Shown in pieces: positions 1 through 64,000 of a stretch of 64,000 nucleotides of DNA (position 1 is its first letter; every line of letters starts with the position of its first letter). The stretch is taken from NCBI GenBank assembly GCA_029266495.1, contig JAQSWS010000002.1, positions 1 to 64,000 of the forward strand. The letters are read 5' to 3'. The stretch comes from Rariglobus sp. Its GTDB lineage: Bacteria > Verrucomicrobiota > Verrucomicrobiia > Opitutales > Opitutaceae. A program made the translations under genes and the position numbers. Under the pieces are notes generated by a model. That model did not search any database. It was not told the origin of the DNA and saw nothing but the letters and a program-made list of their open reading frames with translations.

Positions 1-771
1 ACCGCACGTGATCGCGTTCTCTCTCGCCCGCTGACTGGCATCGAGAAATACGGTGACCAAAAATCCATCAGCAGCAAAGATGTCGCTCGCCTCCCCGCCC
101 ACCTGACGCTGGATCAACTTTATAAAAGATGGGGCTATGCCCACTTGGGCGATCCTCCGTTCTCTCTCTACTATCATGCAGACGGAGACTTATGGTTTCA
201 CGTAGTCTTTGACCTAGACGACATCCCCACGATCTTTGCTGGAGATTATCATAAAGTAGAGGTTCTGGGCATAACCTTGGCTGGCCGTGGCCGTTACGAA
301 CAGTTTCCAGCCACCGAGGTCTGGACCTCAGAACGGGCCTCACCCGTGACTAAGGTCCGCATGGAAGAGATTCGCGATCTACCCGACGAAATTTACCTCG
401 ATCAAATCCAACGCTGCTGGGGTAACAGTCGCGTGAACGGCGTTGTATCGAAATCTACCTTGGCTATGTTCACAAACAACAGGCGTAATCTATTTCCTCC
501 TGTCGCTTCGGTCTCTTACCGCACCCCCATAGATGGCTATAGCTGGGTCTTTTTTCTAGATTGGACCGCAGCCGTGGAGTCTGTTGCAGGCAAGAACACC
601 CGGGTAAAAGTAGTCAGCATTTATCTATTCGGACCAACCAACAAAGCCCTTTTAGAATGGGGCAGCTATATCAACCCCACAACAGGTGCCCTTTATAGAC
701 CCACCCCAAGAAAAGATCCTTTTATACCTAATGCCGAACCGCAACCAAAGGGATTTCTTGGCTTGGACTAG
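1..771 (+). CDS. hypothetical protein, 5' end missing
   Basis: The frame is open from the first base to the TAG at 769-771, so the gene starts outside the window and at least 256 codons are visible. A TTG at 145 is only an internal codon. The visible protein is rich in aromatic residues, with runs such as YYHADGDLWFHVVFDLDD, and has no membrane segment I can see. I recognise no family. It is the first visible member of the low-GC, one-directional gene run that extends to about 7.3 kb, and it lies 38 bases before the protease gene. Confidence 0.7.
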   Translation, partial: TARDRVLSRPLTGIEKYGDQKSISSKDVARLPAHLTLDQLYKRWGYAHLGDPPFSLYYHADGDLWFHVVFDLDDIPTIFAGDYHKVEVLGITLAGRGRYEQFPATEVWTSERASPVTKVRMEEIRDLPDEIYLDQIQRCWGNSRVNGVVSKSTLAMFTNNRRNLFPPVASVSYRTPIDGYSWVFFLDWTAAVESVAGKNTRVKVVSIYLFGPTNKALLEWGSYINPTTGALYRPTPRKDPFIPNAEPQPKGFLGLD

Positions 772-809
772 ACCGTAACTGCCTCCAACTTAACGAATCT
801 AAAAACAAC

Positions 810-1808
810 GTGATACCCACCGTGCTTAAACAACTGCTCCTCGCGCTACTGATCGCCTGCACAGCATACGCTAACCCGGAAAACGCATGCTTGGTGATGT
901 CAAACGCTGCCGGCACGGGCACAGGCTTCATTGTTAAGCAGAGGGGCGGCTATTACTTGGTCTCAAACCAACACGTCATCAATGGACCCGCACCCCACAA
1001 GTATGAGAAGTCCGATGGCATCGTCTTGAGACCTCTTAAGGGCTGGTTGGCAGGTGACCGTGACATTGTCATATATAGCTTAGACGGGACGCATGCCCAC
1101 TACTTGGAGGTGGAAACGGAGTTTGATGCTGTCGCCCTCGGTGAAGAGGTCATGATCTATGGCAATGCGCTCGGTGAAGGGATGCGGCTTTCAGAGGCTA
1201 AGATTATCCGTAAGACCTCGTCCGAAATAGAGATTTCGGGTGGAATCGTCCCCGGAAATAGCGGAGGTCCGATTATCAGAAAGAAAAACGGGAAGCTGCT
1301 CGCCGTGGCCACCTACGCAACAGTGCACAATACTCAATTTAGAAGCATCTCCGACTACGTTGAGGCGGCAGGGCTGCCAAAGGTCCGATTTTATGGAGTA
1401 AGGATCGACACCATCACCAGCCCCGTTGACTTCGATCTAAAACAATTCCTGCAAGAGGCAGCCCAGCTAGAAGCAGACGCCAAGCAGCTCGATCGAGCAG
1501 CCATCATGCTGATCATGCTCTCGATGAAGCTTGGGGCAGACCTTTCCCCTGAGATAAGCCAATATGTCCGGAGGGCAGAACAATCCCACCATCGCGCCCT
1601 TTCGATGCTTGAACCTTCGGGGCTCTATCCGGGAACCTACAGCCCGGTAGCCGTGAACGCCTTTCGGCGTGCGTCTGATCCACTCTTTTCCATTACAGCC
1701 AAACCCGTCAGCTATATCCACAGAAACAAACAGACCGCCTTGGAAAACGATCAGAAGTTCCTCTGGTCCACTTACGCAAAGCTCCTCCGAAGCGTGCCGG
1801 TGCGGTAG
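810..1808 (+). CDS. secreted trypsin-like serine protease
   Basis: A 332-residue protein with a GTG start and an N-terminal signal peptide (LLLALLIACTAYA, cleavage near residue 21). The catalytic triad of a chymotrypsin-fold protease is readable: His55 in SNQHVIN, Asp106 in FDAVAL and Ser151 in PGNSGGPI. It resembles the protease domain of HtrA-type enzymes, but no PDZ domain follows; the last ~120 residues look helical and are of unknown role. A second GTG at 822 is an alternative start. It is probably periplasmic or secreted. Its stop is followed by the densest cluster of the GTCGAGCC repeats. Confidence 0.85.
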   Translation: MIPTVLKQLLLALLIACTAYANPENACLVMSNAAGTGTGFIVKQRGGYYLVSNQHVINGPAPHKYEKSDGIVLRPLKGWLAGDRDIVIYSLDGTHAHYLEVETEFDAVALGEEVMIYGNALGEGMRLSEAKIIRKTSSEIEISGGIVPGNSGGPIIRKKNGKLLAVATYATVHNTQFRSISDYVEAAGLPKVRFYGVRIDTITSPVDFDLKQFLQEAAQLEADAKQLDRAAIMLIMLSMKLGADLSPEISQYVRRAEQSHHRALSMLEPSGLYPGTYSPVAVNAFRRASDPLFSITAKPVSYIHRNKQTALENDQKFLWSTYAKLLRSVPVR

Positions 1809-1810
1809 CA

Positions 1811-1912
1811 TCGAGCCAAGGGGCAAGACGTCGAGCCAATGGGGTCGGTCGAGCCGATGGGATCGGACCGTTACTTGCTACTTTCGCCCCGTCGAGTCGA
1901 TGGGGTCAGACC
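1811..1912 (+). repeat. cluster of four GTCGAGCC repeats
   Basis: Four directly oriented copies follow the protease stop: 1811-1829 (degenerate), 1830-1848, 1849-1870 and 1891-1912. The consensus is close to GTCGAGCCRATGGGGTCRG followed by RCC. The third copy contains a hairpin, CCGAT-GGG-ATCGG, and the others carry weaker forms of it. The copies lie between coding regions and share the orientation of the genes. Related copies follow several later genes in this run. Confidence 0.85.
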
Positions 1913-1933
1913 TTAAACGGTTAATTGAAACAT

Positions 1934-2239
1934 ATGTCACAACTTCTCATGACTCAATATATCCTACTCATCCACAGTAACACGACAACCGAGGCTTCAA
2001 CTGACGAATGGAATCAGTTTTTCACCGAGGCTCAGGCGAGTGGGCTCTTCAAAGGCGGCAGTGCGATCGGCGACCGGATCATCGTCGGCAATACCCAGTC
2101 CGCCAAACCGTCCGATCACATCGTCGGCTACATGCGGTTCGATGCGGACGATAAACAAAAACTGCTCGCTCTGCTCAACCGCCATCCCGTGGTTGTCCAT
2201 GGCGGCGCTGTAGAATTGTGCGAACTCCCCAAATCCTAA
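1934..2239 (+). CDS. YCII-like small protein
   Basis: About 101 residues from the ATG at 1934; a TTG at 1925 and an ATG at 1949 are other possible starts. The layout fits the YCII/DGPF (YciI-like) ferredoxin-fold family: an opening strand (QYILLIHSN), a central segment on a small GGSAIGDR turn, and a closing strand ending in HGGAVELCELP. Members are small cytoplasmic dimeric proteins whose roles are mostly unknown. It sits 38 bases before the acetyltransferase gene without a repeat between them, so the two may travel together. Confidence 0.6.
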   Translation: MSQLLMTQYILLIHSNTTTEASTDEWNQFFTEAQASGLFKGGSAIGDRIIVGNTQSAKPSDHIVGYMRFDADDKQKLLALLNRHPVVVHGGAVELCELPKS

Positions 2240-2276
2240 AACCCAAATACCTAGGCAGTCCGGAATAACGTATTCA

Positions 2277-2705
2277 ATGCTAAAACTACGGCCCTTTCAG
2301 ACGGAAGACACCTCCACTGTCATCAGCCTATGGCGTCGGTGCGGGCTGGTTCATGTCAATAACGACTCTAACAAGGATATCCTCCGCAAAAGCAAGGTAA
2401 GGCCGGACCTGTTTATTGTAGGCTCATTTGAAGGAGAGATCGTCGCCTCGATAATGATCGGCTACGAGGGACACCGCGGCTGGATCAACTATCTCGCGGT
2501 GAGCCCCGACCACCAAAGAAAAGGTTACGGACGACTTTTAATGGACGAAGCCGAGAGACTGTTACGCAAAGAAGGCTGTCCAAAAATCAACCTGCAGGTC
2601 CGCACAACCAACGCCGCTGTCCTGGCCTTTTATCAGGCGATTGGCTACGGACAGGATGAAGTCGTCAGTCTGGGAAAGAGACTGGAGAACGACAACATTC
2701 CATAA
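2277..2705 (+). CDS. ypeA: GNAT acetyltransferase, YpeA family
   Basis: A 142-residue single-domain GNAT acetyltransferase. It aligns end to end, from memory, with E. coli YpeA: the ISLWRRCGLVHVNND opening, the GYEGHRGWINYLAVSP core and the SLGKRL near the C-terminus are all YpeA hallmarks. The acetyl-CoA pyrophosphate loop is the QRKGYG segment (around residue 83). The substrate is unknown. It is cytoplasmic. GNAT enzymes are frequent cargo of integron-like arrays, which suits the surrounding run of unrelated small genes. Confidence 0.88.
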   Translation: MLKLRPFQTEDTSTVISLWRRCGLVHVNNDSNKDILRKSKVRPDLFIVGSFEGEIVASIMIGYEGHRGWINYLAVSPDHQRKGYGRLLMDEAERLLRKEGCPKINLQVRTTNAAVLAFYQAIGYGQDEVVSLGKRLENDNIP

Positions 2706-2712
2706 TCATGCC

Positions 2713-2756
2713 GTCGAGCCTGCCCCTTAAGCAAGTCGAGCCAATGGGGCCGGGCC
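2713..2756 (+). repeat. two GTCGAGCC repeat copies
   Basis: A partial copy at 2713-2720 and a fuller one at 2735-2756 lie just after the acetyltransferase stop, in the same orientation as the genes. The following ~80 bases to the next start are AT-richer and contain three related short words (catccaacatcctaa, cctaagacccta, catcctagg) that look like decayed direct repeats. Confidence 0.8.
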
Positions 2757-2839
2757 GTAGAGATAGCCACATCCAACATCCTAATTACATCACCTAAGAC
2801 CCTAAAATCCAGCATCCTAGGATTCACTCTGATCAAATA

Positions 2840-3748
2840 ATGAAAGTCATAATCAATCGCGTCTCGGTTATTCAAGCAGGCCTCGTTACCTTTGGCTGCT
2901 ATCTTATCCCGTGCCTCTGCATGAGCCTCTACCTCGTGCACGGCATCCTCACCGAGTCACCTTTTGCACAAGACTTAAAGATCAAGCACGCCATCGTTGG
3001 CCCACTACTGCTTGCCGTGGTGTGTGGAATTGCGACGGCAATCTGCGTGGGTTTATACAACCTTAACGTCAGAATATTCGGCGGATATGAATTGGACGCG
3101 GAACCATCCGACGCCGCCCGTGCAGAGCCAAGCTTTTCCGAGAAATTATCTGCTGCAGAGCGCGATGTCGCCGCCGCCCCACCCGTGGAAAGCGGATTCA
3201 AGATTAGTGCGCTCTATGTCGTGATCATCACCGCGCTCATTGTTGTGGTGCCTTTCGCAGTGATCTCCCGAAAGAATGCACAAAAGGCGGACGCTCTGGT
3301 CTCCAAACATGTCAGCGCACTGCAGGAAGCCGAAAAGACATTGAAAAACACCCAGGCGGCGATGACCGAACTCAATAAAGTTAATCGCGAGCGATATCAC
3401 CAATTCGAGACATCGCAAAAAGATGCCCAGGAAAAATATCAAGGCAGTTTAAAATATGCCCAGAACCATTTCGACCATAAATTAAAGGAGTTTGCCATGC
3501 TGACGCGAGGCATGGAGCACATAGCCGAAATCGACAACACAGGCATGAGCATGATGAGAGGGTTCTCCAACGATAAAACCCGGCTAGCCTTGAAGGAGGC
3601 CATCGCAGAAAACCGCAACAAGTTCTTCCTCTACGTAACAAAGAGCGGATATCTTCATATAGAAGGAAAGATAGACAGCACCGTGGAGCGAAAAATCAGA
3701 GAGGCGTTTGATGCGAACAAGCCGACCAGTGTTCAACCGGTAGAATAA
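2840..3748 (+). CDS. membrane protein with coiled coil
   Basis: A 302-residue protein. Two hydrophobic segments lie near residues 9-32 and 48-70. A Pro/Glu/Ala linker follows, then a third membrane segment near 124-144, then a long charged heptad-rich stretch (about 150-205) likely to form a coiled coil. The C-terminal ~90 residues appear soluble. The first two segments, including the GLYNLNVRIFGG end, resemble small two-helix membrane domains of the DUF3566 kind, but that match is weak. The function is unknown. Confidence 0.7.
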   Translation: MKVIINRVSVIQAGLVTFGCYLIPCLCMSLYLVHGILTESPFAQDLKIKHAIVGPLLLAVVCGIATAICVGLYNLNVRIFGGYELDAEPSDAARAEPSFSEKLSAAERDVAAAPPVESGFKISALYVVIITALIVVVPFAVISRKNAQKADALVSKHVSALQEAEKTLKNTQAAMTELNKVNRERYHQFETSQKDAQEKYQGSLKYAQNHFDHKLKEFAMLTRGMEHIAEIDNTGMSMMRGFSNDKTRLALKEAIAENRNKFFLYVTKSGYLHIEGKIDSTVERKIREAFDANKPTSVQPVE

Positions 3749-3750
3749 CA

Positions 3751-3792
3751 GTCGACCGAGCCAATGGGTCCGTCGAGCCGATAGGTAAGGCC
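3751..3792 (+). repeat. two GTCGAGCC repeat copies
   Basis: Two imperfect copies (about 3755-3770 and 3772-3792) begin within ten bases of the stop codon of the membrane protein gene, same orientation as the other copies. The remaining ~55 bases to the next start are AT-rich with no further structure that I can identify. Confidence 0.8.
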
Positions 3793-3849
3793 ACTAGATT
3801 CTAGTATTCACCACTTCATCATAAAGATCCGCAGCTCCTCCCCATTTCC

Positions 3850-4308
3850 ATGGAATCACTCTCATTGAAGATCAAGGCAGCCAACCAACGGCTGATTGCG
3901 CAGGGCGAACACGATGCAATTGAAGAGTTTTTCTCGCCCGACTATGTCGCCCACCTTACTGACCAAGACTTGGCCGGCGGGCACAAGCTGGTGCGCTCCC
4001 TCTTGGATCTCTATCAGCGTGCATTTCCACTGCCAAAGGTGCAGGTGGAGATTCTCATTGAGGGGACGGACCGCATTTCCTGGCAACGGACGCTCCGTGC
4101 AAAGCACCAAGGTGCATTCAAAGGCTTTCCCGCTTCAGGTCACGAGATCGTGTGGCGCGACGTCGTCACCAGCAGATTCCACGATGGAGTGATAGTAGAA
4201 GAATGGGTGATCTCAGATCTCGCTGAGAGGCTTTTGCTATCCAGAAAAAGCCCTAGGCCATTCGAGCCGGGGAGTCAGGCCCGTCGAGCCGATGGGTCAG
4301 TCCGCTAG
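3850..4308 (+). CDS. SnoaL-like ester cyclase family protein
   Basis: A 152-residue protein of the SnoaL-like polyketide cyclase / ester cyclase family (NTF2-like fold). Typical features are EEFFSPDYVAH, the GHKLVRSLLDLYQRAFP helix, and KGFPASGHEIVWRDVVTSRFHDGVIVEEW. Many such proteins have no known substrate. The natural fold seems to end near residue 135; the last ~17 residues are encoded by two GTCGAGCC repeat copies that run through the reading frame, so the original stop was probably lost or the repeat inserted into the 3' end. Confidence 0.8.
   Translation: MESLSLKIKAANQRLIAQGEHDAIEEFFSPDYVAHLTDQDLAGGHKLVRSLLDLYQRAFPLPKVQVEILIEGTDRISWQRTLRAKHQGAFKGFPASGHEIVWRDVVTSRFHDGVIVEEWVISDLAERLLLSRKSPRPFEPGSQARRADGSVR
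4261..4303 (+). repeat. two GTCGAGCC repeat copies inside a gene end
   Basis: Copies at 4261-4281 and 4283-4303 overlap the 3' end of the SnoaL-like gene and supply its last codons. This is the one place in the run where the repeat is coding. Confidence 0.8.
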
Positions 4309-4339
4309 TTGTTAGTTTTTAATCATAATTTCGCGATCC

Positions 4340-4852
4340 ATGAAAAGAATACTCGGAATACTCCTACTCTGCTTAGGCACATTAAGCACACGCGCCGAAG
4401 ATATCATCCAAAGCAGTGGAGAATGGATCCCTCCCAAAAACGCGTATGGTCAATTTCGATTGGTCCCCAGCAAGCAGATCCCCCACGTCACAAAGGAAAC
4501 CGAATGGAACGGGCCGTGGTCGCCCTATCCTCGGTTCTTACTTCAGGTCGGATCCTCGCATGGCCACCAGACCATCCCCAATGAATTTCACTACGTTGAC
4601 CCTAAAATCACTCTGCAAGGAGCGATCGCGACAAGTAAGGAAACCCACTCGACCACCGTTAAACTTTTCGACCGCCGATCCAGTCCCGCAGACATCAAGA
4701 CCACCTTCCACTCTGCGCCAGCCATCCTGACCTTCAACCAAGAGTATCTGGCGGCCACGATTTCCGGGGATAACGCACTGACATCGTGGGAACTCTTCGT
4801 GCGGTTCACGGAAGAGAAACCTCCTTATGTTAAGGACCAAACTAAAAAATGA
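4340..4852 (+). CDS. secreted hypothetical protein
   Basis: A 170-residue protein with a clear signal peptide (KRILGILLLCLGTLSTRA, cleavage near residue 19). The mature part is beta-rich in appearance, with a central PYPRFLLQVGSSHGHQ segment, and I recognise no family. Its TGA overlaps the ATG of the next gene by the four bases ATGA, so the two are likely translated together and may form a functional pair (a secreted protein and a small membrane protein). Confidence 0.65.
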   Translation: MKRILGILLLCLGTLSTRAEDIIQSSGEWIPPKNAYGQFRLVPSKQIPHVTKETEWNGPWSPYPRFLLQVGSSHGHQTIPNEFHYVDPKITLQGAIATSKETHSTTVKLFDRRSSPADIKTTFHSAPAILTFNQEYLAATISGDNALTSWELFVRFTEEKPPYVKDQTKK

Positions 4853-5238
4853 ACTCACTCTCCAAAGAGGAAAAATGGCTCATCGAGCGGGAATTCATTG
4901 CCAAAGAAGCCCAGAAGGAGAAAACCCGGAAATTTCGACAGCGCGTTGCTATCGTCGGAATTGTGGCGGGAGTCGCAGCTGCATCCCTAAGCATTTTAGT
5001 CGGTGGATTTTTTATGCCGCTTATTCCAAAGATAATTTGGGTCATCTGCATAACTACATATCTAGGCGCAGACTCGCTACTCCCCTCTCTTTCTAAAGAT
5101 ATAAATTTCTACGCGCACATGAACCCGTGGAAGCAATCATTGGAATCATTATCCGACCCCAGGGACCTACCATTCGCCATCTCCCTCTTGGGATGCTACC
5201 ACTTAATTCGAGTTTTATTATCACTTGTCCTCTTTTAG
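4849..5238 (+). CDS. small membrane protein
   Basis: A 129-residue protein. A charged N-terminal segment (EEKWLIEREFIAKEAQKEK) precedes two close hydrophobic segments near residues 27-47 and 49-66, and a third lies at the very C-terminus. It starts at the ATGA overlap with the secreted protein gene. No family recognised. An immunity or partner role for the upstream product is possible but not shown. Confidence 0.6.
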   Translation: MNSLSKEEKWLIEREFIAKEAQKEKTRKFRQRVAIVGIVAGVAAASLSILVGGFFMPLIPKIIWVICITTYLGADSLLPSLSKDINFYAHMNPWKQSLESLSDPRDLPFAISLLGCYHLIRVLLSLVLF

Positions 5239-5285
5239 TCGAACTATGACCGAGCGCCCCCACCTTAAATGTTTGGGAAAACTAA

Positions 5286-5849
5286 ATGAACATCAATAAT
5301 AGCTACATATCACTCGATTGGAATAAGCTGAGTGACACTCCAGTCGGGAATGACGACGAAATAGCCGGCTTTTTCTTCTCCGCAATAGACGAAGAACTGC
5401 CATGGCTTATTCCCGTTCCGTTCGGAAACGAAATTGATCATTACTACTTCCAGAGCTGGAACGGCCTTATGGAGTTTAATGATTGGTTTAGAGACCAGAG
5501 AAGGGAGATGAACAAAGAGGTTATCGACCCACTTGCTGCACTTTTCATGGATTTCGGCCTATTGCATGAGGACACCACCTTCACCCCCAACCCCATCAAG
5601 AAAGGGATTACGTTTACAAGCGGCTGGCTAATCGGGGCGATTCCCCCTCCCGAAGTGAAGGCACTGCTGGCTCGTGCTGAATCCCTTGATCTCGATTCAA
5701 TCCAATCTGAATTTCATCTAGCGATCCAAAGGATGCCCTGCGACATGGTTCCGAATAAAGAGATGATCCAACATTGGATTTTATCTCTGATAACCGGACT
5801 CCGATCTACAATCAGTGCTGACCGCGGCATTATCATTGGCGCCGCATGA
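5286..5849 (+). CDS. hypothetical cytoplasmic protein
   Basis: A 187-residue acidic protein without signal peptide or membrane segment. It has a Trp-rich N-terminal half (ELPWLIPVPFG, FQSWNGLMEFNDWFRDQ) and a helical C-terminal half. I recognise no family. It has its own start with a 47-base gap upstream, and a repeat copy follows its stop. Confidence 0.6.
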   Translation: MNINNSYISLDWNKLSDTPVGNDDEIAGFFFSAIDEELPWLIPVPFGNEIDHYYFQSWNGLMEFNDWFRDQRREMNKEVIDPLAALFMDFGLLHEDTTFTPNPIKKGITFTSGWLIGAIPPPEVKALLARAESLDLDSIQSEFHLAIQRMPCDMVPNKEMIQHWILSLITGLRSTISADRGIIIGAA

Positions 5850-5860
5850 AAGAGCCGCCG

Positions 5861-5880
5861 CCGAGCCAATGGAGTTAGGA
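5861..5880 (+). repeat. GTCGAGCC repeat, single degenerate copy
   Basis: A single copy (core CCGAGCCAATGGAGTTAGG) lies 12 bases after a stop codon, again co-oriented with the genes. An even weaker relative may exist near 6461 after the next gene. Confidence 0.65.
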
Positions 5881-5931
5881 CGCCAGATGCTACTCCTCAA
5901 CCACGACAGCCTTTTTCTTTAATTACAAATA

Positions 5932-6450
5932 ATGGAAACCATACACTTTACCGACTCCCCGACTCTTGAAGGATTTTATACGCTAAACACGCATGTGCTA
6001 CAGCCTAAGACCCGGTTACTACGCGTTATCGGCGGCCTACTTGTCCTCACGTTTTTGCTATTCCCATTGATGACACGGTCTCAGCCCCAGCCGCCCACTC
6101 TCTTTCAAGCATATACATCCCAGCTGGGATTACTGATCCTACCCGGCATTTTAATCTGCCTCCATATCCTGACTCGATATACGATAAAGAAGCGGTGGAA
6201 TGCCGCCAAGGAGCTAAGAGAAAAGCGGTCATATTCCATTAATGAACACGGCATTCAAGTAACCGCCTCTTCATTCAACGGATTCTTGGAATGGAGCCTT
6301 CTCAATCACGCTGAAGTAAACAAAGGTTATTTTTTTCTACGCACAGCCCAAAATCTATTTTATCATTTTCCAGTATCAGCAGTGCCAGATAAACAAAATT
6401 TCATGGAGTTGATCCGCACCAAGATAACGAACACAAAGAATTTCAAATAA
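5932..6450 (+). CDS. YcxB-like membrane protein
   Basis: A 172-residue protein. Two membrane segments (near residues 28-46 and 59-81) are followed by a cytosolic domain that fits the YcxB-like C-terminal pattern: YSINEHGIQVTASSFNG, then a Trp (FLEWSLL), then YFFLRTAQNLFYHFPVSAVPD. YcxB-like proteins are small and mostly uncharacterised. The gene lies near the 3' end of the low-GC run. Confidence 0.65.
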   Translation: METIHFTDSPTLEGFYTLNTHVLQPKTRLLRVIGGLLVLTFLLFPLMTRSQPQPPTLFQAYTSQLGLLILPGILICLHILTRYTIKKRWNAAKELREKRSYSINEHGIQVTASSFNGFLEWSLLNHAEVNKGYFFLRTAQNLFYHFPVSAVPDKQNFMELIRTKITNTKNFK

Positions 6451-6557
6451 TAATGCCCGGGTCGATCTGATGAGTAGATTAGTCAATTTGAACCTCCCGA
6501 ATCTACTCAAAGATCAAGTCGGTTTGAGCGCCTGGTCAGGGAATCTCACACAGCCGA

Positions 6558-7289
6558 ATGGAAAAAGAAAAAGTCACCGCAATCTTTGATCAGCAGGCAT
6601 CATCTTATGATCAGAAATGGGGCAAACTGGCGCCGATCAGCAGCGCCCTGCATTTGCTCACGAGTGCGGTGCTAGCGGAACTTCCCTCGTCAGCTCGCAT
6701 TCTTTGCGTCGGAGCAGGCACGGGCACTGAAATCCTCTTTCTGGCCAAGAAATTTCCCGGCTGGCAATTCACCGCAGTGGAACCGTCCGTTGCAATGATG
6801 GAGGTTTTCCGGCGCCGGGCGGAAGAACAGGGGATTTCGTCACAATGCGTCTTTCATTCCGGATATCTCGACTCTTTTCCACCCGGGGAGCCCTTCGATG
6901 CCGCCACGGCCCTTCTGGTCTCCCAGTTCATCCAGGAGCGAACTATTCGGTCGGAGTTCTTTCAAGGCATTGCCGAACGCCTTCGTCCCGAGGGCATTAT
7001 CATCAGTGCCGACCTGGCTGGCGACTTGTCCGTGGCGACGGGTTCCCCGAGCCTCCTTGACCTTTGGTTTCAGGTAATGAAGGACAGCGGCACCCTTCCT
7101 TCACCGGAAGCGATCGAGAAGATGCGCGAAGCCTACACTCGCGATGTTGCGGTTCTTCCACCCCGCGATACCCGCGACATTATCAGGCAGGGAGGCTTTG
7201 CTTCCCCGGTGCTCTTCTTCCAAGCCGGAATGATCCACGCTTGGTATGCAAAGCGATCACCCACTCAACATCCTGAACGCCATTATTAG
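6558..7289 (+). CDS. class I SAM-dependent methyltransferase
   Basis: A 243-residue protein with the Rossmann-type SAM site: motif I is ILCVGAGTGTEILFLAKK (near residues 48-65) and the acidic ribose-binding residue is in FTAVEPS. A helical cap (KWGKLAPISSALHLL) precedes it. The substrate is unknown. It is the last gene of the low-GC run; the 107 bases upstream contain no clear copy of the repeat, only a hairpin-like AGTAGATT...AATCTACT pair. Confidence 0.85.
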   Translation: MEKEKVTAIFDQQASSYDQKWGKLAPISSALHLLTSAVLAELPSSARILCVGAGTGTEILFLAKKFPGWQFTAVEPSVAMMEVFRRRAEEQGISSQCVFHSGYLDSFPPGEPFDAATALLVSQFIQERTIRSEFFQGIAERLRPEGIIISADLAGDLSVATGSPSLLDLWFQVMKDSGTLPSPEAIEKMREAYTRDVAVLPPRDTRDIIRQGGFASPVLFFQAGMIHAWYAKRSPTQHPERHY

Positions 7290-7340
7290 CCCACGACCCG
7301 CTCCTGCAGACCGCAAAGATCTTGGACACAATTCCGCCTA

Positions 7341-7460
7341 ATGAAGTCATTCTTCCCAATCCTGTTAGTCATCGTCTTTGCAGCACGAGCCCTCGGGCAT
7401 TGCGGCACAACTTTCCACCTGACCAAGTTCATGGCGGACATGTCGCACGGAGCCGGCTGA
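7341..7460 (+). CDS. possible 39-residue secreted peptide
   Basis: A short ORF from the ATG at 7341 to the TGA at 7458. It encodes a signal-peptide-like start (KSFFPILLVIVFAARALG) followed by only ~20 residues containing one Cys and three His. It could be a small secreted peptide or the 5' stub of a longer gene cut off at the junction where the GC content rises. There is no homology that I can name. Confidence 0.3.
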   Translation: MKSFFPILLVIVFAARALGHCGTTFHLTKFMADMSHGAG

Positions 7461-7516
7461 AAAGCTGACAGCGCCACGGCGGGAGGGGTGGCGCGGTCAG
7501 GATCAGGCAGAGTCGG

Positions 7517-7753
7517 TCACTTTAAATCGGAGAGGGCCGCGCCGAAGTTGAGATGGATCACATGGCCGTCGATCACGAGCGCGGGCACTGAGCGCACGCG
7601 GGCCGCCTCGGCTTCGGCGATCCGGTTTTTGGCGGAACCGAGATCAACGACTTCGAGATCGACCTTGGTGGCGTCGAGATAGCGGGTGACCGCGGTCTCG
7701 GCGTCGACGCAGACGGGACAACCGGCGTGGTAGAATTTGGCGATGGCTTTCAT
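7517..7753 (-). CDS. thioredoxin-fold redox protein (CPVC)
   Basis: A 78-residue minimal thioredoxin/glutaredoxin-like protein. The start MKAIAKFYHAGCPVC (ATG complement at 7751-7753) puts the CxxC redox motif at residues 12-15, where thioredoxin-fold proteins carry it, and the cis-Pro is in VRSVPALVID. A longer upstream-extended frame exists but the extension has no sense. It is divergent from an HxlR-type regulator gene 170 bases away, a common arrangement for redox-controlled genes. Confidence 0.8.
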   Translation of the reverse strand: MKAIAKFYHAGCPVCVDAETAVTRYLDATKVDLEVVDLGSAKNRIAEAEAARVRSVPALVIDGHVIHLNFGAALSDLK

Positions 7754-7922
7754 GATGGTGGTTCTTTCTTGGATCAGGGTTACGATTCTCGCGGTCCGCT
7801 GGGCGAACCGACGGACAGAGCATAACCGAACTCCGCACAAGCGGGCAGAGGGCATGAAATAGGCACCGGGCACCGTTTTGTGCCTGCTGGACGCGCAGCC
7901 TCGACGCGCTAGCCTGTGCCGG

Positions 7923-8288
7923 ATGACCGCCAAACACCTGTCGTTGTCCGAACGCTCCGCCTACCGCCGTCTCGAAGACGTCGTCGGTTGCAAGTGGTCG
8001 GCCGCAGTGGTTGGCGCGCTCCTGCGCGGTGTGAACCGCCCCGGCAAACTCGAACGCTACATCCCCGGAATCTCGACCAAGGTGCTCACCGAAAGGCTGC
8101 GCAAACTGCTCGATTACGGACTCATCACACGTGACGACCGCTCCGAGTCCGCGACGCTTCACGTGGAATATCAACTCACGCCCACCGGCAAGCGCCTCGC
8201 GCACATCATCGAACAACTGCACGAACTCCAGGCCGAGCACAGCCCGCCTCCGGCATCGACTCCGCCGCCGGGAAAGAAAAAGAACTAG
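7923..8288 (+). CDS. HxlR-type transcriptional regulator
   Basis: A 121-residue winged-helix protein. The pattern VVGCKWSAAVVGALLRG, RPGKLERYIPGISTKVLTERLRKLLDYGLITR is diagnostic for the HxlR (DUF24) family, including the Cys just before the Lys-Trp that in some members senses oxidants or electrophiles. The ATG at 7923 is preferred over a GTG at 7878 because the family motif begins soon after it. It probably regulates the divergent thioredoxin-like gene. Confidence 0.88.
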   Translation: MTAKHLSLSERSAYRRLEDVVGCKWSAAVVGALLRGVNRPGKLERYIPGISTKVLTERLRKLLDYGLITRDDRSESATLHVEYQLTPTGKRLAHIIEQLHELQAEHSPPPASTPPPGKKKN

Positions 8289-8387
8289 GGTGCGTCCGGG
8301 AAAGAAACCATGCCATCGCTCGCGCTCGGAGTGAGAGAAAAAGACCCTGGGCTGGTTTATTTCGAAAACACGGATTAGAACACTCCC

Positions 8388-8828
8388 ATGAAACTACCCC
8401 TCCTCCTCGTCCTCTGCGTTCTCATCCTTGGCGGCTGCGCGACATCCGAATCGCCCTCCACCTCGACTGCGTCCTCTCCCGCCGAGCAACAAACCGCCTC
8501 CTGGCTGTTCGGTGAATGGACGGAGGACTTCGGCCTGGCCGGAGCCGGCTCCACCACGTTCAACGCCGACGGAACCTACACGGGGCGTTTTTACTCAACC
8601 AAGGGCGACACCAAACCCGAAGCCACGTTTGCCGGTCGCTGGCGGCTTGAAGGCCAGACCCTCATCTACGAACTCACCGAATGTTCAGACCCGGAGTTTC
8701 TCAAGGCCAACGCGCTCACCAAAGACACGATCCTCAAAGTCGAATCGGACCGCTTCACCTACGAAGACGGCAACAAGAACCCGTCCGTCATGAAACGCGC
8801 AAAGCCTGGCCCGCGTGAAACTTTTTGA
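8388..8828 (+). CDS. lipoprotein with a lipocalin-like domain
   Basis: A 146-residue protein with a lipoprotein signal (lipobox LGGC, Cys at residue 17). A Ser/Thr linker leads to a beta-rich domain: WLFGEWTEDFG, TFNADGTYTGRFY, FAGRWRLEGQTLIYELTE. This layout recalls the short lipocalin-like domains found in many bacterial lipoproteins. It is probably membrane-anchored in the periplasm. No function can be assigned. Confidence 0.7.
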   Translation: MKLPLLLVLCVLILGGCATSESPSTSTASSPAEQQTASWLFGEWTEDFGLAGAGSTTFNADGTYTGRFYSTKGDTKPEATFAGRWRLEGQTLIYELTECSDPEFLKANALTKDTILKVESDRFTYEDGNKNPSVMKRAKPGPRETF

Positions 8829-8894
8829 ACTGATCGAAGCGACCGCGCCGGCCCGGCGTTCGCCCGGCCATTTAGCCGAACCGCGCTCCCTCTC

Positions 8895-9437
8895 ATGGCC
8901 GCCTGCACGCTTCCTACGCTGACCATTGTGACCGGGCGCCCCGGAGCCGGTAAAACCACCCTCGCCCGCAAACTGGCCGAGCACATCCATTGTCCGTTGA
9001 TCGGCCGGGATATGATCAAGGAAGGCATCGTAAATACCACCGGCGACAAAGGCGCTCCCGGCGGCTCGCTGGCGATGGACGCCTGTATCACGTTTTTCGC
9101 GACGATTGAACTGCTGCTCAAAAACCGGGTAACCCTCGTGGCGGAAGGTTTTCTCGGTCCGCAGCTTTGGGGGCAACATATGCCCGGCCTGACAGCCATC
9201 GCCCGCGTCAGACTCATCCAATGTCAGGCCGACCCCGACCTCGCTCATTCACGGATGATCCAACGCCGTCTTAACGATCCACGGTGGGATGAGTTTCACA
9301 ACAGCCCCGTCAATCAGACGCAACAGCCGGCGCAAAACTACGCCCTCCTTGATCTGGGTGTCCCCACCTTGGTGGTAGATTGCACGAATCACTACGCCCC
9401 CGATTTTGACACCATCTTCCGGTTCACCCAGAGCTGA
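8895..9437 (+). CDS. P-loop kinase-like ATPase
   Basis: A 180-residue protein with a Walker A motif GRPGAGKTT at residues 14-22 and a short AAA/kinase core like zeta-toxin or chloramphenicol-phosphotransferase-type kinases: PLIGRDMIKEGIV for the substrate side, then LVAEGFLGPQLW and RVRLIQCQAD. The substrate is unknown. No antitoxin-like gene adjoins it, so a toxin role is unlikely. Confidence 0.75.
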   Translation: MAACTLPTLTIVTGRPGAGKTTLARKLAEHIHCPLIGRDMIKEGIVNTTGDKGAPGGSLAMDACITFFATIELLLKNRVTLVAEGFLGPQLWGQHMPGLTAIARVRLIQCQADPDLAHSRMIQRRLNDPRWDEFHNSPVNQTQQPAQNYALLDLGVPTLVVDCTNHYAPDFDTIFRFTQS

Positions 9438-9450
9438 AAGCGAAAGATCC

Positions 9451-9490
9451 CCTGGTCTGGAGTGTCACGCCCTACCTGCTTCAGCAGCGT
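9451..9490 (-). repeat. REP-like element, GTAGGGCGTGAC type
   Basis: On the minus strand this stretch reads GTAGGGCGTGACACTCC, preceded by a small CTGC..GCAG hairpin. It begins with GTAG, the tetranucleotide that starts classic REP sequences, and shares GTAGGGCGTGAC with the inverted pair at 15537-15619. Confidence 0.5.
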
Positions 9491-9629
9491 GACCGAAGCG
9501 GCCCATGAGCCGTCGACTATTAACAACAAACCTCGACGCGATGCCGCGCTTCTTCACGGTGATAAAGGTGACCACCCGCGCCCAAAACACCGGACGCGCC
9601 CTCACACTCCGCCGACCACTCACTCCACC

Positions 9630-10052
9630 ATGCATCGCAGCCGTCCCATCTACATCTCGATCATCGCCTGGCTCTATCTCATCGGCGCCGGTCTCACCGT
9701 CCTGTCGCTGGCGCTGATGATTTATGACCCCAAGGTCGTGTATAGTCAGATCAACCCGGATACACCGTTTGCGTTGATCCTCGCCCAGACCAGCTTGGGA
9801 GCAATCGTGACCGCTGTCGGCGCATGGAACCTCCTGCGGGGTGCCAATTGGGCGCGTTGGTTAATGACCGTCTTTTTAGTGGAGTCCACCACATGGACTT
9901 TTCTCAGTGCCAGCATTCCCGCCAGCTTCTGGGTCGCCCTGCTTTGGAGCGTTATCATGATAACCGTGCTGTTCATTCCGCCCTCCAACGAGTTTTTCCG
10001 TGCCCGGCGGGGCCGGCGCAGGCGTATCCGATCCGTGGTATCGCAGGCCTAA
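9630..10052 (+). CDS. small membrane protein, four helices
   Basis: A 140-residue protein. Hydrophobic segments lie near residues 9-30, 45-66, 73-90 and 92-115, and the tail is strongly basic (RARRGRRRRIRS), placing the C-terminus in the cytoplasm. The ATG at 9630 in CTCCACCATG is chosen over a distant in-frame GTG, because the upstream codons do not resemble protein. Family unknown. Confidence 0.6.
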   Translation: MHRSRPIYISIIAWLYLIGAGLTVLSLALMIYDPKVVYSQINPDTPFALILAQTSLGAIVTAVGAWNLLRGANWARWLMTVFLVESTTWTFLSASIPASFWVALLWSVIMITVLFIPPSNEFFRARRGRRRRIRSVVSQA

Positions 10053-10166
10053 GTCCACCTATCGAGTCGACGAAATCGGGCGGAGATCGCCGACCATGAG
10101 GCGCGCTTCTTGTTTTGTTGAAAAACTAGGCGGAGCGGACGGCGGGATTTGTGCTTCTACCGGGGC

Positions 10167-11372
10167 ATGCCGATCGCAGCAGCCGCATCCACTCACCTCC
10201 CTTCCGCCAAATCCGACGAACGGGCCTTGGCGTATTTGATGGGGCTGCATGGGCTTGCCTTGATGGTGGTGTTTCCCCTTGGCACCCAGGAAACGCGGCT
10301 TTGGCACCCGGGCGTGGGCGGAGTTGGGATGCTCGCGGCGGCCTTCCCGCTCGCCGTGGTGATCGGCGGCTTGTGGGCAAGACGTCGGTCACGCCTCCCG
10401 GCCGGCGTGCGGACCCTCTCGTGGATCGCTTTTCTTACCACACTGCCCTGCGTGCTTTCGTATGATTATCCATCGTTTGTCGCCGCCCGCCTGCTGGCCG
10501 GACTGGCAACGGGCGCGGCCTATGTGGCGATTCACCGCGAGTTATCGGCCGACGCCCTCCCGCTCGTCGGCCGTGTCGCGCCGCGCATCATCGCCTTCGG
10601 CATGCCGGTGTGTCTCGCCGCCGCGGTGGTGTTCGACTGGCGCGCGACGTTTGTGCCCCTCCTCGTGGCGCAGGCGTGGCTCGCGCTCCGCTCCACGCCG
10701 CGCCATACCGCGCTTCCCGTGACAATCCCTGCACCCGCCGAGGCCGCTCCCGCCGCGCTCGTCGCGACGGGGGCACTGGCCTTCGTGAGCGCCGCCTACC
10801 TCACCGTGCTTTCCGGGTTTCTGGTCTTCAACGCCGGGCACACCGAGTTCCATATCCCCGTCGTGCTCGGACTGGCCGCCTTGCTCGGACTCGGCGTGCC
10901 GCCGGCGGTCCGGCGGCTGCGCACCTTGGTTTCGGACACCATGGCGTTTGCCGTGGCACTCGGGTTTTCCGCCGCGAGCTTGCTGGCGTTGCTCGCTTTG
11001 CGCGGTCCGCAGCCAGCGGCCCTCGCGGTCTCGACCATCGCGGTCTTCCTGACGGTCAACTCGGCCCGCCACCTGACGCTGGCCGGTCTGGTCCAGCCGG
11101 GTCTCAAGCCGGAAGAACGCCCCGCCCATCAAACCCATACTCACCTGGCTCACCACTTGGGTTCGGGCCTTGGTGCGCTGACGGCGGGAGCACTGATTTC
11201 GCTCACACCCGCAAAGACGTTCACCGGCATGCCCGTTATGCTCGGATGCTGCCTCGCCGCCACTGGAGTCGCCCTTGGAGCCGGCTTCATTTCGGCCCCG
11301 AAAACGGAAAAACCGGTGTCAGAAGCGGAGTTGCCCGAATTCATTGCCGAAAACGAGAACTCGCCGGTCTGA
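10167..11372 (+). CDS. MFS-type transporter
   Basis: A 401-residue membrane protein with about 12 hydrophobic segments in two halves, and a central loop rich in Pro/Ala (about residues 175-195). The basic loop ARRRSRLPAG after helix 2 corresponds to the major facilitator signature. The substrate is unknown. The ATG at 10167 fits better than the in-frame GTG at 10149. Confidence 0.75.
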   Translation: MPIAAAASTHLPSAKSDERALAYLMGLHGLALMVVFPLGTQETRLWHPGVGGVGMLAAAFPLAVVIGGLWARRRSRLPAGVRTLSWIAFLTTLPCVLSYDYPSFVAARLLAGLATGAAYVAIHRELSADALPLVGRVAPRIIAFGMPVCLAAAVVFDWRATFVPLLVAQAWLALRSTPRHTALPVTIPAPAEAAPAALVATGALAFVSAAYLTVLSGFLVFNAGHTEFHIPVVLGLAALLGLGVPPAVRRLRTLVSDTMAFAVALGFSAASLLALLALRGPQPAALAVSTIAVFLTVNSARHLTLAGLVQPGLKPEERPAHQTHTHLAHHLGSGLGALTAGALISLTPAKTFTGMPVMLGCCLAATGVALGAGFISAPKTEKPVSEAELPEFIAENENSPV

Positions 11373-11570
11373 TCATGTAAAACGGCCCGAGCGGGTCACC
11401 GTGACTTTCTCGCTCGAGTGCCCGCCGCCCTTGTCCACTGGACGGGACTACTTCCGGCAGCGTCTGCAACGTGACGTCATGAAGCTCAAGAAACCCGTTG
11501 TCCGTGAATGACCATCCATTCAAGGTATCGCCAGCCTCGCCGAACCGACCCCTGTTCCCGAAAACGCGCC

Positions 11571-12626
11571 ATGAGCAAACCGCTTTGCTGGATCCACACT
11601 GGTTTACACAAAACAGGCACCACCGCCCTCCAGCGCACCTTTTCCCAAAATCGGTCAAACCTATCCAAAGCGGGGTTCCTCTATCCAGATCTTCGACCGA
11701 TCAAAAGCCGTCCGGCGGAGGCACACCATTTACTTTTTCGCCGGCTCGGCGTGGCATGCGAAGGCTTCTCAGAAGCTGATTGCAAAACACTCTGCGCCAT
11801 CTGGCTCAAGCAATGCACAGAAAATAAAAGCTCCCTGCTTCTCAGCGCCGAATCTTTATCGCGCTACCCCACAACGATCGAAGCTCTTGACTGGGAATGG
11901 CCGGACAAACGACGACGTTTTTTAGAAGGAGTCGCCGACCTGCTGCAGGAATACAGGGTTGTGCCCATCGTTGTGCTCCGGAGACAGGATGAGTTTATCG
12001 AATCTTTTTATAAGGAGTGGGTCTTAAAAAGACATGAGAACTCCCACTTGCGATTCGAAGACTTTATCCGAGTCAGCGCCCCTTTCTACCTGAGATTTGA
12101 AGACAATATCACCTTGATGAAGTCCATTTTTGGCGAGGTGCGGGTGCTTTCCTATCATGCCCTCAAAGGAGGGGATCTTGCCCGGAATTTTTTCCAAGCT
12201 TTGGGCAGTGATGTGGAATTGGAATCACCCACGCCACATATCCGTCCCAGCCTCTCCACCCAAATGACTGAAATCAAAAGATGCCTGAACAGCGTCAGTC
12301 ATCCCTGTGCCGATCCAAAAAATTTCAGCAAGCTGGCAGGCTGTCATGCGTATCAGGAATGGCTTCAACGGCCAGGCAGAAACTTGGGGTCCAGCGAGTC
12401 GAACTTATGGGCAAGCAGCGATGCCCGAAGAGCCTTTATCGATTCTTTCGAACAGGAAAATGCCCGTATTGCGCGCGACTACTTCGGCGACGGAAATCGT
12501 TTCCCTGAATACATCGAGACCTCATCAAGTAATTATATGGAGGCGCTCCAATTAACCAAAGGGGATTACCGCGAACTCGCCACCTTCGTTTCAGACTCCG
12601 GTATCGATCAATCAGCACTCCGGTAA
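11571..12626 (+). CDS. sulfotransferase-like protein
   Basis: A 351-residue protein. The N-terminal strand-loop-helix IHTGLHKTGTTALQ matches the 5'-phosphosulfate-binding loop of PAPS-dependent sulfotransferases; a second region (VVPIVVLRRQDEFIESFYKEW) fits the 3'-phosphate-binding strand and helix. Such enzymes sulfate carbohydrates or small molecules. GC is lower than in the flanking genes, suggesting recent acquisition. The start MSKPLCW at 11571 directly precedes the binding loop. Confidence 0.72.
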   Translation: MSKPLCWIHTGLHKTGTTALQRTFSQNRSNLSKAGFLYPDLRPIKSRPAEAHHLLFRRLGVACEGFSEADCKTLCAIWLKQCTENKSSLLLSAESLSRYPTTIEALDWEWPDKRRRFLEGVADLLQEYRVVPIVVLRRQDEFIESFYKEWVLKRHENSHLRFEDFIRVSAPFYLRFEDNITLMKSIFGEVRVLSYHALKGGDLARNFFQALGSDVELESPTPHIRPSLSTQMTEIKRCLNSVSHPCADPKNFSKLAGCHAYQEWLQRPGRNLGSSESNLWASSDARRAFIDSFEQENARIARDYFGDGNRFPEYIETSSSNYMEALQLTKGDYRELATFVSDSGIDQSALR

Positions 12627-12729
12627 GGGAGAAAACCGCGAGGGCTCGCACTCGCTTGTGACGACTCCACCCAATGGAGCGTTTTCAGCCTCGATTCTGG
12701 CCAGGCAATCCAATTTTTACCACCGCACC

Positions 12730-13806
12730 ATGAAGCTGCCTACGTTCCTGATTACCTCACTTGCCCTGATCGTTGCCTGGGTCGCCCCGTTGCACGGACA
12801 AGCCATCGAGATCCCGCCCACGGATCCCTTGGTGCGTTACGTGGGGCGCTTCGATCACACTGCGGCGGCAGGTCCCCGTTGCGCCTGGTCCGCCAGCACG
12901 GTCGCACTGACGATCACCGGCGGTTCGTTGAGTGTCCGGTTCAATGAAACCGGCAAAGATTTCTGGCAGATCGTCGTGAACGGACAACCGACGGGCGTCC
13001 TGGAACTCAAGCCGGGCGAACAGGTGTATCCCGTGGTGTCCGATCTACCCGCCGGTCGTCATCGCGTGGAACTGGTCAAACGCACCGAAGCCACCATTGG
13101 CGTCACACAGGTGCTGGGTTTTCAGCTCGACGGGGGCGCCAGGCTGTTGCCGACGCCCGCCCGTCCGCGTCGCATCGAGGTGATCGGCGACTCCATCAGT
13201 TGCGGTTACGGCAATGAAGCCGCGGCCAAGGAAGAACACTTCACCCCCGCGACCGAAAATGCCTGGCTGGCCTACGGTGCGGTCGCGGCGCGCGCGGTCG
13301 ATGCGGACTACGTTTGCGTCGCCTGGTCCGGCAAGAAACTGTGGCCCAACAACAGCGTCCTGGACTACTACGATCGCGTGCTGCCCGGTCCGGCGGAGGC
13401 CAGGTGGGATTTCTCCCGGTGGACGCCCGACGTGGTGATCATCAATCTCGGGACAAATGACTTCAACGTGAAGGTCAACCCCGAGGAGGCTGGCTGGGTG
13501 TCCGCGTATGTTGCATTCATAAAACAAATACGCGCGCGCTATCCGCAGGCGCCGGTCTATTGCGCGCTCGGCACGATGCTCAGCGACTGGCCGGCCGCGC
13601 GCATGCCGCGCACGACGATCCTCGGTTATCTCAACCAAGTGATCGAGCAGACCAACGCTGCCGGAGGCCCGCCCGTGCGCCTGATCGATTTCGGCGTGCA
13701 AAAACCTGAAAACGGCTACGGCGCCGACTGGCACCCGAATGTGAAAACCAATTCGCTGATGGGCGCCCAACTCGCGGCGACCTTGAAGCAGGACTTGGGC
13801 TGGTAA
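12730..13806 (+). CDS. secreted SGNH esterase, CE2-like
   Basis: A 358-residue protein with a signal peptide (LITSLALIVAWVAPLHGQA). An N-terminal beta-sandwich (about residues 30-145) is followed by an SGNH hydrolase domain with block I IEVIGDSISCGYG, block III LGTNDF, and the closing DWHPN pair. This two-domain order is that of carbohydrate esterase family 2, enzymes that remove acetyl groups from xylan and other glycans. It is probably exported and fits the glycan-degrading content at the far end of the window. Confidence 0.85.
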   Translation: MKLPTFLITSLALIVAWVAPLHGQAIEIPPTDPLVRYVGRFDHTAAAGPRCAWSASTVALTITGGSLSVRFNETGKDFWQIVVNGQPTGVLELKPGEQVYPVVSDLPAGRHRVELVKRTEATIGVTQVLGFQLDGGARLLPTPARPRRIEVIGDSISCGYGNEAAAKEEHFTPATENAWLAYGAVAARAVDADYVCVAWSGKKLWPNNSVLDYYDRVLPGPAEARWDFSRWTPDVVIINLGTNDFNVKVNPEEAGWVSAYVAFIKQIRARYPQAPVYCALGTMLSDWPAARMPRTTILGYLNQVIEQTNAAGGPPVRLIDFGVQKPENGYGADWHPNVKTNSLMGAQLAATLKQDLGW

Positions 13807-13824
13807 GCCGCGTGCGCCGCTCTT

Positions 13825-13847
13825 CGACCGCCCGACCCGGGCGGTCG
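13825..13847 (+). terminator. perfect hairpin after the esterase gene
   Basis: A 10-bp perfect stem (CGACCGCCCG / CGGGCGGTCG) with a 3-base loop lies 19 bases after the stop codon. No T-run follows, so it is either a weak terminator or a REP-like hairpin. The bases after it (GGTCGAACCGATGG) recall the GTCGAGCC repeat of the first 7 kb. Confidence 0.55.
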
Positions 13848-14142
13848 AACCGATGGAACCGTCCTCCACCCCATGAAGCGCACGTCATCAACACCTAGCA
13901 TGCTCGTCCGCTTCCGCGGGCGAAAACAGGCCTCCGTCCGCCATCGGGCGGAAAGCATCCGGGCTCGCACGGGTGCAAATCGCTCCATGCGCCGGTAAGA
14001 CGATTCATGATCCATTTGTAGGGGTTGGTCCCAATATGACCGCGCCTCCAGCAGGGGTATGTTGCGCGGTCGGCGACCCGGGTGGCCCGGTTGAAACTTC
14101 TCTCCGCGCGGCGCCACCCCGGCCAAAGACGCCCCTCCCACC
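13848..14142. other. noncoding gap with hairpin
   Basis: About 295 bases without a convincing gene. It contains an 8-bp stem GACCGCGC (14038-14045) / GCGCGGTC (14064-14071) and a shorter CCGCC-ATC-GGGCGG hairpin near 13935. It probably holds the promoter of the PRC-barrel gene, but I cannot assign promoter boxes. Confidence 0.4.
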
Positions 14143-15312
14143 ATGAAAACTTCTCCGCTGAAAACGATCACGGTTGGCACGCTGGTTCTCGGACTGGGCC
14201 CGATGCTGATCGCCGCAACCACGACCGGTCCCGCCCCGCAAACCACCAACCCTTCACAAACCCGGCAGTCGGGCAGCCCGGATTCCCAAGGTGAACCGGC
14301 TCCAGATCGGATTGTTCCCAACACGATACCGGCGACCTCGGCCAATTACGAAGACTCACGCGGGCGGCCTGCGAGCGCGTTGATCGGACGCGATGTGGTC
14401 GGCGCGAATGACGCGAGGCTCGGCCAGCTTGGCGATTTCCTCGTCGATTCGTATTCGGGCAAAATCATCTACGGCGTGGTGTCCACCGGAGGAACGAAAG
14501 TCCCTGGCGTGGTGTTGCGCGCCGTTCCCTTCAACGCGTTTATTCCCGAACTCGCAACGGACGGGCTGCGGCTGAGACTGAACATCGAAGAAGCGACCTG
14601 GGCCAAGGTTCCGTCGTTTGAGATACGCCAGTTGGATCGCTTGAGCAAAGAGGGCGTGCTCCGGGAGGACATCTATCGGTATTTCGGTCAGCAACCTCCC
14701 CTCGTGACACGGATGGACGAGCAACAACTGGTGTCGGCCCGAGAGACGACCGGCAAACCGGTCCTGCGCGGCGACCAGACCATTGGCAATATCGAGGATG
14801 TGATCGTGCACCTTGAGGCCCAGGTGGCCGCCGTCCTGTTCGACCCGCGCGACGACTTCGTCGGAACCGATCAGAAATTCATCCTGCCATTTGGCAGCCT
14901 CGCCAGGATCGAGAACAACGTATTCGTCACTGCGCTCAACCTTCAGGACTTCACCACGGCCCGGGTCTCGACGGATGCCACTTGGGCGATGTCTACCGGG
15001 GCATTTCGGACGCCCTACCTCTGGCCCGCCTACGGGACCTCCGCCACTCCGCTGACAAACACTCCGCCGCTTCAAAATGTCGGTCTCAGCGCCACCCGGC
15101 CACCCGTCGAGGAAATCCGTCAGGCGCTGGCCTCCGATGCCCATACGAGATGGACTCAAGTCAACGTGGTTGCCGCCCACGACCGGGTGATTTTGCAAGG
15201 GGTCGTGCAGGATGAAGACGATAAGCGACGGGTTGAAAGCCGTGTCTCCCAATCCGCCGGCGGCTGGAAAATAGACAATCAGATCCGCATTGCCGGAGCC
15301 GTCGGCGACTAA
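14143..15312 (+). CDS. exported PRC-barrel protein
   Basis: A 389-residue protein with a signal peptide (ending LIAATTTG) and a low-complexity linker. Two PRC-barrel-like domains follow: RPASALIGRDVVGANDARLGQLGDFLVD (about residues 72-150) and ETTGKPVLRGDQTIGNIEDVIVH (about 200-275). The C-terminal ~70 residues (EIRQALASDAHTRW, VVAAHDRVILQGVV) resemble a BON domain. The pairing suggests a periplasmic binding or envelope-stress protein. The start has the CCCACCATG context. Confidence 0.75.
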   Translation: MKTSPLKTITVGTLVLGLGPMLIAATTTGPAPQTTNPSQTRQSGSPDSQGEPAPDRIVPNTIPATSANYEDSRGRPASALIGRDVVGANDARLGQLGDFLVDSYSGKIIYGVVSTGGTKVPGVVLRAVPFNAFIPELATDGLRLRLNIEEATWAKVPSFEIRQLDRLSKEGVLREDIYRYFGQQPPLVTRMDEQQLVSARETTGKPVLRGDQTIGNIEDVIVHLEAQVAAVLFDPRDDFVGTDQKFILPFGSLARIENNVFVTALNLQDFTTARVSTDATWAMSTGAFRTPYLWPAYGTSATPLTNTPPLQNVGLSATRPPVEEIRQALASDAHTRWTQVNVVAAHDRVILQGVVQDEDDKRRVESRVSQSAGGWKIDNQIRIAGAVGD

Positions 15313-15359
15313 GCGCGCAACGGATCCAAAGGCGCGCCACCGCGCGTCGGTGCGAGCAA

Positions 15360-15699
15360 TATTTCAAATAAAGTCATGGTCGTCGGGTTGTCGTGTAGCC
15401 ACACCCGTGCCGGGTGTGTTCCGTGATGCATCCCCGATTTCGAACCACGCGGCCGACACGGCCACGGCTACAACTTTATTTGAAATGCACTAGCAGCGTC
15501 TTGAATAAACTCGTAGCCATTATCTGCGGCTTGAACGTAGGGCGTGGACCGCTGGGACCGCCGCGAATCCACAGAGGAGAAACGCTTCCAGTCCGGCGCG
15601 CCCAGCGGTCACGCCCTACCCGGGTAGCTACAGTTTTATTTGAACCCCTCCGGGCCAGTCTTGTGCCTTCGCGGAGCCTTGCGCCCTGTCTTCAAATAA
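15360..15699. repeat. REP/BIME-like repeat patch
   Basis: This occupies most of the 530-base gap 15313-15842. Inverted arms ATTTCAAATAAAGT (15361-15374) and ACTTTATTTGAAAT (15473-15486) enclose a CACACCCG-TGC-CGGGTGTG hairpin (15400-15418) and a GTAGCC/GGCTAC pair. Next comes a GTAG-starting inverted pair: 15537-15556 against 15601-15619, 19 matches with one bulge. A last pair, TTATTTGAA (15636-15644) and TTCAAATAA (15691-15699), echoes the first arms. No gene is visible. Confidence 0.8.
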
Positions 15700-15842
15700 G
15701 TGTGACGGCGTCCCTGCTGGCGATTGCACCGCGTCGGAGGAGCCTCGGATTATAGAACCATGAACGTGGCTGAATAGTCTACCCACCAAGATTGCATTCA
15801 CTGCAACGCACCGTTTTAACATGAGAACCGAAAACAACTTCC

Positions 15843-16430
15843 ATGCTCAATCGCACCCAATACTTCATCCGGGAACACGCCGGCCTTCTCAAGCTCAGCG
15901 ATGTTTACGACATCCTTGATCCTCAATCGCAGGCGAAGATTGGAGAGGCCCGGGAGGAGATCAGCGGCTTCGTCAAATTCCTCCGGCTGTTCGTCAACAA
16001 GTCGCTCATGCCCACGCGCATTGCCGTCTACGAGCACACCGGCGAGTCATCGCGTAAGTTACTTTTTTCCCTCAAGCGCGGGTTCACCTTTATTCGCCCC
16101 AAAGTGGTGATCATTGATGAAGCCGGAGGTTCGCTGGGGCATTTACAGTCCAAGCTCCTTTCCTTGGGTGGAGCCTTCCGGGTGTTCTCGGCGGATGGCG
16201 CCGAAATCGCGCTGGTGAAGGGTGATTGGAAGGGCTGGAACTTCCGCTTCCTCAGCGGCGATACTGAACTCGGCGTGGTCACCAAAAAATGGGCCGGCCT
16301 CGGCAAAGAACTCTTCACGTCCGCCGATAATTACATCGTCAGCATCAACGGCCAGCCCAGCCCCGCCATCAGCACCCTCCTGCTCGCCGCCGGCCTGGCC
16401 GTCGACACCGTCTTCAAGGAACGGAAATAA
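15843..16430 (+). CDS. LURP-one / scramblase-like protein
   Basis: A 195-residue protein of the tubby-like LURP-one / phospholipid scramblase superfamily. It starts LNRTQYFIREHAGLLKLSDVYDI, followed by alternating strands such as LLFSLKRGFTFIRPKVVIID, GGAFRVFSADGAEIALVKGDWKG and TKKWAGLGKELFTSADNYIV. A hydrophobic helix (STLLLAAGLAVDTVF) closes the beta barrel, as in this family. Its bacterial role is unknown. It probably sits in the cytoplasm. Confidence 0.75.
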   Translation: MLNRTQYFIREHAGLLKLSDVYDILDPQSQAKIGEAREEISGFVKFLRLFVNKSLMPTRIAVYEHTGESSRKLLFSLKRGFTFIRPKVVIIDEAGGSLGHLQSKLLSLGGAFRVFSADGAEIALVKGDWKGWNFRFLSGDTELGVVTKKWAGLGKELFTSADNYIVSINGQPSPAISTLLLAAGLAVDTVFKERK

Positions 16431-16508
16431 CGCTCCTGTCCGTCTGGCTTGAGAGGAAATAAAACCGGGTGGCTCCGGACGGACAGGAACGGCGCCTCAC
16501 AATCCACC

Positions 16509-17579
16509 ATGCGCTACAAACATGCCATCATCATGGCGCTCCTGCTCTGCGGCGCCGTGCTTTCTCTAAGAGCGGATGATTTGGAGCAGAAAACCACGCC
16601 TCCTCGCGTGGTCAAACAGACCCGGCCAAACTATCCGTCAGACATGGCCCGCAGCGGCATGCGTGGTGAAGTCCTGCTGGAGATCTTCATCAATGATAAA
16701 GGTCACGTAGAAAAAGCGACCGTTGTTAAGAGCGATAATCCGGCGTTCGACAAACCGGCAATCGATGCGGTGCTCACCTGGACCTTTGCACCTGCAACCC
16801 GGGACGGGCTGCCCGTTTCCACCACGGCCCGGCAACCCATCGTTTTCGAGATTTCATTAATGCCCGATGGAGGTAGAAGCGCCTTTGAAGTCATACGTGG
16901 AAACCCCTCCAAGCTGCCTCCTGAATTCCGTTACGACGTGGCGCCAAAACCGCAGGGAGTCGCCCTCGCAGTATATCCCTACGAATTGCTCCGGAAAAAA
17001 CAGACCGGCAAAGCCACCGTGGTCCTGTTTATCGATACCGAAGGCGCGGTCTCGAGTGTATCCGCCACCAAGGCGAACGCCCCTGAGTTCGGACTGGCTG
17101 CAATGGCCGCTGCCGAACAGTTCAGTTTCACTCCCGCCTCGAAAGCGGGACAACCGATCTGGGCTGCGCTTCATCTCGAAATGACGTTCAGCAGATCGGC
17201 GACCGAGAGCTACGTGCAGGCCCCTGACTTTCGCCTCTTGAAACGCGAGGTCACCCACCCGGAGACGATCGTAAAGGGCGACCAGCTCGATCGTCCCCTC
17301 AGGATCGTTTCACAAAAGGCCCCGATCTTTCCGTCGGCCCAGAAGAAAAAATCCCGCTCCGGACGGGCCACGGTTGAGTTCCTGATCGATGAGAAAGGAA
17401 ACGTCGCCTTGCCCCGCATCATTTCGTCCGATGCACCTGAATTCGGCTATGCTGCGGTTCAAGCGGTCAGCACCTGGCAGTTTGATCCGCCCACCGCGAA
17501 CGGCAAAGCCGTGATCACCCGCGCCCGGGTCCCTTTTGATTTTAAGTTCAGCCCCCATTCGACGGCGCACTCGAAATGA
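16509..17579 (+). CDS. periplasmic protein with three TonB_C domains
   Basis: A 356-residue protein with a signal peptide (ALLLCGAVLSLRA). Three successive TonB C-terminal-type domains are visible, each with the YP..A...G..G.V.....D..G.V....V..S....F..AA..A...W.F.P pattern: about residues 35-115, 155-230 and 275-350. Classical TonB has one such domain plus a membrane anchor; here there is neither anchor nor proline-rich spacer, so energy transduction is unlikely. A binding or scaffold role in the periplasm is an inference. The start is TCCACCATG. Confidence 0.82.
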   Translation: MRYKHAIIMALLLCGAVLSLRADDLEQKTTPPRVVKQTRPNYPSDMARSGMRGEVLLEIFINDKGHVEKATVVKSDNPAFDKPAIDAVLTWTFAPATRDGLPVSTTARQPIVFEISLMPDGGRSAFEVIRGNPSKLPPEFRYDVAPKPQGVALAVYPYELLRKKQTGKATVVLFIDTEGAVSSVSATKANAPEFGLAAMAAAEQFSFTPASKAGQPIWAALHLEMTFSRSATESYVQAPDFRLLKREVTHPETIVKGDQLDRPLRIVSQKAPIFPSAQKKKSRSGRATVEFLIDEKGNVALPRIISSDAPEFGYAAVQAVSTWQFDPPTANGKAVITRARVPFDFKFSPHSTAHSK

Positions 17580-17655
17580 ACCCCTCGCGCAGTCAGCCTC
17601 CGTCCCTTCGCCATTCGCAACCCTCGCCACCCCTTCGTCCACAACGGGTCGACCG

Positions 17656-18300
17656 ATGAAGCTCCTCCCTCAGAGCCGGCCTGCCATCGTCCGCTGCGTG
17701 ATCATTCTGTCCGTGTTCGTGGCGTTGGTTGCGATCCGGCGCCCGGATCGCCTCGTCAGCTACTACTTCTCCGAGAAAAAAGAAGGAGACATTCTGTTCC
17801 AATCGCTCCCCCACGGCGATCTGGTGGATGCCATCGAAGGCATCAGTCACTCGGAATGGTCTCATTGCGGCATCCTCGTCAAACACGGCGGTAAATGGCA
17901 GGTGGCCGAAGCGATTGGCGAAGTGCGCTACACCCCGTTGCACCTGTGGGTCCTGCGTGGTCGTCAATTCAAAGTGGAAGCCTACCGGGTAAACCCGCCA
18001 CCCGCCGGGATCGCCCCGGCGTTGAACGCGGGCGTGGCGAAGCTCAGGGGACTCCCGTATGATTTCAGCTATGCTCCGGACGATGCGGAAATCTACTGCT
18101 CGGAATTGGTCCACAAAGTCTATGACCGCGAACTCGGCGTCTCCATCGGCAGCTGGGAACAACTCGGTCACTTGAATTGGAAGCCGTATGAAGCCTTCAT
18201 CCGGCGTATGGAGAACGGCCAGTTGCCCCTGGACCGTGCAATGATCACCCCGGTGGCGTTAACCCGCAGCCCTCTCGTCACCCGTGTGTTCCCACGATAG
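17656..18300 (+). CDS. YiiX/YebB-like NlpC/P60 superfamily protein
   Basis: A 214-residue protein with an N-terminal membrane anchor (VRCVIILSVFVALVAI). The catalytic pieces of the permuted papain-like fold are visible: His in EWSHCGILVK and Cys in EIYCSELVHKVYD, preceded by GDILFQS. The family (DUF830/YiiX) includes peptidases or amidases and lipid-modifying enzymes; the substrate is unknown. The active site would face the periplasm. The ATG at 17656 is chosen over upstream codons overlapping the TonB_C gene. Confidence 0.8.
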   Translation: MKLLPQSRPAIVRCVIILSVFVALVAIRRPDRLVSYYFSEKKEGDILFQSLPHGDLVDAIEGISHSEWSHCGILVKHGGKWQVAEAIGEVRYTPLHLWVLRGRQFKVEAYRVNPPPAGIAPALNAGVAKLRGLPYDFSYAPDDAEIYCSELVHKVYDRELGVSIGSWEQLGHLNWKPYEAFIRRMENGQLPLDRAMITPVALTRSPLVTRVFPR

Positions 18301-18450
18301 TGCGCCCGCCGCCCAGCGCCCCTGCCCGCGCAGAATCACGATTCCTTGCGAAATCGAGTGACGCAGGCCACAGACCCTGCGTTTTCTCAGCTCCACGCGC
18401 ACGCCTCCAAACGTTCGCATGTGGACAAAAGTCTCCGTCCTCCCTTCCTC

Positions 18451-19479
18451 ATGCCCACCCAAAACCCCGGCCACGCCTTCGCACGCGTCGTGTCGGCAGT
18501 CCGCCGCCTTCTCGATCGCAACCGCTCCCCCGATCGGAACCATCGCGATAACAACCGACGCATTTTTTCAGATCTGCACGCACAGGAGCGCATGCTTGCC
18601 GATCGCCCGCGCATGACATTTTACCATGCGGCCATTCAGCGTCACATTCACCCCGGAGATCACGTCATCGATCTCGGAACGGGCACCGGCATCCTTGCCG
18701 CCTTTGCCTCCCGCCGCGGCGCGGCGCGCGTGCACGCCCTTGATCACTCGCCCATTCTCAAGCACGCCCGCTCCCTGGCCGCCGCCAACCACATCGAACG
18801 CGTCCACTTCATTTCCTGCCATAGCACCGAGTTCACTCTCCCCGCACCGGTCGATGTGATTCTCCATGAACAGATGGGCGACTGTCTCTTCGATGAGGCC
18901 ATGCTCGCCAACGTCTGCGACCTCCGGGACCGGCTCCTCAAATCCGGCGGCCGCATCCTTCCCGCGGCCTTCGAACTCTACTGCGAACCGGTGCAACTCA
19001 ACACCGCGCGCCACGTCCCGTTCATCTGGAATCTTAACGTTCACGGCTATGACTTCTCCTCGATGGAACGCCATCGCCCGCAAGATCCCAACTACTACCA
19101 CCTTTGCGGCAACGATGCGGCCTTGGTTGATCGTTTTCTCGCCGAGCCCGTGCCTGCGCTCGCGTTCGATCTGCACACCGTCGACGAGGCTACTCTGTCC
19201 CATGATCTCCGCTTTCAACGTCGCGTGATCAATTCCGGCCGGATCGACGGCCTCGCCGTGTATTTCCGCACCAGAGTGGACGATGACCTGCAACTCAGCT
19301 CGGCGCCTCACGATCCAGGACGCGCCCCGCATTGGGGTTTTCGCCTCCTGCGCACCGAACCCGCCGACTATGCCGCGGGAGAGGTGATCGACGTAAAGCT
19401 CACCGTCGACCGCTGGCACGACGTCGATTCCTGGCGCTGGAGCCACGCCCTCGCACCGGCGACCGCCGCGACGGGCTGA
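18451..19479 (+). CDS. protein arginine methyltransferase homologue
   Basis: A 342-residue protein. SAM motif I is VIDLGTGTGILAAFASRRGA (near residues 71-90) with the ribose Asp in VHALDHSP. The double-E loop reads HEQMGDCLFDEAM, with Glu140 and Glu149 spaced exactly as in PRMT1 (EWMGYCLFYE, from memory). A PHWGF motif at 293-297 corresponds to the THW loop in the C-terminal beta barrel. These are the defining features of class I protein arginine methyltransferases, mostly known from eukaryotes. Start is uncertain; the ATG at 18451 is preferred over the TTG at 18346. Confidence 0.8.
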   Translation: MPTQNPGHAFARVVSAVRRLLDRNRSPDRNHRDNNRRIFSDLHAQERMLADRPRMTFYHAAIQRHIHPGDHVIDLGTGTGILAAFASRRGAARVHALDHSPILKHARSLAAANHIERVHFISCHSTEFTLPAPVDVILHEQMGDCLFDEAMLANVCDLRDRLLKSGGRILPAAFELYCEPVQLNTARHVPFIWNLNVHGYDFSSMERHRPQDPNYYHLCGNDAALVDRFLAEPVPALAFDLHTVDEATLSHDLRFQRRVINSGRIDGLAVYFRTRVDDDLQLSSAPHDPGRAPHWGFRLLRTEPADYAAGEVIDVKLTVDRWHDVDSWRWSHALAPATAATG

Positions 19480-19562
19480 CTCCAATGGCCGCCTCATCAC
19501 AAGGCGAAGCGAAAGACCGCCACGCCTTGAGCAACCGTCGTCACCTCACCCGTCGATGCCGG

Positions 19563-19841
19563 TCACGCCGCGAGGCAAAACCGGGCCCTGACCTCCGCGG
19601 AATCGAGACTCAATGAGCCGCGCAGGATTTCAAAAACGATGCGCTCGGCCGCCTTTTTGAGCACCTCGTCAAACTCGCGACAGGTGAGCGCCGCGCCTTC
19701 ACGGCGGATGGATCTGATCTGACTCTGGCTGAGCAACAGATGCATGATCACTTCCTCGGCTTCGGCAGGGCTGTCGGTGGAATGAGTGCTGATGTCCGTG
19801 TTGCCCTGAACGACATAGCAAATAGAGAGTTTACCAGACAT
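19563..19841 (-). CDS. small hypothetical protein
   Basis: A 92-residue acidic, helical protein without signal peptide (AEAEEVIMHLLLSQSQIR, FDEVLKKAAERIVFEILRG). No family recognised. It lies 39 bases downstream of the DUF2934-type gene on the same strand and may be in one transcript with it. Confidence 0.5.
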   Translation of the reverse strand: MSGKLSICYVVQGNTDISTHSTDSPAEAEEVIMHLLLSQSQIRSIRREGAALTCREFDEVLKKAAERIVFEILRGSLSLDSAEVRARFCLAA

Positions 19842-19880
19842 GGCGGGGTGGGGTTGAGGATTGTCGGGGAGGTCACCGGC

Positions 19881-20108
19881 TCATTCGGCACACCGCAGGC
19901 GCGGATGCCGGAAGCAGCCTTGGTCGATCGCGCGGAGTTCGGCCTCGGCTTCCAACCAGATTTCGAGATCGCGATTTTGGGGGCGGCCTTGAGCGTTCCA
20001 AATTTCTTGAGCTCGCAGGGCAATGGCCTCGTGGGTGGCCACGTGTTCGGCCTCGGTGTCGACAGCCGTATTTTGCAGGAAAGGTGAGCGTGTCATGACA
20101 GGATGCAT
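19881..20108 (-). CDS. DUF2934 family small protein
   Basis: A 75-residue protein. The central segment IALRAQEIWNAQGRPQNRD followed by LEIWLEAEAEL is the DUF2934 signature (helix, GRP turn, Asp, W.AE.EL). Such proteins are small and of unknown function, often several per genome. Start choice is open: the ATG complement at 20106-20108, or the one at 20094-20096 four codons later. Between this gene and the DUF1275 gene lie ~240 bases with no recognised feature. Confidence 0.7.
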   Translation of the reverse strand: MHPVMTRSPFLQNTAVDTEAEHVATHEAIALRAQEIWNAQGRPQNRDLEIWLEAEAELRAIDQGCFRHPRLRCAE

Positions 20109-20351
20109 GAAGCTTCAGGGGTGAACGTTGAGGGAGTATCTCACAGAGGTGGTCCTTGGGGAGTCGGCCGGAGGACAACCACGCAGGCGGAAACCACGGA
20201 TCAAAGCCGGGTTTACCTTTGGATCATGCGCCGCCTCGAAGGAATCTCCACATCTTTTTGCCAGTCACTGGTGGTAGAAGCGGAGCTATCCACAGTCACA
20301 ACCGTTGCTCGAAGACAGCTACCCCGCGCCCTTTGGTTCGAGCCGTATCTG

Positions 20352-21014
20352 TCACCTCGCCAGCTGCTTGAAGCCAAAATACCCGCAGCCGGCCAGCCCG
20401 GTCAGCGTGGCGGGAAACAACAACGTCGCGAATCCGATCCGCGTATAACCCAAACTGCCGAGAATGCCCCCCAAAAAAAATCCAATGAACAACACGAGGT
20501 AGAGTCCCGCACGTCGTCCGTCGATCGGCTCGCCGCGAAGCTTTAAGCCAACCGCAATACCCAGGTCGGTGATAATCCCCGTCATATGCGTGGTGCGAAT
20601 GATCGCGCCGCTGTAATGCGTGGCCATCGCGTTTTGCAGGCCGCACGCCATCGCCGCCAGACAGTCGCCCGCGTAGTTTCCGGTCATCAACATGCGGCAC
20701 GCGGCAAACAGCAGCACCGACTCAATCACCAGAGCCACGCCATAACGCCGCCCCAGTTTGAGCGCGCTCTGGCGAATGATCATCGCGCTCAGCACGCTTC
20801 CCAAAAAAAACGAAAACACCACCGCGCCTGCGTAAATCGCCAGCCCATACTGGCCGGTCGACAATTCGTTGCTCAGCACCGTGACCGAGCCCGACATATG
20901 CGAGATCGCCTGGTGGTGCATCCCGAGAAATCCGACCGCGTTGATGCTTCCCGCCGCACAGGTGAGCACAAACCCGCCCATCAGAATCCAGGGAGGAATC
21001 GGTTTGGAGAGCAT
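20352..21014 (-). CDS. DUF1275 (YoaK-like) membrane protein
   Basis: A 220-residue protein with six hydrophobic segments. The opening LTCAAGSINAVGFLGMHHQAISHMSGSVT is the typical DUF1275 first region, and ACGLQNAMATHYSGAIIRTTHMTGIITDLG is its diagnostic central motif. It is an inner-membrane protein of unknown role, a proposed transporter by fold only. It is convergent with nothing close and divergent from the CusF-like gene by ~110 bases. Confidence 0.88.
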   Translation of the reverse strand: MLSKPIPPWILMGGFVLTCAAGSINAVGFLGMHHQAISHMSGSVTVLSNELSTGQYGLAIYAGAVVFSFFLGSVLSAMIIRQSALKLGRRYGVALVIESVLLFAACRMLMTGNYAGDCLAAMACGLQNAMATHYSGAIIRTTHMTGIITDLGIAVGLKLRGEPIDGRRAGLYLVLFIGFFLGGILGSLGYTRIGFATLLFPATLTGLAGCGYFGFKQLAR

Positions 21015-21127
21015 CTCCTTCCAGCACTACAAGCCCGACGGATACCCGCAAGTCCCCGACCTCCTTGTTTGCTCGAAAATCGTCCGCATGGCTTGTCTCG
21101 GCCCGCTCCCGCCTGCATCTCTACCAC

Positions 21128-22057
21128 GTGAAACGGCGCCCGCCCCTCCTGTCGCTTACCCTGTTCTTGTGCACACCGCTTCTGCACGCGGCGGAGGATT
21201 CGCCCGTGTTCATCGTCCAAAATCAACCCGTTGCCCCCACCACCGTCGTGCCTCAAGACGGCCTGCGAGACCTGCGTTTCTCGCGATTGCGAGACGGTAA
21301 CTGGACTCCGCCCGCCTTGCTCAACCCCGACGGCTGGCGCAGCGCCGCGGATCCTGTCGGTGAAGGCCCCTCCCTCGACAGCCGCGGCGCCCACGTGGCC
21401 GTCGCCTGGTTTACCGCCGCCGAGGGCCCGCGGATCAATGTCTCCGTTTCCAGCAACGCGGGCGTCCAGTGGCTCATGCCCAATCGCGTCGACGACATCG
21501 CGCCCCTTGGCCGGGTCTCGATCGTGCTGCTCGACGATGGCGCCCAGCTGGTCTCCTGGGTTGAACAGCTCGGCGGCCACTACCTCATTCTCCTGCGCCG
21601 CATCTCGCCGCGCGGCACCCTGAGCGTTCCGGTGCAACTCGTCCGCCTCCCGACCGACCCCGGTCATCCCCGGCTCACCCGAGTGAAAGACGGTGACACG
21701 ACACCCGCGCAACTGCTGCTCGCCTACATCGAACACGCGGCTCCCGCCGCCCGGTTGATCACTCTCCCCGACGCATCCCTGCTCGCCGAGGCCGATGCCT
21801 GCGATTGCGACCCACGCCCCGAGGATCAACGCGGCTATGCGCTGAAAGGCCGGGTTCTCTCCATCGATCCCAACGCAGGCACCATCACACTCGCCCATGA
21901 TGAAGTCCCCGGAGTCATGAAAGCCGCAACCCGCACCTTCAAGGCCGCGCCTCCCCTCTTCGCCGCCGCGCAACCCGGCAAACGGGTGTTTGCGCGCATC
22001 GAACGCATCGGGCCCGACTGGTGGCTCTTTAACCTTCGCACCTTGGTCACCCCCTGA
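21128..22057 (+). CDS. sialidase-like protein with CusF-like tail
   Basis: A 309-residue exported protein with a GTG start and a signal peptide (LLSLTLFLCTPLLHA). The first ~220 residues form BNR/sialidase-like blades (LDSRGAHVAVAWF, RINVSVSSNAGVQW, LVSWVEQLGGHYLIL). The last ~75 residues (LKGRVLSIDPNAGTITLAHDEVPGVMKAATRTF ... WWLFNLR) match the CusF periplasmic copper-binding fold. A Cys pair (DACDCD) sits just before it. The expected Cu ligands are partly altered (VMKAATRTF instead of MPAMTMTF). It probably belongs with the downstream metal-related genes. Confidence 0.72.
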   Translation: MKRRPPLLSLTLFLCTPLLHAAEDSPVFIVQNQPVAPTTVVPQDGLRDLRFSRLRDGNWTPPALLNPDGWRSAADPVGEGPSLDSRGAHVAVAWFTAAEGPRINVSVSSNAGVQWLMPNRVDDIAPLGRVSIVLLDDGAQLVSWVEQLGGHYLILLRRISPRGTLSVPVQLVRLPTDPGHPRLTRVKDGDTTPAQLLLAYIEHAAPAARLITLPDASLLAEADACDCDPRPEDQRGYALKGRVLSIDPNAGTITLAHDEVPGVMKAATRTFKAAPPLFAAAQPGKRVFARIERIGPDWWLFNLRTLVTP

Positions 22058-22104
22058 ATGCCCGTCACCGCTCCTTGACACGTTTGCTATTACTGTAAGC
22101 CCGT

Positions 22105-22458
22105 ATGCCGTCGTCCCGCACCCAACCCTCCGCAGTCAGCCGCCTTCAAGGCGCACTCGCGTGGTTGCTCGCGGGCTTGGTGCTCGCGCTCGGCCTGCTG
22201 ACCGTTTGCCCGTCGGCGCACGCCCACCTGCACGATCATCACGAGACAACCCAGGATGGCCTGCCGGTCACCCATGACGACTCCGGCTGCGCCATCGTCC
22301 TTTTCCAGCACGGCGTCACCACGCCGATGGATTTGCCGCGTCTCACCGTTCCGCCCGCGGCATGGATCGCGACTCTGCCTCCGGCCGGGGACTTCCGGCC
22401 GTTTTCCGCCCCGCGCCACTTGCTTCAGCCGGCACGCGGACCTCCCTGCATCGGATAA
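22105..22458 (+). CDS. His-rich exported protein, DUF2946-like
   Basis: A 117-residue protein. A hydrophobic signal segment (LAWLLAGLVLALGLLTV) is followed by a His-rich stretch (HAHLHDHHE), a Cys in DSGCAIVLFQHGV, and a Pro/Arg-rich tail ending in RGPPCIG. The Cys-A-V-x-x-F-x-x-G segment is like DUF2946 proteins, which often sit next to metal-related TonB receptors. A metal-binding periplasmic role is inferred. A TTGACA box occurs at 22075-22080, but I see no matching -10. Confidence 0.6.
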   Translation: MPSSRTQPSAVSRLQGALAWLLAGLVLALGLLTVCPSAHAHLHDHHETTQDGLPVTHDDSGCAIVLFQHGVTTPMDLPRLTVPPAAWIATLPPAGDFRPFSAPRHLLQPARGPPCIG

Positions 22459-22568
22459 GACCATCGTCTTGACCGGGGCTTCCCGCGGGAAACCTCGTGT
22501 TCGTGTTCTTCGCACCACCGTGTTTTCGCGTGCGATCCTCCTTCCTTTGCAACCGCCCGTAAGCCGTC

Positions 22569-24563
22569 ATGCACCTTCCCTTTCGTATTTCCCTGGTCTG
22601 CGCCACCTCGCTGGCGCACGCCCAGACCACGCCCACTCCCTCCGCCCTCGATTCAAGCGTCGTCCTTGATGACGTCGTCGTGACCGCCTCGCCGCTCGCA
22701 CGCAGCCAGGCCGAACTCACCTCCGCCACCAGCGTGCTCACCGGTCGCGACCTTGCCCTCCAGCAACAGCCCACACTGGGCGAAACGCTGTCCGCCCAAC
22801 CAGGCATAAGCTCCACCTATTTTGGTCCCGGAGCCAGCCGGCCGATCATCCGCGGCCTCGGCGGCGATCGTATCCGTGTGCTCCAAAACGGCACCGGCAC
22901 CCAAGACGCATCCATCACCAGCCCCGACCATGCCGTAAGCGTGGAGCCGTTTCTGGTAAAACGCATTGAGGTCGTGCGCGGACCCGCCTCGCTCCTCTAT
23001 GGCAGTTCCGCCGTCGGCGGCGTTGTCAACGTCATCGATCACCGCATCGAAACCGAAATGCCCGACCGCCGCGTGTCAGGCTCGATCGATACTCGTTACG
23101 GCACCGTCGCCGACGAATTCGCCTATGGCGCAACCACCAACGTCGCCGTGGTCAAAACCGACACCCATGCCGTCATCCTCCACCTCGACGGTTTTGAACG
23201 CGAAGCCGGCGACGTGCGCACGCCGGCCGGACGCCTCGCCAACAGCGCCGTCGAGTCCAAAGGAGGCTCCATCGGTCTCTCCTATGTGAGCGACACCTTT
23301 AACGCCGGCCTCAACTACAACGGCTTCAACTCGCTCTACGGCACCGTGGCCGAACCCGACGTCGAAATCGACCTCCGCCAGCGCCGCGTGGACTTTGCCT
23401 CCGAGCTGAAACGCGAGTTCGGCATCTTTACCGGCGCCCGACTCAAGTTCGGCACCGCCGACTACGAACACGTCGAGCTGGAAGGCGGAGCGACCGGCAC
23501 CACCTTCACCAACACGGGTTTCGACGGACGCCTGGAGTTGCTGCACGCCCCCCTCGCCCGCTTCACCGGGGCTTGGGGTGTGCAGGCCGTGCGCAGCGAC
23601 TTCGACATCGTGGGTGCGGAGGCGTTCATGCCGCCCGCCCTCACCGAAAATCACGCACTCTTCGTTTTCGAAGAAACAAAGATCAACACGCTCACCTGGC
23701 AGTTCGGCGCCCGCGTCGAGCGCCAGTCCATCGACACCCGTGCCAACACGAATTTCCCTGCCTCGCAGTCGCGTGACGACACCACATTGAGCGTCTCCGG
23801 CGGCGTGGTGCATGAAATAAATCCCGCCTACGCCATGGCGTTTTCCGTCACCGGCACCGAACGCGCCCCCAACGCGCAGGAACTGTATTCAAACGGTCCC
23901 CACATCGGCACGGCCTCCTTCGAAATCGGCGATCCCTCGCTCGACACCGAAAAATCCATCGGGGTCGAACTCAGCCTGCGCAAGCTCACCGGCCTCGTGA
24001 CGGGTTCATTCAACCTCTTCGCGAACCGGTTCGACGGCTTCATCTTTGAGGAGGACACCGGGGCAATCGACCCGGGCGATCCGTTCGACCCGGACGATGA
24101 CCTGCCAATCTACCAATTCGTGCAACGCGACGCGCTCTTCTACGGCGCCGAGCTGGAAACCTTCTGGCACCTGCACGCAGGCGACCGCCACAACCTCGAT
24201 CTCAAGTTCAACATCGACTACACCCTCGCCCGCCAACGCAACAGCGACGACCTGCCCCGCATCCCGCCGCTCAAAGGTCTGATCGGCCTGGCCTGGACCG
24301 GAGGCCCGTGGAGCGCCGGCGTGGACTGGCAGCTTGTTGCCGATCAAAATCGCACCGCGCCCGGTGAAACCAGCACCGATGGCTACTCCCTCCTGAGCGC
24401 CTACATCGGCTATCGCCTGGTGCAAGGCCCCGTCGTCTATGACCTCTTTATGCGCGGCTCCAACCTGACGAATGAAGAAGCCCGCATGCACACCTCCTTC
24501 CTCAAGGACATCGCCCCGCTCCCCGGCCGCAGCGTCACCGCGGGCCTGCGGGCCAGCTTCTAA
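22569..24563 (+). CDS. TonB-dependent receptor, ZnuD-like
   Basis: A 664-residue outer-membrane receptor. A signal peptide (ISLVCATSLAHAQ) is followed by a plug domain (about residues 30-150), then a 22-strand-type barrel ending in the aromatic VTAGLRASF. The plug has GASRPIIRGLGGDRIRVLQN, TSPDHAVSVEPFLVKRIEV and GPASLLYGSSAVGGVVNVID, which closely resemble the ZnuD family of zinc receptors. With the His-rich and CusF-like proteins upstream this suggests uptake of zinc or another transition metal. No Fur or Zur box was identified. No tonB/exbB genes lie in the window. Confidence 0.85.
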   Translation: MHLPFRISLVCATSLAHAQTTPTPSALDSSVVLDDVVVTASPLARSQAELTSATSVLTGRDLALQQQPTLGETLSAQPGISSTYFGPGASRPIIRGLGGDRIRVLQNGTGTQDASITSPDHAVSVEPFLVKRIEVVRGPASLLYGSSAVGGVVNVIDHRIETEMPDRRVSGSIDTRYGTVADEFAYGATTNVAVVKTDTHAVILHLDGFEREAGDVRTPAGRLANSAVESKGGSIGLSYVSDTFNAGLNYNGFNSLYGTVAEPDVEIDLRQRRVDFASELKREFGIFTGARLKFGTADYEHVELEGGATGTTFTNTGFDGRLELLHAPLARFTGAWGVQAVRSDFDIVGAEAFMPPALTENHALFVFEETKINTLTWQFGARVERQSIDTRANTNFPASQSRDDTTLSVSGGVVHEINPAYAMAFSVTGTERAPNAQELYSNGPHIGTASFEIGDPSLDTEKSIGVELSLRKLTGLVTGSFNLFANRFDGFIFEEDTGAIDPGDPFDPDDDLPIYQFVQRDALFYGAELETFWHLHAGDRHNLDLKFNIDYTLARQRNSDDLPRIPPLKGLIGLAWTGGPWSAGVDWQLVADQNRTAPGETSTDGYSLLSAYIGYRLVQGPVVYDLFMRGSNLTNEEARMHTSFLKDIAPLPGRSVTAGLRASF

Positions 24564-24599
24564 AACACACCCACCGTCCCGCTCCTGGCGCTCCGACCC

Positions 24600-24642
24600 C
24601 CAAGCCCGGTTTGTCACTTAATAAGTGACAAACCGGGCTTGG
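24600..24642. terminator. 43-base perfect palindrome after the TonB receptor
   Basis: Two 21-base arms are exact reverse complements around a single central base, 37 bases after the receptor stop. The outer arm is CCAAGCCCGGTTTGTCAC. A hairpin this long could stop or protect the receptor transcript. No T-run follows on the plus strand. Confidence 0.75.
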
Positions 24643-24918
24643 TCGTTGGGCAGCAAAGCCGGGTCCGATTCATCGATAAAAACAGAAGTCGCCGTCAGCA
24701 ATGAAGCTGGCGGCGACTATTCTACTGCTTCGGGTTCAGAACCCGAATACCGCTGCTATGGCGGTTTTCTTCGTCTTACTATCTGGCGGAGTTAGTGACC
24801 TCTCGGTCACGTGGCTAATCTAGTCATCCCCGCTCAAATTTCATCCGGTTTTTTAAGTTTTTTCCGGCTTCATTTTGTAATCGCCCCGCCCCGGCGAACC
24901 CAACGCAGCCTTGCGTTG
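24643..24918. other. hairpin-dense noncoding stretch
   Basis: In 276 bases there are at least four more inverted repeats: a 13-bp stem with one G-T pair (24686-24717, AGTCGCCGTCAGC arm), TTCGGGTTC-A-GAACCCGAA (24729-24747), GTGACC-TCTC-GGTCAC (24795-24810) and CAACGCA-GCCT-TGCGTTG (24901-24918). A short frame from a GTG at 24625 to a TAG at 24793 could encode 56 residues, but the overlapping hairpins argue for a structured RNA or repeat. GC is lower than in flanking genes. It may be part of the leader of the threonine ammonia-lyase gene. Confidence 0.55.
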
Positions 24919-24957
24919 GATCCGCAGATCGGCATCGTTCGCTACCGCTTCACCGCA

Positions 24958-25044
24958 ATGACCTCCCGCAACGCCAACGCCCGCGCCATGATTATCGGCA
25001 TGATTATTATCCGCCGCCGGCCCGGGCATGGACACATCGCGTGA
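24958..25044 (+). CDS. Ile-rich leader peptide for attenuation
   Basis: A 28-codon ORF with five Ile codons in seven codons (segment MIIGMIIIRRRP), a sixth Ile near its end, and a TGA at 25042. It lies 116 bases before the threonine ammonia-lyase start and 36 bases before an intrinsic terminator. Short peptides loaded with codons for the regulated amino acid are the sensor in ribosome-mediated attenuation, and isoleucine is the end product of the pathway that this lyase opens. No Shine-Dalgarno is visible. An in-frame GTG at 24811 would give a longer product, but the classical arrangement fits the ATG at 24958. Confidence 0.78.
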   Translation: MTSRNANARAMIIGMIIIRRRPGHGHIA

Positions 25045-25079
25045 ACGCATAATTCATTTTAAAAACGCGACTCTCCACC

Positions 25080-25109
25080 AGCCCCGGGCCTCACAGCCCG
25101 GGGCTTTTT
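25080..25109 (+). terminator. attenuator (intrinsic terminator) before ilvA
   Basis: A 9-bp GC stem (25081-25089 with 25096-25104), extended by an A-T pair, a six-base loop and five T's. It lies between the Ile leader peptide and the lyase start at 25160. Bases 25019-25026 (GGCCCGGG), within the leader peptide's 3' half, are exactly complementary to 25083-25090 in the terminator's 5' arm, giving a possible antiterminator that excludes the terminator. Confidence 0.85.
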
Positions 25110-25159
25110 GTTGCCCGTTTTTCCCGACCCTCTCCGACCGTTTTTCCCAGTCCATCCAA

Positions 25160-26161
25160 ATGAATCCATCCCTCCTCACCCTTGACGATGTCGTCCACGC
25201 GCAAACCCGCCTGGCCGGCGGCGTTCGCGTCACTCCTTGCGCGCCCTCGGCGCGCCTCGGCGATCTGGCGGGCATGGAGATCATCGTGAAACACGACTAC
25301 CTTCAGGCGACCGGCTCCTTCAAGGAACGCGGCGCTCGCAACGCCCTCGCCAGCCTCACGCCCGCGCAACGCGCCCGCGGGGTGGTCGCCGCCTCGGCGG
25401 GCAACCACGCGCTCGGCCTCGCCTGGCACGGGCGAGAACTCGGAATCCCCGTGACCGTCGTCATGCCCCGCCAGGCCCCTCGGGTAAAGGCCGGCCGCTG
25501 CCATACGCTCGGCGCACAGGTTGTCCTTCACGGCGACACCTATGAAGACGCCTCCGCGCACGCCCTCGCACTCGCGGCAAACCAAGGACTCTCCTACGTG
25601 CACCCCTTTGACGATCTTGCGGTCATCGCGGGTCAGGGAACGCTGGCGCTGGAGGCCTTGCTCGCCGAACCCGACGTCGACGCCTTTGTGGTTCCGGTGG
25701 GTGGCGGTGGTCTGCTCGCGGGTGTCGCCACGGTCGTAAAAGCCTTGAGACCCGACGTGCGGGTGATCGGAGTCGAACCTGCACATGCGGCGGGCCTTGC
25801 CGCCGCGCGTCAGGCCGGTCGCCCCGTGCGCACGGCCACCTTGCCCACGCTCGCCGACGGCCTGGCGGTTGCGCTCACGGGGGCGCATCCGTTTGCGCAC
25901 GCCCAAGCCTTCGTCGACGACGTGGTCACGGTAAGCGAGGACGACCTCGCACTCGCGTTGCTCGCCGCCCATGAAGCCCATGGCGTCATGCTGGAAGGCG
26001 CAGGCGCCACCGCACTCGCCGCCTGCCTCGCCGGCCGTCTGCCGGACCTCTCCGGCAAACGCGTGCTCGTCGCCCTCACCGGGGCCAACATCGATCCCGC
26101 CAATCACGCCCGCGCCCTGCGCCGCGCACGCGTGTTGCGTGCGGAACAGGTCGCGGTGTGA
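25160..26161 (+). CDS. ilvA: threonine ammonia-lyase, short form
   Basis: A 333-residue PLP enzyme of the threonine/serine dehydratase family, converting threonine to 2-oxobutanoate and ammonia, the first step to isoleucine. The PLP lysine is in GSFKERGARNA, and the phosphate-binding Gly loop is VPVGGGGLLAG. The C-terminal ACT-like regulatory domain of long biosynthetic IlvA (about 510 residues) is absent, as in the TdcB short form. The Ile-codon leader and terminator upstream point to a biosynthetic role. Substrate choice between Thr and Ser is not certain. The ATG at 25160 begins MNPSLLTLDDV. Confidence 0.85.
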   Translation: MNPSLLTLDDVVHAQTRLAGGVRVTPCAPSARLGDLAGMEIIVKHDYLQATGSFKERGARNALASLTPAQRARGVVAASAGNHALGLAWHGRELGIPVTVVMPRQAPRVKAGRCHTLGAQVVLHGDTYEDASAHALALAANQGLSYVHPFDDLAVIAGQGTLALEALLAEPDVDAFVVPVGGGGLLAGVATVVKALRPDVRVIGVEPAHAAGLAAARQAGRPVRTATLPTLADGLAVALTGAHPFAHAQAFVDDVVTVSEDDLALALLAAHEAHGVMLEGAGATALAACLAGRLPDLSGKRVLVALTGANIDPANHARALRRARVLRAEQVAV

Positions 26162-26227
26162 CCGAAGGGCGCCTTCGTCAATGACAGCCCGGCGGCCGCC
26201 ATTGATGAAGGTGATCGCCCGCCTGTC

Positions 26228-28945
26228 TTACTGCGATTCCACGCGCACGCCGTCGACCATCACATAGCCGTTGGTGCCCGTGGTGCGAAACCGCACCTCC
26301 GCGTTCGTAGGCGAAAGCGGATACACTCCCAGCAGGACCCACGTGTTGCTGTTGAGCTGCTCGTTGACGGTCACGGTCGAGACCGTCCCGCTGGCTTCGA
26401 TGATATCCACCGGCACGTTGGTCGCGCGGTTGGCGTCAGCCGGCCAGCGCGCATAAACGAGGTAGTTGCCGGCGGAGGGGATCGGAGGCAGGAACGAAAA
26501 CGTCTTGGATCCCTTCGCCGTGTTGCCGTCATGCAGGTAGTTGGTGCCAAGATAACCGGGGGTGCTCGTGGAGGCCGCCCACGTGCCCGTGCTCGTCACA
26601 TGCGCGGCGTCCGTGTTGTCCACCTCCACCGTGACAGTCTGATTGCCGCCCGTGACCACTGCGTTGAACGATGCCCCGAAACGCAGTTCGTCCCATTCGC
26701 TCGTCTCCGACGAGGTGCCCCAAGGCCCGTGGCGGAACCTGACCGTGTTGAACGTGAAACCCGGATCGCTCCGTGTCGCGGCGGCGCTGCCGATGGAAGG
26801 TTCGCCGGAGGCGATCACTGGATCCACCCACACATAAACGGTGTCGCCGGATGCGGTCGCGTCGACCCGCGCCACGATCAGATGCAGGCCCGAGTAGGTG
26901 GAGCCGGGGATGTCCACGTAGCTGGTGGCCGGCGTCTTCACCTGCCAGTTGCCGGTGGTCGCCTTGAAGTTGAAGCCATTCATCTCGAGGTAGGCTTCCC
27001 GTCCCGAGGCATATTTTTTGACGAGGAACGACAGCCAGTAGGTCTCGGTGATCGCGCCAAACGTCTTCGTGAGCGTGCGTGTAACCTGCTGGTGCACGCC
27101 GTCGGTGTCGTAGATGCGGAAGCGGTTGCCCGTGGTCGGAAGGCCGGTCCACGCATGGCTGCCGGAAAGAATCTCCGTCATGCCCGCGCCGCCGGCGGGC
27201 GTCCAGGCATCCGCCCAGCCAAAGCCGCCGTTCGCGGAGGCAAGAGCACCCGCCGTGTAGTTGAAACCTTCATACGCCAGCAAGCCTCCGTATTCGAACG
27301 GTCCGATGTCGGTCACGCCGCTTTGCGGCACGGGATTGCCGTCGAAGTCGGTCGTGGCGCCAAGCGCCGCGCCGGCGTTGATGGCGGGAGACCCGTTTAG
27401 GAGATGGAAATCCCCGGAGGCGGCCGCCACCCACGCCGGGGAGACGGTCAGCGAACTGGCATCCTGGCCCGAAGCAGCCTGGTAGGTTGCCATGCTGTTG
27501 TAGCCCGTGCCCAGCCAGGAGACCATCGTGCTGGTCCCCCGGGTTTGAATGATGTTGTTATCCGACACGAACGTCTGTCCGGCAATGATGCTGGAAACGG
27601 CATAACGAACATTCCAGGTGGCCCATATGATGTTGTTTTTAAACTCGCCCGACACCGGCACGGAAACCGTCACGCCCCACTGGGTGTTATAAAACACGTT
27701 GTTGTATATCCGGATGTTCGTCATCGGCGTCGACGTATTGGTGGAGTTGCCCACCACCAGCCCGGTATGCTGGCACGTGTTCACGATATTGTAGCGCAGG
27801 GTGACATTCGTCTGGGCTCTGTTCTCCCACATGCGCAAGGCGCTGTTATTGCCAATGCCTTCGAGGTAATTGTATTCGACCACCGTGTCGTTCGTGTAAA
27901 TCGCGATGCCGAACGCGCCCTTGTAAACGCGGTTGCCCGAGATGAGTCCGCCCGTGCCGCGCTCGACGATGATGCACCCCTTGTTGGTGGTGGTGGTTTC
28001 GCGGCGAACGACATTATCCTTCACGATGAAGTTGTTGAGCGTGCCCTTGAGCCCGTTGAGCTGAATACAGTCGGGACCGTTGTCGCCGCCCGAATCGAAA
28101 AGGTGATCAATCTCGTTCGCGGTGACTTCGGTGTTGTCGCAGTTCTGCACGTAAATGCCGTCGCCCTCATGATAGCTCATGCGACTGTTGAGGAGACGGA
28201 TGCCATCCGAATTGTTGGCATGAACGCCAGCGCCGGCGCGGCTGGTGTTGGAGCTCGACGCGAAAAATTCGCAGTTGTCGAACGTGTGATAGGTCGAGAC
28301 CGACTCGACCACCGCGAGACCCAGGCTGGATTTTTCGAAGCGCAGCCCCTGAAACGTGATGTAACTGCGTCCGGCGGTGGAGAGCACGACGTGGTCGCGC
28401 TGCGCCGCCTCGTAGATTTTTCCCGTGACGTTGGGACTGCCCGCCGTGTCCTTCACGTAGAGCGTGCCCGTCGTCGAATCCCAAAAATACCGGCCATCGG
28501 TCAGCGCCACGACCGAGGCGGAACGCACCATGTAGGTATTGTTCACCGTCACCATGCGCGTCGGCGTGGCGAGCGGCAGGCTGTAGACGTCGCCACCGAC
28601 CGTGGTCCATCCCGATGATGGCAGCACGATCGCGGTGGTGAGAATCGGTTTTGCGCCGGTGGAATAGGCGCCGTAAACAATGCGGTTGGTGGAGGTGCCC
28701 GAGCCCGAGGGCACCAGGGTGGCGTCACGGTAGACACCCCCCGCCTTGAACAGCACCTGCGAGCCCGCGGACAGCGGGGTGGCGTTGACCTTGGCAATGG
28801 ACGCCCAGGCGGTTGCATCGCTCAAGCCGTCGGCAAGGTCGCTGCCACCGGGTTTGACATGATAGGTCGCGGCGAAGGTGGAAACAGCGCACAAGGCGCC
28901 GGCTAGCAAGGTCGTCAAAACACGAATACGCAGAAGCGTCTTCAT
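26228..28945 (-). CDS. exported beta-helix protein with golvesin-like C-terminus
   Basis: A 905-residue protein with a signal peptide (VLTTLLAGALCAVSTFAA). After a YHVKPGGSDLADGLSDATAW opening, typical of exported right-handed beta-helix polysaccharide lyase-like proteins, come many parallel-helix repeats (NSDGIRLLNSRMSYHEGDGIYVQN, NTEVTANEIDHL) to about residue 560. A lectin-like jelly-roll domain follows (about 565-765), and the last ~130 residues (VEVDNTDAAHVTSTGTW ... GYVMVDGVRVE) match the golvesin C-terminal-like domain. It probably binds or cuts polysaccharide outside the cell. The start at 28945 follows from the signal peptide. Confidence 0.82.
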   Translation of the reverse strand: MKTLLRIRVLTTLLAGALCAVSTFAATYHVKPGGSDLADGLSDATAWASIAKVNATPLSAGSQVLFKAGGVYRDATLVPSGSGTSTNRIVYGAYSTGAKPILTTAIVLPSSGWTTVGGDVYSLPLATPTRMVTVNNTYMVRSASVVALTDGRYFWDSTTGTLYVKDTAGSPNVTGKIYEAAQRDHVVLSTAGRSYITFQGLRFEKSSLGLAVVESVSTYHTFDNCEFFASSSNTSRAGAGVHANNSDGIRLLNSRMSYHEGDGIYVQNCDNTEVTANEIDHLFDSGGDNGPDCIQLNGLKGTLNNFIVKDNVVRRETTTTNKGCIIVERGTGGLISGNRVYKGAFGIAIYTNDTVVEYNYLEGIGNNSALRMWENRAQTNVTLRYNIVNTCQHTGLVVGNSTNTSTPMTNIRIYNNVFYNTQWGVTVSVPVSGEFKNNIIWATWNVRYAVSSIIAGQTFVSDNNIIQTRGTSTMVSWLGTGYNSMATYQAASGQDASSLTVSPAWVAAASGDFHLLNGSPAINAGAALGATTDFDGNPVPQSGVTDIGPFEYGGLLAYEGFNYTAGALASANGGFGWADAWTPAGGAGMTEILSGSHAWTGLPTTGNRFRIYDTDGVHQQVTRTLTKTFGAITETYWLSFLVKKYASGREAYLEMNGFNFKATTGNWQVKTPATSYVDIPGSTYSGLHLIVARVDATASGDTVYVWVDPVIASGEPSIGSAAATRSDPGFTFNTVRFRHGPWGTSSETSEWDELRFGASFNAVVTGGNQTVTVEVDNTDAAHVTSTGTWAASTSTPGYLGTNYLHDGNTAKGSKTFSFLPPIPSAGNYLVYARWPADANRATNVPVDIIEASGTVSTVTVNEQLNSNTWVLLGVYPLSPTNAEVRFRTTGTNGYVMVDGVRVESQ

Positions 28946-29052
28946 TTTATCCTCGGGGTTTGGGGTTGGGGGTAAACGAACGACACGGGGTATCGCGCCC
29001 GCGCAAACCGGTCGCAACGACCCGTTGGGTTTACGCGTAACCCGCAACCACC

Positions 29053-29970
29053 CTACTCCGCACCGAAGACAGCCTTGGCGTAATTTTCCGCGCTGAAGGG
29101 CTGGAGGTCCTCGGGTTGCTCGCCGAGACCGAGAAAATAAATCGGCAGTTTCAACTCACGCCAGATGCCGACGATCGCGCCGCCGCGGCTGGTGCCGTCG
29201 AGCTTGGTCACGACCAGTCCGGTCAGGCCGAAACTCTTGTGAAACACCTTCGCCTGCTCGATCGAGTTGGTGCCAAGCGAGCCGTCCACCACCAGCCACG
29301 AATGATGCGGGGCGGTGGGGTCGTTTTTTTGGAGCACCCGGCGGATCTTCGCCAGCTCGTCCATGAGGTTGCTCTTGGTGTGCAGGCGTCCGGCGGTGTC
29401 GACGATCAGGTAATCGCAACCGCGCGCCCTGGCGGCCTGCCACGCGTCGAACGCCACTGCGGCGGCATCGGCCCCCGTGTGGCTGGCGACGATTGGCAGG
29501 TCGAGACGCACGGCCCAGGACTTGAGCTGCTCGACGGCGGCGGCGCGGAAGGTGTCGCACGCGGCCAGCATGACCGACTTGCCGTCCTGCTTGAGCAACC
29601 AGCCGAGCTTCGCCGACGTGGTCGTCTTGCCCGAGCCGTTGACACCGATCATCACGATCACCGTGGGTGTGGCAGGCGCGGGCGTAAGCTCGCGTTCACT
29701 GCCGGCGAGCACCCGCTTGAGCACAGAAGCGCCAATGGCGGCAGCCTGCTGGCCGCGCAGCTCCTTGTCCTGTTTATAGGCGGCCTTGATCTCGGTGAGG
29801 ATTTCGCTGGTTGTCTCCACGCCGAAATCGGCGGTGTAGAGGGCCTCCTCGAGCGTCTCCAGGGAGGAAACATCAATGGCGCGTCCGCCAAAAATGCCGC
29901 GGGTTTTCTCGGAAATCGCTGCGACGGTTTTCGAGAAGCCGTCCTTAAATTTTTTGAAGAGGCCGAACAT
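29053..29970 (-). CDS. ftsY: signal recognition particle receptor FtsY
   Basis: A 305-residue SRP-receptor GTPase that delivers ribosome-nascent-chain complexes to the Sec translocon. The N domain (residues 1-95) opens with MFGLFKKFKDGFSKT; the G domain has G1 GVNGSGKTTT, G3 DTAGRLHTKSNLM and G4 TKLDGTSRGG. The long acidic A domain of E. coli FtsY is absent, as in many phyla. The start at 29970 is fixed by MFGLFKKF. It is last in the ribBA-ribH-nusB-ftsY order, separated from nusB by an inverted repeat. Confidence 0.96.
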   Translation of the reverse strand: MFGLFKKFKDGFSKTVAAISEKTRGIFGGRAIDVSSLETLEEALYTADFGVETTSEILTEIKAAYKQDKELRGQQAAAIGASVLKRVLAGSERELTPAPATPTVIVMIGVNGSGKTTTSAKLGWLLKQDGKSVMLAACDTFRAAAVEQLKSWAVRLDLPIVASHTGADAAAVAFDAWQAARARGCDYLIVDTAGRLHTKSNLMDELAKIRRVLQKNDPTAPHHSWLVVDGSLGTNSIEQAKVFHKSFGLTGLVVTKLDGTSRGGAIVGIWRELKLPIYFLGLGEQPEDLQPFSAENYAKAVFGAE

Positions 29971-29983
29971 GAATAACCGGATT

Positions 29984-30072
29984 TTTAACGCAAAGACGCA
30001 AAGGCGCAAAGCGCGGCGGAGAAAATAGGATCCAGCTTTGCGGCCTTGGCGTCTTCGCGTCCTTGCGTTAAA
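29984..30072. repeat. inverted repeat of CGCAAAG-type words
   Basis: Between ftsY and nusB, the left arm TTTAACGCAAAGACGC... (29984-30012) and the right arm (30035-30072, ending ...TTGCGTTAAA) are imperfect reverse complements. The arms consist of tandem CGCAAAG-like words (AACGCAAAGACGCAAAGGCG). Similar word repeats occur in gaps of many bacterial genomes, as I recall. It might form a bidirectional hairpin in the nusB-ftsY transcript. Confidence 0.8.
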
Positions 30073-30082
30073 CTTCGACTCA

Positions 30083-30541
30083 TCACTCCGCTTTCTCGAC
30101 TTTGCGCGAATCGCGGCCGAGCTGGTCTTTCAGGCGATCGAGGATGCCGTTGATGAAGCGCTTGGCATCCAGGTTGGAAAACTGCTTCGACAGGTCGATG
30201 GCTTCGTTGATCGAAACGACCGGAGGAATGTCCTTGCGATAGACCATCTCGAAGATCGCGAGTCGCAGGATGGCGAGATCGATCTTGGCGATGCGGTCGA
30301 AATCCCAGTTATGGGCCAGGCCGCGAATGCGACCGTCGATCTCGCCCACATTGGTGATCACGCCGTGAATCAGCTCTTCACCAAAGGTATAATGCTCGCG
30401 CGGTTTTTCCTGGGTTTCGAGGAAGGTGCGGATGTCGTCCGTGAGATTCTTCGGAGTGTTGAGGCTCCAGGCGAACAGGTATTGCAGGGCGGCCACCCGG
30501 CCATCGCGGCGCTGGGCGAAAAGGGCTTTGAAACTGCTCAT
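30083..30541 (-). CDS. nusB: transcription antitermination factor NusB
   Basis: A 152-residue all-helical NusB: RRDGRVAALQYLFAWSLN at the N-terminus, and the conserved WDFDRIAKIDLAILRLAIFEM, VSINEAIDLSKQFSN and KRFINGILDRL blocks. NusB with NusE (S10) binds boxA RNA in rRNA leaders. Its start overlaps the ribH stop by four bases, so the two are translationally coupled, an order seen widely in bacteria. Confidence 0.95.
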   Translation of the reverse strand: MSSFKALFAQRRDGRVAALQYLFAWSLNTPKNLTDDIRTFLETQEKPREHYTFGEELIHGVITNVGEIDGRIRGLAHNWDFDRIAKIDLAILRLAIFEMVYRKDIPPVVSINEAIDLSKQFSNLDAKRFINGILDRLKDQLGRDSRKVEKAE

Positions 30542-31011
30542 TTGGAAAGGGATTTTTTCAGGACGGCCATCTCGAGGGCGGCGGCGGCGAACTCCATCCC
30601 TCGATTGATCGGGCCGGTGGTGCGGGCCTCGGCCTGCGAGAGGTTATTGACGACGATCACGCCGTTGATCACCGGGATCCGGGTGTCGAGCGAGACGCGC
30701 ATCAACGCATGGGCCACGGCGTCGCCCACCATCTCGTGATGATTGGTGTCGCCGGCGATCAGGACCCCGAGGGCGATCACCGCATCAAACCGCCCGGAGG
30801 CGGCCAGTTCCTGGGCGGCCCAGGGCGTCTCGTGAGATCCCGGCACGCGCAGGGTCTCGATCGCGGCGGGCGAAACACCCGCCGCGGTGAGCCAGGCCTC
30901 GGCCCGGGTCACCAGTGTATCCACCAGCGCGCTGTTGAAGCGGGCGGCCACGATGCCAATGCGGCAATCGGCACCGGAGACAGACAGAGGCGTGGGCGCG
31001 TCGAGGCTCAT
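30538..31011 (-). CDS. ribH: 6,7-dimethyl-8-ribityllumazine synthase
   Basis: A 157-residue lumazine synthase, the penultimate step of riboflavin synthesis. Visible: RIGIVAARFNSALVDTL for the start, VPGSHETPWAAQEL, FDAVIALGVLIAGDTNHHEMV with the catalytic His pair, and PVINGVIVVNNLSQAEAR (the usual GVLT is GVIV here). It lies 49 bases downstream of ribBA and overlaps nusB by four bases. Confidence 0.94.
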   Translation of the reverse strand: MSLDAPTPLSVSGADCRIGIVAARFNSALVDTLVTRAEAWLTAAGVSPAAIETLRVPGSHETPWAAQELAASGRFDAVIALGVLIAGDTNHHEMVGDAVAHALMRVSLDTRIPVINGVIVVNNLSQAEARTTGPINRGMEFAAAALEMAVLKKSLSK

Positions 31012-31059
31012 GTGAAAGAAGAAAGGAAAGGTGTGCGAAGGCAGGCGGGCCTCGGCAAC

Positions 31060-32163
31060 CTATTTTCCGCCGACCGGCACCAGCTCGACGATTTCGAGAT
31101 CGTAACCATCGAGCCCGACGACCTTGCGCGGGCTGTTGGAGAGCAGGCGGATTTTGCGAAGCCCGAGCGCGGTGAGGATCTGCGCGCCGATGCCGTAGTC
31201 GCGAAAACTCATGCCGGCCCCATGGCGGGCGGCGAGGCGGTCCATCACGTCGGCGCCGCCCTGGGCGTGCTCCATGTAGAGCACGACGCCACGACCGGCG
31301 CGCGCGATCGCCTCCAGCGAGCCGACGAGGGTCGCATGGCTGTCGGTGCCGCGCTGGCGGAAAAGATCACCGAGAAGATTCTCGCTGTGCACGCGCACGA
31401 GGGTCGGACTCTGGTCGAGCACGCCGAGCACAAAGGCAAGATGGTGGCGGCCATCGAGCTTGTTGCGGAAAATATGCAGCATGAAGTCCCCGTAATCGCT
31501 CGCGAAGAGCCGCACGCAGACCTCCTCGACGAGCTTGTCGCGGCGGTGGCGGTATTCGATCAGGTCGGCGATGGAAACGAGCTTCAGGCCGAATTGTTTT
31601 TTGAATTCGATCAGCTGGGGCAGGCGCGCGACGGTGCCGTCGTCGTTGAGGATCTCGCAAATGACTCCGCTCGGGTGGAGGCCGGCCAGCGAGGCAAGGT
31701 CCACGGCGGCCTCGGTATGGCCGGCGCGTTCGAGCACCCCGCCATCCTTCGCCCGCAGAGGGAAAATGTGGCCAGGTTGCACCAGCGCCTCGGGCTTGGC
31801 GTCCGGATCGGCAAGAATGGAAATGGTGCGCGCGCGGTCGTAGGCGCTGATGCCGGTGGTGATGCCGTTGGTTGCGTCAACCGAAACGGTGAAGGCGGTT
31901 TTGTGCGACTCGCGGTTTTCCTGCACCATCGGATTGATGCCGAGGCGACGGAGCTGCGCGCCGGTGGTGGGCACACAGATCAGGCCCCGGGCGTGGCGGA
32001 TCATCATGTTGACCATCTCCGGCGTGGCCTTGGAGGCGGCCATGACCAGATCGCCCTCGTTCTCACGGTTCTCGTCATCGGTGACGATGATCATGCGCCC
32101 GTCCGCGATGTCCTGAATCGCAGACTCAATGGAATCGAAAGGTGCGGACACGGTGGTCGACAT
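31060..32163 (-). CDS. ribBA: RibBA with degenerate cyclohydrolase half
   Basis: A 367-residue two-domain protein. Residues 1-205 are 3,4-dihydroxy-2-butanone 4-phosphate synthase (RibB), with the active-site acidic loop DDENRENEGDL and the RAGHTEAAVDLASLAG block intact. Residues 210-367 align with GTP cyclohydrolase II, but the three zinc cysteines are gone (VRVHSENLLGDLFRQRGTDS where the usual sequence has SECLTGD..RCDC), and the QEGRGIGL catalytic segment is replaced. The YGIGAQIL and NSPRKVVGLDGY parts remain. Only RibB activity is expected. The start is MSTTVSAPF at 32163. Confidence 0.92.
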   Translation of the reverse strand: MSTTVSAPFDSIESAIQDIADGRMIIVTDDENRENEGDLVMAASKATPEMVNMMIRHARGLICVPTTGAQLRRLGINPMVQENRESHKTAFTVSVDATNGITTGISAYDRARTISILADPDAKPEALVQPGHIFPLRAKDGGVLERAGHTEAAVDLASLAGLHPSGVICEILNDDGTVARLPQLIEFKKQFGLKLVSIADLIEYRHRRDKLVEEVCVRLFASDYGDFMLHIFRNKLDGRHHLAFVLGVLDQSPTLVRVHSENLLGDLFRQRGTDSHATLVGSLEAIARAGRGVVLYMEHAQGGADVMDRLAARHGAGMSFRDYGIGAQILTALGLRKIRLLSNSPRKVVGLDGYDLEIVELVPVGGK

Positions 32164-32318
32164 GGGAGGGCGACGTTCAGGCGGGGGCCCGCGTATGTCA
32201 ACCCGACCGGAGCATGCCCGCACCCGCGTGCCGATCCCGGGAAAGCCAGATGCCAGCGCGCGGCGATCGTTTTCAAAAGCTTGTCGTTGGCACGGGAGTA
32301 GCGAGAGTGCGGGCGTTC

Positions 32319-33194
32319 ATGCGTTTTCGCATTACCCACCGCACCCTTTATCGCTACGCCGGATCGGCCTCCGAATCCTTCATGGAGGCCCGCCTGACCC
32401 CGACGACGGACGATTCGCAGCAGCTGCTGTCACGTCAGCTCGTCACCACGCCGGCGGCCAACATTCACAGTTACACCGACTACTTCGGCAACACGGTGGA
32501 GACGTTCTCCATCGTCAAACGCCACCGTGAGTTGCTGCTGGAGAGCGTATGCGAGGTGGACACCACCCCGATCGCTCCGCCCAAGACAGCGCTGGATATC
32601 AGCATCTCGGAAGCCCGGCAGATTTACCGCGGAGAAAAACTCGCCCTCTTCGAATTCCTCATGCCGTCGGAATCGATCGCGCTCGGACCCGAGGTCAATG
32701 CACTCGCCAACAAGCTGTTCAAACCAGGCGATTTGCTCGGTCCCTCGCTCCTCCGGTTGAACAACTGGATCAAAACGCATTTCCGCTACGTCGCGGGGTC
32801 GACGCAGATCGACACGCCGGTGGCGGTCGCCCTGAAGCAACGCACCGGCGTGTGCCAGGATTTTGCCCAGGTAATGATCGCCGTCCTGCGCTCGGCGGAG
32901 ATCCCCGCGCGTTACGTCACCGGCTACATCGAAACCGAGACGCAACGCAAAGCCTCGGAGGCCCGGCGCGCGCCCGCGCTCATTGGCGCAAGCGAAAGCC
33001 ACGCCTGGGTCGAGGTGTTCCTACCCGGAGGGTTTTGGTGGCCGCTCGACCCGACGAACGACTGCGTCGTGGGCGAACGCCACGTGAAAGTCGGGTTGGG
33101 TCGCGACTACCACGACAGCACGCCGACACGCGGAGTGTTTAAAGGAACGCATACCGAAAAACTTTCGGTTGCCGTCGTGATGCAGCGGCTCTGA
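32319..33194 (+). CDS. transglutaminase-like family protein
   Basis: A 291-residue cytoplasmic protein with an N-terminal beta domain (FRITHRTLYRYAGSASES) and a transglutaminase-like core. The papain-like triad is readable: Cys in RTGVCQDFAQVMIAVLRS, His in ESHAWVEVFLPGG, Asp in LDPTND. Family members are proteases or amide-forming enzymes of unknown target, often with a circularly paired alpha-E partner that is not present here. It is divergent from ribBA with 155 bases between; no FMN riboswitch is visible there. Confidence 0.9.
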   Translation: MRFRITHRTLYRYAGSASESFMEARLTPTTDDSQQLLSRQLVTTPAANIHSYTDYFGNTVETFSIVKRHRELLLESVCEVDTTPIAPPKTALDISISEARQIYRGEKLALFEFLMPSESIALGPEVNALANKLFKPGDLLGPSLLRLNNWIKTHFRYVAGSTQIDTPVAVALKQRTGVCQDFAQVMIAVLRSAEIPARYVTGYIETETQRKASEARRAPALIGASESHAWVEVFLPGGFWWPLDPTNDCVVGERHVKVGLGRDYHDSTPTRGVFKGTHTEKLSVAVVMQRL

Positions 33195-33258
33195 CGACCT
33201 CCGTCCAAAAGGCATGGCGCCAGCGCCAGCCCTGCTCTCCGCAGCCCCTCCGCGCGGG

Positions 33259-33726
33259 CTACTTCTTCGCTTTTTCCAGCTCCCGCAAGTCGGCGATGAT
33301 GCTCTCCACGGCGGTCCCGTCAGCGGCGATCAGGGTAAGGTATACCTTGAACACCAGCGGCGGCTGAACCACCGAGGGGGAAACCAGCGACTGCCCATCC
33401 GCACTGGGGTTCAACACGGTGCGGACATCGGTCGCCTTATTGACCGGGTCCCAACGGGCCGCCGCCCGGGCCACATCGACGGCGACCGATTTTTTCTCCG
33501 CGTCATAAAATTTCAACGTCATCTGGGCACCGTTGATCGTGAGTCCAAGAAACCCGCCGTTCTTGCGCGGCAGTTCGAGTCCCTCGACCTTGGCTGGTTC
33601 CTCCGTCGGAGCGGGAGCAGGCGCGGGCTTGGCGGGTTTGGGGGCGGTTTGCGCGGCCATCGGCACGATCATTCCGATCGAGGCGGCCATCAACAGCGAC
33701 TTGGCGAGCGCGGAGTTGAGCTTCAT
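33259..33726 (-). CDS. exported hypothetical protein
   Basis: A 155-residue protein with a signal peptide (LLMAASIGMIVPMAAQ), a Pro/Ala-rich linker (KPAKPAPAPAPTEEP) and a ~100-residue beta-rich domain (GFLGLTINGAQMTLKFYDAEKKSVAVDV). No family recognised. It probably lies in the periplasm. It faces the transglutaminase gene convergently across a 64-base gap. Confidence 0.65.
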   Translation of the reverse strand: MKLNSALAKSLLMAASIGMIVPMAAQTAPKPAKPAPAPAPTEEPAKVEGLELPRKNGGFLGLTINGAQMTLKFYDAEKKSVAVDVARAAARWDPVNKATDVRTVLNPSADGQSLVSPSVVQPPLVFKVYLTLIAADGTAVESIIADLRELEKAKK

Positions 33727-33803
33727 GCGGCCACTCTGCGGCCTCGCCGACGAATCGCAAGCACCGCGCGGTAAAGAATGGGTGAAGCTCGCCGTCCGCC
33801 CGG

Positions 33804-35276
33804 TTACGGGGCGGTCGCCACGGCACGCAGACGCTCGACCAAGGCGGCGCGCCGGTCCTCAATCTCCCAATAGTTTTTGGCGACCGACCGATAGGATCCC
33901 ACAATCATCTCGAGAAGCCTGGCCCCGCCGACATTCTTTACTCGCACTTTGCCCTGAGCCCCGCGGTAAACCGAGTCATCGAGGGCGCTCATGCCTTCGA
34001 TATCCCGCGCTTCGGCCTTCGCGGCCAAGGCCTCGAAGTGGTCGTGAACACGATTGGCCGACGCCTGCGGATTGACGATGAAGTCGCTGACACATCGCAT
34101 ATACCAGGGCCGCACCGCCCCCGCCCCATCCACACTTCCCCCGATTTGCCGGATCGAGTCTGCGCTCCAAAACTCCGACTCCACCAGGATGACGCGCTTG
34201 ATAACGCCGCCACCTCCCGCCGATGCCTCCAACACAGCGGCGAAGCGTTCGCGGGAGTCGGATGACACGCTGGCATAATCCAAGACATTGCCGGCCGACG
34301 TCAGCGCCGACTTCTTCACCACTTGGGCAATCATCGCCCGCACCAAGGTGCCTGTCTCAGGCTCCATGCGAACACCCAGGTTGTAGATCTCCAAGACGCT
34401 CGCCAGCGCGCCGTCGGGGTCGCCGTCGAGGGCGCGCAGCTCCGCCACCGCCAGGCCATGCAACATGTAGTGGCGCACGGGCTGAAATTTCATGATCGGC
34501 TGTTCAAAGCTCTTGATTGCACGGTCGCCCAGCTTCGGCCTCGAAGCCATCTCGACGCACCACACCCGCACCTCCGCCAACTCGGCCCAGTTCGCCTCGA
34601 TCTCCGCACGGTGCGCGAGCAGAAACGCCCTCCGCTTTTCGCCGTTTTGACCCCATTTCAATTCGTGCCTGAGCGGAGCGAACACCTTCTCCGAATCGCG
34701 CGAGGTGGAATAACGAAGCGTCAGTCGATACGTCTCCTCGTCGTCAAAACGTCCCGCCAGCGCCGCGTGGTTGCGCGCGATGCTCGGAGCGGGCGACTCG
34801 TCCCAGGCGAGATAGGTCAGGAAACCCGCAATACCCGCGACCAGCGCGCCCCGGACCGCACCGGTGAACGCGCCTCGCTTCAACAGCCGGCGCCGCACCA
34901 GCCAAAGCCCGATTGCGGCCAGCAAAAAAACGGCGGCATGGATCGCTTTCCAGACTGCATCCACGGCCTGCGAATCCAACCCTTCCAGACGGTTTGTGAC
35001 ATCCAGGCTGTGAAGCAACCCAAGCACTCCCGCCGCCAAGACACAGGTCGTGCCCGTCACCCGCCAGACGCGGCGGCTTGAGACGATCCACACGAGCCCC
35101 AGCGCGAGCAACACCGCGACTGCGATCAACACCACCAACGTGGCCGCCGGGTTCGGCGCGTGAACGGACCAAACCGACACCCATGCCAAGGTGGCGATAG
35201 CCGCCAGCACCAGGACGAGCACGTAATCGAGCAACACCACACCGAAACCCAACACCGAAAATCGAGACGACGACAT
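33804..35276 (-). CDS. membrane protein with large soluble domain
   Basis: A 490-residue protein. Five hydrophobic helices span about residues 8-162, followed by a ~320-residue soluble domain with no recognised fold (SIARNHAALAGRFDDEETYRLTLRYS; later GGARLLEMIVGSYRSVAKNYWE). The start MSSSRFSVLGFGVV at 35276 is chosen because the longer frame runs antisense through rarA and has biased, protein-unlike composition. The function is unknown. Confidence 0.65.
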   Translation of the reverse strand: MSSSRFSVLGFGVVLLDYVLVLVLAAIATLAWVSVWSVHAPNPAATLVVLIAVAVLLALGLVWIVSSRRVWRVTGTTCVLAAGVLGLLHSLDVTNRLEGLDSQAVDAVWKAIHAAVFLLAAIGLWLVRRRLLKRGAFTGAVRGALVAGIAGFLTYLAWDESPAPSIARNHAALAGRFDDEETYRLTLRYSTSRDSEKVFAPLRHELKWGQNGEKRRAFLLAHRAEIEANWAELAEVRVWCVEMASRPKLGDRAIKSFEQPIMKFQPVRHYMLHGLAVAELRALDGDPDGALASVLEIYNLGVRMEPETGTLVRAMIAQVVKKSALTSAGNVLDYASVSSDSRERFAAVLEASAGGGGVIKRVILVESEFWSADSIRQIGGSVDGAGAVRPWYMRCVSDFIVNPQASANRVHDHFEALAAKAEARDIEGMSALDDSVYRGAQGKVRVKNVGGARLLEMIVGSYRSVAKNYWEIEDRRAALVERLRAVATAP

Positions 35277-35329
35277 GCCACGAAGCCCAACCCCATCGAT
35301 CTCCAAAAGCGAGCCCGCTCGCCGGCGCC

Positions 35330-36688
35330 CTACTCCGCACGGCCGCTCTTCGCCCGGGCCTTCAGCTCCCGCCAGCGCGCGAGCCGCTCGACAATGCGCG
35401 CCTCCAGGCCCGCGTTTTTCGGCGTGTAGAGCGTAAGCGGTTTTTCCAAATAATCCTGCCCCGAGATATTCTCCGGATAATCGTGCGAATAACGATAGCC
35501 CTTGCCGTGGCCGGCCTGCTTGCTCGCCGCGCCGCTCTTGTCGCGCAGGGGCAGCGGCACCGGCTGCACGGGTTTTTCCTTCAACACGCGGTGCGCCTCG
35601 GCCAGCGCGAGCGTGGCGGAGTTGCTCTTCGGTGCGCAGGCGATGTGCAGCGTCGCGTGAGCCAGCGTGAGTTCGGCCTCGGGCAATCCGACAAACTCGC
35701 AGGCATGGTGCGCGGCCACCGCCAGCGGCAGCGCCAGCGGATCGGCCAGGCCCACGTCTTCGCTCGCGAGAATGACAAGGCGCCGCGCGATGAAGCGCGG
35801 GTCTTCGCCACCCGCCAGCATCTTCGCCAGCCAATACATCGCCGCGTCCGGATCGCTCCCGCGACAGCTTTTGATAAACGCCGAGATCGTGTCGTAGTGT
35901 TCGTCCTCGTCGGCGTCATAACGGATGCGCCGCTCGCGCGCAAAGACCTCGATTTCCTTTTCGGTGACCGCGGTGCCTTCGGACAGCGAGAGCACGATCA
36001 CTTCAAGGGCGTTGAGCGCGCGGCGCAGGTCGCCGTCGCAAAGCACGGCAAGGTCGGCGAGGACCTTGGGGTCGGCCGTGCAGGCGCGCGCGCCGAGTCC
36101 GCGTTCGGTGTCGGCGAGGGCGCGGGCGAGCACGCCCGCGACCGCCTCCGTGGGCAGGGGCTGCAGGCGGAACAGATGGCTGCGCGAGAGCAGCGGCGGG
36201 TTGACGTAAAAACCGGGGTTGTGCGTGGTCGCCCCGATCAGGCGCACGTAGCCTTCCTCCACATCGGGCAGGAGGAGGTCCTGCTGCGATTTGTTGAAGC
36301 GATGCAGTTCGTCGATGAAGAGCAGCGTGGGCGTCTCGGGAAGCTTGCGCGCGGTGGTGAGAATCTCGCGCAACTCGGCCACGTTGGACATCACGGCGTT
36401 GACGCGCACAAAGCGGCTCCGGGTTTCCTGGGCGATGACCTCGGCAAAGCTGGTTTTGCCGCAGCCGGGCGGCCCGTAAAAAATCAGGCTGCCAAACCGG
36501 TTGCTTTTGATGAGGCGCGTGAGAAGCCCGTCGGGCTGCGTGAGGTGCTCCTGCCCGACGATGTCGGCGAGCACGCGCGGCCGCATCCGGGCGGCAAGCG
36601 GCTGGGCGGCCGGACGCGCCCGCGCGGAAGGCGTGGACGCAGGAACGACGGTTTCGCCAAAGAGATCGGACTGATCGGACGACGGCAT
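35330..36688 (-). CDS. rarA: replication-associated recombination protein RarA
   Basis: A 452-residue AAA+ ATPase of the RarA/MgsA/WRNIP1 family, acting at stalled forks. Walker A is YGPPGCGKTSF, Walker B LFIDELHRF, sensor 1 GATTHNPGF; the C-terminal region has SAFIKSCRGSDPDAAMYWLAKML and the SEDVGLADP block, both typical of the family. An SSB-dependent partner is expected. The start at 36688 gives MPSSDQSDLFG; a start four codons earlier is also possible. The sense of the gap to comEC is divergent. Confidence 0.95.
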   Translation of the reverse strand: MPSSDQSDLFGETVVPASTPSARARPAAQPLAARMRPRVLADIVGQEHLTQPDGLLTRLIKSNRFGSLIFYGPPGCGKTSFAEVIAQETRSRFVRVNAVMSNVAELREILTTARKLPETPTLLFIDELHRFNKSQQDLLLPDVEEGYVRLIGATTHNPGFYVNPPLLSRSHLFRLQPLPTEAVAGVLARALADTERGLGARACTADPKVLADLAVLCDGDLRRALNALEVIVLSLSEGTAVTEKEIEVFARERRIRYDADEDEHYDTISAFIKSCRGSDPDAAMYWLAKMLAGGEDPRFIARRLVILASEDVGLADPLALPLAVAAHHACEFVGLPEAELTLAHATLHIACAPKSNSATLALAEAHRVLKEKPVQPVPLPLRDKSGAASKQAGHGKGYRYSHDYPENISGQDYLEKPLTLYTPKNAGLEARIVERLARWRELKARAKSGRAE

Positions 36689-36691
36689 TTT

Positions 36692-36772
36692 GGAACCCAC
36701 TAATTTACACTAAAACCCGTTAATGAAAGCCCTTTAATAAATTAGTGTTCATTCGTGCCCATTAGTGGTTCC
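36692..36772. repeat. inverted repeat with ATTAGTG words
   Basis: Between the divergent rarA and comEC starts. Arms GGAACCCACTAAT (36692-36704) and ATTAGTGGTTCC (36761-36772) are complementary save one base. The interior holds TTAGTGTTCATTCGTGCCCA, part of a word series (TTCATTCGTG / CCATTAGTG) that I recall from intergenic repeats of several phyla. It overlaps whatever promoters serve the two genes. Confidence 0.8.
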
Positions 36773-36783
36773 AACTCAGACGC

Positions 36784-38421
36784 ATGAACAGCCGCAGCCT
36801 CGGACATCGCGCCCCGCTCCTATGGGTGCTGCTGCCGTTGATGGCGGGGTTGGTTGCCGGCAGTCTTCAATGGCTGCCATTTCCGCCGGGGTGGTCTGCC
36901 GCCGGCGCGGTCCTGGCCGCCGGCCTCGCGTTGGGGTGGCGGCGCGCGTGGGCTCCGGGGATGGTGCTTGGCGTTTTTCTGGGCGGCGGCGCCCTCTACG
37001 AAATCCGCCGCGACCGTCTGCCCGAGTGGGATACCCTCCCGTTACGCGAGGTGCGCGCGACGCTCGAAATCGATCGCGTCTTTCCGGCGCGTCCCGGCGA
37101 CTGGAGCGTGAGCGGCCTCGGCCGGCTGGTCGCGACCGATGCGCACCTGCCCGAACTCGCGGGACAGCGGGTGTATTTCTCCGTGGGCATGAAACGCGAC
37201 GATCCGGCGCCCACCCGCACCAGCCGGCTCGCGGTGACCGGCGTGCTGCAAACCCTGCCGCGCAACGCGCCGTCCGATACGTTCGACGGCTATCTCACGG
37301 GCCAGGGCATGAATTTCAAGCTCACCCGGGCGCGCATCACCGGAGAGGTGGAAACAGCGGACGCGTATCATCTTTTCTGTGACAAGGCGTTGCGGCGGTT
37401 CACCGCGATTCTCGGCCACGGCATCGAGTCGCATCCAAAGTTCGGCGGGGTGCTGCGCGCCATGTTGCTCGGGCAGCAGCAGGAGCTGAACGACGAGCAG
37501 AAGGATGTGTTCCGCGAGAGCGGCACAATGCACCTCTTTTCCGTAAGCGGTCTGCACATCGCGGTGATCGCGGGGGTGATCCATGGTTTGCTGATGTTGC
37601 TGCGCCTCCCGGCGGCGGTGCGTTTCGCGGCAGGGGGGATTCTGCTGTGGCTGTATGTGGATATCACGGGCGGCACGCCGTCGGCGGTGCGGGCGTTTCT
37701 GATGGTGATGTTCCTGCATGCCTCGCACGTGCTGCGCCTGCCGGGCAACCCGTTTTCCGCGCTCGTGGCCTCGGCGGTGTGCGTGCTGCTGGTGCAACCC
37801 ATGCAGCTCTTCACCGCGAGTTTTCAGCTGAGCTACGGCATCGTTGCCTCGCTGTTGCTCCTTGGGCTGCCCCTCGGCGAATGCTGGATGGAGCGGGGGG
37901 CGTTGTTCACTTATTTGCCCAAGACGTCATGGCGCTGGTATCATCATGCGATCGACCGGGCCTGGCGCTGGTTGCTCGGCGTGACCGCGATCGGGCTTTC
38001 CACGACCGTGGTGAGCACGATCAGCGGCGTGGTGATCTTCAAGCTGTTCACCCCTGTCTCGCTGCTGGCCAACCTCGTGCTGATTCCCGTTGGCTCGCTG
38101 GTGATCATCTCCGGATTTCTGGCGCTGTTGTGCGGACTGGCCGGGCTCGGCTGGCTGGCGATGGTGCTGAACCACGCCAGTGTTCTTTTGCTGATGGGCA
38201 TCGGGGAAGGCGTGCGTTTCTTCGTCGATTTGCCGGGGGCCTTTCACGCCGCGCAATTTTTCAGCGAGGGGATCGGGTATGCGGTGTTCGCGGGGCTGCT
38301 CGGAGTGATTTTCTTCGGTTATGCGACGAACTGGGAGATGAAACGCGGCGGCTTCTGGACACCCTTCGCCTTCACGCTGCTGGCGCTGCTCGCGGGGATG
38401 TCGCTCATCCCGCCGGCCTAG
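36784..38421 (+). CDS. comEC: ComEC/Rec2 family DNA-uptake channel protein
   Basis: A 545-residue membrane protein. The N-terminal region has two hydrophobic helices and a beta/OB-like DUF4131 segment (VRATLEIDRVFPARPGDWSV); the Competence domain carries the family hallmark FSVSGLHIAVIAGV (about residue 250) and around nine helices. The C-terminal metallo-beta-lactamase domain of full ComEC (about 750 residues) is absent, as in many shorter members. It would move single-stranded DNA across the inner membrane in transformation. Confidence 0.9.
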   Translation: MNSRSLGHRAPLLWVLLPLMAGLVAGSLQWLPFPPGWSAAGAVLAAGLALGWRRAWAPGMVLGVFLGGGALYEIRRDRLPEWDTLPLREVRATLEIDRVFPARPGDWSVSGLGRLVATDAHLPELAGQRVYFSVGMKRDDPAPTRTSRLAVTGVLQTLPRNAPSDTFDGYLTGQGMNFKLTRARITGEVETADAYHLFCDKALRRFTAILGHGIESHPKFGGVLRAMLLGQQQELNDEQKDVFRESGTMHLFSVSGLHIAVIAGVIHGLLMLLRLPAAVRFAAGGILLWLYVDITGGTPSAVRAFLMVMFLHASHVLRLPGNPFSALVASAVCVLLVQPMQLFTASFQLSYGIVASLLLLGLPLGECWMERGALFTYLPKTSWRWYHHAIDRAWRWLLGVTAIGLSTTVVSTISGVVIFKLFTPVSLLANLVLIPVGSLVIISGFLALLCGLAGLGWLAMVLNHASVLLLMGIGEGVRFFVDLPGAFHAAQFFSEGIGYAVFAGLLGVIFFGYATNWEMKRGGFWTPFAFTLLALLAGMSLIPPA

Positions 38422-38494
38422 CTCTAGTTTGTTAAGCTGAAGAATGGGTTTATTTTTTTGTGCAGGCAGTCTGCTTGCAGGCGCGTATTCGGAG

Positions 38495-38517
38495 CGCGAG
38501 CAAGCTCGCGGCCCTAC
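38495..38517 (-). repeat. REP-like element, GTAGGGCCGCGAGC type
   Basis: On the minus strand it reads GTAGGGCCGCGAGCTTGCTC, then GCG: a GTAGGG start followed by a 7-bp hairpin (CGCGAGC-AA-GCTCGCG on the plus strand at 38495-38510). It is one more member of the GTAG-headed hairpins also found at 9.47 and 15.54 kb. It may also help to terminate comEC. Confidence 0.6.
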
Positions 38518-38612
38518 CTGGGGGAATGGGTGTAGCAAAGTAGGCCTGGAGTCCTCGCGACGGTTGTTACAGGCGGCTTGAGTTTTAGAAGACCAGGCGC
38601 AGGGTCGTTTTT

Positions 38613-38897
38613 ATGAAAAGTGCCTACGAACTCGCCATGGAGCGCCTTAGCAAGTCCGACCCGGATGGCGGATCCAAGCTCACGCCCGAAAAAAAGGCCC
38701 GGCTCGCGGAGATCGACCTCATCTACAAGGGCAAGATCGCCGAGCGCGAAATCTTCCTGAAAAAACGCCGCGAGGAGGCCCTCGCCGAAGGGGCCCTCGC
38801 CGAGGTCAACAAAATCGGCGACGAACTGGTGAGCGAACGCGTCCGCCTGGAAGAGGAACGCGAAGACGAAAAAGAACGGGTGCGCCGCGGGAAGTAG
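38613..38897 (+). CDS. small charged coiled-coil protein
   Basis: A 94-residue protein made almost wholly of charged helix (ELAMERLSKSDPDGGSKLTPEKKARLAEI; VSERVRLEEEREDEKERVRRGK), with one GGS turn near residue 20. No family recognised; the sequence looks conserved in style (no signal, no membrane segment). It lies 51 bases upstream of lnt on the same strand and may be cotranscribed with it. Confidence 0.7.
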   Translation: MKSAYELAMERLSKSDPDGGSKLTPEKKARLAEIDLIYKGKIAEREIFLKKRREEALAEGALAEVNKIGDELVSERVRLEEEREDEKERVRRGK

Positions 38898-38948
38898 CCC
38901 CGGTCGCCGCTTGCAGGCGCCGGTTCGGGCGGCACACTGACCGGCTCC

Positions 38949-40685
38949 GTGCCCGCCGATTCCTCCACGATTTCCTCCGACTTCAACGATCCCTACGACC
39001 TTCCGCCGTCGTGGGTGCAACGTCATGCGTCCCATCTCTGGGCGGCGGGCGTGTTTGTCGTCACGGTGGTGCTGACGGTGCTCGCGTTTCCGCCGTCGCG
39101 CACGCCCGAGTTTGCCTATGCCTTCGCCGTGCCGGCGCTGTTCTGGGCCTACCTGCGTCCGTCGTTCAAGCTCTACGCGTGGACCGTGCTCGCGGCACAG
39201 GCCGTCGCGTGGACGATTCTCTTCGGATGGCTGCATAATGTAACCGTTGGCGGCCTGCTGCTCCTCGGGCCTTTCATCGGAGCATGGATCGGCGTCTGGT
39301 TTCTCGCCGCCCGATGGGCACTGCCTCGCATGCTGGGTCAATCTACCCCCGTGCGCCTGCTGGTGGTCTTTGGTCTCGCCGGGCTCTGGGTGGTCGGCGA
39401 GTGGACGCGCACCTGGATGCTCAGCGGTTTTCCCTGGATGCCGCTCGCCGCGACGCAGTGGCAGCGCACGTCGATCCTGCAGATCGCCTCGTTCACCGGC
39501 GCGGGCGGCGTGTCATTCGTGCTGATGGCGATGAACCTCGGTTTTGCGGCGTATGCGCACCGGCTCATTCGCGAAGGTCGCAGCGGACTCGGCCGTCGTT
39601 CGCAGGAGTTTTTCGCCGCGATGTTTCTACTGGTGGTCTGCGTGGCGACGCACGTTCAGGAAACGTTTCGTCGCGACGGCTACTCCGTTACACTCGGGCA
39701 TTTCGCATTCGTTCAACCTTATATCCCCCAGGAGATCAAATGGGACAACTCCCGCGGGCCTGCCATTCTTCAGGTGCTCGAAAGCCTCACCCTCGATGCC
39801 GCCGACGAAGAGACCAAACCCGACGTTATTTTGTGGCCCGAGGCGACCACCCCGTGGGCGGTGAAAGGCGACCCCGAGATGCGCGCATGGGTCGAGCGCC
39901 TCACCGCCCGCGCAGGCGTGCCCCTCGTCCTTGGCTCAATCGCGATTCAACCGTCCGCCACCGATCCCGCCCTGGATGACTGGATGAACGGGGTGTTCGT
40001 CGTGGAGCCGGCGACCGGGCTTCGCGACCGTTTTTATGCGAAGCGCAAGCTCGTGCCTTTCGGTGAATTCGTGCCGCTCCGTCCGATTCTCGGATGGCTG
40101 GAAAAAGTCGTGCCGGTCGGAGACGACTTTCGCCGCGGCACCGATTCCTCGCCATTGATCGTGCCGGTGGGCGAACGGTCGCTCGCACTCGGCGCGCTGC
40201 TTTGTTACGAGGACATTTTCCCGCAGCTTTCGCGCGAGAGTGTGCTCGCGGGTGCCGACGTGCTGGTTGTGCACACCAACAACGGCTGGTTCGGCGAAGG
40301 CGGCGCGGCTTACCAGCATGCGTCGAACTCCGTGCTGCGCGCAGTGGAAACGCGCCGCCCCGTGCTGCGTTGCGGCAACGGGGGCTGGAGTGGATGGATC
40401 GATGAGTTCGGCGGCATTCGCGCGGTCCTCACCCGCAACGCCTCCACCGGTGCGACCACCGACCCGCATCGTGCGGCGGAGGGCTCGGTTTATTTTCGCG
40501 GCACGCAAACGGTTGCGGTAAAAGCCGACGCACGCTGGCTCGGCCGGCACAGTTTCTACGTGCGTCATGGCGACTGGTTCGTGCTCGTTTGCGGCCTGCT
40601 GGCGGCTGCCGGCGCCGCCCTCCTGCGCCTGGCCCCGGCGCCACCCCCGCAAGTTCCGGCCCGTCAGCCGCTCGATTATTTGTAA
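38949..40685 (+). CDS. lnt: apolipoprotein N-acyltransferase
   Basis: A 578-residue protein with a GTG start. Six or more membrane helices (about residues 30-225) precede a periplasmic nitrilase-like domain. The catalytic triad is visible: Glu in LWPEATTPW, Lys in YAKRKLVPFGEF, Cys in ALLCYEDIFPQ. A final helix (WFVLVCGLLAAAGAALL) ends the protein. Lnt adds the third acyl chain to lipoproteins in the inner membrane. It fits with the exported lipoproteins in the window. Confidence 0.95.
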   Translation: MPADSSTISSDFNDPYDLPPSWVQRHASHLWAAGVFVVTVVLTVLAFPPSRTPEFAYAFAVPALFWAYLRPSFKLYAWTVLAAQAVAWTILFGWLHNVTVGGLLLLGPFIGAWIGVWFLAARWALPRMLGQSTPVRLLVVFGLAGLWVVGEWTRTWMLSGFPWMPLAATQWQRTSILQIASFTGAGGVSFVLMAMNLGFAAYAHRLIREGRSGLGRRSQEFFAAMFLLVVCVATHVQETFRRDGYSVTLGHFAFVQPYIPQEIKWDNSRGPAILQVLESLTLDAADEETKPDVILWPEATTPWAVKGDPEMRAWVERLTARAGVPLVLGSIAIQPSATDPALDDWMNGVFVVEPATGLRDRFYAKRKLVPFGEFVPLRPILGWLEKVVPVGDDFRRGTDSSPLIVPVGERSLALGALLCYEDIFPQLSRESVLAGADVLVVHTNNGWFGEGGAAYQHASNSVLRAVETRRPVLRCGNGGWSGWIDEFGGIRAVLTRNASTGATTDPHRAAEGSVYFRGTQTVAVKADARWLGRHSFYVRHGDWFVLVCGLLAAAGAALLRLAPAPPPQVPARQPLDYL

Positions 40686-40869
40686 GCAGGCGGGACCGGA
40701 TTCCGGTCAGTCAGATAAGCCCATGCGGTGGCGTTGCCGCCGTGCGTCCTCGCATCGTGCACGGTCCCCCGTCGGATATTTTCCGCTGGGAGGGGGGGCC
40801 GGGTTCCCACCGTTGTTTAGCCCTCAGCCCGATGGAAAACCGGGCGGCCGGCGGGTAAACTGACTGTCT

Positions 40870-41298
40870 ATGAAAATTCTAGAAATCATGACACCCAACC
40901 CCCGGTGTGTCTCTCCAACCGACACGCTCGCCCAGGCGGCGCTCATTTTGCGCGACCTCGACGTCGGCGCGCTCCCGGTCTGCGATCAAGACCGGATCAC
41001 CGGCATCATCACGGACCGCGACATCACCATCCGGGCGGTCGCGGACGGACGGGACCCCACCCGGACCACCGTTCGCGAAATCATGTCCACCGACATCAGC
41101 TTCGTTTTTGACGACCAGGATGTGGAGGAGGCCGTGCAACACTTTGAAAACGAACAAATCCGCCGGCTGCCGGTGCTCAACCGCCAAAAACGGCTCGTGG
41201 GCATCGTCTCCCTCGGGGACCTCGCCGTCGACGCCGATGCCCACTGGGGCGGCGAGGCGCTCAGGGAGATCTCCGAGCCCGCCCAACCACATCGTTGA
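40870..41298 (+). CDS. CBS-pair protein
   Basis: A 142-residue protein of two CBS motifs: EIMTPNPRCVSPTDTLAQAALILRDLDVGALPV and EIMSTDISFVFDDQDVEEAVQHFENEQIRRLPV, each followed by a ligand-facing GIITDRDI / GIVSLGDL end. Such proteins bind adenine nucleotides. It starts the set of small stress-type genes running to 44 kb, separated from the next gene by 12 bases. Confidence 0.9.
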   Translation: MKILEIMTPNPRCVSPTDTLAQAALILRDLDVGALPVCDQDRITGIITDRDITIRAVADGRDPTRTTVREIMSTDISFVFDDQDVEEAVQHFENEQIRRLPVLNRQKRLVGIVSLGDLAVDADAHWGGEALREISEPAQPHR

Positions 41299-41310
41299 CC
41301 CAAAAAACTC

Positions 41311-42000
41311 ATGAAACACACCGTCACGTCCCCCGCCCTCTGGTGGCAGGGAGACGTCCATATTTCCGCCGGTCACTCCATTCTCGAAGGAACGCTCGCG
41401 GTGCCCGAGAACGCGGGCGGCCTGGTGATCTTCGCGCACGGCAGCGGCAGCAGCCGGCACAGTGAGCGCAACCGCAGCGTCGCCGCCACGTTGCAACGCG
41501 AAGGACTGGCCACGCTCCTTTTTGACCTGTTGACGCTCGAAGAAGAACACCTCGACGCGCGGATGGAGCACCTGCGCTTCGACATCGATTTTCTTTCCGG
41601 ACGACTTCGGGCGGCCTCGGCTTGGGCGGCGCGACAGGAGCAGACGATGGGATTGCGCATTGGCTACTTCGGGGCGAGCACCGGCGCAGCCGCGGCCTTG
41701 GTGGCTGCAAGCGAAAACGAAAATGCAAGCGCGGTGGTGTCACGAGGAGGCCGGCCGGACCTCGCCGGCGATGCCCTCCAGCGGGTGGACGTGCCGACCT
41801 TGCTGATCGTGGGCAGTGACGACGAACAGGTGCTTTCGCTCAACGAACACGCCCTCGCCCAACTGCGCGGCACCAAGCGCCTCGAAATCGTCCCGGGCGC
41901 CACCCACCTGTTTGAAGAGCCGGGGGCCCTGGACGCCGTCGCCGCGCTCGCCGCCGGCTGGTTTGGGACCTACCTGCCCGCGACCGGGTGGAGCCCATGA
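41311..42000 (+). CDS. alpha/beta hydrolase, dienelactone-type
   Basis: A 229-residue cytoplasmic hydrolase: HGSGSSRHSERNRSVAATLQ for the oxyanion region, Ser nucleophile in GYFGASTGAAAAL, Asp in LLIVGSDDEQVL, His in VPGATHLFEEP. Members of this dienelactone-hydrolase-like subfamily are often beside or fused to phosphoribosyltransferases like the next gene. Its TGA overlaps the next ATG (ATGA at 41997), implying coupled translation. Confidence 0.85.
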   Translation: MKHTVTSPALWWQGDVHISAGHSILEGTLAVPENAGGLVIFAHGSGSSRHSERNRSVAATLQREGLATLLFDLLTLEEEHLDARMEHLRFDIDFLSGRLRAASAWAARQEQTMGLRIGYFGASTGAAAALVAASENENASAVVSRGGRPDLAGDALQRVDVPTLLIVGSDDEQVLSLNEHALAQLRGTKRLEIVPGATHLFEEPGALDAVAALAAGWFGTYLPATGWSP

Positions 42001-42659
42001 CCAAAAACCGTCCATATCGCGACCGGCGCTTTGCCGGGCGCGTGCTTGCCAAGGAAACCTCGCTCGTCCGGCCGGGCGAAAACACGCTGGTGCTCGCGCT
42101 GCCCCGCGGCGGCCTGCCCGTGGCCGAGGAAATTGCCCACGCGCTCGACGCCCCGCTGGATGTGTTCCTGGTGCGCAGGCTGGGGCTTCCCGATCACCCG
42201 GAACTCGCCATGGGCGCGATCGCTTCCGGCGGCATCCGTGTCCTCAACGAGGATTTGATCGAATCCGCGCGCGTGACATCCGCGGAGCTTGCCGCCGTGG
42301 TGAAGCACGAAACGATCGAGCTGGCCCGGCGGGAAACCCTCTATCGCCATGGCCGTCCGTCGCCGGACGTAAGAGGCCGCCCGGTGGTCATTGTCGATGA
42401 CGGCCTCGCCACCGGTTTCACGATGCGCGCGGCGGTCGCCGCCTTGCGACGCGCCGGCTGCGGTCACCTCACGGTGGCGGCCCCCGTCGGCGCGCGCTCG
42501 ACCTGCGCCGAGCTCGACGCGGAGGTTGATACCCTGGTCTGCCCGCTTCAGCCGCAGCCCTTCCATGCCGTGGGGCTGTGGTATGACAAGTTCCCGGCCG
42601 TCGAGGACGACGAGGTGTTCAAGATCCTTGCCCGCCACATGGACCGTTCGGCGGCCTGA
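41997..42659 (+). CDS. phosphoribosyltransferase family protein
   Basis: A 220-residue protein. The PRPP-binding loop is VVIVDDGLATGFTMRAA (near residue 130), with a flexible N-terminal segment (YRDRRFAGRVLAKE) and LALPRGGLPVAEEIA. The natural substrate of this subfamily is unknown; it is often found in operons with hydrolases. The ATG at 41997 (ATGA overlap) is preferred over the GTG at 41988. Confidence 0.85.
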   Translation: MTKNRPYRDRRFAGRVLAKETSLVRPGENTLVLALPRGGLPVAEEIAHALDAPLDVFLVRRLGLPDHPELAMGAIASGGIRVLNEDLIESARVTSAELAAVVKHETIELARRETLYRHGRPSPDVRGRPVVIVDDGLATGFTMRAAVAALRRAGCGHLTVAAPVGARSTCAELDAEVDTLVCPLQPQPFHAVGLWYDKFPAVEDDEVFKILARHMDRSAA

Positions 42660-42677
42660 AAAACCGGAGTTCCCGCC

Positions 42678-44030
42678 ATGCCCGGCGTCCATCCACACCC
42701 GCCCGATGACGCCGGCACGGTGCGCGCCGCGGCACACCCGCTCTCCCGGCCCGATGACTACGAGCGGATCGTCTCATGGGTCGGCGATGCCCCGCTCGTG
42801 CTGCTCGGGGAAGCGTCGCACGGAACCCACGAGTTCTACGAAGCCCGTGCCCGCATCACGCGCCTGCTGATCGAAAACCAGGGGTTTTCCGCCGTCGCGA
42901 TCGAGGGCGACTGGCCTGACGCGTATCGCGTTAATCGATACGTGCAGGAGACCGGTGGAACCGAGGATGCGGCGAACGCCCTGGCGGGCTTCGAACGTTT
43001 TCCCACGTGGATGTGGCGCAACACCGTGCTCATGGAGTTCATCGCCTGGTTGCGCGCCCGCAATGCGGCCGCCGACCCGTTAAAACGAGCCGGCTTCTAC
43101 GGGCTGGATCTCTACAGTCTGCGTTCATCGATGCAGGCGGTGGTCGACTACCTGGAGAAACACGACCCGGAAGCCGCCCGCGCGGCGCGCCGGAGCTACG
43201 GCTGCTTCGACCAATTCGGCCACGATCACGACACCTATGCCTGGGCCGCCTCCCGCTCGCCGGGACAGCACGGCCTGTGTGAAGAAGCCGTCACCCGGGA
43301 ACTGCTCGCGCTGCGGGCCAGTCGCTCAGCCTTTCTGCAGCCTGACGACGCGGCCTCCTCCGACGAGTTTTTCTATGCGGAGCAAAACGCCCGGCTCGCG
43401 CACAATGCGGAACGCTATTACAGCACCATGTTCAAGGGGCGGGTCGCCTCCTGGAACCTCCGGGACGAACACATGGCCGGGACGCTGGAGGCGTTGCTCG
43501 CCCACCTGAGGGGACGCGGCCAGGCGCCCAAGGTCGTGGTGTGGGCGCACAACTCCCACCTGGGCGACGCCCGCGCGACGGAGATGGGGGAAGGCGGCGA
43601 GTTGAATCTCGGGCAATTGGTGCGCCAGACGCACGGCCGGCAGGCAAAACTCGTCGGCTTCACGACGCACCAGGGCACGGTGATCGCCGCTTCCGATTGG
43701 GGCGAACCGGCGGAACGTAAACGCGTCCGCCCCGCCCTCCCCGGCAGCCACGAGGCGCTCTTTCACGCCACCGGCCTCGATTGTTTTTTTCTGCCGCTCG
43801 CCCCGGGCACCGCGGCCTTCGACGTGCTTTCCAGGCGCCGGCTCGAACGGGCCATCGGGGTGGTTTACCGGCCGGAAACCGAACGCCTCAGCCACTATTT
43901 TCATGCACGGCTCGCCGATCAGTTCGACGCCGTGATCCACATTGACGAGACCTCCGCCCTCCAGCCCCTTGAACGCCAGCAACCACCGGTGGCGGATGAG
44001 GTGCCGGAAACCTTCCCCTCCGGCGTATGA
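42678..44030 (+). CDS. erythromycin esterase family protein
   Basis: A 450-residue protein. The family blocks are present: LLGEASHGTHEFYEARARITRLL with the catalytic His and Glu, AIEGDWPDAYRVNRYV, FPTWMWRNTVLMEFIAWLR, VVWAHNSHLGDARATEMG with a second His, and the HARLADQFDAVIHID end. Despite the name many members have no macrolide activity; in this cluster type they are thought to be stress-linked. A GGAG sits nine bases before the start. The gene ends 87 bases before the NRPS-like gene. Confidence 0.9.
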   Translation: MPGVHPHPPDDAGTVRAAAHPLSRPDDYERIVSWVGDAPLVLLGEASHGTHEFYEARARITRLLIENQGFSAVAIEGDWPDAYRVNRYVQETGGTEDAANALAGFERFPTWMWRNTVLMEFIAWLRARNAAADPLKRAGFYGLDLYSLRSSMQAVVDYLEKHDPEAARAARRSYGCFDQFGHDHDTYAWAASRSPGQHGLCEEAVTRELLALRASRSAFLQPDDAASSDEFFYAEQNARLAHNAERYYSTMFKGRVASWNLRDEHMAGTLEALLAHLRGRGQAPKVVVWAHNSHLGDARATEMGEGGELNLGQLVRQTHGRQAKLVGFTTHQGTVIAASDWGEPAERKRVRPALPGSHEALFHATGLDCFFLPLAPGTAAFDVLSRRRLERAIGVVYRPETERLSHYFHARLADQFDAVIHIDETSALQPLERQQPPVADEVPETFPSGV

Positions 44031-44086
44031 GCATCGCCCAGATGGGGTCCAACCCTCCCGCCATTGGGGCGCATGCCCACTCAACT

Positions 44087-44106
44087 GTTACCGCGATAAC
44101 GGTAAC
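44087..44106. promoter_or_regulatory. operator-like inverted repeat
   Basis: The 20-base element GTTACCG-CGATAA-CGGTAAC has perfect 7-base arms and lies 10 bases before the NRPS-like start. Its form (TGTTACC...GGTAAC) recalls operators of the LacI/GntR class; a LacI-type regulator gene lies 3 kb downstream. A weaker similar site (GTTACGGGTAAT) is at 48241-48252. Confidence 0.45.
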
Positions 44107-44116
44107 GTAGGTTCCG

Positions 44117-47062
44117 ATGAGTTTGAATACGCCGAACACCGTTCTTACCGAGGATACGACCACCATCGACCACGGGCTGACGCTCTCACCGGAGGATCGT
44201 GAGCGCGTGCTGGTGGATTGGAACCGCACCGAGGTCCCGTATCCCCGCACCGCGTGCCTCCACGATCGTTTTCAGGCCCAGGCTGCGGTGACTCCCGATG
44301 CGGAGGCGCTGGTGGTCGGACACGAGCGGCTCACCTATGGCGAACTCAACCGGCGTGCCAATCGCGTGGCGCATCGCCTCCGTGCGCTCGGCGTCGGCCC
44401 GGAAACCCTGGTGGGTATTTTTTTGCCGCGGACATCCGACATGATGGCCGCGCTTTTTGGCGTCCTCAAATCCGGGGGCGCCTACGTGCCGCTGGACCCC
44501 GTTTACCCGGCCGATCGGCTGTCGTTTATCCTCCAGGACGCTCGGGTCCACACGGTGCTCACCTGCTCCTCCCACAGCGGTGCCCTCGATCGCTTCGCGG
44601 CCGCAACCGGTTCGGGCCCGAACGTCGTCTGCCTCGACACCGACGAGCAACTGGCCCTCGCCCCCGACAGCAACCCCGGGTCCCTGGCCGCTCCCGAAAA
44701 CCTCGCCTATGTCATTTATACCTCCGGCTCCACCGGTCGCCCCAAGGGGGTCTGCCTGGAGCACCGCAATGCCGTGGCGTTCGTCCAATGGGGCGGCGGA
44801 CTCTACAGCCCGCGCGAACTGAGCGGCGTGGTCGCCACCGCCACGATCTGCTTCGACGCCTCGGTCCTTGAGCTCTTTGTGCCCCTCAGTTTCGGCGGAA
44901 AAGTCATCATCGCCGAAAATGCCCTCGCGGTGCCCGGGCTGCCGGCCGTGAATGAAATCCATTTAATGGATACGGTGCCCTCGGCCGTGAGGGAGCTGCT
45001 GCGCAACGGCGGGCTTCCGACCTCGCTCGAGACCATCAACCTCGGCGGCGAGGCCGTGCCCGACGACCTCGTCCGGGCGCTCTACGAGCTGCCTCACATC
45101 AAACGCGTTTACGATCAATACGGCCCCACCGAAACGACCGTCGTCGCCACGTGCGCGCTGCGCGACCCGGACGAGCCCGGCACCATCGGACGTCCCATCG
45201 CCAACACCCGGGTCTATCTTCTGGATGACAGCCTCGAGCCCGTGGGGCTTGGCGAGGCCGGTGAACTCTTTATCGGAGGCGCCTGCGTGGCCCGCGGCTA
45301 TCTCAACCGCCCCGACCTCACCACCGCGCGCTTCCTGCCCGACCCGTTTTCCCCCGCCCCGGAGGCGCGCATGTATCGCACCGGCGACGTATGCCGCTAC
45401 CTGCCCGACGGACGGCTCAAATTCCTCGGGCGCGCGGACCAGCAGGTGAAAATCCGCGGCTTCCGCATCGAGCTCGGCGAGATCGAATCCGTCCTGGCCT
45501 CCTGCCCCGCCGTGGGCCAGGCCGTCGTCCGGTTGTGGAGCGATCCTCAAGGCGCAAAAAAACTCGCCGCCTACGTCGTGCCATCGGCCGGCCAGCCCGC
45601 GCCTTCCGAGCGGCAGTTGCGCGATTACCTGCGTCAACACCTGCCCGGCTACATGATCCCGGCGGCCGTCGTCTTCCTGGAGCGGCTTCCCCTCACCCCC
45701 AACGGCAAGATCGATTCCAATGCCCTGCCCGCGCCTTCCCGCAGCCGGGGCCCGGACAGCGGGCAGCGCTACCGGCGGCCGAGGAACCCGACGGAGGAAA
45801 GCCTCTGCCTCCTGTGGAGCCGCCGTCTCGATGTGGAAAACGTCGGCATCAACGACAATTTTTTCGATATCGGGGGCGACTCCCTGGCCGGCGCGGCCAT
45901 GCTCGCCGAAGTCGAAAAAATCAGCGGACGGAAGTTCCCCCACGACATCATTCTCAAGGCCCCCACCGTGGCCAGGCTCGCGGCCGTCCTCGATGGCAAG
46001 GCGCCGGCGTCCGGCGCGGACGACGTTTCGCTGGTGGGCGTGCAGACACAGGGCAGCCTGCCCCGGCTGTTCCTCGTCCACGGCATCGGCGGAGGCATGC
46101 TCTGGGGCTACGCCAACCTCTCGCGCCACCTCGGTGCCGAGCAGCCCGTCTATGTCTTCACGGCGCCCGAACTGGACAACGGCAGGCCCTCCCCGTCGAT
46201 CGCGGCCATGGCCGAGCGCTACGTAGAGGAACTGCGGCGTTTCCAAAGCCATGGACCGTATTGCCTCGGCGGATACTGCTTTGGCGGAAACATTGCCTAC
46301 GAAATGGCCCGCATCCTTCGCGACCAGGGGCAGGAGGTCGCCTTGCTCGCGCTGTTCAACTGCTGGCCTTCAAGCTCCAGCTACGATCGTTTCCGCTGGA
46401 CCCCGGTGCATTTGTTTAAATTCGCCCAGAACCTCGTCTTCTGGGGCGGCCGCTTCATCCAATGGGAACCCCGCACCCGGCGCGACTTCCTCCGGTGGAA
46501 ATTCCGGTCGCTCAAGCGCAAACTGGCCACCTGGCTCCGCCTTCAGGCGGCGCCGTCCGGAATCGACGTCGAGGCGGAGGTGGACGTCTCCCGCCTCTCC
46601 GAGGCCGAGCAGCGACTGTGGCGCGAACACACCCTCGCGATGGCGAATCATCAGACCGGCCCCTATGAAGGCGGCGTCACCCTTTTCCGCACCCGCGGCC
46701 ACCCGTTCTTTTGCTCCTATGATCACCAGTGCGGCTGGGGCGAACTCGCGCTCGGGGGCGTCACCGTGAAAATCCTGCCGGGCCAGCATGAAACCCTCAT
46801 GACCGAACCGCACGTGGGTTTTCTTGCCCGCGCACTGCAGTCCGATCTCGCCGCCGTGGCCCGCCGTCCGTCCACCCTTCTTTTGACGGCGATCCTCGGA
46901 GTCACCGCATTTTTCACCGCCGCATCGGAATCGACCGGCCCCCACCTGGATGACGGCCTTATCAGTCGCAGCCATTCACGCACGACCGAACTCGAGTTCG
47001 TGCAGGGTGAGGGACCTCGGACCACGCGCCGGACCGCACGCGGCTATATGGTGCCCGCCTGA
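44117..47062 (+). CDS. NRPS-like enzyme, A-T-TE
   Basis: A 981-residue single-module enzyme without a condensation domain. The adenylation domain (about residues 25-500) has A3 YTSGSTGRPKG (from 201), FDASVLE in the specificity pocket (Asp235-equivalent kept), QYGPTETT and the C-terminal LTPNGKID lysine. The carrier domain has GGDSL with the pantetheine Ser589; the type I thioesterase (about 650-880) has GYCFGG at 719-724, so Cys721 replaces serine as nucleophile. Asp/His partners were not assigned. The last ~65 residues match nothing. The product is unknown. No Sfp-type transferase lies in the window. Confidence 0.92.
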   Translation: MSLNTPNTVLTEDTTTIDHGLTLSPEDRERVLVDWNRTEVPYPRTACLHDRFQAQAAVTPDAEALVVGHERLTYGELNRRANRVAHRLRALGVGPETLVGIFLPRTSDMMAALFGVLKSGGAYVPLDPVYPADRLSFILQDARVHTVLTCSSHSGALDRFAAATGSGPNVVCLDTDEQLALAPDSNPGSLAAPENLAYVIYTSGSTGRPKGVCLEHRNAVAFVQWGGGLYSPRELSGVVATATICFDASVLELFVPLSFGGKVIIAENALAVPGLPAVNEIHLMDTVPSAVRELLRNGGLPTSLETINLGGEAVPDDLVRALYELPHIKRVYDQYGPTETTVVATCALRDPDEPGTIGRPIANTRVYLLDDSLEPVGLGEAGELFIGGACVARGYLNRPDLTTARFLPDPFSPAPEARMYRTGDVCRYLPDGRLKFLGRADQQVKIRGFRIELGEIESVLASCPAVGQAVVRLWSDPQGAKKLAAYVVPSAGQPAPSERQLRDYLRQHLPGYMIPAAVVFLERLPLTPNGKIDSNALPAPSRSRGPDSGQRYRRPRNPTEESLCLLWSRRLDVENVGINDNFFDIGGDSLAGAAMLAEVEKISGRKFPHDIILKAPTVARLAAVLDGKAPASGADDVSLVGVQTQGSLPRLFLVHGIGGGMLWGYANLSRHLGAEQPVYVFTAPELDNGRPSPSIAAMAERYVEELRRFQSHGPYCLGGYCFGGNIAYEMARILRDQGQEVALLALFNCWPSSSSYDRFRWTPVHLFKFAQNLVFWGGRFIQWEPRTRRDFLRWKFRSLKRKLATWLRLQAAPSGIDVEAEVDVSRLSEAEQRLWREHTLAMANHQTGPYEGGVTLFRTRGHPFFCSYDHQCGWGELALGGVTVKILPGQHETLMTEPHVGFLARALQSDLAAVARRPSTLLLTAILGVTAFFTAASESTGPHLDDGLISRSHSRTTELEFVQGEGPRTTRRTARGYMVPA

Positions 47063-47135
47063 ACCAGGCCTCCGGCACGGGACACCGCCCGGCCTGAGCC
47101 CGCCTTGCCCGCGCCACGCACCGGGCATTCCGGAC

Positions 47136-48155
47136 TCAAGTTGCGCGAATCGAGCGCCCTTCCCGCCACGTGGTGGCGACTGACACGATCTTCGGGACGG
47201 CGGGCACACCGCGTTCGTTGCGATGCAGCTGATCGACCACCAGGTCCACCAAAGCCGCTCCCATGGCCGCGAAATCCCTCTGGATGCATGCGAGCCCCTG
47301 AAGCATCCGGTCCGGCTCCAGAAGCACCACCCCGAGTTCGCCGGGTATTTTCAAGCCACGCTTCTGCAGCCACGAATGCATGATGCGCTCCGTGATCATC
47401 ACCACCTCCGGCCGGCTCTCCTCCAGCCATCGCACAAATTGCTCCTCGTCGGGCTCCCTCTGATAACAGGGCGCGATTTCCTCCTCGCGCGGTTGCAGGA
47501 ACTGCCAGGCCCGGTAGCTGCCGAGTATGAGGTGATCGGTTCTCTGATCCGTCCGCTCGGACAGGGCCAGTCCGATCCTCCGGTAGCCGCGCTCCGCCAG
47601 CATGCGCAACACCAGCGTCATGGTTTGCGAATGGTTGCTTGCCACGCGATGAAATGCAGGGTGCGCCAGCGTATAGCCCGCCACCGCCACTGCGAAGCGG
47701 GCCCAGTCGAGCGGCACGCGGCTCAAGGGCTCCATCGTGCCGACGATCACTCCCTGCACGCCCCGCGCACGCAGAATCTGGTCGAGCCGCCGCTCCGTCA
47801 TTCCCGGTTGCGCGATCCAGATCGGGCTCAACCCGTAGCCCAATTGCACCGCGCGAGCCTCCGCCCCGTCGTAGATACCACGGGAATAGTGCGCCTTCCG
47901 CCAGCCGTGCTCCGTCGCCGCCGCCGTGAAAAATGCGATCAGCGGCGGACTCTTCGCCCGGTGCCCGGCGCGCAGACTGGCCCCATAGGCGGAGATCAAC
48001 GGGTTTGGGCGATAACCGATTTTGGCGGCCGCCACCCGGACGCGTTTCGTGGTCTCCGGTGAAATCGCCGGATCGTTCCGCAACGCCCGCGACACCGTCA
48101 TCCGACTCACCCCGACCAGATCGGCGATTGTTTGTAGCGTGGGAGAAGAAGGCAT
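47136..48155 (-). CDS. LacI-family transcriptional regulator
   Basis: A 339-residue regulator. The helix-turn-helix is LQTIADLVGVSRMTVSRALR with the hinge GYRPNPLISAYGASLRAG; the ligand domain follows (PLIAFFTAAATEHGWRK ... RGIYDGAEARAVQLGY), in a form common in Verrucomicrobia that appears related to the other regulator at 51.5 kb. The start at 48155 gives MPSSPTLQTIAD; a codon nine residues upstream also exists. It is divergent from the BNR_4 gene by ~155 bases. Confidence 0.9.
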   Translation of the reverse strand: MPSSPTLQTIADLVGVSRMTVSRALRNDPAISPETTKRVRVAAAKIGYRPNPLISAYGASLRAGHRAKSPPLIAFFTAAATEHGWRKAHYSRGIYDGAEARAVQLGYGLSPIWIAQPGMTERRLDQILRARGVQGVIVGTMEPLSRVPLDWARFAVAVAGYTLAHPAFHRVASNHSQTMTLVLRMLAERGYRRIGLALSERTDQRTDHLILGSYRAWQFLQPREEEIAPCYQREPDEEQFVRWLEESRPEVVMITERIMHSWLQKRGLKIPGELGVVLLEPDRMLQGLACIQRDFAAMGAALVDLVVDQLHRNERGVPAVPKIVSVATTWREGRSIRAT

Positions 48156-48309
48156 TTCGCGGTTTACCGGAGGGATGATCACGACCGGCGGTTGACGACG
48201 GGAATCCCAGCCGTCCTTGAGGTAAAGGCGAGCATTTCATGTTACGGGTAATCTAAACAGCGCTTTGCCTCTTCGACGCCCGCCCGGCTGTATACGACCA
48301 CGCCCTCCC

Positions 48310-49722
48310 ATGAACGACGTCCCCCTGCCTCCCCCGTTCCACGAAGCAGCCCCCGCCTCCTTTCGCCCCGGCTCCGCCGCCTCCATCGCCACGTCGGTCC
48401 CGGCCGATGGTTATCGCGGCATCTGGTTCGCCCTCGGGTTCAAGTTCGAGTTCGGCGACAAGTATTCCGGAGGCCTCGGCACCTACACCGCCAACCATGT
48501 GCCGATGGCCGAGTATGCGCCCGCCGTGAACAAAACCTTTTTCACCTACGGCGGCACTCCGTCGCCGGACAAACGCGAACTCGCCATCATGGTGTCCTAC
48601 TATGACCACGAGCGGCAGGTCGTCCCGCGGCCGGTCACCCTCTACCTCGACCCCGCGGTGGACGATCCGCACGACAACGCCAGCCTGCGGCTCGACGAAA
48701 AAGGTCATGTCTGGGTCTTCAAGAGCGGACGCAACACCAGCCGCCCGGGCATTTTTTTCCGCAGCGTAAAACCCCACGATCTCTCCGCCTTCGAACGCAT
48801 GGCCGAGCCCGAGGTCACCTATCCTCAAATCTGGAAAGGAAAGGACGGCGGCTGGTTTTTGCTCTTCACCAAATATTTTCCCGGCACCGCGAACGGCCCC
48901 GAACGGAAACTGTTCTGGAAGACGAGCCCGGACGGACGCACCTGGAGCGAGGACCACCTGCTCGCCGGGTTTGGCGGCCACTACCAGACGAGCGGCCAGG
49001 GCGGCGGAAAAATCGCGACGTTTTTCAACTACCACCCGGACAGCAACGTCGATCGGCGCACCAATCTCTATTACGCACAGACCGCCGACGAAGGGAAAAC
49101 CTGGACCACCGCCTCGGGCACGCGTCTCACGCCGCCCCTCACCGGACGCGACAATTCCGCCCTGGTGCTCGATCTCCAGTCCGAGGGGAAGTTCATGTAT
49201 ACGTGCGACCTCAATTTCGATCGGCGCGGAAATCCCATTTTGCTTTGCATCATCAGCCGCGCAGGCGAACCGGGTCCGGCGGGAGATCCCCGCGAGTGGA
49301 CCGTCCTGCACTGGACCGGCACCACCTGGTCCCGGCACGTGGTCGCCATTTCGGATCACAACTACGATATGGGCAGCCTCTACGTGAACGACGGCCAGTG
49401 GCGCATCATCGGCCCGACCGGAGCCGGTCCCCAGAAATGGGGCGCGGGAGGTGAGATGGAAACCTGGGTGAGCCGGGACGAAGGCGCCACCTGGCGGAAG
49501 GAACGCGCGCTCACCACCGCGAGTGATTTCAACCACAGTTATGCCCGCCGCCCGCTCCACGCCCACCCGGACTTCGCCGTGTTCTGGGCCGACGGTAACC
49601 CTCAACGGCTCACGAAATCGCACCTGTATTTTGCCAATGCGGATGGCTCCCGTGTGTTTCGACTGCCCTACACGATGAGCGAATCCTTCGCCCGGCCCGG
49701 GGAAATACCCCCTCAGGAGTAA
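48310..49722 (+). CDS. BNR_4 (sialidase-like) protein
   Basis: A 470-residue protein of the BNR_4 family. The opening DGYRGIWFALGFKFEFGDKYSGGLGTYTANH and the VPMAEYAPAVNKTFFTYGGT segment are its hallmarks, followed by propeller blades (HVWVFKSGRNTSRPG, YPQIWKGKDGGWFLLFTK, WKTSPDGRTWSE). Members are linked to the cutting or binding of plant or algal glycans, but the activity is not established. No signal peptide is seen. Divergent from the LacI-type gene, it is its likely target. Confidence 0.85.
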   Translation: MNDVPLPPPFHEAAPASFRPGSAASIATSVPADGYRGIWFALGFKFEFGDKYSGGLGTYTANHVPMAEYAPAVNKTFFTYGGTPSPDKRELAIMVSYYDHERQVVPRPVTLYLDPAVDDPHDNASLRLDEKGHVWVFKSGRNTSRPGIFFRSVKPHDLSAFERMAEPEVTYPQIWKGKDGGWFLLFTKYFPGTANGPERKLFWKTSPDGRTWSEDHLLAGFGGHYQTSGQGGGKIATFFNYHPDSNVDRRTNLYYAQTADEGKTWTTASGTRLTPPLTGRDNSALVLDLQSEGKFMYTCDLNFDRRGNPILLCIISRAGEPGPAGDPREWTVLHWTGTTWSRHVVAISDHNYDMGSLYVNDGQWRIIGPTGAGPQKWGAGGEMETWVSRDEGATWRKERALTTASDFNHSYARRPLHAHPDFAVFWADGNPQRLTKSHLYFANADGSRVFRLPYTMSESFARPGEIPPQE

Positions 49723-49936
49723 GCCGCCCAACCAGGACGCACCGGCATTCTGGCGTTCGCGCGGTGGCATTTCCATTGAGCGACCTTTGATCGGTCGCCG
49801 GTCCGCGCAGAAAATGAGGGGCGGCGATTTACAGGCCGATTTTCATAATAAAAAAGCGACTGCATCGTATGACTGGATGAGCCGGGGAGCAGTCCCTGCG
49901 CCCGATCACGACCAACCCTTCGTCGAAAGCCCCTCA

Positions 49937-51394
49937 ATGACCGCATCCTTCTCCCTCCTATACCGCCGCTTGACCGCGGGCGTTCCCCTGCTGGTGACGA
50001 TAGGCATCCACATCGTGCTGGTGGCAATTGCGGGTTACCTTGTGACCGAACAAGTCCGCGGAGGAAACAGAGGCTTTGAGTCCTCGCCTGTCCCGGGCCC
50101 GTCCGTCGCGCAAACCCAGGTCGAACGCCGGCTGCAACTTGTCCGCAAATCCGGGGGATCAACCACCTCCTCGCCGGTCAACGCGTCGCGCATTTTCTCC
50201 ACGGCGGAAACCGCCCTGCAACTGCCCGTCATGCCCGAACTGCCCTCGGTCGGCGCCAGTTCGCTGAGCGGCGCGGGCTTTGGCAAAGGCATCGGCGCAA
50301 CCGGCACCGGCGCCCACTATAACACCGGGCTGGAAAGCTCGGGAGACCTCGGCCGCGGGTTCATGGGCATGACCTTCCTCGGCGTCACCGACCTGCGCTC
50401 CAACAAGGTCGCCTTCGTGGTCGACATCAGCCCCTCCCTCATGGACATCCGCAAAGGCGGTTTCCGCGCCTTCGAAATCCTCCGCCACGAAATCTCCCGC
50501 CTGGTCAGCACCCTGCCCGCCGCGCACCAGTTCAACGTCATCCTCTTCGACGGCGTCACCGTCCGCTTGTTCGCCAGTGAACTCAAACCGGCGACCGTCG
50601 CCAACAAGACCGCGTTCTTCGACTGGATCAAACCCATCAACGCCAGCCTCTCCTCGCTCGGAGCCAGCTCCATTCCCGCCTCCTCGCCCCGCTGGAGCTT
50701 CAAGCGTGACGAAGCCCTCAAGCTCGATCCCGAATTCGGCCCCTCCCCCTGGGTCCACGCGATCCACGCCGCTCTGGAGCAGAAACCCGACACTCTCTTC
50801 GTGATCACCGGTTCGTCCGCCGCCGGACAAACCCGTTACAGCGACGAGACCATTGCCCGGCACAAACGCGAACGGGAGGAACACCTCGCCGACCTCAAGC
50901 GTCAGGGCCTCGACTTTGCGGCCATCGGCACCGCCCGCGGCCAGGCCCTCGCCCGTCTCCGCACCGACTTCAACGAGATCAACCGCAAGCTCGTTTCACA
51001 AAAGAAAGACCCGTTCGTGATCACCGACATCCGACGCGTCCTCGATGCCGACTTCCAACTCGCGCTCAAGCGCGCCGGCTTTTCCCTCAAGCTCGACACC
51101 ACCGGCTGGACCGACCAGCAGGGCAGACTCATCTGGACCGACTTCAGCAACAACGTCGGCACGAGTCACAACGCCGGATTTACCGACGTCATCAGCCACA
51201 TTGCCAGACTCCAATACGGGCTCCTCTCCGAACGCGCCGCGCTCAACATCTTCCTGTTCACCGGTCCCGACGAAAAACCCGAGGCCGCCCGGAAAACCCT
51301 GTCTGCCCTCACCAGCCGCAACGGCGGCAAATTCACCCTCCTCACCACCAAACGCCTCGAGGAACTCGCCAAGCGCACGGACGCCGAAAACTGA
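49937..51394 (+). CDS. von Willebrand A domain protein
   Basis: A 485-residue protein with an N-terminal membrane helix (VPLLVTIGIHIVLVAIAGYLV), a Ser/Pro/Gly-rich periplasmic linker to about residue 140, and a VWA domain starting KVAFVVDISPSLMD, with the DxSxS metal site. The C-terminal half is charged helix plus a domain of unknown type. The start at 49937 is the ATG nearest the membrane helix; an in-frame ATG at 49877 is also possible. The function is unknown. Confidence 0.75.
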   Translation: MTASFSLLYRRLTAGVPLLVTIGIHIVLVAIAGYLVTEQVRGGNRGFESSPVPGPSVAQTQVERRLQLVRKSGGSTTSSPVNASRIFSTAETALQLPVMPELPSVGASSLSGAGFGKGIGATGTGAHYNTGLESSGDLGRGFMGMTFLGVTDLRSNKVAFVVDISPSLMDIRKGGFRAFEILRHEISRLVSTLPAAHQFNVILFDGVTVRLFASELKPATVANKTAFFDWIKPINASLSSLGASSIPASSPRWSFKRDEALKLDPEFGPSPWVHAIHAALEQKPDTLFVITGSSAAGQTRYSDETIARHKREREEHLADLKRQGLDFAAIGTARGQALARLRTDFNEINRKLVSQKKDPFVITDIRRVLDADFQLALKRAGFSLKLDTTGWTDQQGRLIWTDFSNNVGTSHNAGFTDVISHIARLQYGLLSERAALNIFLFTGPDEKPEAARKTLSALTSRNGGKFTLLTTKRLEELAKRTDAEN

Positions 51395-51504
51395 TCCGCG
51401 TTCCCCGCAGACGGAGAACCGGCGGCCCTCCGCCCCTGCCATTGCCGGCAGGGCAGCCGGCCATCGACTTGCCTCGCGGCGACGGGCCGCCATCGTCTCG
51501 TCGC

Positions 51505-52539
51505 ATGCCGAAGCGCGTAACAATGAAGGAAGTGGCGGCCGAGGCGAAGGTCTCGCCCTCCACGGTTTGCCGCGCCCTGGGCACCGACCCGCAGATACCC
51601 GAGGCTACCCGGAAGCGTATCAGGAAAGTGGCTACGGCGCTTGGCTACCGTCCCGATCCGCTGATTTCCGCCCTTTCACGCCGAAGGCGCGGGGCGGCTT
51701 CCGGGGTGGAGATCACCACGCTCGCCTACGTCACCAATTTCGAAACGGCGGATGAATGGATGCGGCACCCGTTTTACGGGCCGGTATTCGACGGAGCGAA
51801 GGCGCAGGCCCTCCGCAACGGCTACCGGATGGAACACTTTTGGATGAGGGAGCCGGGAATGACCGGTGAGCGTCTCAGCCGCATCCTCTACAACCGCGGG
51901 ATCGGCGGTGTATGCATTGCCCCCACCCCGACCGATCGCGGACGGCTCGACCTCGACTGGACCCGTTTTAGCTGCGTGACGATCGGCTACTCCCTCCTGC
52001 ACCCCGTGCTGCACCGCACCACGCCGCACCATTTCCACGCCATCCTCGTCGCCAGCCGCAAACTGTGGCGCCGCGGCTACACGCGCATCGGCCTGTGCCT
52101 TTACGTCAGCACCAGCCCCCGCGTGGACGACCTGTGGTTGTCAGGCGCATTGCTCACCCAGCACCACAATCCCCAGGCGCCGCTGAAGGTGTTTCTCTTC
52201 AACGACGACACACGCGCCAATATCCCAACGTGGGCCCTCTCGGAAAACCTTGAGGTCGTCGTGAGCGACAACGTGCAGGCGCTGCACGAACTGCAACGCG
52301 CCGGCATCCGTGCGCCCGGCGACGTGGATTACGCCACACTCAACTGGACCAAGGCCGAGCCGGAAATCGCCGGCATCAATCAACGACCAAACTCCATCGG
52401 CTCCGCCGCGGTCGACCTGCTCATCGCCCAACTCCGCCGCGGTGAACGCGGTGTTCCTGAGATACCCGTGACCTCCATGATCGAAGGCGTCTGGGTCAAC
52501 GGCCCCAGCCTGCTCCGCGAGAGTGTGTCTTCCAAGTAA
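51505..52539 (+). CDS. LacI-family transcriptional regulator
   Basis: A 344-residue regulator. HTH VTMKEVAAEAKVSPSTVCRALG, hinge GYRPDPLISALSRRRRG, then a ligand domain with the FYGPVFDGAKAQALRNGYRMEHFWMREPGMT pattern also seen in the 47-kb regulator, so the two are paralogues. The target is unknown; the PEP-CTERM gene lies next downstream. A strong hairpin follows the stop. Confidence 0.9.
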   Translation: MPKRVTMKEVAAEAKVSPSTVCRALGTDPQIPEATRKRIRKVATALGYRPDPLISALSRRRRGAASGVEITTLAYVTNFETADEWMRHPFYGPVFDGAKAQALRNGYRMEHFWMREPGMTGERLSRILYNRGIGGVCIAPTPTDRGRLDLDWTRFSCVTIGYSLLHPVLHRTTPHHFHAILVASRKLWRRGYTRIGLCLYVSTSPRVDDLWLSGALLTQHHNPQAPLKVFLFNDDTRANIPTWALSENLEVVVSDNVQALHELQRAGIRAPGDVDYATLNWTKAEPEIAGINQRPNSIGSAAVDLLIAQLRRGERGVPEIPVTSMIEGVWVNGPSLLRESVSSK

Positions 52540-52573
52540 GGTGCCTCAACGCGAGGGCGGATGAGGGACATCC

Positions 52574-52603
52574 CCGTCCGGCCTTCACCCTTTGGCCGGA
52601 CGG
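52574..52603 (+). terminator. terminator-like hairpin after the LacI-type gene
   Basis: A 10-bp perfect stem (CCGTCCGGCC / GGCCGGACGG) with a ten-base loop, 34 bases after the stop. The arms can extend through CATC/GATG-type flanks. There is no long T-run. Confidence 0.6.
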
Positions 52604-53055
52604 ATGGGAAACACCCGGAATCCTCGTTTCCGTGTGCCGGCCAGTCCGCAAGTGGCGCAACGCCCCACCCACCTAAGTGCTGTAGTTGCTATGTTCTTCT
52701 GAATCCTCACCACATTCAGAACTAAAAAATAGTTAAGTGTTAAACATAACATGCTTATTAAAAAATAGATATATAACGCAATCTATTGCACGACGAGCGC
52801 ATTGTTTCCCGACGGGCGAAGTATAGCTTTCAGTTAAAGAAACCCCCTCCGCGTCCCGATAATCACCAAGGAATACTCCAGTCTCAACGACACACCTTTC
52901 GGTTCCTTAATCACGTTTTGCCCAAGTCACAGTCCGTTTCGTTTTCGTTCCTCCGAAAACCTCACCGCCCGTTCGCTCCCCCTCCCCTCACCACACACCC
53001 CTGAATTCCGCCCGGTAAAAAGCCGCAGTTTTTCCAACCCCAACCGCCCTACGTA
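52604..53055. promoter_or_regulatory. AT-rich upstream region of the PEP-CTERM gene
   Basis: About 450 bases without a gene. The middle (52675-52790) is strikingly AT-rich with TTAAAAAATAGATATATAAC, consistent with a promoter, and holds a CTGAAT...ATTCAG pair. I cannot place the -35 and -10 boxes. The rest is C-rich 5' untranslated sequence. Confidence 0.4.
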
Positions 53056-54858
53056 ATGAACTCGATCCACGCCTCCCGCAGCTTCAAAGGCTTGCCCCTC
53101 GCCGTCCTCGCATTCGCCGCCACCTTGGCCATCGGACTCCCCTCGTCACAAGCCGCCACCCTCTTTTGGGACATTGATTCGGGAGCCTCCGGAGTCGGCG
53201 GCACCGGCGCATGGAACACCGGCAATCTCTTTTGGAACGACACCGCGACCGGCGCCGGTATCGTATCCGGATGGAACAATACCAACCGTGACACCGCCGA
53301 TTTCCGCGGCACCGCCGGAACGGTCACCGTGGGAAGCGGCATCTCTGCCGGCGCGGTGCTCTTCAACGCAGGTGGCTATACACTCTCCGGTGCAGACATC
53401 ACCCTCGGTCGCGCCTCCGGAACGGGCAACACCACCATCCTCAACTACGTTTCCGGAACAGGTGTAAACACAGTTTCGTCGAATCTCATCGTGGATGACG
53501 TCGGCACCGCGGGCACCGCAGCCAGCTACACGATCAACAACTCGGGGACGGGCTCGCTCACACTCGGCGGCAACCTCACCCTCAATTACTCCTCGGGCAC
53601 TCCCGCCGGCAACAAATCCATCATTTTCCAAACCGGCACCTCCAGCGCCAGCATCACCCTGAATGGCAACATTGCCCAAGGCGCGAACGGTGGAGCCGCC
53701 TCTCTCTGGGGCGTCACCATCGGCCAAGGCGGCAGTTCCCAATCGAATGCATTGGCCATCAATGGAACGTTTTATATCAACGGCAATAACACCTACGGAC
53801 GCGGCACCTCGATCAGCGGTGGCACCGTCATCGTTGGCCATAACAACGCCCTCGGCTCCGGCACGATCTCGATCGGCAGCTCCGGCGCCCGCGGCAACAT
53901 GAAGTTGCTGACTGACGGCGCGCTTACCATCGCCAATGCCGTCTCCACGTCCGGCGCCAGCACGGGACAGGTTTACGTCGGCGGCAACACCGCCCACGAA
54001 TCCACCTTCAGCGGCAACTTCAACCTGAACGGCTTCGGCACTGGCGGCAATCCTGGCACCATCAGCAATCCCAACCCGATCTTGACCGCCGCCGCAGGCG
54101 GAAAGGTTAACTTTACCGGTGTGCTGTCCGCATCTTCGTTGATCCCTCGCGGCATCATTAAGCAGGGTGCCGGCATCGTCTCCTTGGGCAGCGCGACAGG
54201 CAACACCTACAAAGGCCCCACGTTGGTCAGTGCGGGCACCTTGCTCCTCATGAACACCAGCGGCTCGGCCACCGGCGATGCCTCGCAACTCCTCGCCGGT
54301 TCCGTCGCCGTGACGATTGAAGCCAACGCAAAACTCGGCGGCACCGGCATCACCACCGGCTTGGTTGGCGCCTCGGCCGCAACCAGCGTGTTCACCCCCG
54401 GCAACATGACCAAGGAAGGCGTCAGCTCCATCGGCACCCTCAATCTCACCGGCGGTCTGACCGCCGCCAGCGGGGCCACGTTCAATTACGACGTCAACGG
54501 AGCCTCGGTTGACACCGTCAACTTCGGCAACGGCACCCTCAGCCTCGCCGGCACTGTCACCTTCGACTTCGCCAACCTGGGCACGGTCCAGACCGGCACC
54601 GCCTATAGCCTTTTCTCGGGCACCGGCGACTGGTCCCCCTCCATCGGAGCCAGCTTTGCATTCAACGGTCCCGCCGGCTACGTCCTCGATACGACCTACG
54701 GCGGTGGCAACGGATACGTCTTCGACACGATCAACCATTCCCTGACCGTGCAGTTCACCGCCATCCCCGAGCCCTCCACCTACGCCTTTTTCGCCGGCTC
54801 AGGCATGCTCCTCATCGCCTTCGTGCGTCGCAAAACGCGCGCCGGCATGAGCGCGTAA
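53056..54858 (+). CDS. PEP-CTERM autotransporter-type beta-repeat protein
   Basis: A 600-residue exported protein. A signal peptide (LAVLAFAATLAIGLPSSQAA) is followed by Gly/Thr/Ser-rich parallel beta repeats (WDIDSGASGVGGTGAWNTG; GGTVIVGHNNALGSGTISI, the typical autotransporter-associated repeat), and a C-terminal PEP-CTERM sorting signal: IPEPSTYAFF, a hydrophobic helix, then RRKTR. Such proteins are sorted by exosortase, which is not in the window. It is probably a surface or extracellular matrix protein. GC is slightly lower than in its neighbours. Confidence 0.9.
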   Translation: MNSIHASRSFKGLPLAVLAFAATLAIGLPSSQAATLFWDIDSGASGVGGTGAWNTGNLFWNDTATGAGIVSGWNNTNRDTADFRGTAGTVTVGSGISAGAVLFNAGGYTLSGADITLGRASGTGNTTILNYVSGTGVNTVSSNLIVDDVGTAGTAASYTINNSGTGSLTLGGNLTLNYSSGTPAGNKSIIFQTGTSSASITLNGNIAQGANGGAASLWGVTIGQGGSSQSNALAINGTFYINGNNTYGRGTSISGGTVIVGHNNALGSGTISIGSSGARGNMKLLTDGALTIANAVSTSGASTGQVYVGGNTAHESTFSGNFNLNGFGTGGNPGTISNPNPILTAAAGGKVNFTGVLSASSLIPRGIIKQGAGIVSLGSATGNTYKGPTLVSAGTLLLMNTSGSATGDASQLLAGSVAVTIEANAKLGGTGITTGLVGASAATSVFTPGNMTKEGVSSIGTLNLTGGLTAASGATFNYDVNGASVDTVNFGNGTLSLAGTVTFDFANLGTVQTGTAYSLFSGTGDWSPSIGASFAFNGPAGYVLDTTYGGGNGYVFDTINHSLTVQFTAIPEPSTYAFFAGSGMLLIAFVRRKTRAGMSA

Positions 54859-55002
54859 GCCCCTCCCGGAACACCCCGCCGTCCAACGTTTCTGCTCCGC
54901 CACCGCCCCTCCTCAAAGGCGGTGGTTCAGGTCACTGCCTTGGCCGTTCGCCGCGACTCCCGGCCGCCCCCCGACGCGCCGCTTTTCAACCCCGTCCGAG
55001 TC

Positions 55003-58000
55003 ATGAGCCCGCCCCAAGCCTTTCTTTCCCCATCGTCATTGGGCATTCCGCGCCGCAGGCGCGGCGGCTTTGCACTGCTCATCACCGTCACGCTGCTCGC
55101 TTTCCTTGTTCTTCTGCTCGTCTCCCTGGCAAGCCTCACGCGCGTCGAGACCCAGGTCGCCTCCAACAATCAAAGCCTCGCCCAAGCCCGCCAGCACGCG
55201 CTGATGGCGCTGAACCTCGCCCTCGGCCAGTTGCAAAAACACACCGGCCCCGACCAGCGCGTCACCGCCACCGCTGACCTCGCCTCCGCCTCGTCGGGTG
55301 AACGCCTCGCCGCCGGCTCCCCCGCGCGCAACACCGCCGCCGTCAACGGCACGGTCAACGGACTCCTCCCTGCCGGCGCCACCGCCTCGGTCCAGACCGG
55401 CACCCGCTGGTGGACCGGTGTCTGGGGCCGCTCCGGCACCACCTACGCCACCCCTGGCGGCTCGCCCTACGATCAAACCCCCAGCCCCGTCCTCCTCAAC
55501 TGGCTGGTAAGTGGCAACGAGGACCGCACCTTCACCACCGGAGCCGATGGCCTCGTCACCGCCTCCACGAGCGATGGCCGCATCGCTGCCAACACCCCTC
55601 CCTTCACCCCTGGAGCGCCCGTCAACTGGAGCGCCGCCGGCCTCGACACCGCGTCCCCGGCGACCTGGGCCGCCGGCCCCGCCTATGGCAATCTCGAAAT
55701 AAAGTCTTCCGGGCAGAAGGCCGCCCTCCTCGTCGGACCCAAAACCGCCGGCACCACTGCCAACGGCGGCGAAGCCGCGGTCGAGCGTTACGTCGTCGCT
55801 CCCATCAAAGACATCACAGTCCCGTCTTCCGCCGTGCCCGGCGCCGGCACCTCCGGCAACACCACGATCGGGCGCTACGCGTGGTGGATCGGCGACGAAG
55901 GTGTCAAAGCCTCCTACGGACTCGCTGATCCCCACGCTGGCAAAAACACTCCCGGCGGTTCCGATGCCGACGCCGCCGAGTCTCGCCTTCGCCTGATGAC
56001 GGCCTCCCGCTCTGGCGTTGAGCTTGTCCCCGGTTTCACCGCTTATCCCACCGCCAACGATCCTGACTCGGTCATTCGCTTGGAGCGCCTTCTGCAAATG
56101 CCCCAAGCCTCCCTGCTCGACACCACCCTCACGAGCGAAACGCAACGCAGTCACTTTCACGACTTCACGCCCAAATCCGTTGGCGTGCTCTCCAACACGC
56201 TTAGCGGCGGCCTGCGCAAAGACCTTACCCACTACTTTGAGATGTCTCAGTCCGGTTGGAACGCTTCCGACTTGTCCGGCACAAGCATCATTCCCGCCAC
56301 TCATTCCCCCAACTGGGGTGCCTCCGGCTACGCACCGAAGTGGGACTGGATCTATTCATTCTATAATATCAATCCCTCCGTTTCGTCGCCCTCGCTGGTC
56401 GTGCGCCCGGAAACCTCCACGCAGGTTGGAATTGCCCCGATCATCACCCAGTTCCGAATGATTGCATTCACCGACCTCGCGATGATTGCGCCTGGAACCG
56501 ACGTGCAGCGTATTCCGGCCGGTCGTTCCTACCAACTCCCCATTCGCAGCAATGTCGCCTTTGTATTGGCAAATCCCTACAACGTCACGCTCACCGCACC
56601 CGCCAATACCTACGAGTTTGTTCTCAAGAACACCTACACAAGCAGCAACCCTCCGATCCCCGACGCCCCCAACAAGACGCCCGGCGGCCTCGTCATCGGC
56701 GCTTCTCCGCTGAGCCACGGTTACGACGAAAGCTACGGCAGTCTCGTGCTGATGCGCGCGCCCAATGACAACGTGACCAAAAGCATGCTCGATACGGTCC
56801 GCTACACGGTGCCGGCATTCAGCATCCCTCCCGGCGGAACCTGCGTGCTGTCGGTCAAAGGCAATACCCAGGTCGCGGGCGGAATCTTGCAGCCGGCCGT
56901 CGGAGCCGAAGACCCCGTCGAACTTGAGATCAACAACCTCGGAAACCCGATCGTGGCCAAGAGCCGTTATTTCACCGCGAAAAACACCCTCGATTTCACC
57001 ACGCCCGGCCTGCCTCCCCCCGCCACCAACCAGCCGCGAACCATCGCGTTGATGTATATTCATGACCAGGTTTTCACCACGATCACACTTCGGGAAAAAA
57101 ACAACGGTCCCATTCTCCAGCAACTCGTCGATTGCGGCTTTAGCAAAACCGGCGAAACCACCGGTGTCGAAGGCGAGATCATCGGCAACTTTCACATCAA
57201 GTTCATGCCGCCCGCACGCCGCGACATGAACTCCGCTTCGCCGGCCGTGGTATTCCAGTATGCGCTGTTCGCCCAGGCCCGCCCCTACATCGACCTCAAC
57301 CTGCGGTCCGCCACGGTTGATCACACCGCGATGGATACACCCGGCAAACTATGGACCCCCACATCCTACTCCGGCGGTGTTTCTCGCGGTGGCGTCCAGC
57401 CGGTCGCCGGTGGCTTCACCGAGAATCTAACCCCGGCAACTTGGGCGGAAAATTTCGGCCCGGAAACCCGTAGTCCGGTTGCCGCCCAAGGTATATTTTT
57501 TGATTTTCCCCGTCGCGCAACCGGGCAGCCGCCCATCCTGTCCATCGGCCAATTACAACATGCGAGCCTCACGGCTGATGATTGGCACCCGGGCACGACC
57601 ATTAATTATCAGCCCGCCTACGCTGTCGGAAATTCATACTCGTATCCTTTTGTCACCCGCGGCCAATCCGTGCAAAACCGCACCAGGGGGTGGTATAAGG
57701 CCCCTACGAGTAGCATCCGCTATTTCGACATGGCCTACCTGTTGAACACGGCCCTGTGGGATGGGTTCTTTTTTTCAGGCGTTCCTCAGTCGGGCGCGGC
57801 GTTCGAGCCCCTCAATCCCCGTTACGCACTCCACAACGCCACCGCCCCGAACCAAGTGCGCGTCCCCTATTCGTCCGCTCATCTGGTTTCCGGGGGCGCC
57901 TTCAATATCAACTCCACATCCCGCGATGCCTGGGTCGCCTTGCTTGGCGGACTCAACTCCCTTCGCGTCAACAACGACTCCGTCGCCGACGGCGTGCCCT

Positions 58001-58890
58001 TTCCCCGCACCCTCTGGCAACCCACCTCGAATACCTCGACCGCAAACGCAGGCGTATCAAGTTACAAACCATCGGGCACCGGCGATGATTCCTATAGCGG
58101 CTATCGCAGACTCTCATCCGCTGAAATCAATGTTTTGGCGACGGAGATTGTGAAACGCGTCCGTGCTCGCGGCCCCTTCGTCTCCCTCTCGCATTTTATC
58201 AACCGGTCTCTGGTCGCCGCCAGCAGCGCATTTAATTCCTCGATCAATGACGCCGATACCTCCGACAATCTGGCCGCATCCCCCGTCCCCATGGGTCGCG
58301 GCCTCGCCGGCCCGCTGCAGGCGGCCATCGACTCAACTGCGGCCGGCATCAATACCTTTCAAACGGTGAGTTCGGACGTGGTCACCGCCGATGGCGCCGG
58401 TGCCTACGGTGATCGCCTGCTCTTCGCCGGCGAGATGTTAAGCACCCAGGCGCAGCGGCCTTTTACCACGGGAGAACCCGGCTACAATGCGCAGCCTGCC
58501 TACTTTGCGGATAAGCTGGTGGATCTTCCCAATCTGGACCCCGTCTATGGCAATGCCGCCCCGCCCGGTCCTCAGGGACGCACGTCCACCGGCATACCCG
58601 GATGGCTTCTTCAGGGCGACGTGCTTCAAGCCATCGGCCCGGCGCTTTCAGCCCGGTCGGATACATTCGTCATCCGCGCCTACGGAGAAGTCGTCAACCC
58701 GGTCGACTCCACGCAAACGCAAGCGCGCGCATGGTGCGAAGCTGTTGTTCAACGCGTGCCGGAATACATGCAAGCGGCCAGCGACGCTTCCGAAACGCTC
58801 CCCTCCGCCCTCACCTCACCCGATAACAAAGCCTTTGGGCGCGCCTACAAAGTCGTCTCCTTCCGATGGCTCTCCGCCGAAGATATTTGA
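55003..58890 (+). CDS. Verru_Chthon cassette protein A-like
   Basis: A 1295-residue exported protein that begins with a pseudopilin-like signal: RRRRGGFALLITVTLLAF, cleavage after the second Gly, Phe+1, then a hydrophobic helix ending LASLTRVETQVA. The rest is a long, Pro/Ser/Thr-rich extracellular part (WWIGDEGVKASYGL; HDFTPKSVGVLSN) of unknown fold. This is the hallmark of Verru_Chthon cassette protein A, a verrucomicrobial family usually accompanied by cassette proteins B, C and D, which are absent here. The start at 55003 precedes the pilin-like segment. Confidence 0.85.
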   Translation: MSPPQAFLSPSSLGIPRRRRGGFALLITVTLLAFLVLLLVSLASLTRVETQVASNNQSLAQARQHALMALNLALGQLQKHTGPDQRVTATADLASASSGERLAAGSPARNTAAVNGTVNGLLPAGATASVQTGTRWWTGVWGRSGTTYATPGGSPYDQTPSPVLLNWLVSGNEDRTFTTGADGLVTASTSDGRIAANTPPFTPGAPVNWSAAGLDTASPATWAAGPAYGNLEIKSSGQKAALLVGPKTAGTTANGGEAAVERYVVAPIKDITVPSSAVPGAGTSGNTTIGRYAWWIGDEGVKASYGLADPHAGKNTPGGSDADAAESRLRLMTASRSGVELVPGFTAYPTANDPDSVIRLERLLQMPQASLLDTTLTSETQRSHFHDFTPKSVGVLSNTLSGGLRKDLTHYFEMSQSGWNASDLSGTSIIPATHSPNWGASGYAPKWDWIYSFYNINPSVSSPSLVVRPETSTQVGIAPIITQFRMIAFTDLAMIAPGTDVQRIPAGRSYQLPIRSNVAFVLANPYNVTLTAPANTYEFVLKNTYTSSNPPIPDAPNKTPGGLVIGASPLSHGYDESYGSLVLMRAPNDNVTKSMLDTVRYTVPAFSIPPGGTCVLSVKGNTQVAGGILQPAVGAEDPVELEINNLGNPIVAKSRYFTAKNTLDFTTPGLPPPATNQPRTIALMYIHDQVFTTITLREKNNGPILQQLVDCGFSKTGETTGVEGEIIGNFHIKFMPPARRDMNSASPAVVFQYALFAQARPYIDLNLRSATVDHTAMDTPGKLWTPTSYSGGVSRGGVQPVAGGFTENLTPATWAENFGPETRSPVAAQGIFFDFPRRATGQPPILSIGQLQHASLTADDWHPGTTINYQPAYAVGNSYSYPFVTRGQSVQNRTRGWYKAPTSSIRYFDMAYLLNTALWDGFFFSGVPQSGAAFEPLNPRYALHNATAPNQVRVPYSSAHLVSGGAFNINSTSRDAWVALLGGLNSLRVNNDSVADGVPFPRTLWQPTSNTSTANAGVSSYKPSGTGDDSYSGYRRLSSAEINVLATEIVKRVRARGPFVSLSHFINRSLVAASSAFNSSINDADTSDNLAASPVPMGRGLAGPLQAAIDSTAAGINTFQTVSSDVVTADGAGAYGDRLLFAGEMLSTQAQRPFTTGEPGYNAQPAYFADKLVDLPNLDPVYGNAAPPGPQGRTSTGIPGWLLQGDVLQAIGPALSARSDTFVIRAYGEVVNPVDSTQTQARAWCEAVVQRVPEYMQAASDASETLPSALTSPDNKAFGRAYKVVSFRWLSAEDI

Positions 58891-58897
58891 TGATTCT

Positions 58898-59602
58898 ATG
58901 AACTGCTTCATTCGCCACTTCATTCTGCCCATTGCTCTTCTGGGCACTCTGCATGCGCAGACTCCCGACTCCGTTTTGCCCGAGGAAGAGCAGGTCTCGC
59001 TTCAATTCCGCCTGATGGCCTGGCTCGGCGACGTGCCCGCTCTGAATTACGGCCGTCATCAAAAAATCGAGCTGACTGAAACCGCCACCGTTTCCGAAAT
59101 ACAAACCTACTCGGGTCCGATCACCCTCAAGTTTACGACTGCGGTGGAGAAACCGGATCCGCGCAAGCCGGCACCCGTAGTCGCGTCGGTTCTTCTCCCC
59201 AAGGACTCAAAGCGGGTCACCCTCCTCACCGTCCCGGCGGGCCGCGCACGGTATGCGATGTATGTAATTCCCGAGGATCCGGCAGGTCTGCCTGCCAAGC
59301 ACACGCGCATTCACAATCTCACCACGGATCGTCTCTTGGTCGCCCTTGGCACCAACGGACCCATCGAACTGGCCCCCGCGACATCCGTCATCGCCACCGC
59401 AGAAGGGGCCGCGCTGGTGATTCGTGTAGCTCGAAAAACGAACGGACAGTGGCGCGAGCTTTTCAACAATGTAGTGGAAATGAGCGATACGGGCGGCCCC
59501 AATATCATGCTGATTCACGGCCAGCAAGGCGCCGGCTTGGGCATGTTTGCTGTTCCTCTGTGGCCGGCCACCAAACCAGAGACCAGCGCTGCCACCCCAT
59601 GA
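58898..59602 (+). CDS. exported hypothetical protein beside Verru_Chthon A
   Basis: A 234-residue protein with a signal peptide (FILPIALLGTLHAQ). The mature part is beta-rich (EEQVSLQFRLMAWLGDVPALNYG; VVASVLLPKDSKRVTLLTVPAG). No family recognised. It lies only seven bases after the cassette protein A stop, so the two are almost surely cotranscribed and may act together. Confidence 0.7.
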   Translation: MNCFIRHFILPIALLGTLHAQTPDSVLPEEEQVSLQFRLMAWLGDVPALNYGRHQKIELTETATVSEIQTYSGPITLKFTTAVEKPDPRKPAPVVASVLLPKDSKRVTLLTVPAGRARYAMYVIPEDPAGLPAKHTRIHNLTTDRLLVALGTNGPIELAPATSVIATAEGAALVIRVARKTNGQWRELFNNVVEMSDTGGPNIMLIHGQQGAGLGMFAVPLWPATKPETSAATP

Positions 59603-59612
59603 TTCGTCCGGC

Positions 59613-59699
59613 ATGACCACCTACACTTCCGAAGAGCTCGCCGAGTTCGGCCAGCCCAAGCCCGGCCACTTCTGGCTCACCTACACCGACACACCCTGA
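59613..59699 (+). pseudogene. 28-codon gene remnant or mini-ORF
   Basis: An ATG-to-TGA frame whose product ([19 protein letters not shown] near its end) reads like the tail of a larger cytoplasmic or enzyme protein and not like a leader. It sits just before rhaM. Either a short peptide or a relic of a partner gene; no homology can be stated. Confidence 0.3.
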
Positions 59700-59722
59700 C
59701 CCCGGCGCCCGCCCACCCCGCC

Positions 59723-60037
59723 ATGATCCGCAAAGCCTTCGTGATGTCGGTGAACCCCGGCAGCGAACAAGAATACGAACGTCGCCACCGGCCGGTCTGG
59801 CCGGAGTTGGAAGCCGTGCTCAAGACACACGGCGTCCACAATTATTCCATCTTCCTCGATCCCCGCACCCACACGCTCTTCGCCTGCGCCGAGATCGAAA
59901 GCGAAGAACGCTGGGCCGCCATCGCCGCCACTCCCGAATGCCAAAGGTGGTGGCGTCACATGAGCGATCTCATGCCCTCCCATCCCGACCACCGCCCCAT
60001 CGCGCACGACCTGCACGAGGTCTTCCACCTCGACTGA
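59723..60037 (+). CDS. rhaM: L-rhamnose mutarotase
   Basis: A 104-residue RhaM, interconverting alpha- and beta-L-rhamnose. The family pattern is complete: [69 protein letters not shown] with the Trp pair, and HLD at the end, with the His and Tyr active-site residues. Its position among glycan-degrading genes implies use of rhamnose-containing polysaccharide. The CCCGCCATG context marks the start. Confidence 0.93.
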
Positions 60038-60210
60038 CTAAACACCCGCCGGAAGGGATTCCCTTCTCCAGCCGACCCCGCCGTTCTCCGGCGCCCCTTC
60101 TCCACCGCGACCCCGTCGCGATAGCCACTGCTTTGCCCAAATCCCACCGCCTTTCCGCTGCCCGCCAACCGCGCCGCACCTCAACCCGCGCCAAAGAAAT
60201 CCCCCAATGC

Positions 60211-61680
60211 ATGAAGGCACTGTTTCCCAGCCTCTTCCTCACTCTCTGCGCACAAGTCATCGCGCAGAACGCCGCCCCCGTGATCTATTTCTCCGACTGC
60301 CAGGCCGGCGCGGTCCCCGGAACGGTCGCGGGATCCAACCGCAACCCGGGCACGCAGGCGGCGCCGAAACAAAACCTGGCGGGCGTCGACTTTAACACCC
60401 TGCCCGCCGGCACCCGGCTTCTTTTCGCGCGCGGCGGCGCGTGGACCCACACCCTCCTGCGCATCGCGAACCCGAATGCCCGCGCCGACGCGCCGATCGT
60501 GTTCGACGCCTATGGCTCGGGCCCGCCGCCGCTCATCACGACACCCTCGGGTCACGCCTCGTTCGAGTTCGGTATCAACTTTTTTGATACGACTTCCCAC
60601 CAAGGCTACGTGTTCCGCAATCTCGCCCTCCGCGGACCCGGCGGCACCAACGAGTCGTGGGGCTTCTGGCTCAAGAACAACGTGAGCCACGTCACCGTGG
60701 AGAACGTCGACATCAGCGGCTACTACATAGCCGTCAATTGCCAGAGCGGCGGACTGAACCGCTTCGTCACCCTGCGGAACAACCACATCCACGACAACCG
60801 GGGCATGGGCATCCTCGGCCACATGAACGACTCCCTGATCGAGGGCAACCTGTTCACATCGCCGACCACCACCGGTTTTGTGCACCAGATCTACCTGAGC
60901 AACGGCCGGGGCAACACCGTGCGCCGAAACCGCCTCATCTACAAAACACTCTGCCCCGGCGGTCACATCACCGCTCACGGCCTCATCGACGGCCTGACCG
61001 TCGAGGACAACTTCATCCAGTGTCCCGATGCCACCGAGGGCTCCTGGGGCATCTCGCTGGAGCCCTACGGCGTCGATTCCGCCCAAGGCTTCTCCCGCTT
61101 GATCGTGCGTCGGAACTACCTCGAGAACGTCGGCAACACCGCCATCGTCGTCAGGGCGGCGCCGGGGGTCGTGGTGGAGGACAACATCACCCGGCTCACC
61201 ATCGACCGTTATCAGACGAGCGTGGCGATCGGAAATCCCGAGCGGCCGGCCCACCTCGACGGACCGGCCACGGTTCGCAACAACACTCACTACGGCCACA
61301 GCGGCGGCTTCGTCGTCCATCCGGCCGGCAGCACGGTCGGCGGCAACACCCGTCGCTCCGGTTCACCCGCCGCGCCGGTCACCCCCACCGGCCTCACCTC
61401 TTTCGGCGGCAACGGCCAGGTCCTCCTCGCCTGGACCCGGGTCGCCGACGCATCCAGCTACACGGTCAAGCGCGCCACCGTATCCGACGGACCCTACGCC
61501 ACGATCGCCACGGGCCTTTCCACTCCCACGTTCACCGATACCGCCCGGGTTAATGATACGACCTATCATTATGTTGTGAGCGCGGCCAACGCCTTCGCGA
61601 CCAGTCCCGCGTCCGCCCCGATCTCGGCCACCCCGCGGTCGACCCGAACCACTCCGTCGGAAGTGTCCACCACGCCCTGA
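60211..61680 (+). CDS. exported beta-helix protein with FN3 tail
   Basis: A 489-residue protein with a signal peptide (LFPSLFLTLCAQVIAQ). The N-terminal IYFSDCQAGAVPGTVAGSNRNPGT is like exported beta-helix proteins of lyase type; parallel repeats run to ~390 (NHIHDNRGMGILGHMNDSLIEGN; VVVEDNITRL). The last ~90 residues (TGLTSFGGNGQVLLAWTRVADASSY) form a fibronectin type III domain. It is probably a polysaccharide-binding or lyase protein. The start at 60211 is set by the signal peptide. Confidence 0.82.
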   Translation: MKALFPSLFLTLCAQVIAQNAAPVIYFSDCQAGAVPGTVAGSNRNPGTQAAPKQNLAGVDFNTLPAGTRLLFARGGAWTHTLLRIANPNARADAPIVFDAYGSGPPPLITTPSGHASFEFGINFFDTTSHQGYVFRNLALRGPGGTNESWGFWLKNNVSHVTVENVDISGYYIAVNCQSGGLNRFVTLRNNHIHDNRGMGILGHMNDSLIEGNLFTSPTTTGFVHQIYLSNGRGNTVRRNRLIYKTLCPGGHITAHGLIDGLTVEDNFIQCPDATEGSWGISLEPYGVDSAQGFSRLIVRRNYLENVGNTAIVVRAAPGVVVEDNITRLTIDRYQTSVAIGNPERPAHLDGPATVRNNTHYGHSGGFVVHPAGSTVGGNTRRSGSPAAPVTPTGLTSFGGNGQVLLAWTRVADASSYTVKRATVSDGPYATIATGLSTPTFTDTARVNDTTYHYVVSAANAFATSPASAPISATPRSTRTTPSEVSTTP

Positions 61681-61753
61681 CCCAACGCCCCGCCGTCCCC
61701 CTTTTCCGCTGCCCGCCGGCAACGGAATCAATGCACAGAACCCACCCCCCAAA

Positions 61754-64000
61754 ATGAAACTCCGACGAATATACCTCCTCGTTTCGGCTCTCGCCGCGAC
61801 GCTCTCCACCGTGAACGCAGCCTCCTGGTATCTCCACGCCGACCAGACGGCCAATTGGAATACGCTGGCCGATTGGTGGTCCTCCGTCCACGGCACCGGC
61901 ACCCATCCCGCCTCGATCAGCAGCGCGGATGACTTCTACGCCAACGCCTGCCAGATCCGGACACCCTCCACGAGCAACGCGGAAACCTTTGCCGGAAGGT
62001 CGCTCACCCTGAACGGCGCCCCGCTCACGATAAAATCCCTGAGCACCACCAACGCCACCACCGTCGGCAACTTCATCTGCCATGTCGGCAGCATCCAAAA
62101 CGGCACCGGTAACGTCCAGCTCGTCAACCTGACGAACGCGACCGTCCACGAGAGCCTGCTGCTCGACACCGGCACCAGCACCCGCGGCCTCAACCTGACG
62201 GTGGGAACCTTGTCCGGAAACGGCGACATCACCTTCTGGAACAACGGCACGATTCTGCTCACCGTCGGCTCCTCGCCCAACTACTCCGGCACAATGTATG
62301 TCGCCGGCACGACCGCGGTGACGTTTCTCAACAACTTCACCTCCGCCGGAACCCTGGTCGCCCCCAGCGGAGCCCGCGTGACGGTCAACAGCACGGTCAC
62401 CTTCAGCGGGCTGACCGTAAACGGCGCCACCCGGGCTGCGGGCACCTACACCGCGGCTTCGCTCGGCTTCACCGGCACCGGCAGTGTGATCGTCCGCGCT
62501 CCACTCATCTGGCACCTGCATGCCGATCAAGGCTCGGCCAACACCTGGCATACGCTCGCGGATTGGTGGTCCACGCCGACCGCCGGATCGCATCCCACCG
62601 CGATCAGCACCAATGACGATTACTTCACCAACGGCCGGCTCCTGCGCACACCGTCAACCAGCGCCGCTTCCTCCTTCGGCGGAGCATCGCTGACCATCAA
62701 CGGCGGGCGCATGCTGCTTAAAAGCACGAGCACCACGAACGCCACCACCGTTTATAACCTGAACACATTCGGTAGCGGCGGCAGCATTCAGAACGGCGTC
62801 GGCGGGATCCAGATTCTCAACGTCACCAACCTCGATAACACCGGCACCAACCTCGTCCTCGACACCGTGGCGAACAACCGCGGGATCAACCTCTCGGTCG
62901 AGAACCTCTCCGGCGCCGGCAACCTCACCCTTCAGGCGTTCGGCGGCGGACAACTGATCTGGAACGTCGCCAACGCCTATAAATACACCGGGACCTTTAC
63001 GCTGAGCAGCTCCAGCCCGGGCACGCTCACGATCAACACCCCCTTCATCACCTCGGGCAAACTCGTGGTCGGCGCGGGCAACACCGTGGTCGTCAACCGC
63101 CCCATCAGCCTTGCGGGCCTCACCGTCGGCGGCGTGGCCAGGGCGGCCGGAACCTACACTCCCGCCTCGCTCGGACTCGGCGGCACCGGCACGATCACGG
63201 TTACCAACCGTCCGGTGCAGATGTTTGGAGTGAACGAGGCGGGCATGGACTTCACCTTGGTCATGGTCCCCACGGATGCCTCGCTGGCTTATTATCAATC
63301 CAAGGGACTGACCCTCATCCGCCTTCCGTTCAAATGGGAGCGGATTCAGCCCACCCTGAACGGCCCCTTGAGCGCGTCACACCTGAGCCAGATCCAGTCC
63401 GTCGTGACCAACGCGCGCAACCGCGGAATGAAGGTCCTCCTGGACCTGCATAGCTACGGACAACACAACGGAACCGCCATCGGAACGGGCGCGGTCACCT
63501 TCGCCGCCTTTCAGGACGTGTGGACCAGGCTGGCCGCGGCCTTCGCCAACGAAACCGCGATCTGGGGCTATGACATCATGAACGAGCCCCTTAACCAGGG
63601 ATCCACCTGGCCGACCGCGGTGCAGGCCGCGATCAACGGTATCCGTGCCTCCGATACGACTCATTTCATCGTGATCGAGGGCGAGGGATATTCGGCGGCA
63701 AAGGGCTGGCCCAAGCTCAACCCCGGCCTCGACAACGTGACCGATCCGCAGCGGAAACTGATCTTTTCGGCCCACTGCTACTTCGCCAACACCAACAACG
63801 ATCAGTATGGAAGCTATTCGGGCGAAAACGCCTACCCCAACAAGGCGATCCACCTGGTGGCGCCCTTCGTGGAATGGTGCAAGGCCCGGGGCGTCTACGG
63901 GCACATCGGCGAATTCGGCGTTCCCGACAACGACTCTCGCTGGAATGAAATGCTGTATAACTTCCTCCAATACCTCGATGACAACGGTGTCAGCGGAACC
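61754..64000 (+). CDS. GH5 glycoside hydrolase, 3' end missing
   Basis: An open frame of 749 codons to the window end. A signal peptide (LLVSALAATLSTVNA) is followed by two copies of a ~230-residue beta domain, starting WYLHADQTANWNTLADWW (residue 25) and WHLHADQGSANTWHTLADWW (residue 253). At residue 490 the GH5 barrel begins (MFGVNEAGMDF). The acid/base Glu611 is in GYDIMNEPLNQG and the nucleophile Glu720 in GHIGEFGVP. GH5 covers cellulases, mannanases and related endo-glycanases; the specificity is not assignable. A few codons of the barrel are probably beyond the window. Confidence 0.88.
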   Translation, partial: MKLRRIYLLVSALAATLSTVNAASWYLHADQTANWNTLADWWSSVHGTGTHPASISSADDFYANACQIRTPSTSNAETFAGRSLTLNGAPLTIKSLSTTNATTVGNFICHVGSIQNGTGNVQLVNLTNATVHESLLLDTGTSTRGLNLTVGTLSGNGDITFWNNGTILLTVGSSPNYSGTMYVAGTTAVTFLNNFTSAGTLVAPSGARVTVNSTVTFSGLTVNGATRAAGTYTAASLGFTGTGSVIVRAPLIWHLHADQGSANTWHTLADWWSTPTAGSHPTAISTNDDYFTNGRLLRTPSTSAASSFGGASLTINGGRMLLKSTSTTNATTVYNLNTFGSGGSIQNGVGGIQILNVTNLDNTGTNLVLDTVANNRGINLSVENLSGAGNLTLQAFGGGQLIWNVANAYKYTGTFTLSSSSPGTLTINTPFITSGKLVVGAGNTVVVNRPISLAGLTVGGVARAAGTYTPASLGLGGTGTITVTNRPVQMFGVNEAGMDFTLVMVPTDASLAYYQSKGLTLIRLPFKWERIQPTLNGPLSASHLSQIQSVVTNARNRGMKVLLDLHSYGQHNGTAIGTGAVTFAAFQDVWTRLAAAFANETAIWGYDIMNEPLNQGSTWPTAVQAAINGIRASDTTHFIVIEGEGYSAAKGWPKLNPGLDNVTDPQRKLIFSAHCYFANTNNDQYGSYSGENAYPNKAIHLVAPFVEWCKARGVYGHIGEFGVPDNDSRWNEMLYNFLQYLDDNGVSGT

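Follow-up and report, generated by a model that had tools for sequence, protein, structure and literature searches.

A predicted isoleucine-responsive attenuator before a short threonine ammonia-lyase gene of Opitutaceae, and parallel leaders before citramalate synthase

Attenuation is a textbook mechanism that has been described mainly in Proteobacteria, Firmicutes and Actinobacteria, with E. coli ilvL/ilvGMEDA as a ribosome-mediated attenuator of a branched-chain operon. Isoleucine synthesis can be entered through IlvA, the long form of which is under feedback control through an ACT domain, or through citramalate synthase (cimA), an alternative entry enzyme unrelated to IlvA. The locus described here resembles the branched-chain attenuators (E. 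coli ilvL/ilvGMEDA; C. glutamicum ilvBNC, PMC11857589, PMC10272879) in its short ORF of cognate codons, its intrinsic terminator and its alternative antiterminator pairing, but it stands before single entry-step genes (short ilvA or cimA) in Verrucomicrobiota, its control codons are nearly all Ile where those of the operons are Ile, Leu and Val, and two non-homologous genes share it. As in Sinorhizobium meliloti trpL (PMC7298713) the leader ORF is predicted to open at the transcript 5' end or a few nt from it, although the two systems differ in amino acid, in target gene and in the phylum of the host, and the leaderless state is here deduced from promoter spacing and is not clear for the locus in hand. 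In the open-licence literature our searches yielded nothing on Ile attenuators of Verrucomicrobiota and nothing on a cimA controlled by attenuation, which is weak evidence of absence; the mechanism is known, and its distribution over short ilvA and cimA appears to be undescribed.

Within the window, by which we mean the whole 64,000 nt stretch of Rariglobus sp. DNA analysed, the short threonine ammonia-lyase gene is with high confidence predicted to be controlled by a ribosome-mediated, isoleucine-responsive transcription attenuator. Its features are as follows.

24958..25044, + strand: leader peptide ORF encoding MTSRNANARAMIIGMIIIRRRPGHGHIA, 28 codons plus TGA, read from the sequence
24979..25027, + strand: candidate 1:2 hairpin enclosing the Ile codons (24979-24987 with 25019-25027), suggested by the MFE fold
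24991..25011, + strand: Ile control codons ATT ATC GGC ATG ATT ATT ATC, read from the sequence; Ile kept across relatives and ATT over-used relative to downstream genes
25019..25026, + strand: antiterminator strand 2, GGCCCGGG, exact complement of 25083-25090; duplex stronger when matched than when permuted over 61 loci
25080..25109, + strand: intrinsic terminator, arms 25080-25089 and 25096-25105, U-run 25105-25109; double changes keep its pairs across relatives
25160..26161, + strand: ilvA, predicted short threonine ammonia-lyase of 333 aa; Pfam PF00291 (PALP) only, no ACT; closest NCBIfam models are threonine ammonia-lyases

Direct reading of the sequence places the leader ORF between an ATG at 24958 and a TGA at 25042-25044, with Ile at codons 12, 13, 16, 17 and 18 (5 in 7 positions) and again at codon 27. 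The terminator hairpin (25080-25105) reads AGCCCCGGGC-CTCACA-GCCCGGGGCT, two 10-nt arms around a 6-nt loop followed by TTTTT at 25105-25109; on its own it has a folding energy of -22.9 kcal/mol, and 50 nt separate the end of the terminator from the ilvA ATG at 25160. GGCCCGGG at 25019-25026 matches CCCGGGCC (25083-25090) in the terminator 5' arm by exact complementarity, and the 158-nt leader folds better than 200/200 dinucleotide shuffles (z = -4.25). The original prediction, of a 28-codon ORF with five Ile in seven codons and a sixth near its end, a perfect terminator 50 bases before the lyase and an 8-base antiterminator match, proved exact in each of these respects. The locus has the parts of a ribosome-mediated attenuator, namely a translatable ORF rich in codons for the pathway product, an intrinsic terminator between that ORF and the gene and a co-varying antiterminator pairing with the terminator 5' arm. 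An alternative in-frame ilvA start at 25028, which would run through the terminator, was rejected and the start kept at 25160 because locus L007 has a stop in the frame corresponding to the 25028 opening.

The Ile-rich run is not a product of chance. Among ORF tails in 273 kb from 14 other loci at least five Ile in seven codons were found only in 5 genuine Opitutaceae leaders, and the only other hits inside the window were the antisense of the leader locus and an out-of-frame reading at 5132, after which inspection revealed no hairpin-plus-T-run. Nor does the run reflect background codon usage, because leaders favour ATT (198 ATT to 93 ATC in 61 leaders) whereas the downstream ilvA genes of ilvA-linked loci favour ATC (41 ATT to 236 ATC, plus 4 ATA). 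What the leaders conserve is Ile as an amino acid, with the choice between ATT and ATC varying, and this speaks against a non-ribosomal RNA switch such as a T-box or riboswitch sensing isoleucine or tRNA-Ile at the terminator. Elements of that type do regulate branched-chain genes in other phyla, and ppGpp riboswitches on ilvB have been mentioned (PMC10272879), but no Rfam family, T-box and known leaders or riboswitches included, matched the window at its gathering score and a relaxed search of 24850-25180 returned only chance-level matches (Thr_leader at E 3.9 and unrelated sRNAs), so that we regard such a switch as scarcely credible here. Elsewhere in the window a near-perfect long palindrome (CAAGCCCGGTTTGTCACTTAATAAGTGACAAACCGGGCTTGG, 24601-24642) lies just after a TonB-dependent receptor gene and is perhaps its terminator.

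In order to see how far the arrangement is conserved we looked across Opitutaceae (Verrucomicrobiota), taken as the family (f1), where the query, more distant homologues included, has matches at E <= 1e-40 in 113 of 150 genomes. Among the Opitutaceae loci read, an Ile leader and terminator precede each of the 16 short ilvA genes whose upstream region is available, a 17th (L005) being left out because a contig end cuts its upstream region, and precede none of about 47 long, ACT-bearing paralogues (0/47), the long form being called from some 80 extra codons beyond the matched catalytic part rather than from a domain scan of each protein. Orthologous leaders devoid of Ile codons, which would have spoken against the original prediction, did not occur at the 16 short-ilvA loci. 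The leaders fall into three sequence classes, with terminator AGCCCCGGGC and leader GGCCCGGG, terminator AGCCCTGAGC and leader CTCAGGGC, and terminator AACCCACGGCCGG, whose partner in the leader is GC-rich; from group to group the sequences of leader and terminator change while their pairing is retained, and in aligned relatives the terminator pairs are preserved by changes on both sides. As the register shifts by one between sequence classes, column-wise helix counting was dropped in favour of a permutation test of the antiterminator. Over 61 attenuators the duplex between leader and terminator 5' arm had a matched mean of -18.05 kcal/mol compared with -15.91 (sd 0.32) for permuted partners, with 0 of 5000 permutations as good, relatedness being uncorrected. 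These 61 loci come from two families (f1 and f14) and stand before two unrelated genes (ilvA and cimA). A plain terminator or spacer following a fortuitously Ile-rich ORF, with an ilvA promoter downstream of 25109, is very unlikely given that Ile leader, terminator and complementarity co-occur at all of them, before two unrelated genes of one step, even though the gap from terminator to ATG, only 50 nt, could hold such a promoter. The 16/16 loci and the co-variation of leader and terminator lend strong support to the core of the original prediction, in which an Ile leader and a terminator/antiterminator switch precede a short IlvA.

Two further loci were observed alongside these. At L053 (G021:C56:232862-233933) an intact Ile leader and terminator precede a short ilvA with stop codons and a shifted frame, apparently a decaying gene, in a genome that retains an ACT-form ilvA. 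At L059 (G026:C115:11153-11287) a decayed leader, similar to those of class-B ilvA, has neither Ile run nor terminator, and no short ilvA was found in that genome.

The 333-aa IlvA carries the PALP catalytic domain (PF00291, 267.8 bits), and Pfam finds no other domain in it, which bears out the claim of a lyase lacking an ACT-like domain. It shares this catalytic domain with the one-ACT threonine ammonia-lyases (PRK07334/TIGR01127), its best-scoring models, but has no C-terminal ACT and scores below both curated cut-offs (PRK07334, 342.7 against 496 bits; TIGR01127, 311 against 378.75). Since its structurally solved relatives are also a mixture of catabolic and biosynthetic threonine dehydratases and serine racemases, the threonine ammonia-lyase reaction is one that we infer. 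It is the only such lyase found in the window's genome (99.75% complete), the next matches being 28% and 26% identical.

It had also been suggested that attenuation may replace allosteric inhibition, for which there is only partial support. That the attenuator evolved in order to replace the lost ACT feedback domain is compatible with the attenuator reading and would account for the perfect split within Opitutaceae (leader with 16/16 short forms and 0/47 ACT forms), but we hold it to be a doubtful proposition, as ACT loss seems to amount to about one event in a poorly resolved part of the tree, so that the association may rest on a single change. In a quick ilvA tree with weak deep branches and an arbitrary root the short forms group together save for two unresolved rows, with f14 adjoining and the leaderless long forms beyond. 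Furthermore, of 9 matching ilvA genes in f14, a family of the same class, 8 were read and all 8 have an Ile leader before a long-form gene, and in the one whose product was searched for the domain ACT is matched at E 9e-6 with 25.8 bits, the cut-off being 27. The one attenuated CimA tested likewise retains its LeuA allosteric domain. Judged from the f14 genes, in which an Ile leader stands before a long ilvA, ACT-matching in the one tested, attenuation is not strictly tied to ACT loss.

A covariance model of the ilvA leaders (R1) also matched leaders before citramalate synthase in Opitutaceae, and in total an Ile leader and terminator precede cimA in 37 of the 115 genomes whose cimA upstream region was read. 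None of the 15 short-ilvA genomes tested has an attenuated cimA (hypergeometric P 0.0018, with relatedness of the genomes ignored), and no genome among those checked carries the attenuator on both genes. The window's genome encodes a citramalate synthase (model TIGR00977), and inspection showed neither Ile leader nor terminator upstream of it; the ilvB and a leuA-like gene (C31) inspected in the same genome also have no Ile leader, and an R1 search for further copies there returned only a terminator near an unrelated gene and chance-level terminators. The original prediction, strongly supported as to the ilvA attenuator, had missed both the parallel cimA attenuators and the un-attenuated cimA of the same genome. 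In one further member of the family, G129, an attenuated short ilvA occurs together with an ACT-form ilvA and no full citramalate synthase match, and cimA may have been lost in part of Opitutaceae.

Leaders of the two genes were compared by pairwise alignment and with a second covariance model (R2). The window leader and the cimA leader of genome G010 are very probably homologous, because their identity (76 of 91 nt; alignment score 97, where codon shuffling reached at most 38) extends beyond the Ile codons. Class B and f14 leaders are less similar to cimA leaders, several being no better than the shuffled control, and here the likeness may be convergent. An in-situ swap of cimA for ilvA behind one leader was rejected, as the neighbourhoods compared share no genes; what moved or was copied between these two genes, which are not homologous but serve one step, was therefore probably the element. 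We give about an even chance to the wider reading that the Ile attenuator is an exchangeable module, in which homologous leader DNA moved or was copied between ilvA and cimA with one entry enzyme per lineage and a leader peptide made from a leaderless transcript.

R2, trained on 28 leaders of which most belong to cimA, was searched over 388 Verrucomicrobiota genomes. Its 17 strong hits (E 1.6e-13 or better) all fall at previously identified f1/f14 loci, either of cimA or of ilvA, one of the latter being a broken copy. With E values between 1e-13 and 1e-16 it recovered class-B ilvA leaders outside its training set (G003, G049, G021 and G006). After the strong hits the values drop to E 1e-6 or weaker, and those inspected here include Ile/Val leaders of ilvB as well as unrelated terminators. 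Family f22, also of Verrucomicrobiota, has long leader peptides rich in Ile and Val, followed by terminators, upstream of ilvB (L067, L069, L070 and L074), apparently an attenuator distinct from the one described here.

The DNA itself shows the anatomy and its conservation, the co-variation of leader with terminator, the distribution over genes and the likeness of the window leader to a cimA leader, and we infer ribosome stalling, read-through, the response to isoleucine in vivo and leaderless translation. When charged Ile-tRNA is scarce the ribosome would stall at leader codons 12-18, leaving strand 2 (25019-25026) free to pair with the terminator 5' arm (25083-25090) and allowing polymerase to read into ilvA; with plentiful isoleucine the ribosome would cover strand 2 and the terminator would form at 25080-25109. 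This switch was examined with a partition-function model in which the ribosome footprint is masked and the RNA is taken before synthesis of the terminator 3' arm. In 54 of the 61 loci a ribosome halted on the Ile codons left more predicted 2:3 pairs than one at the stop codon; the means were 7.81 stalled, 4.03 at the stop and 6.28 with no ribosome. For the window the values were 9.0, 7.0 and 9.0, a weak difference from a crude model that captures the off-state poorly, since the antiterminator is nearly the same with a stalled ribosome as with none and still has 7 pairs at the stop.

Upstream of 55 of the 61 leaders lies a T[TCG]GACA (TNGACA) box, a median of 38 nt away from the earliest start codon in frame. 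Taken as a -35 element of usual geometry, it would have transcription begin 2-3 nt ahead of the ORF. Most of the 61 leaders have no Shine-Dalgarno match of more than 3 nt. Together these suggest translation from leaderless mRNA at most loci, which is not clear for the window, as no good -35 box was found before its leader; the TNGACA box is missing at five other ilvA leaders among the 61 loci as well.

In Opitutaceae the attenuator would thus guard the entry to isoleucine synthesis, before short ilvA or cimA and never both in the genomes checked. About 60 natural variants in Verrucomicrobiota, in which leader and terminator change together, provide a set on which the mechanism could be tested in a phylum new to it. 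That one kind of control stands before two unrelated enzymes, apparently never both in one genome, makes it testable whether regulation follows flux control across alternative pathway entries, and the distribution of the attenuator makes testable whether transcriptional control can substitute for a lost allosteric domain.
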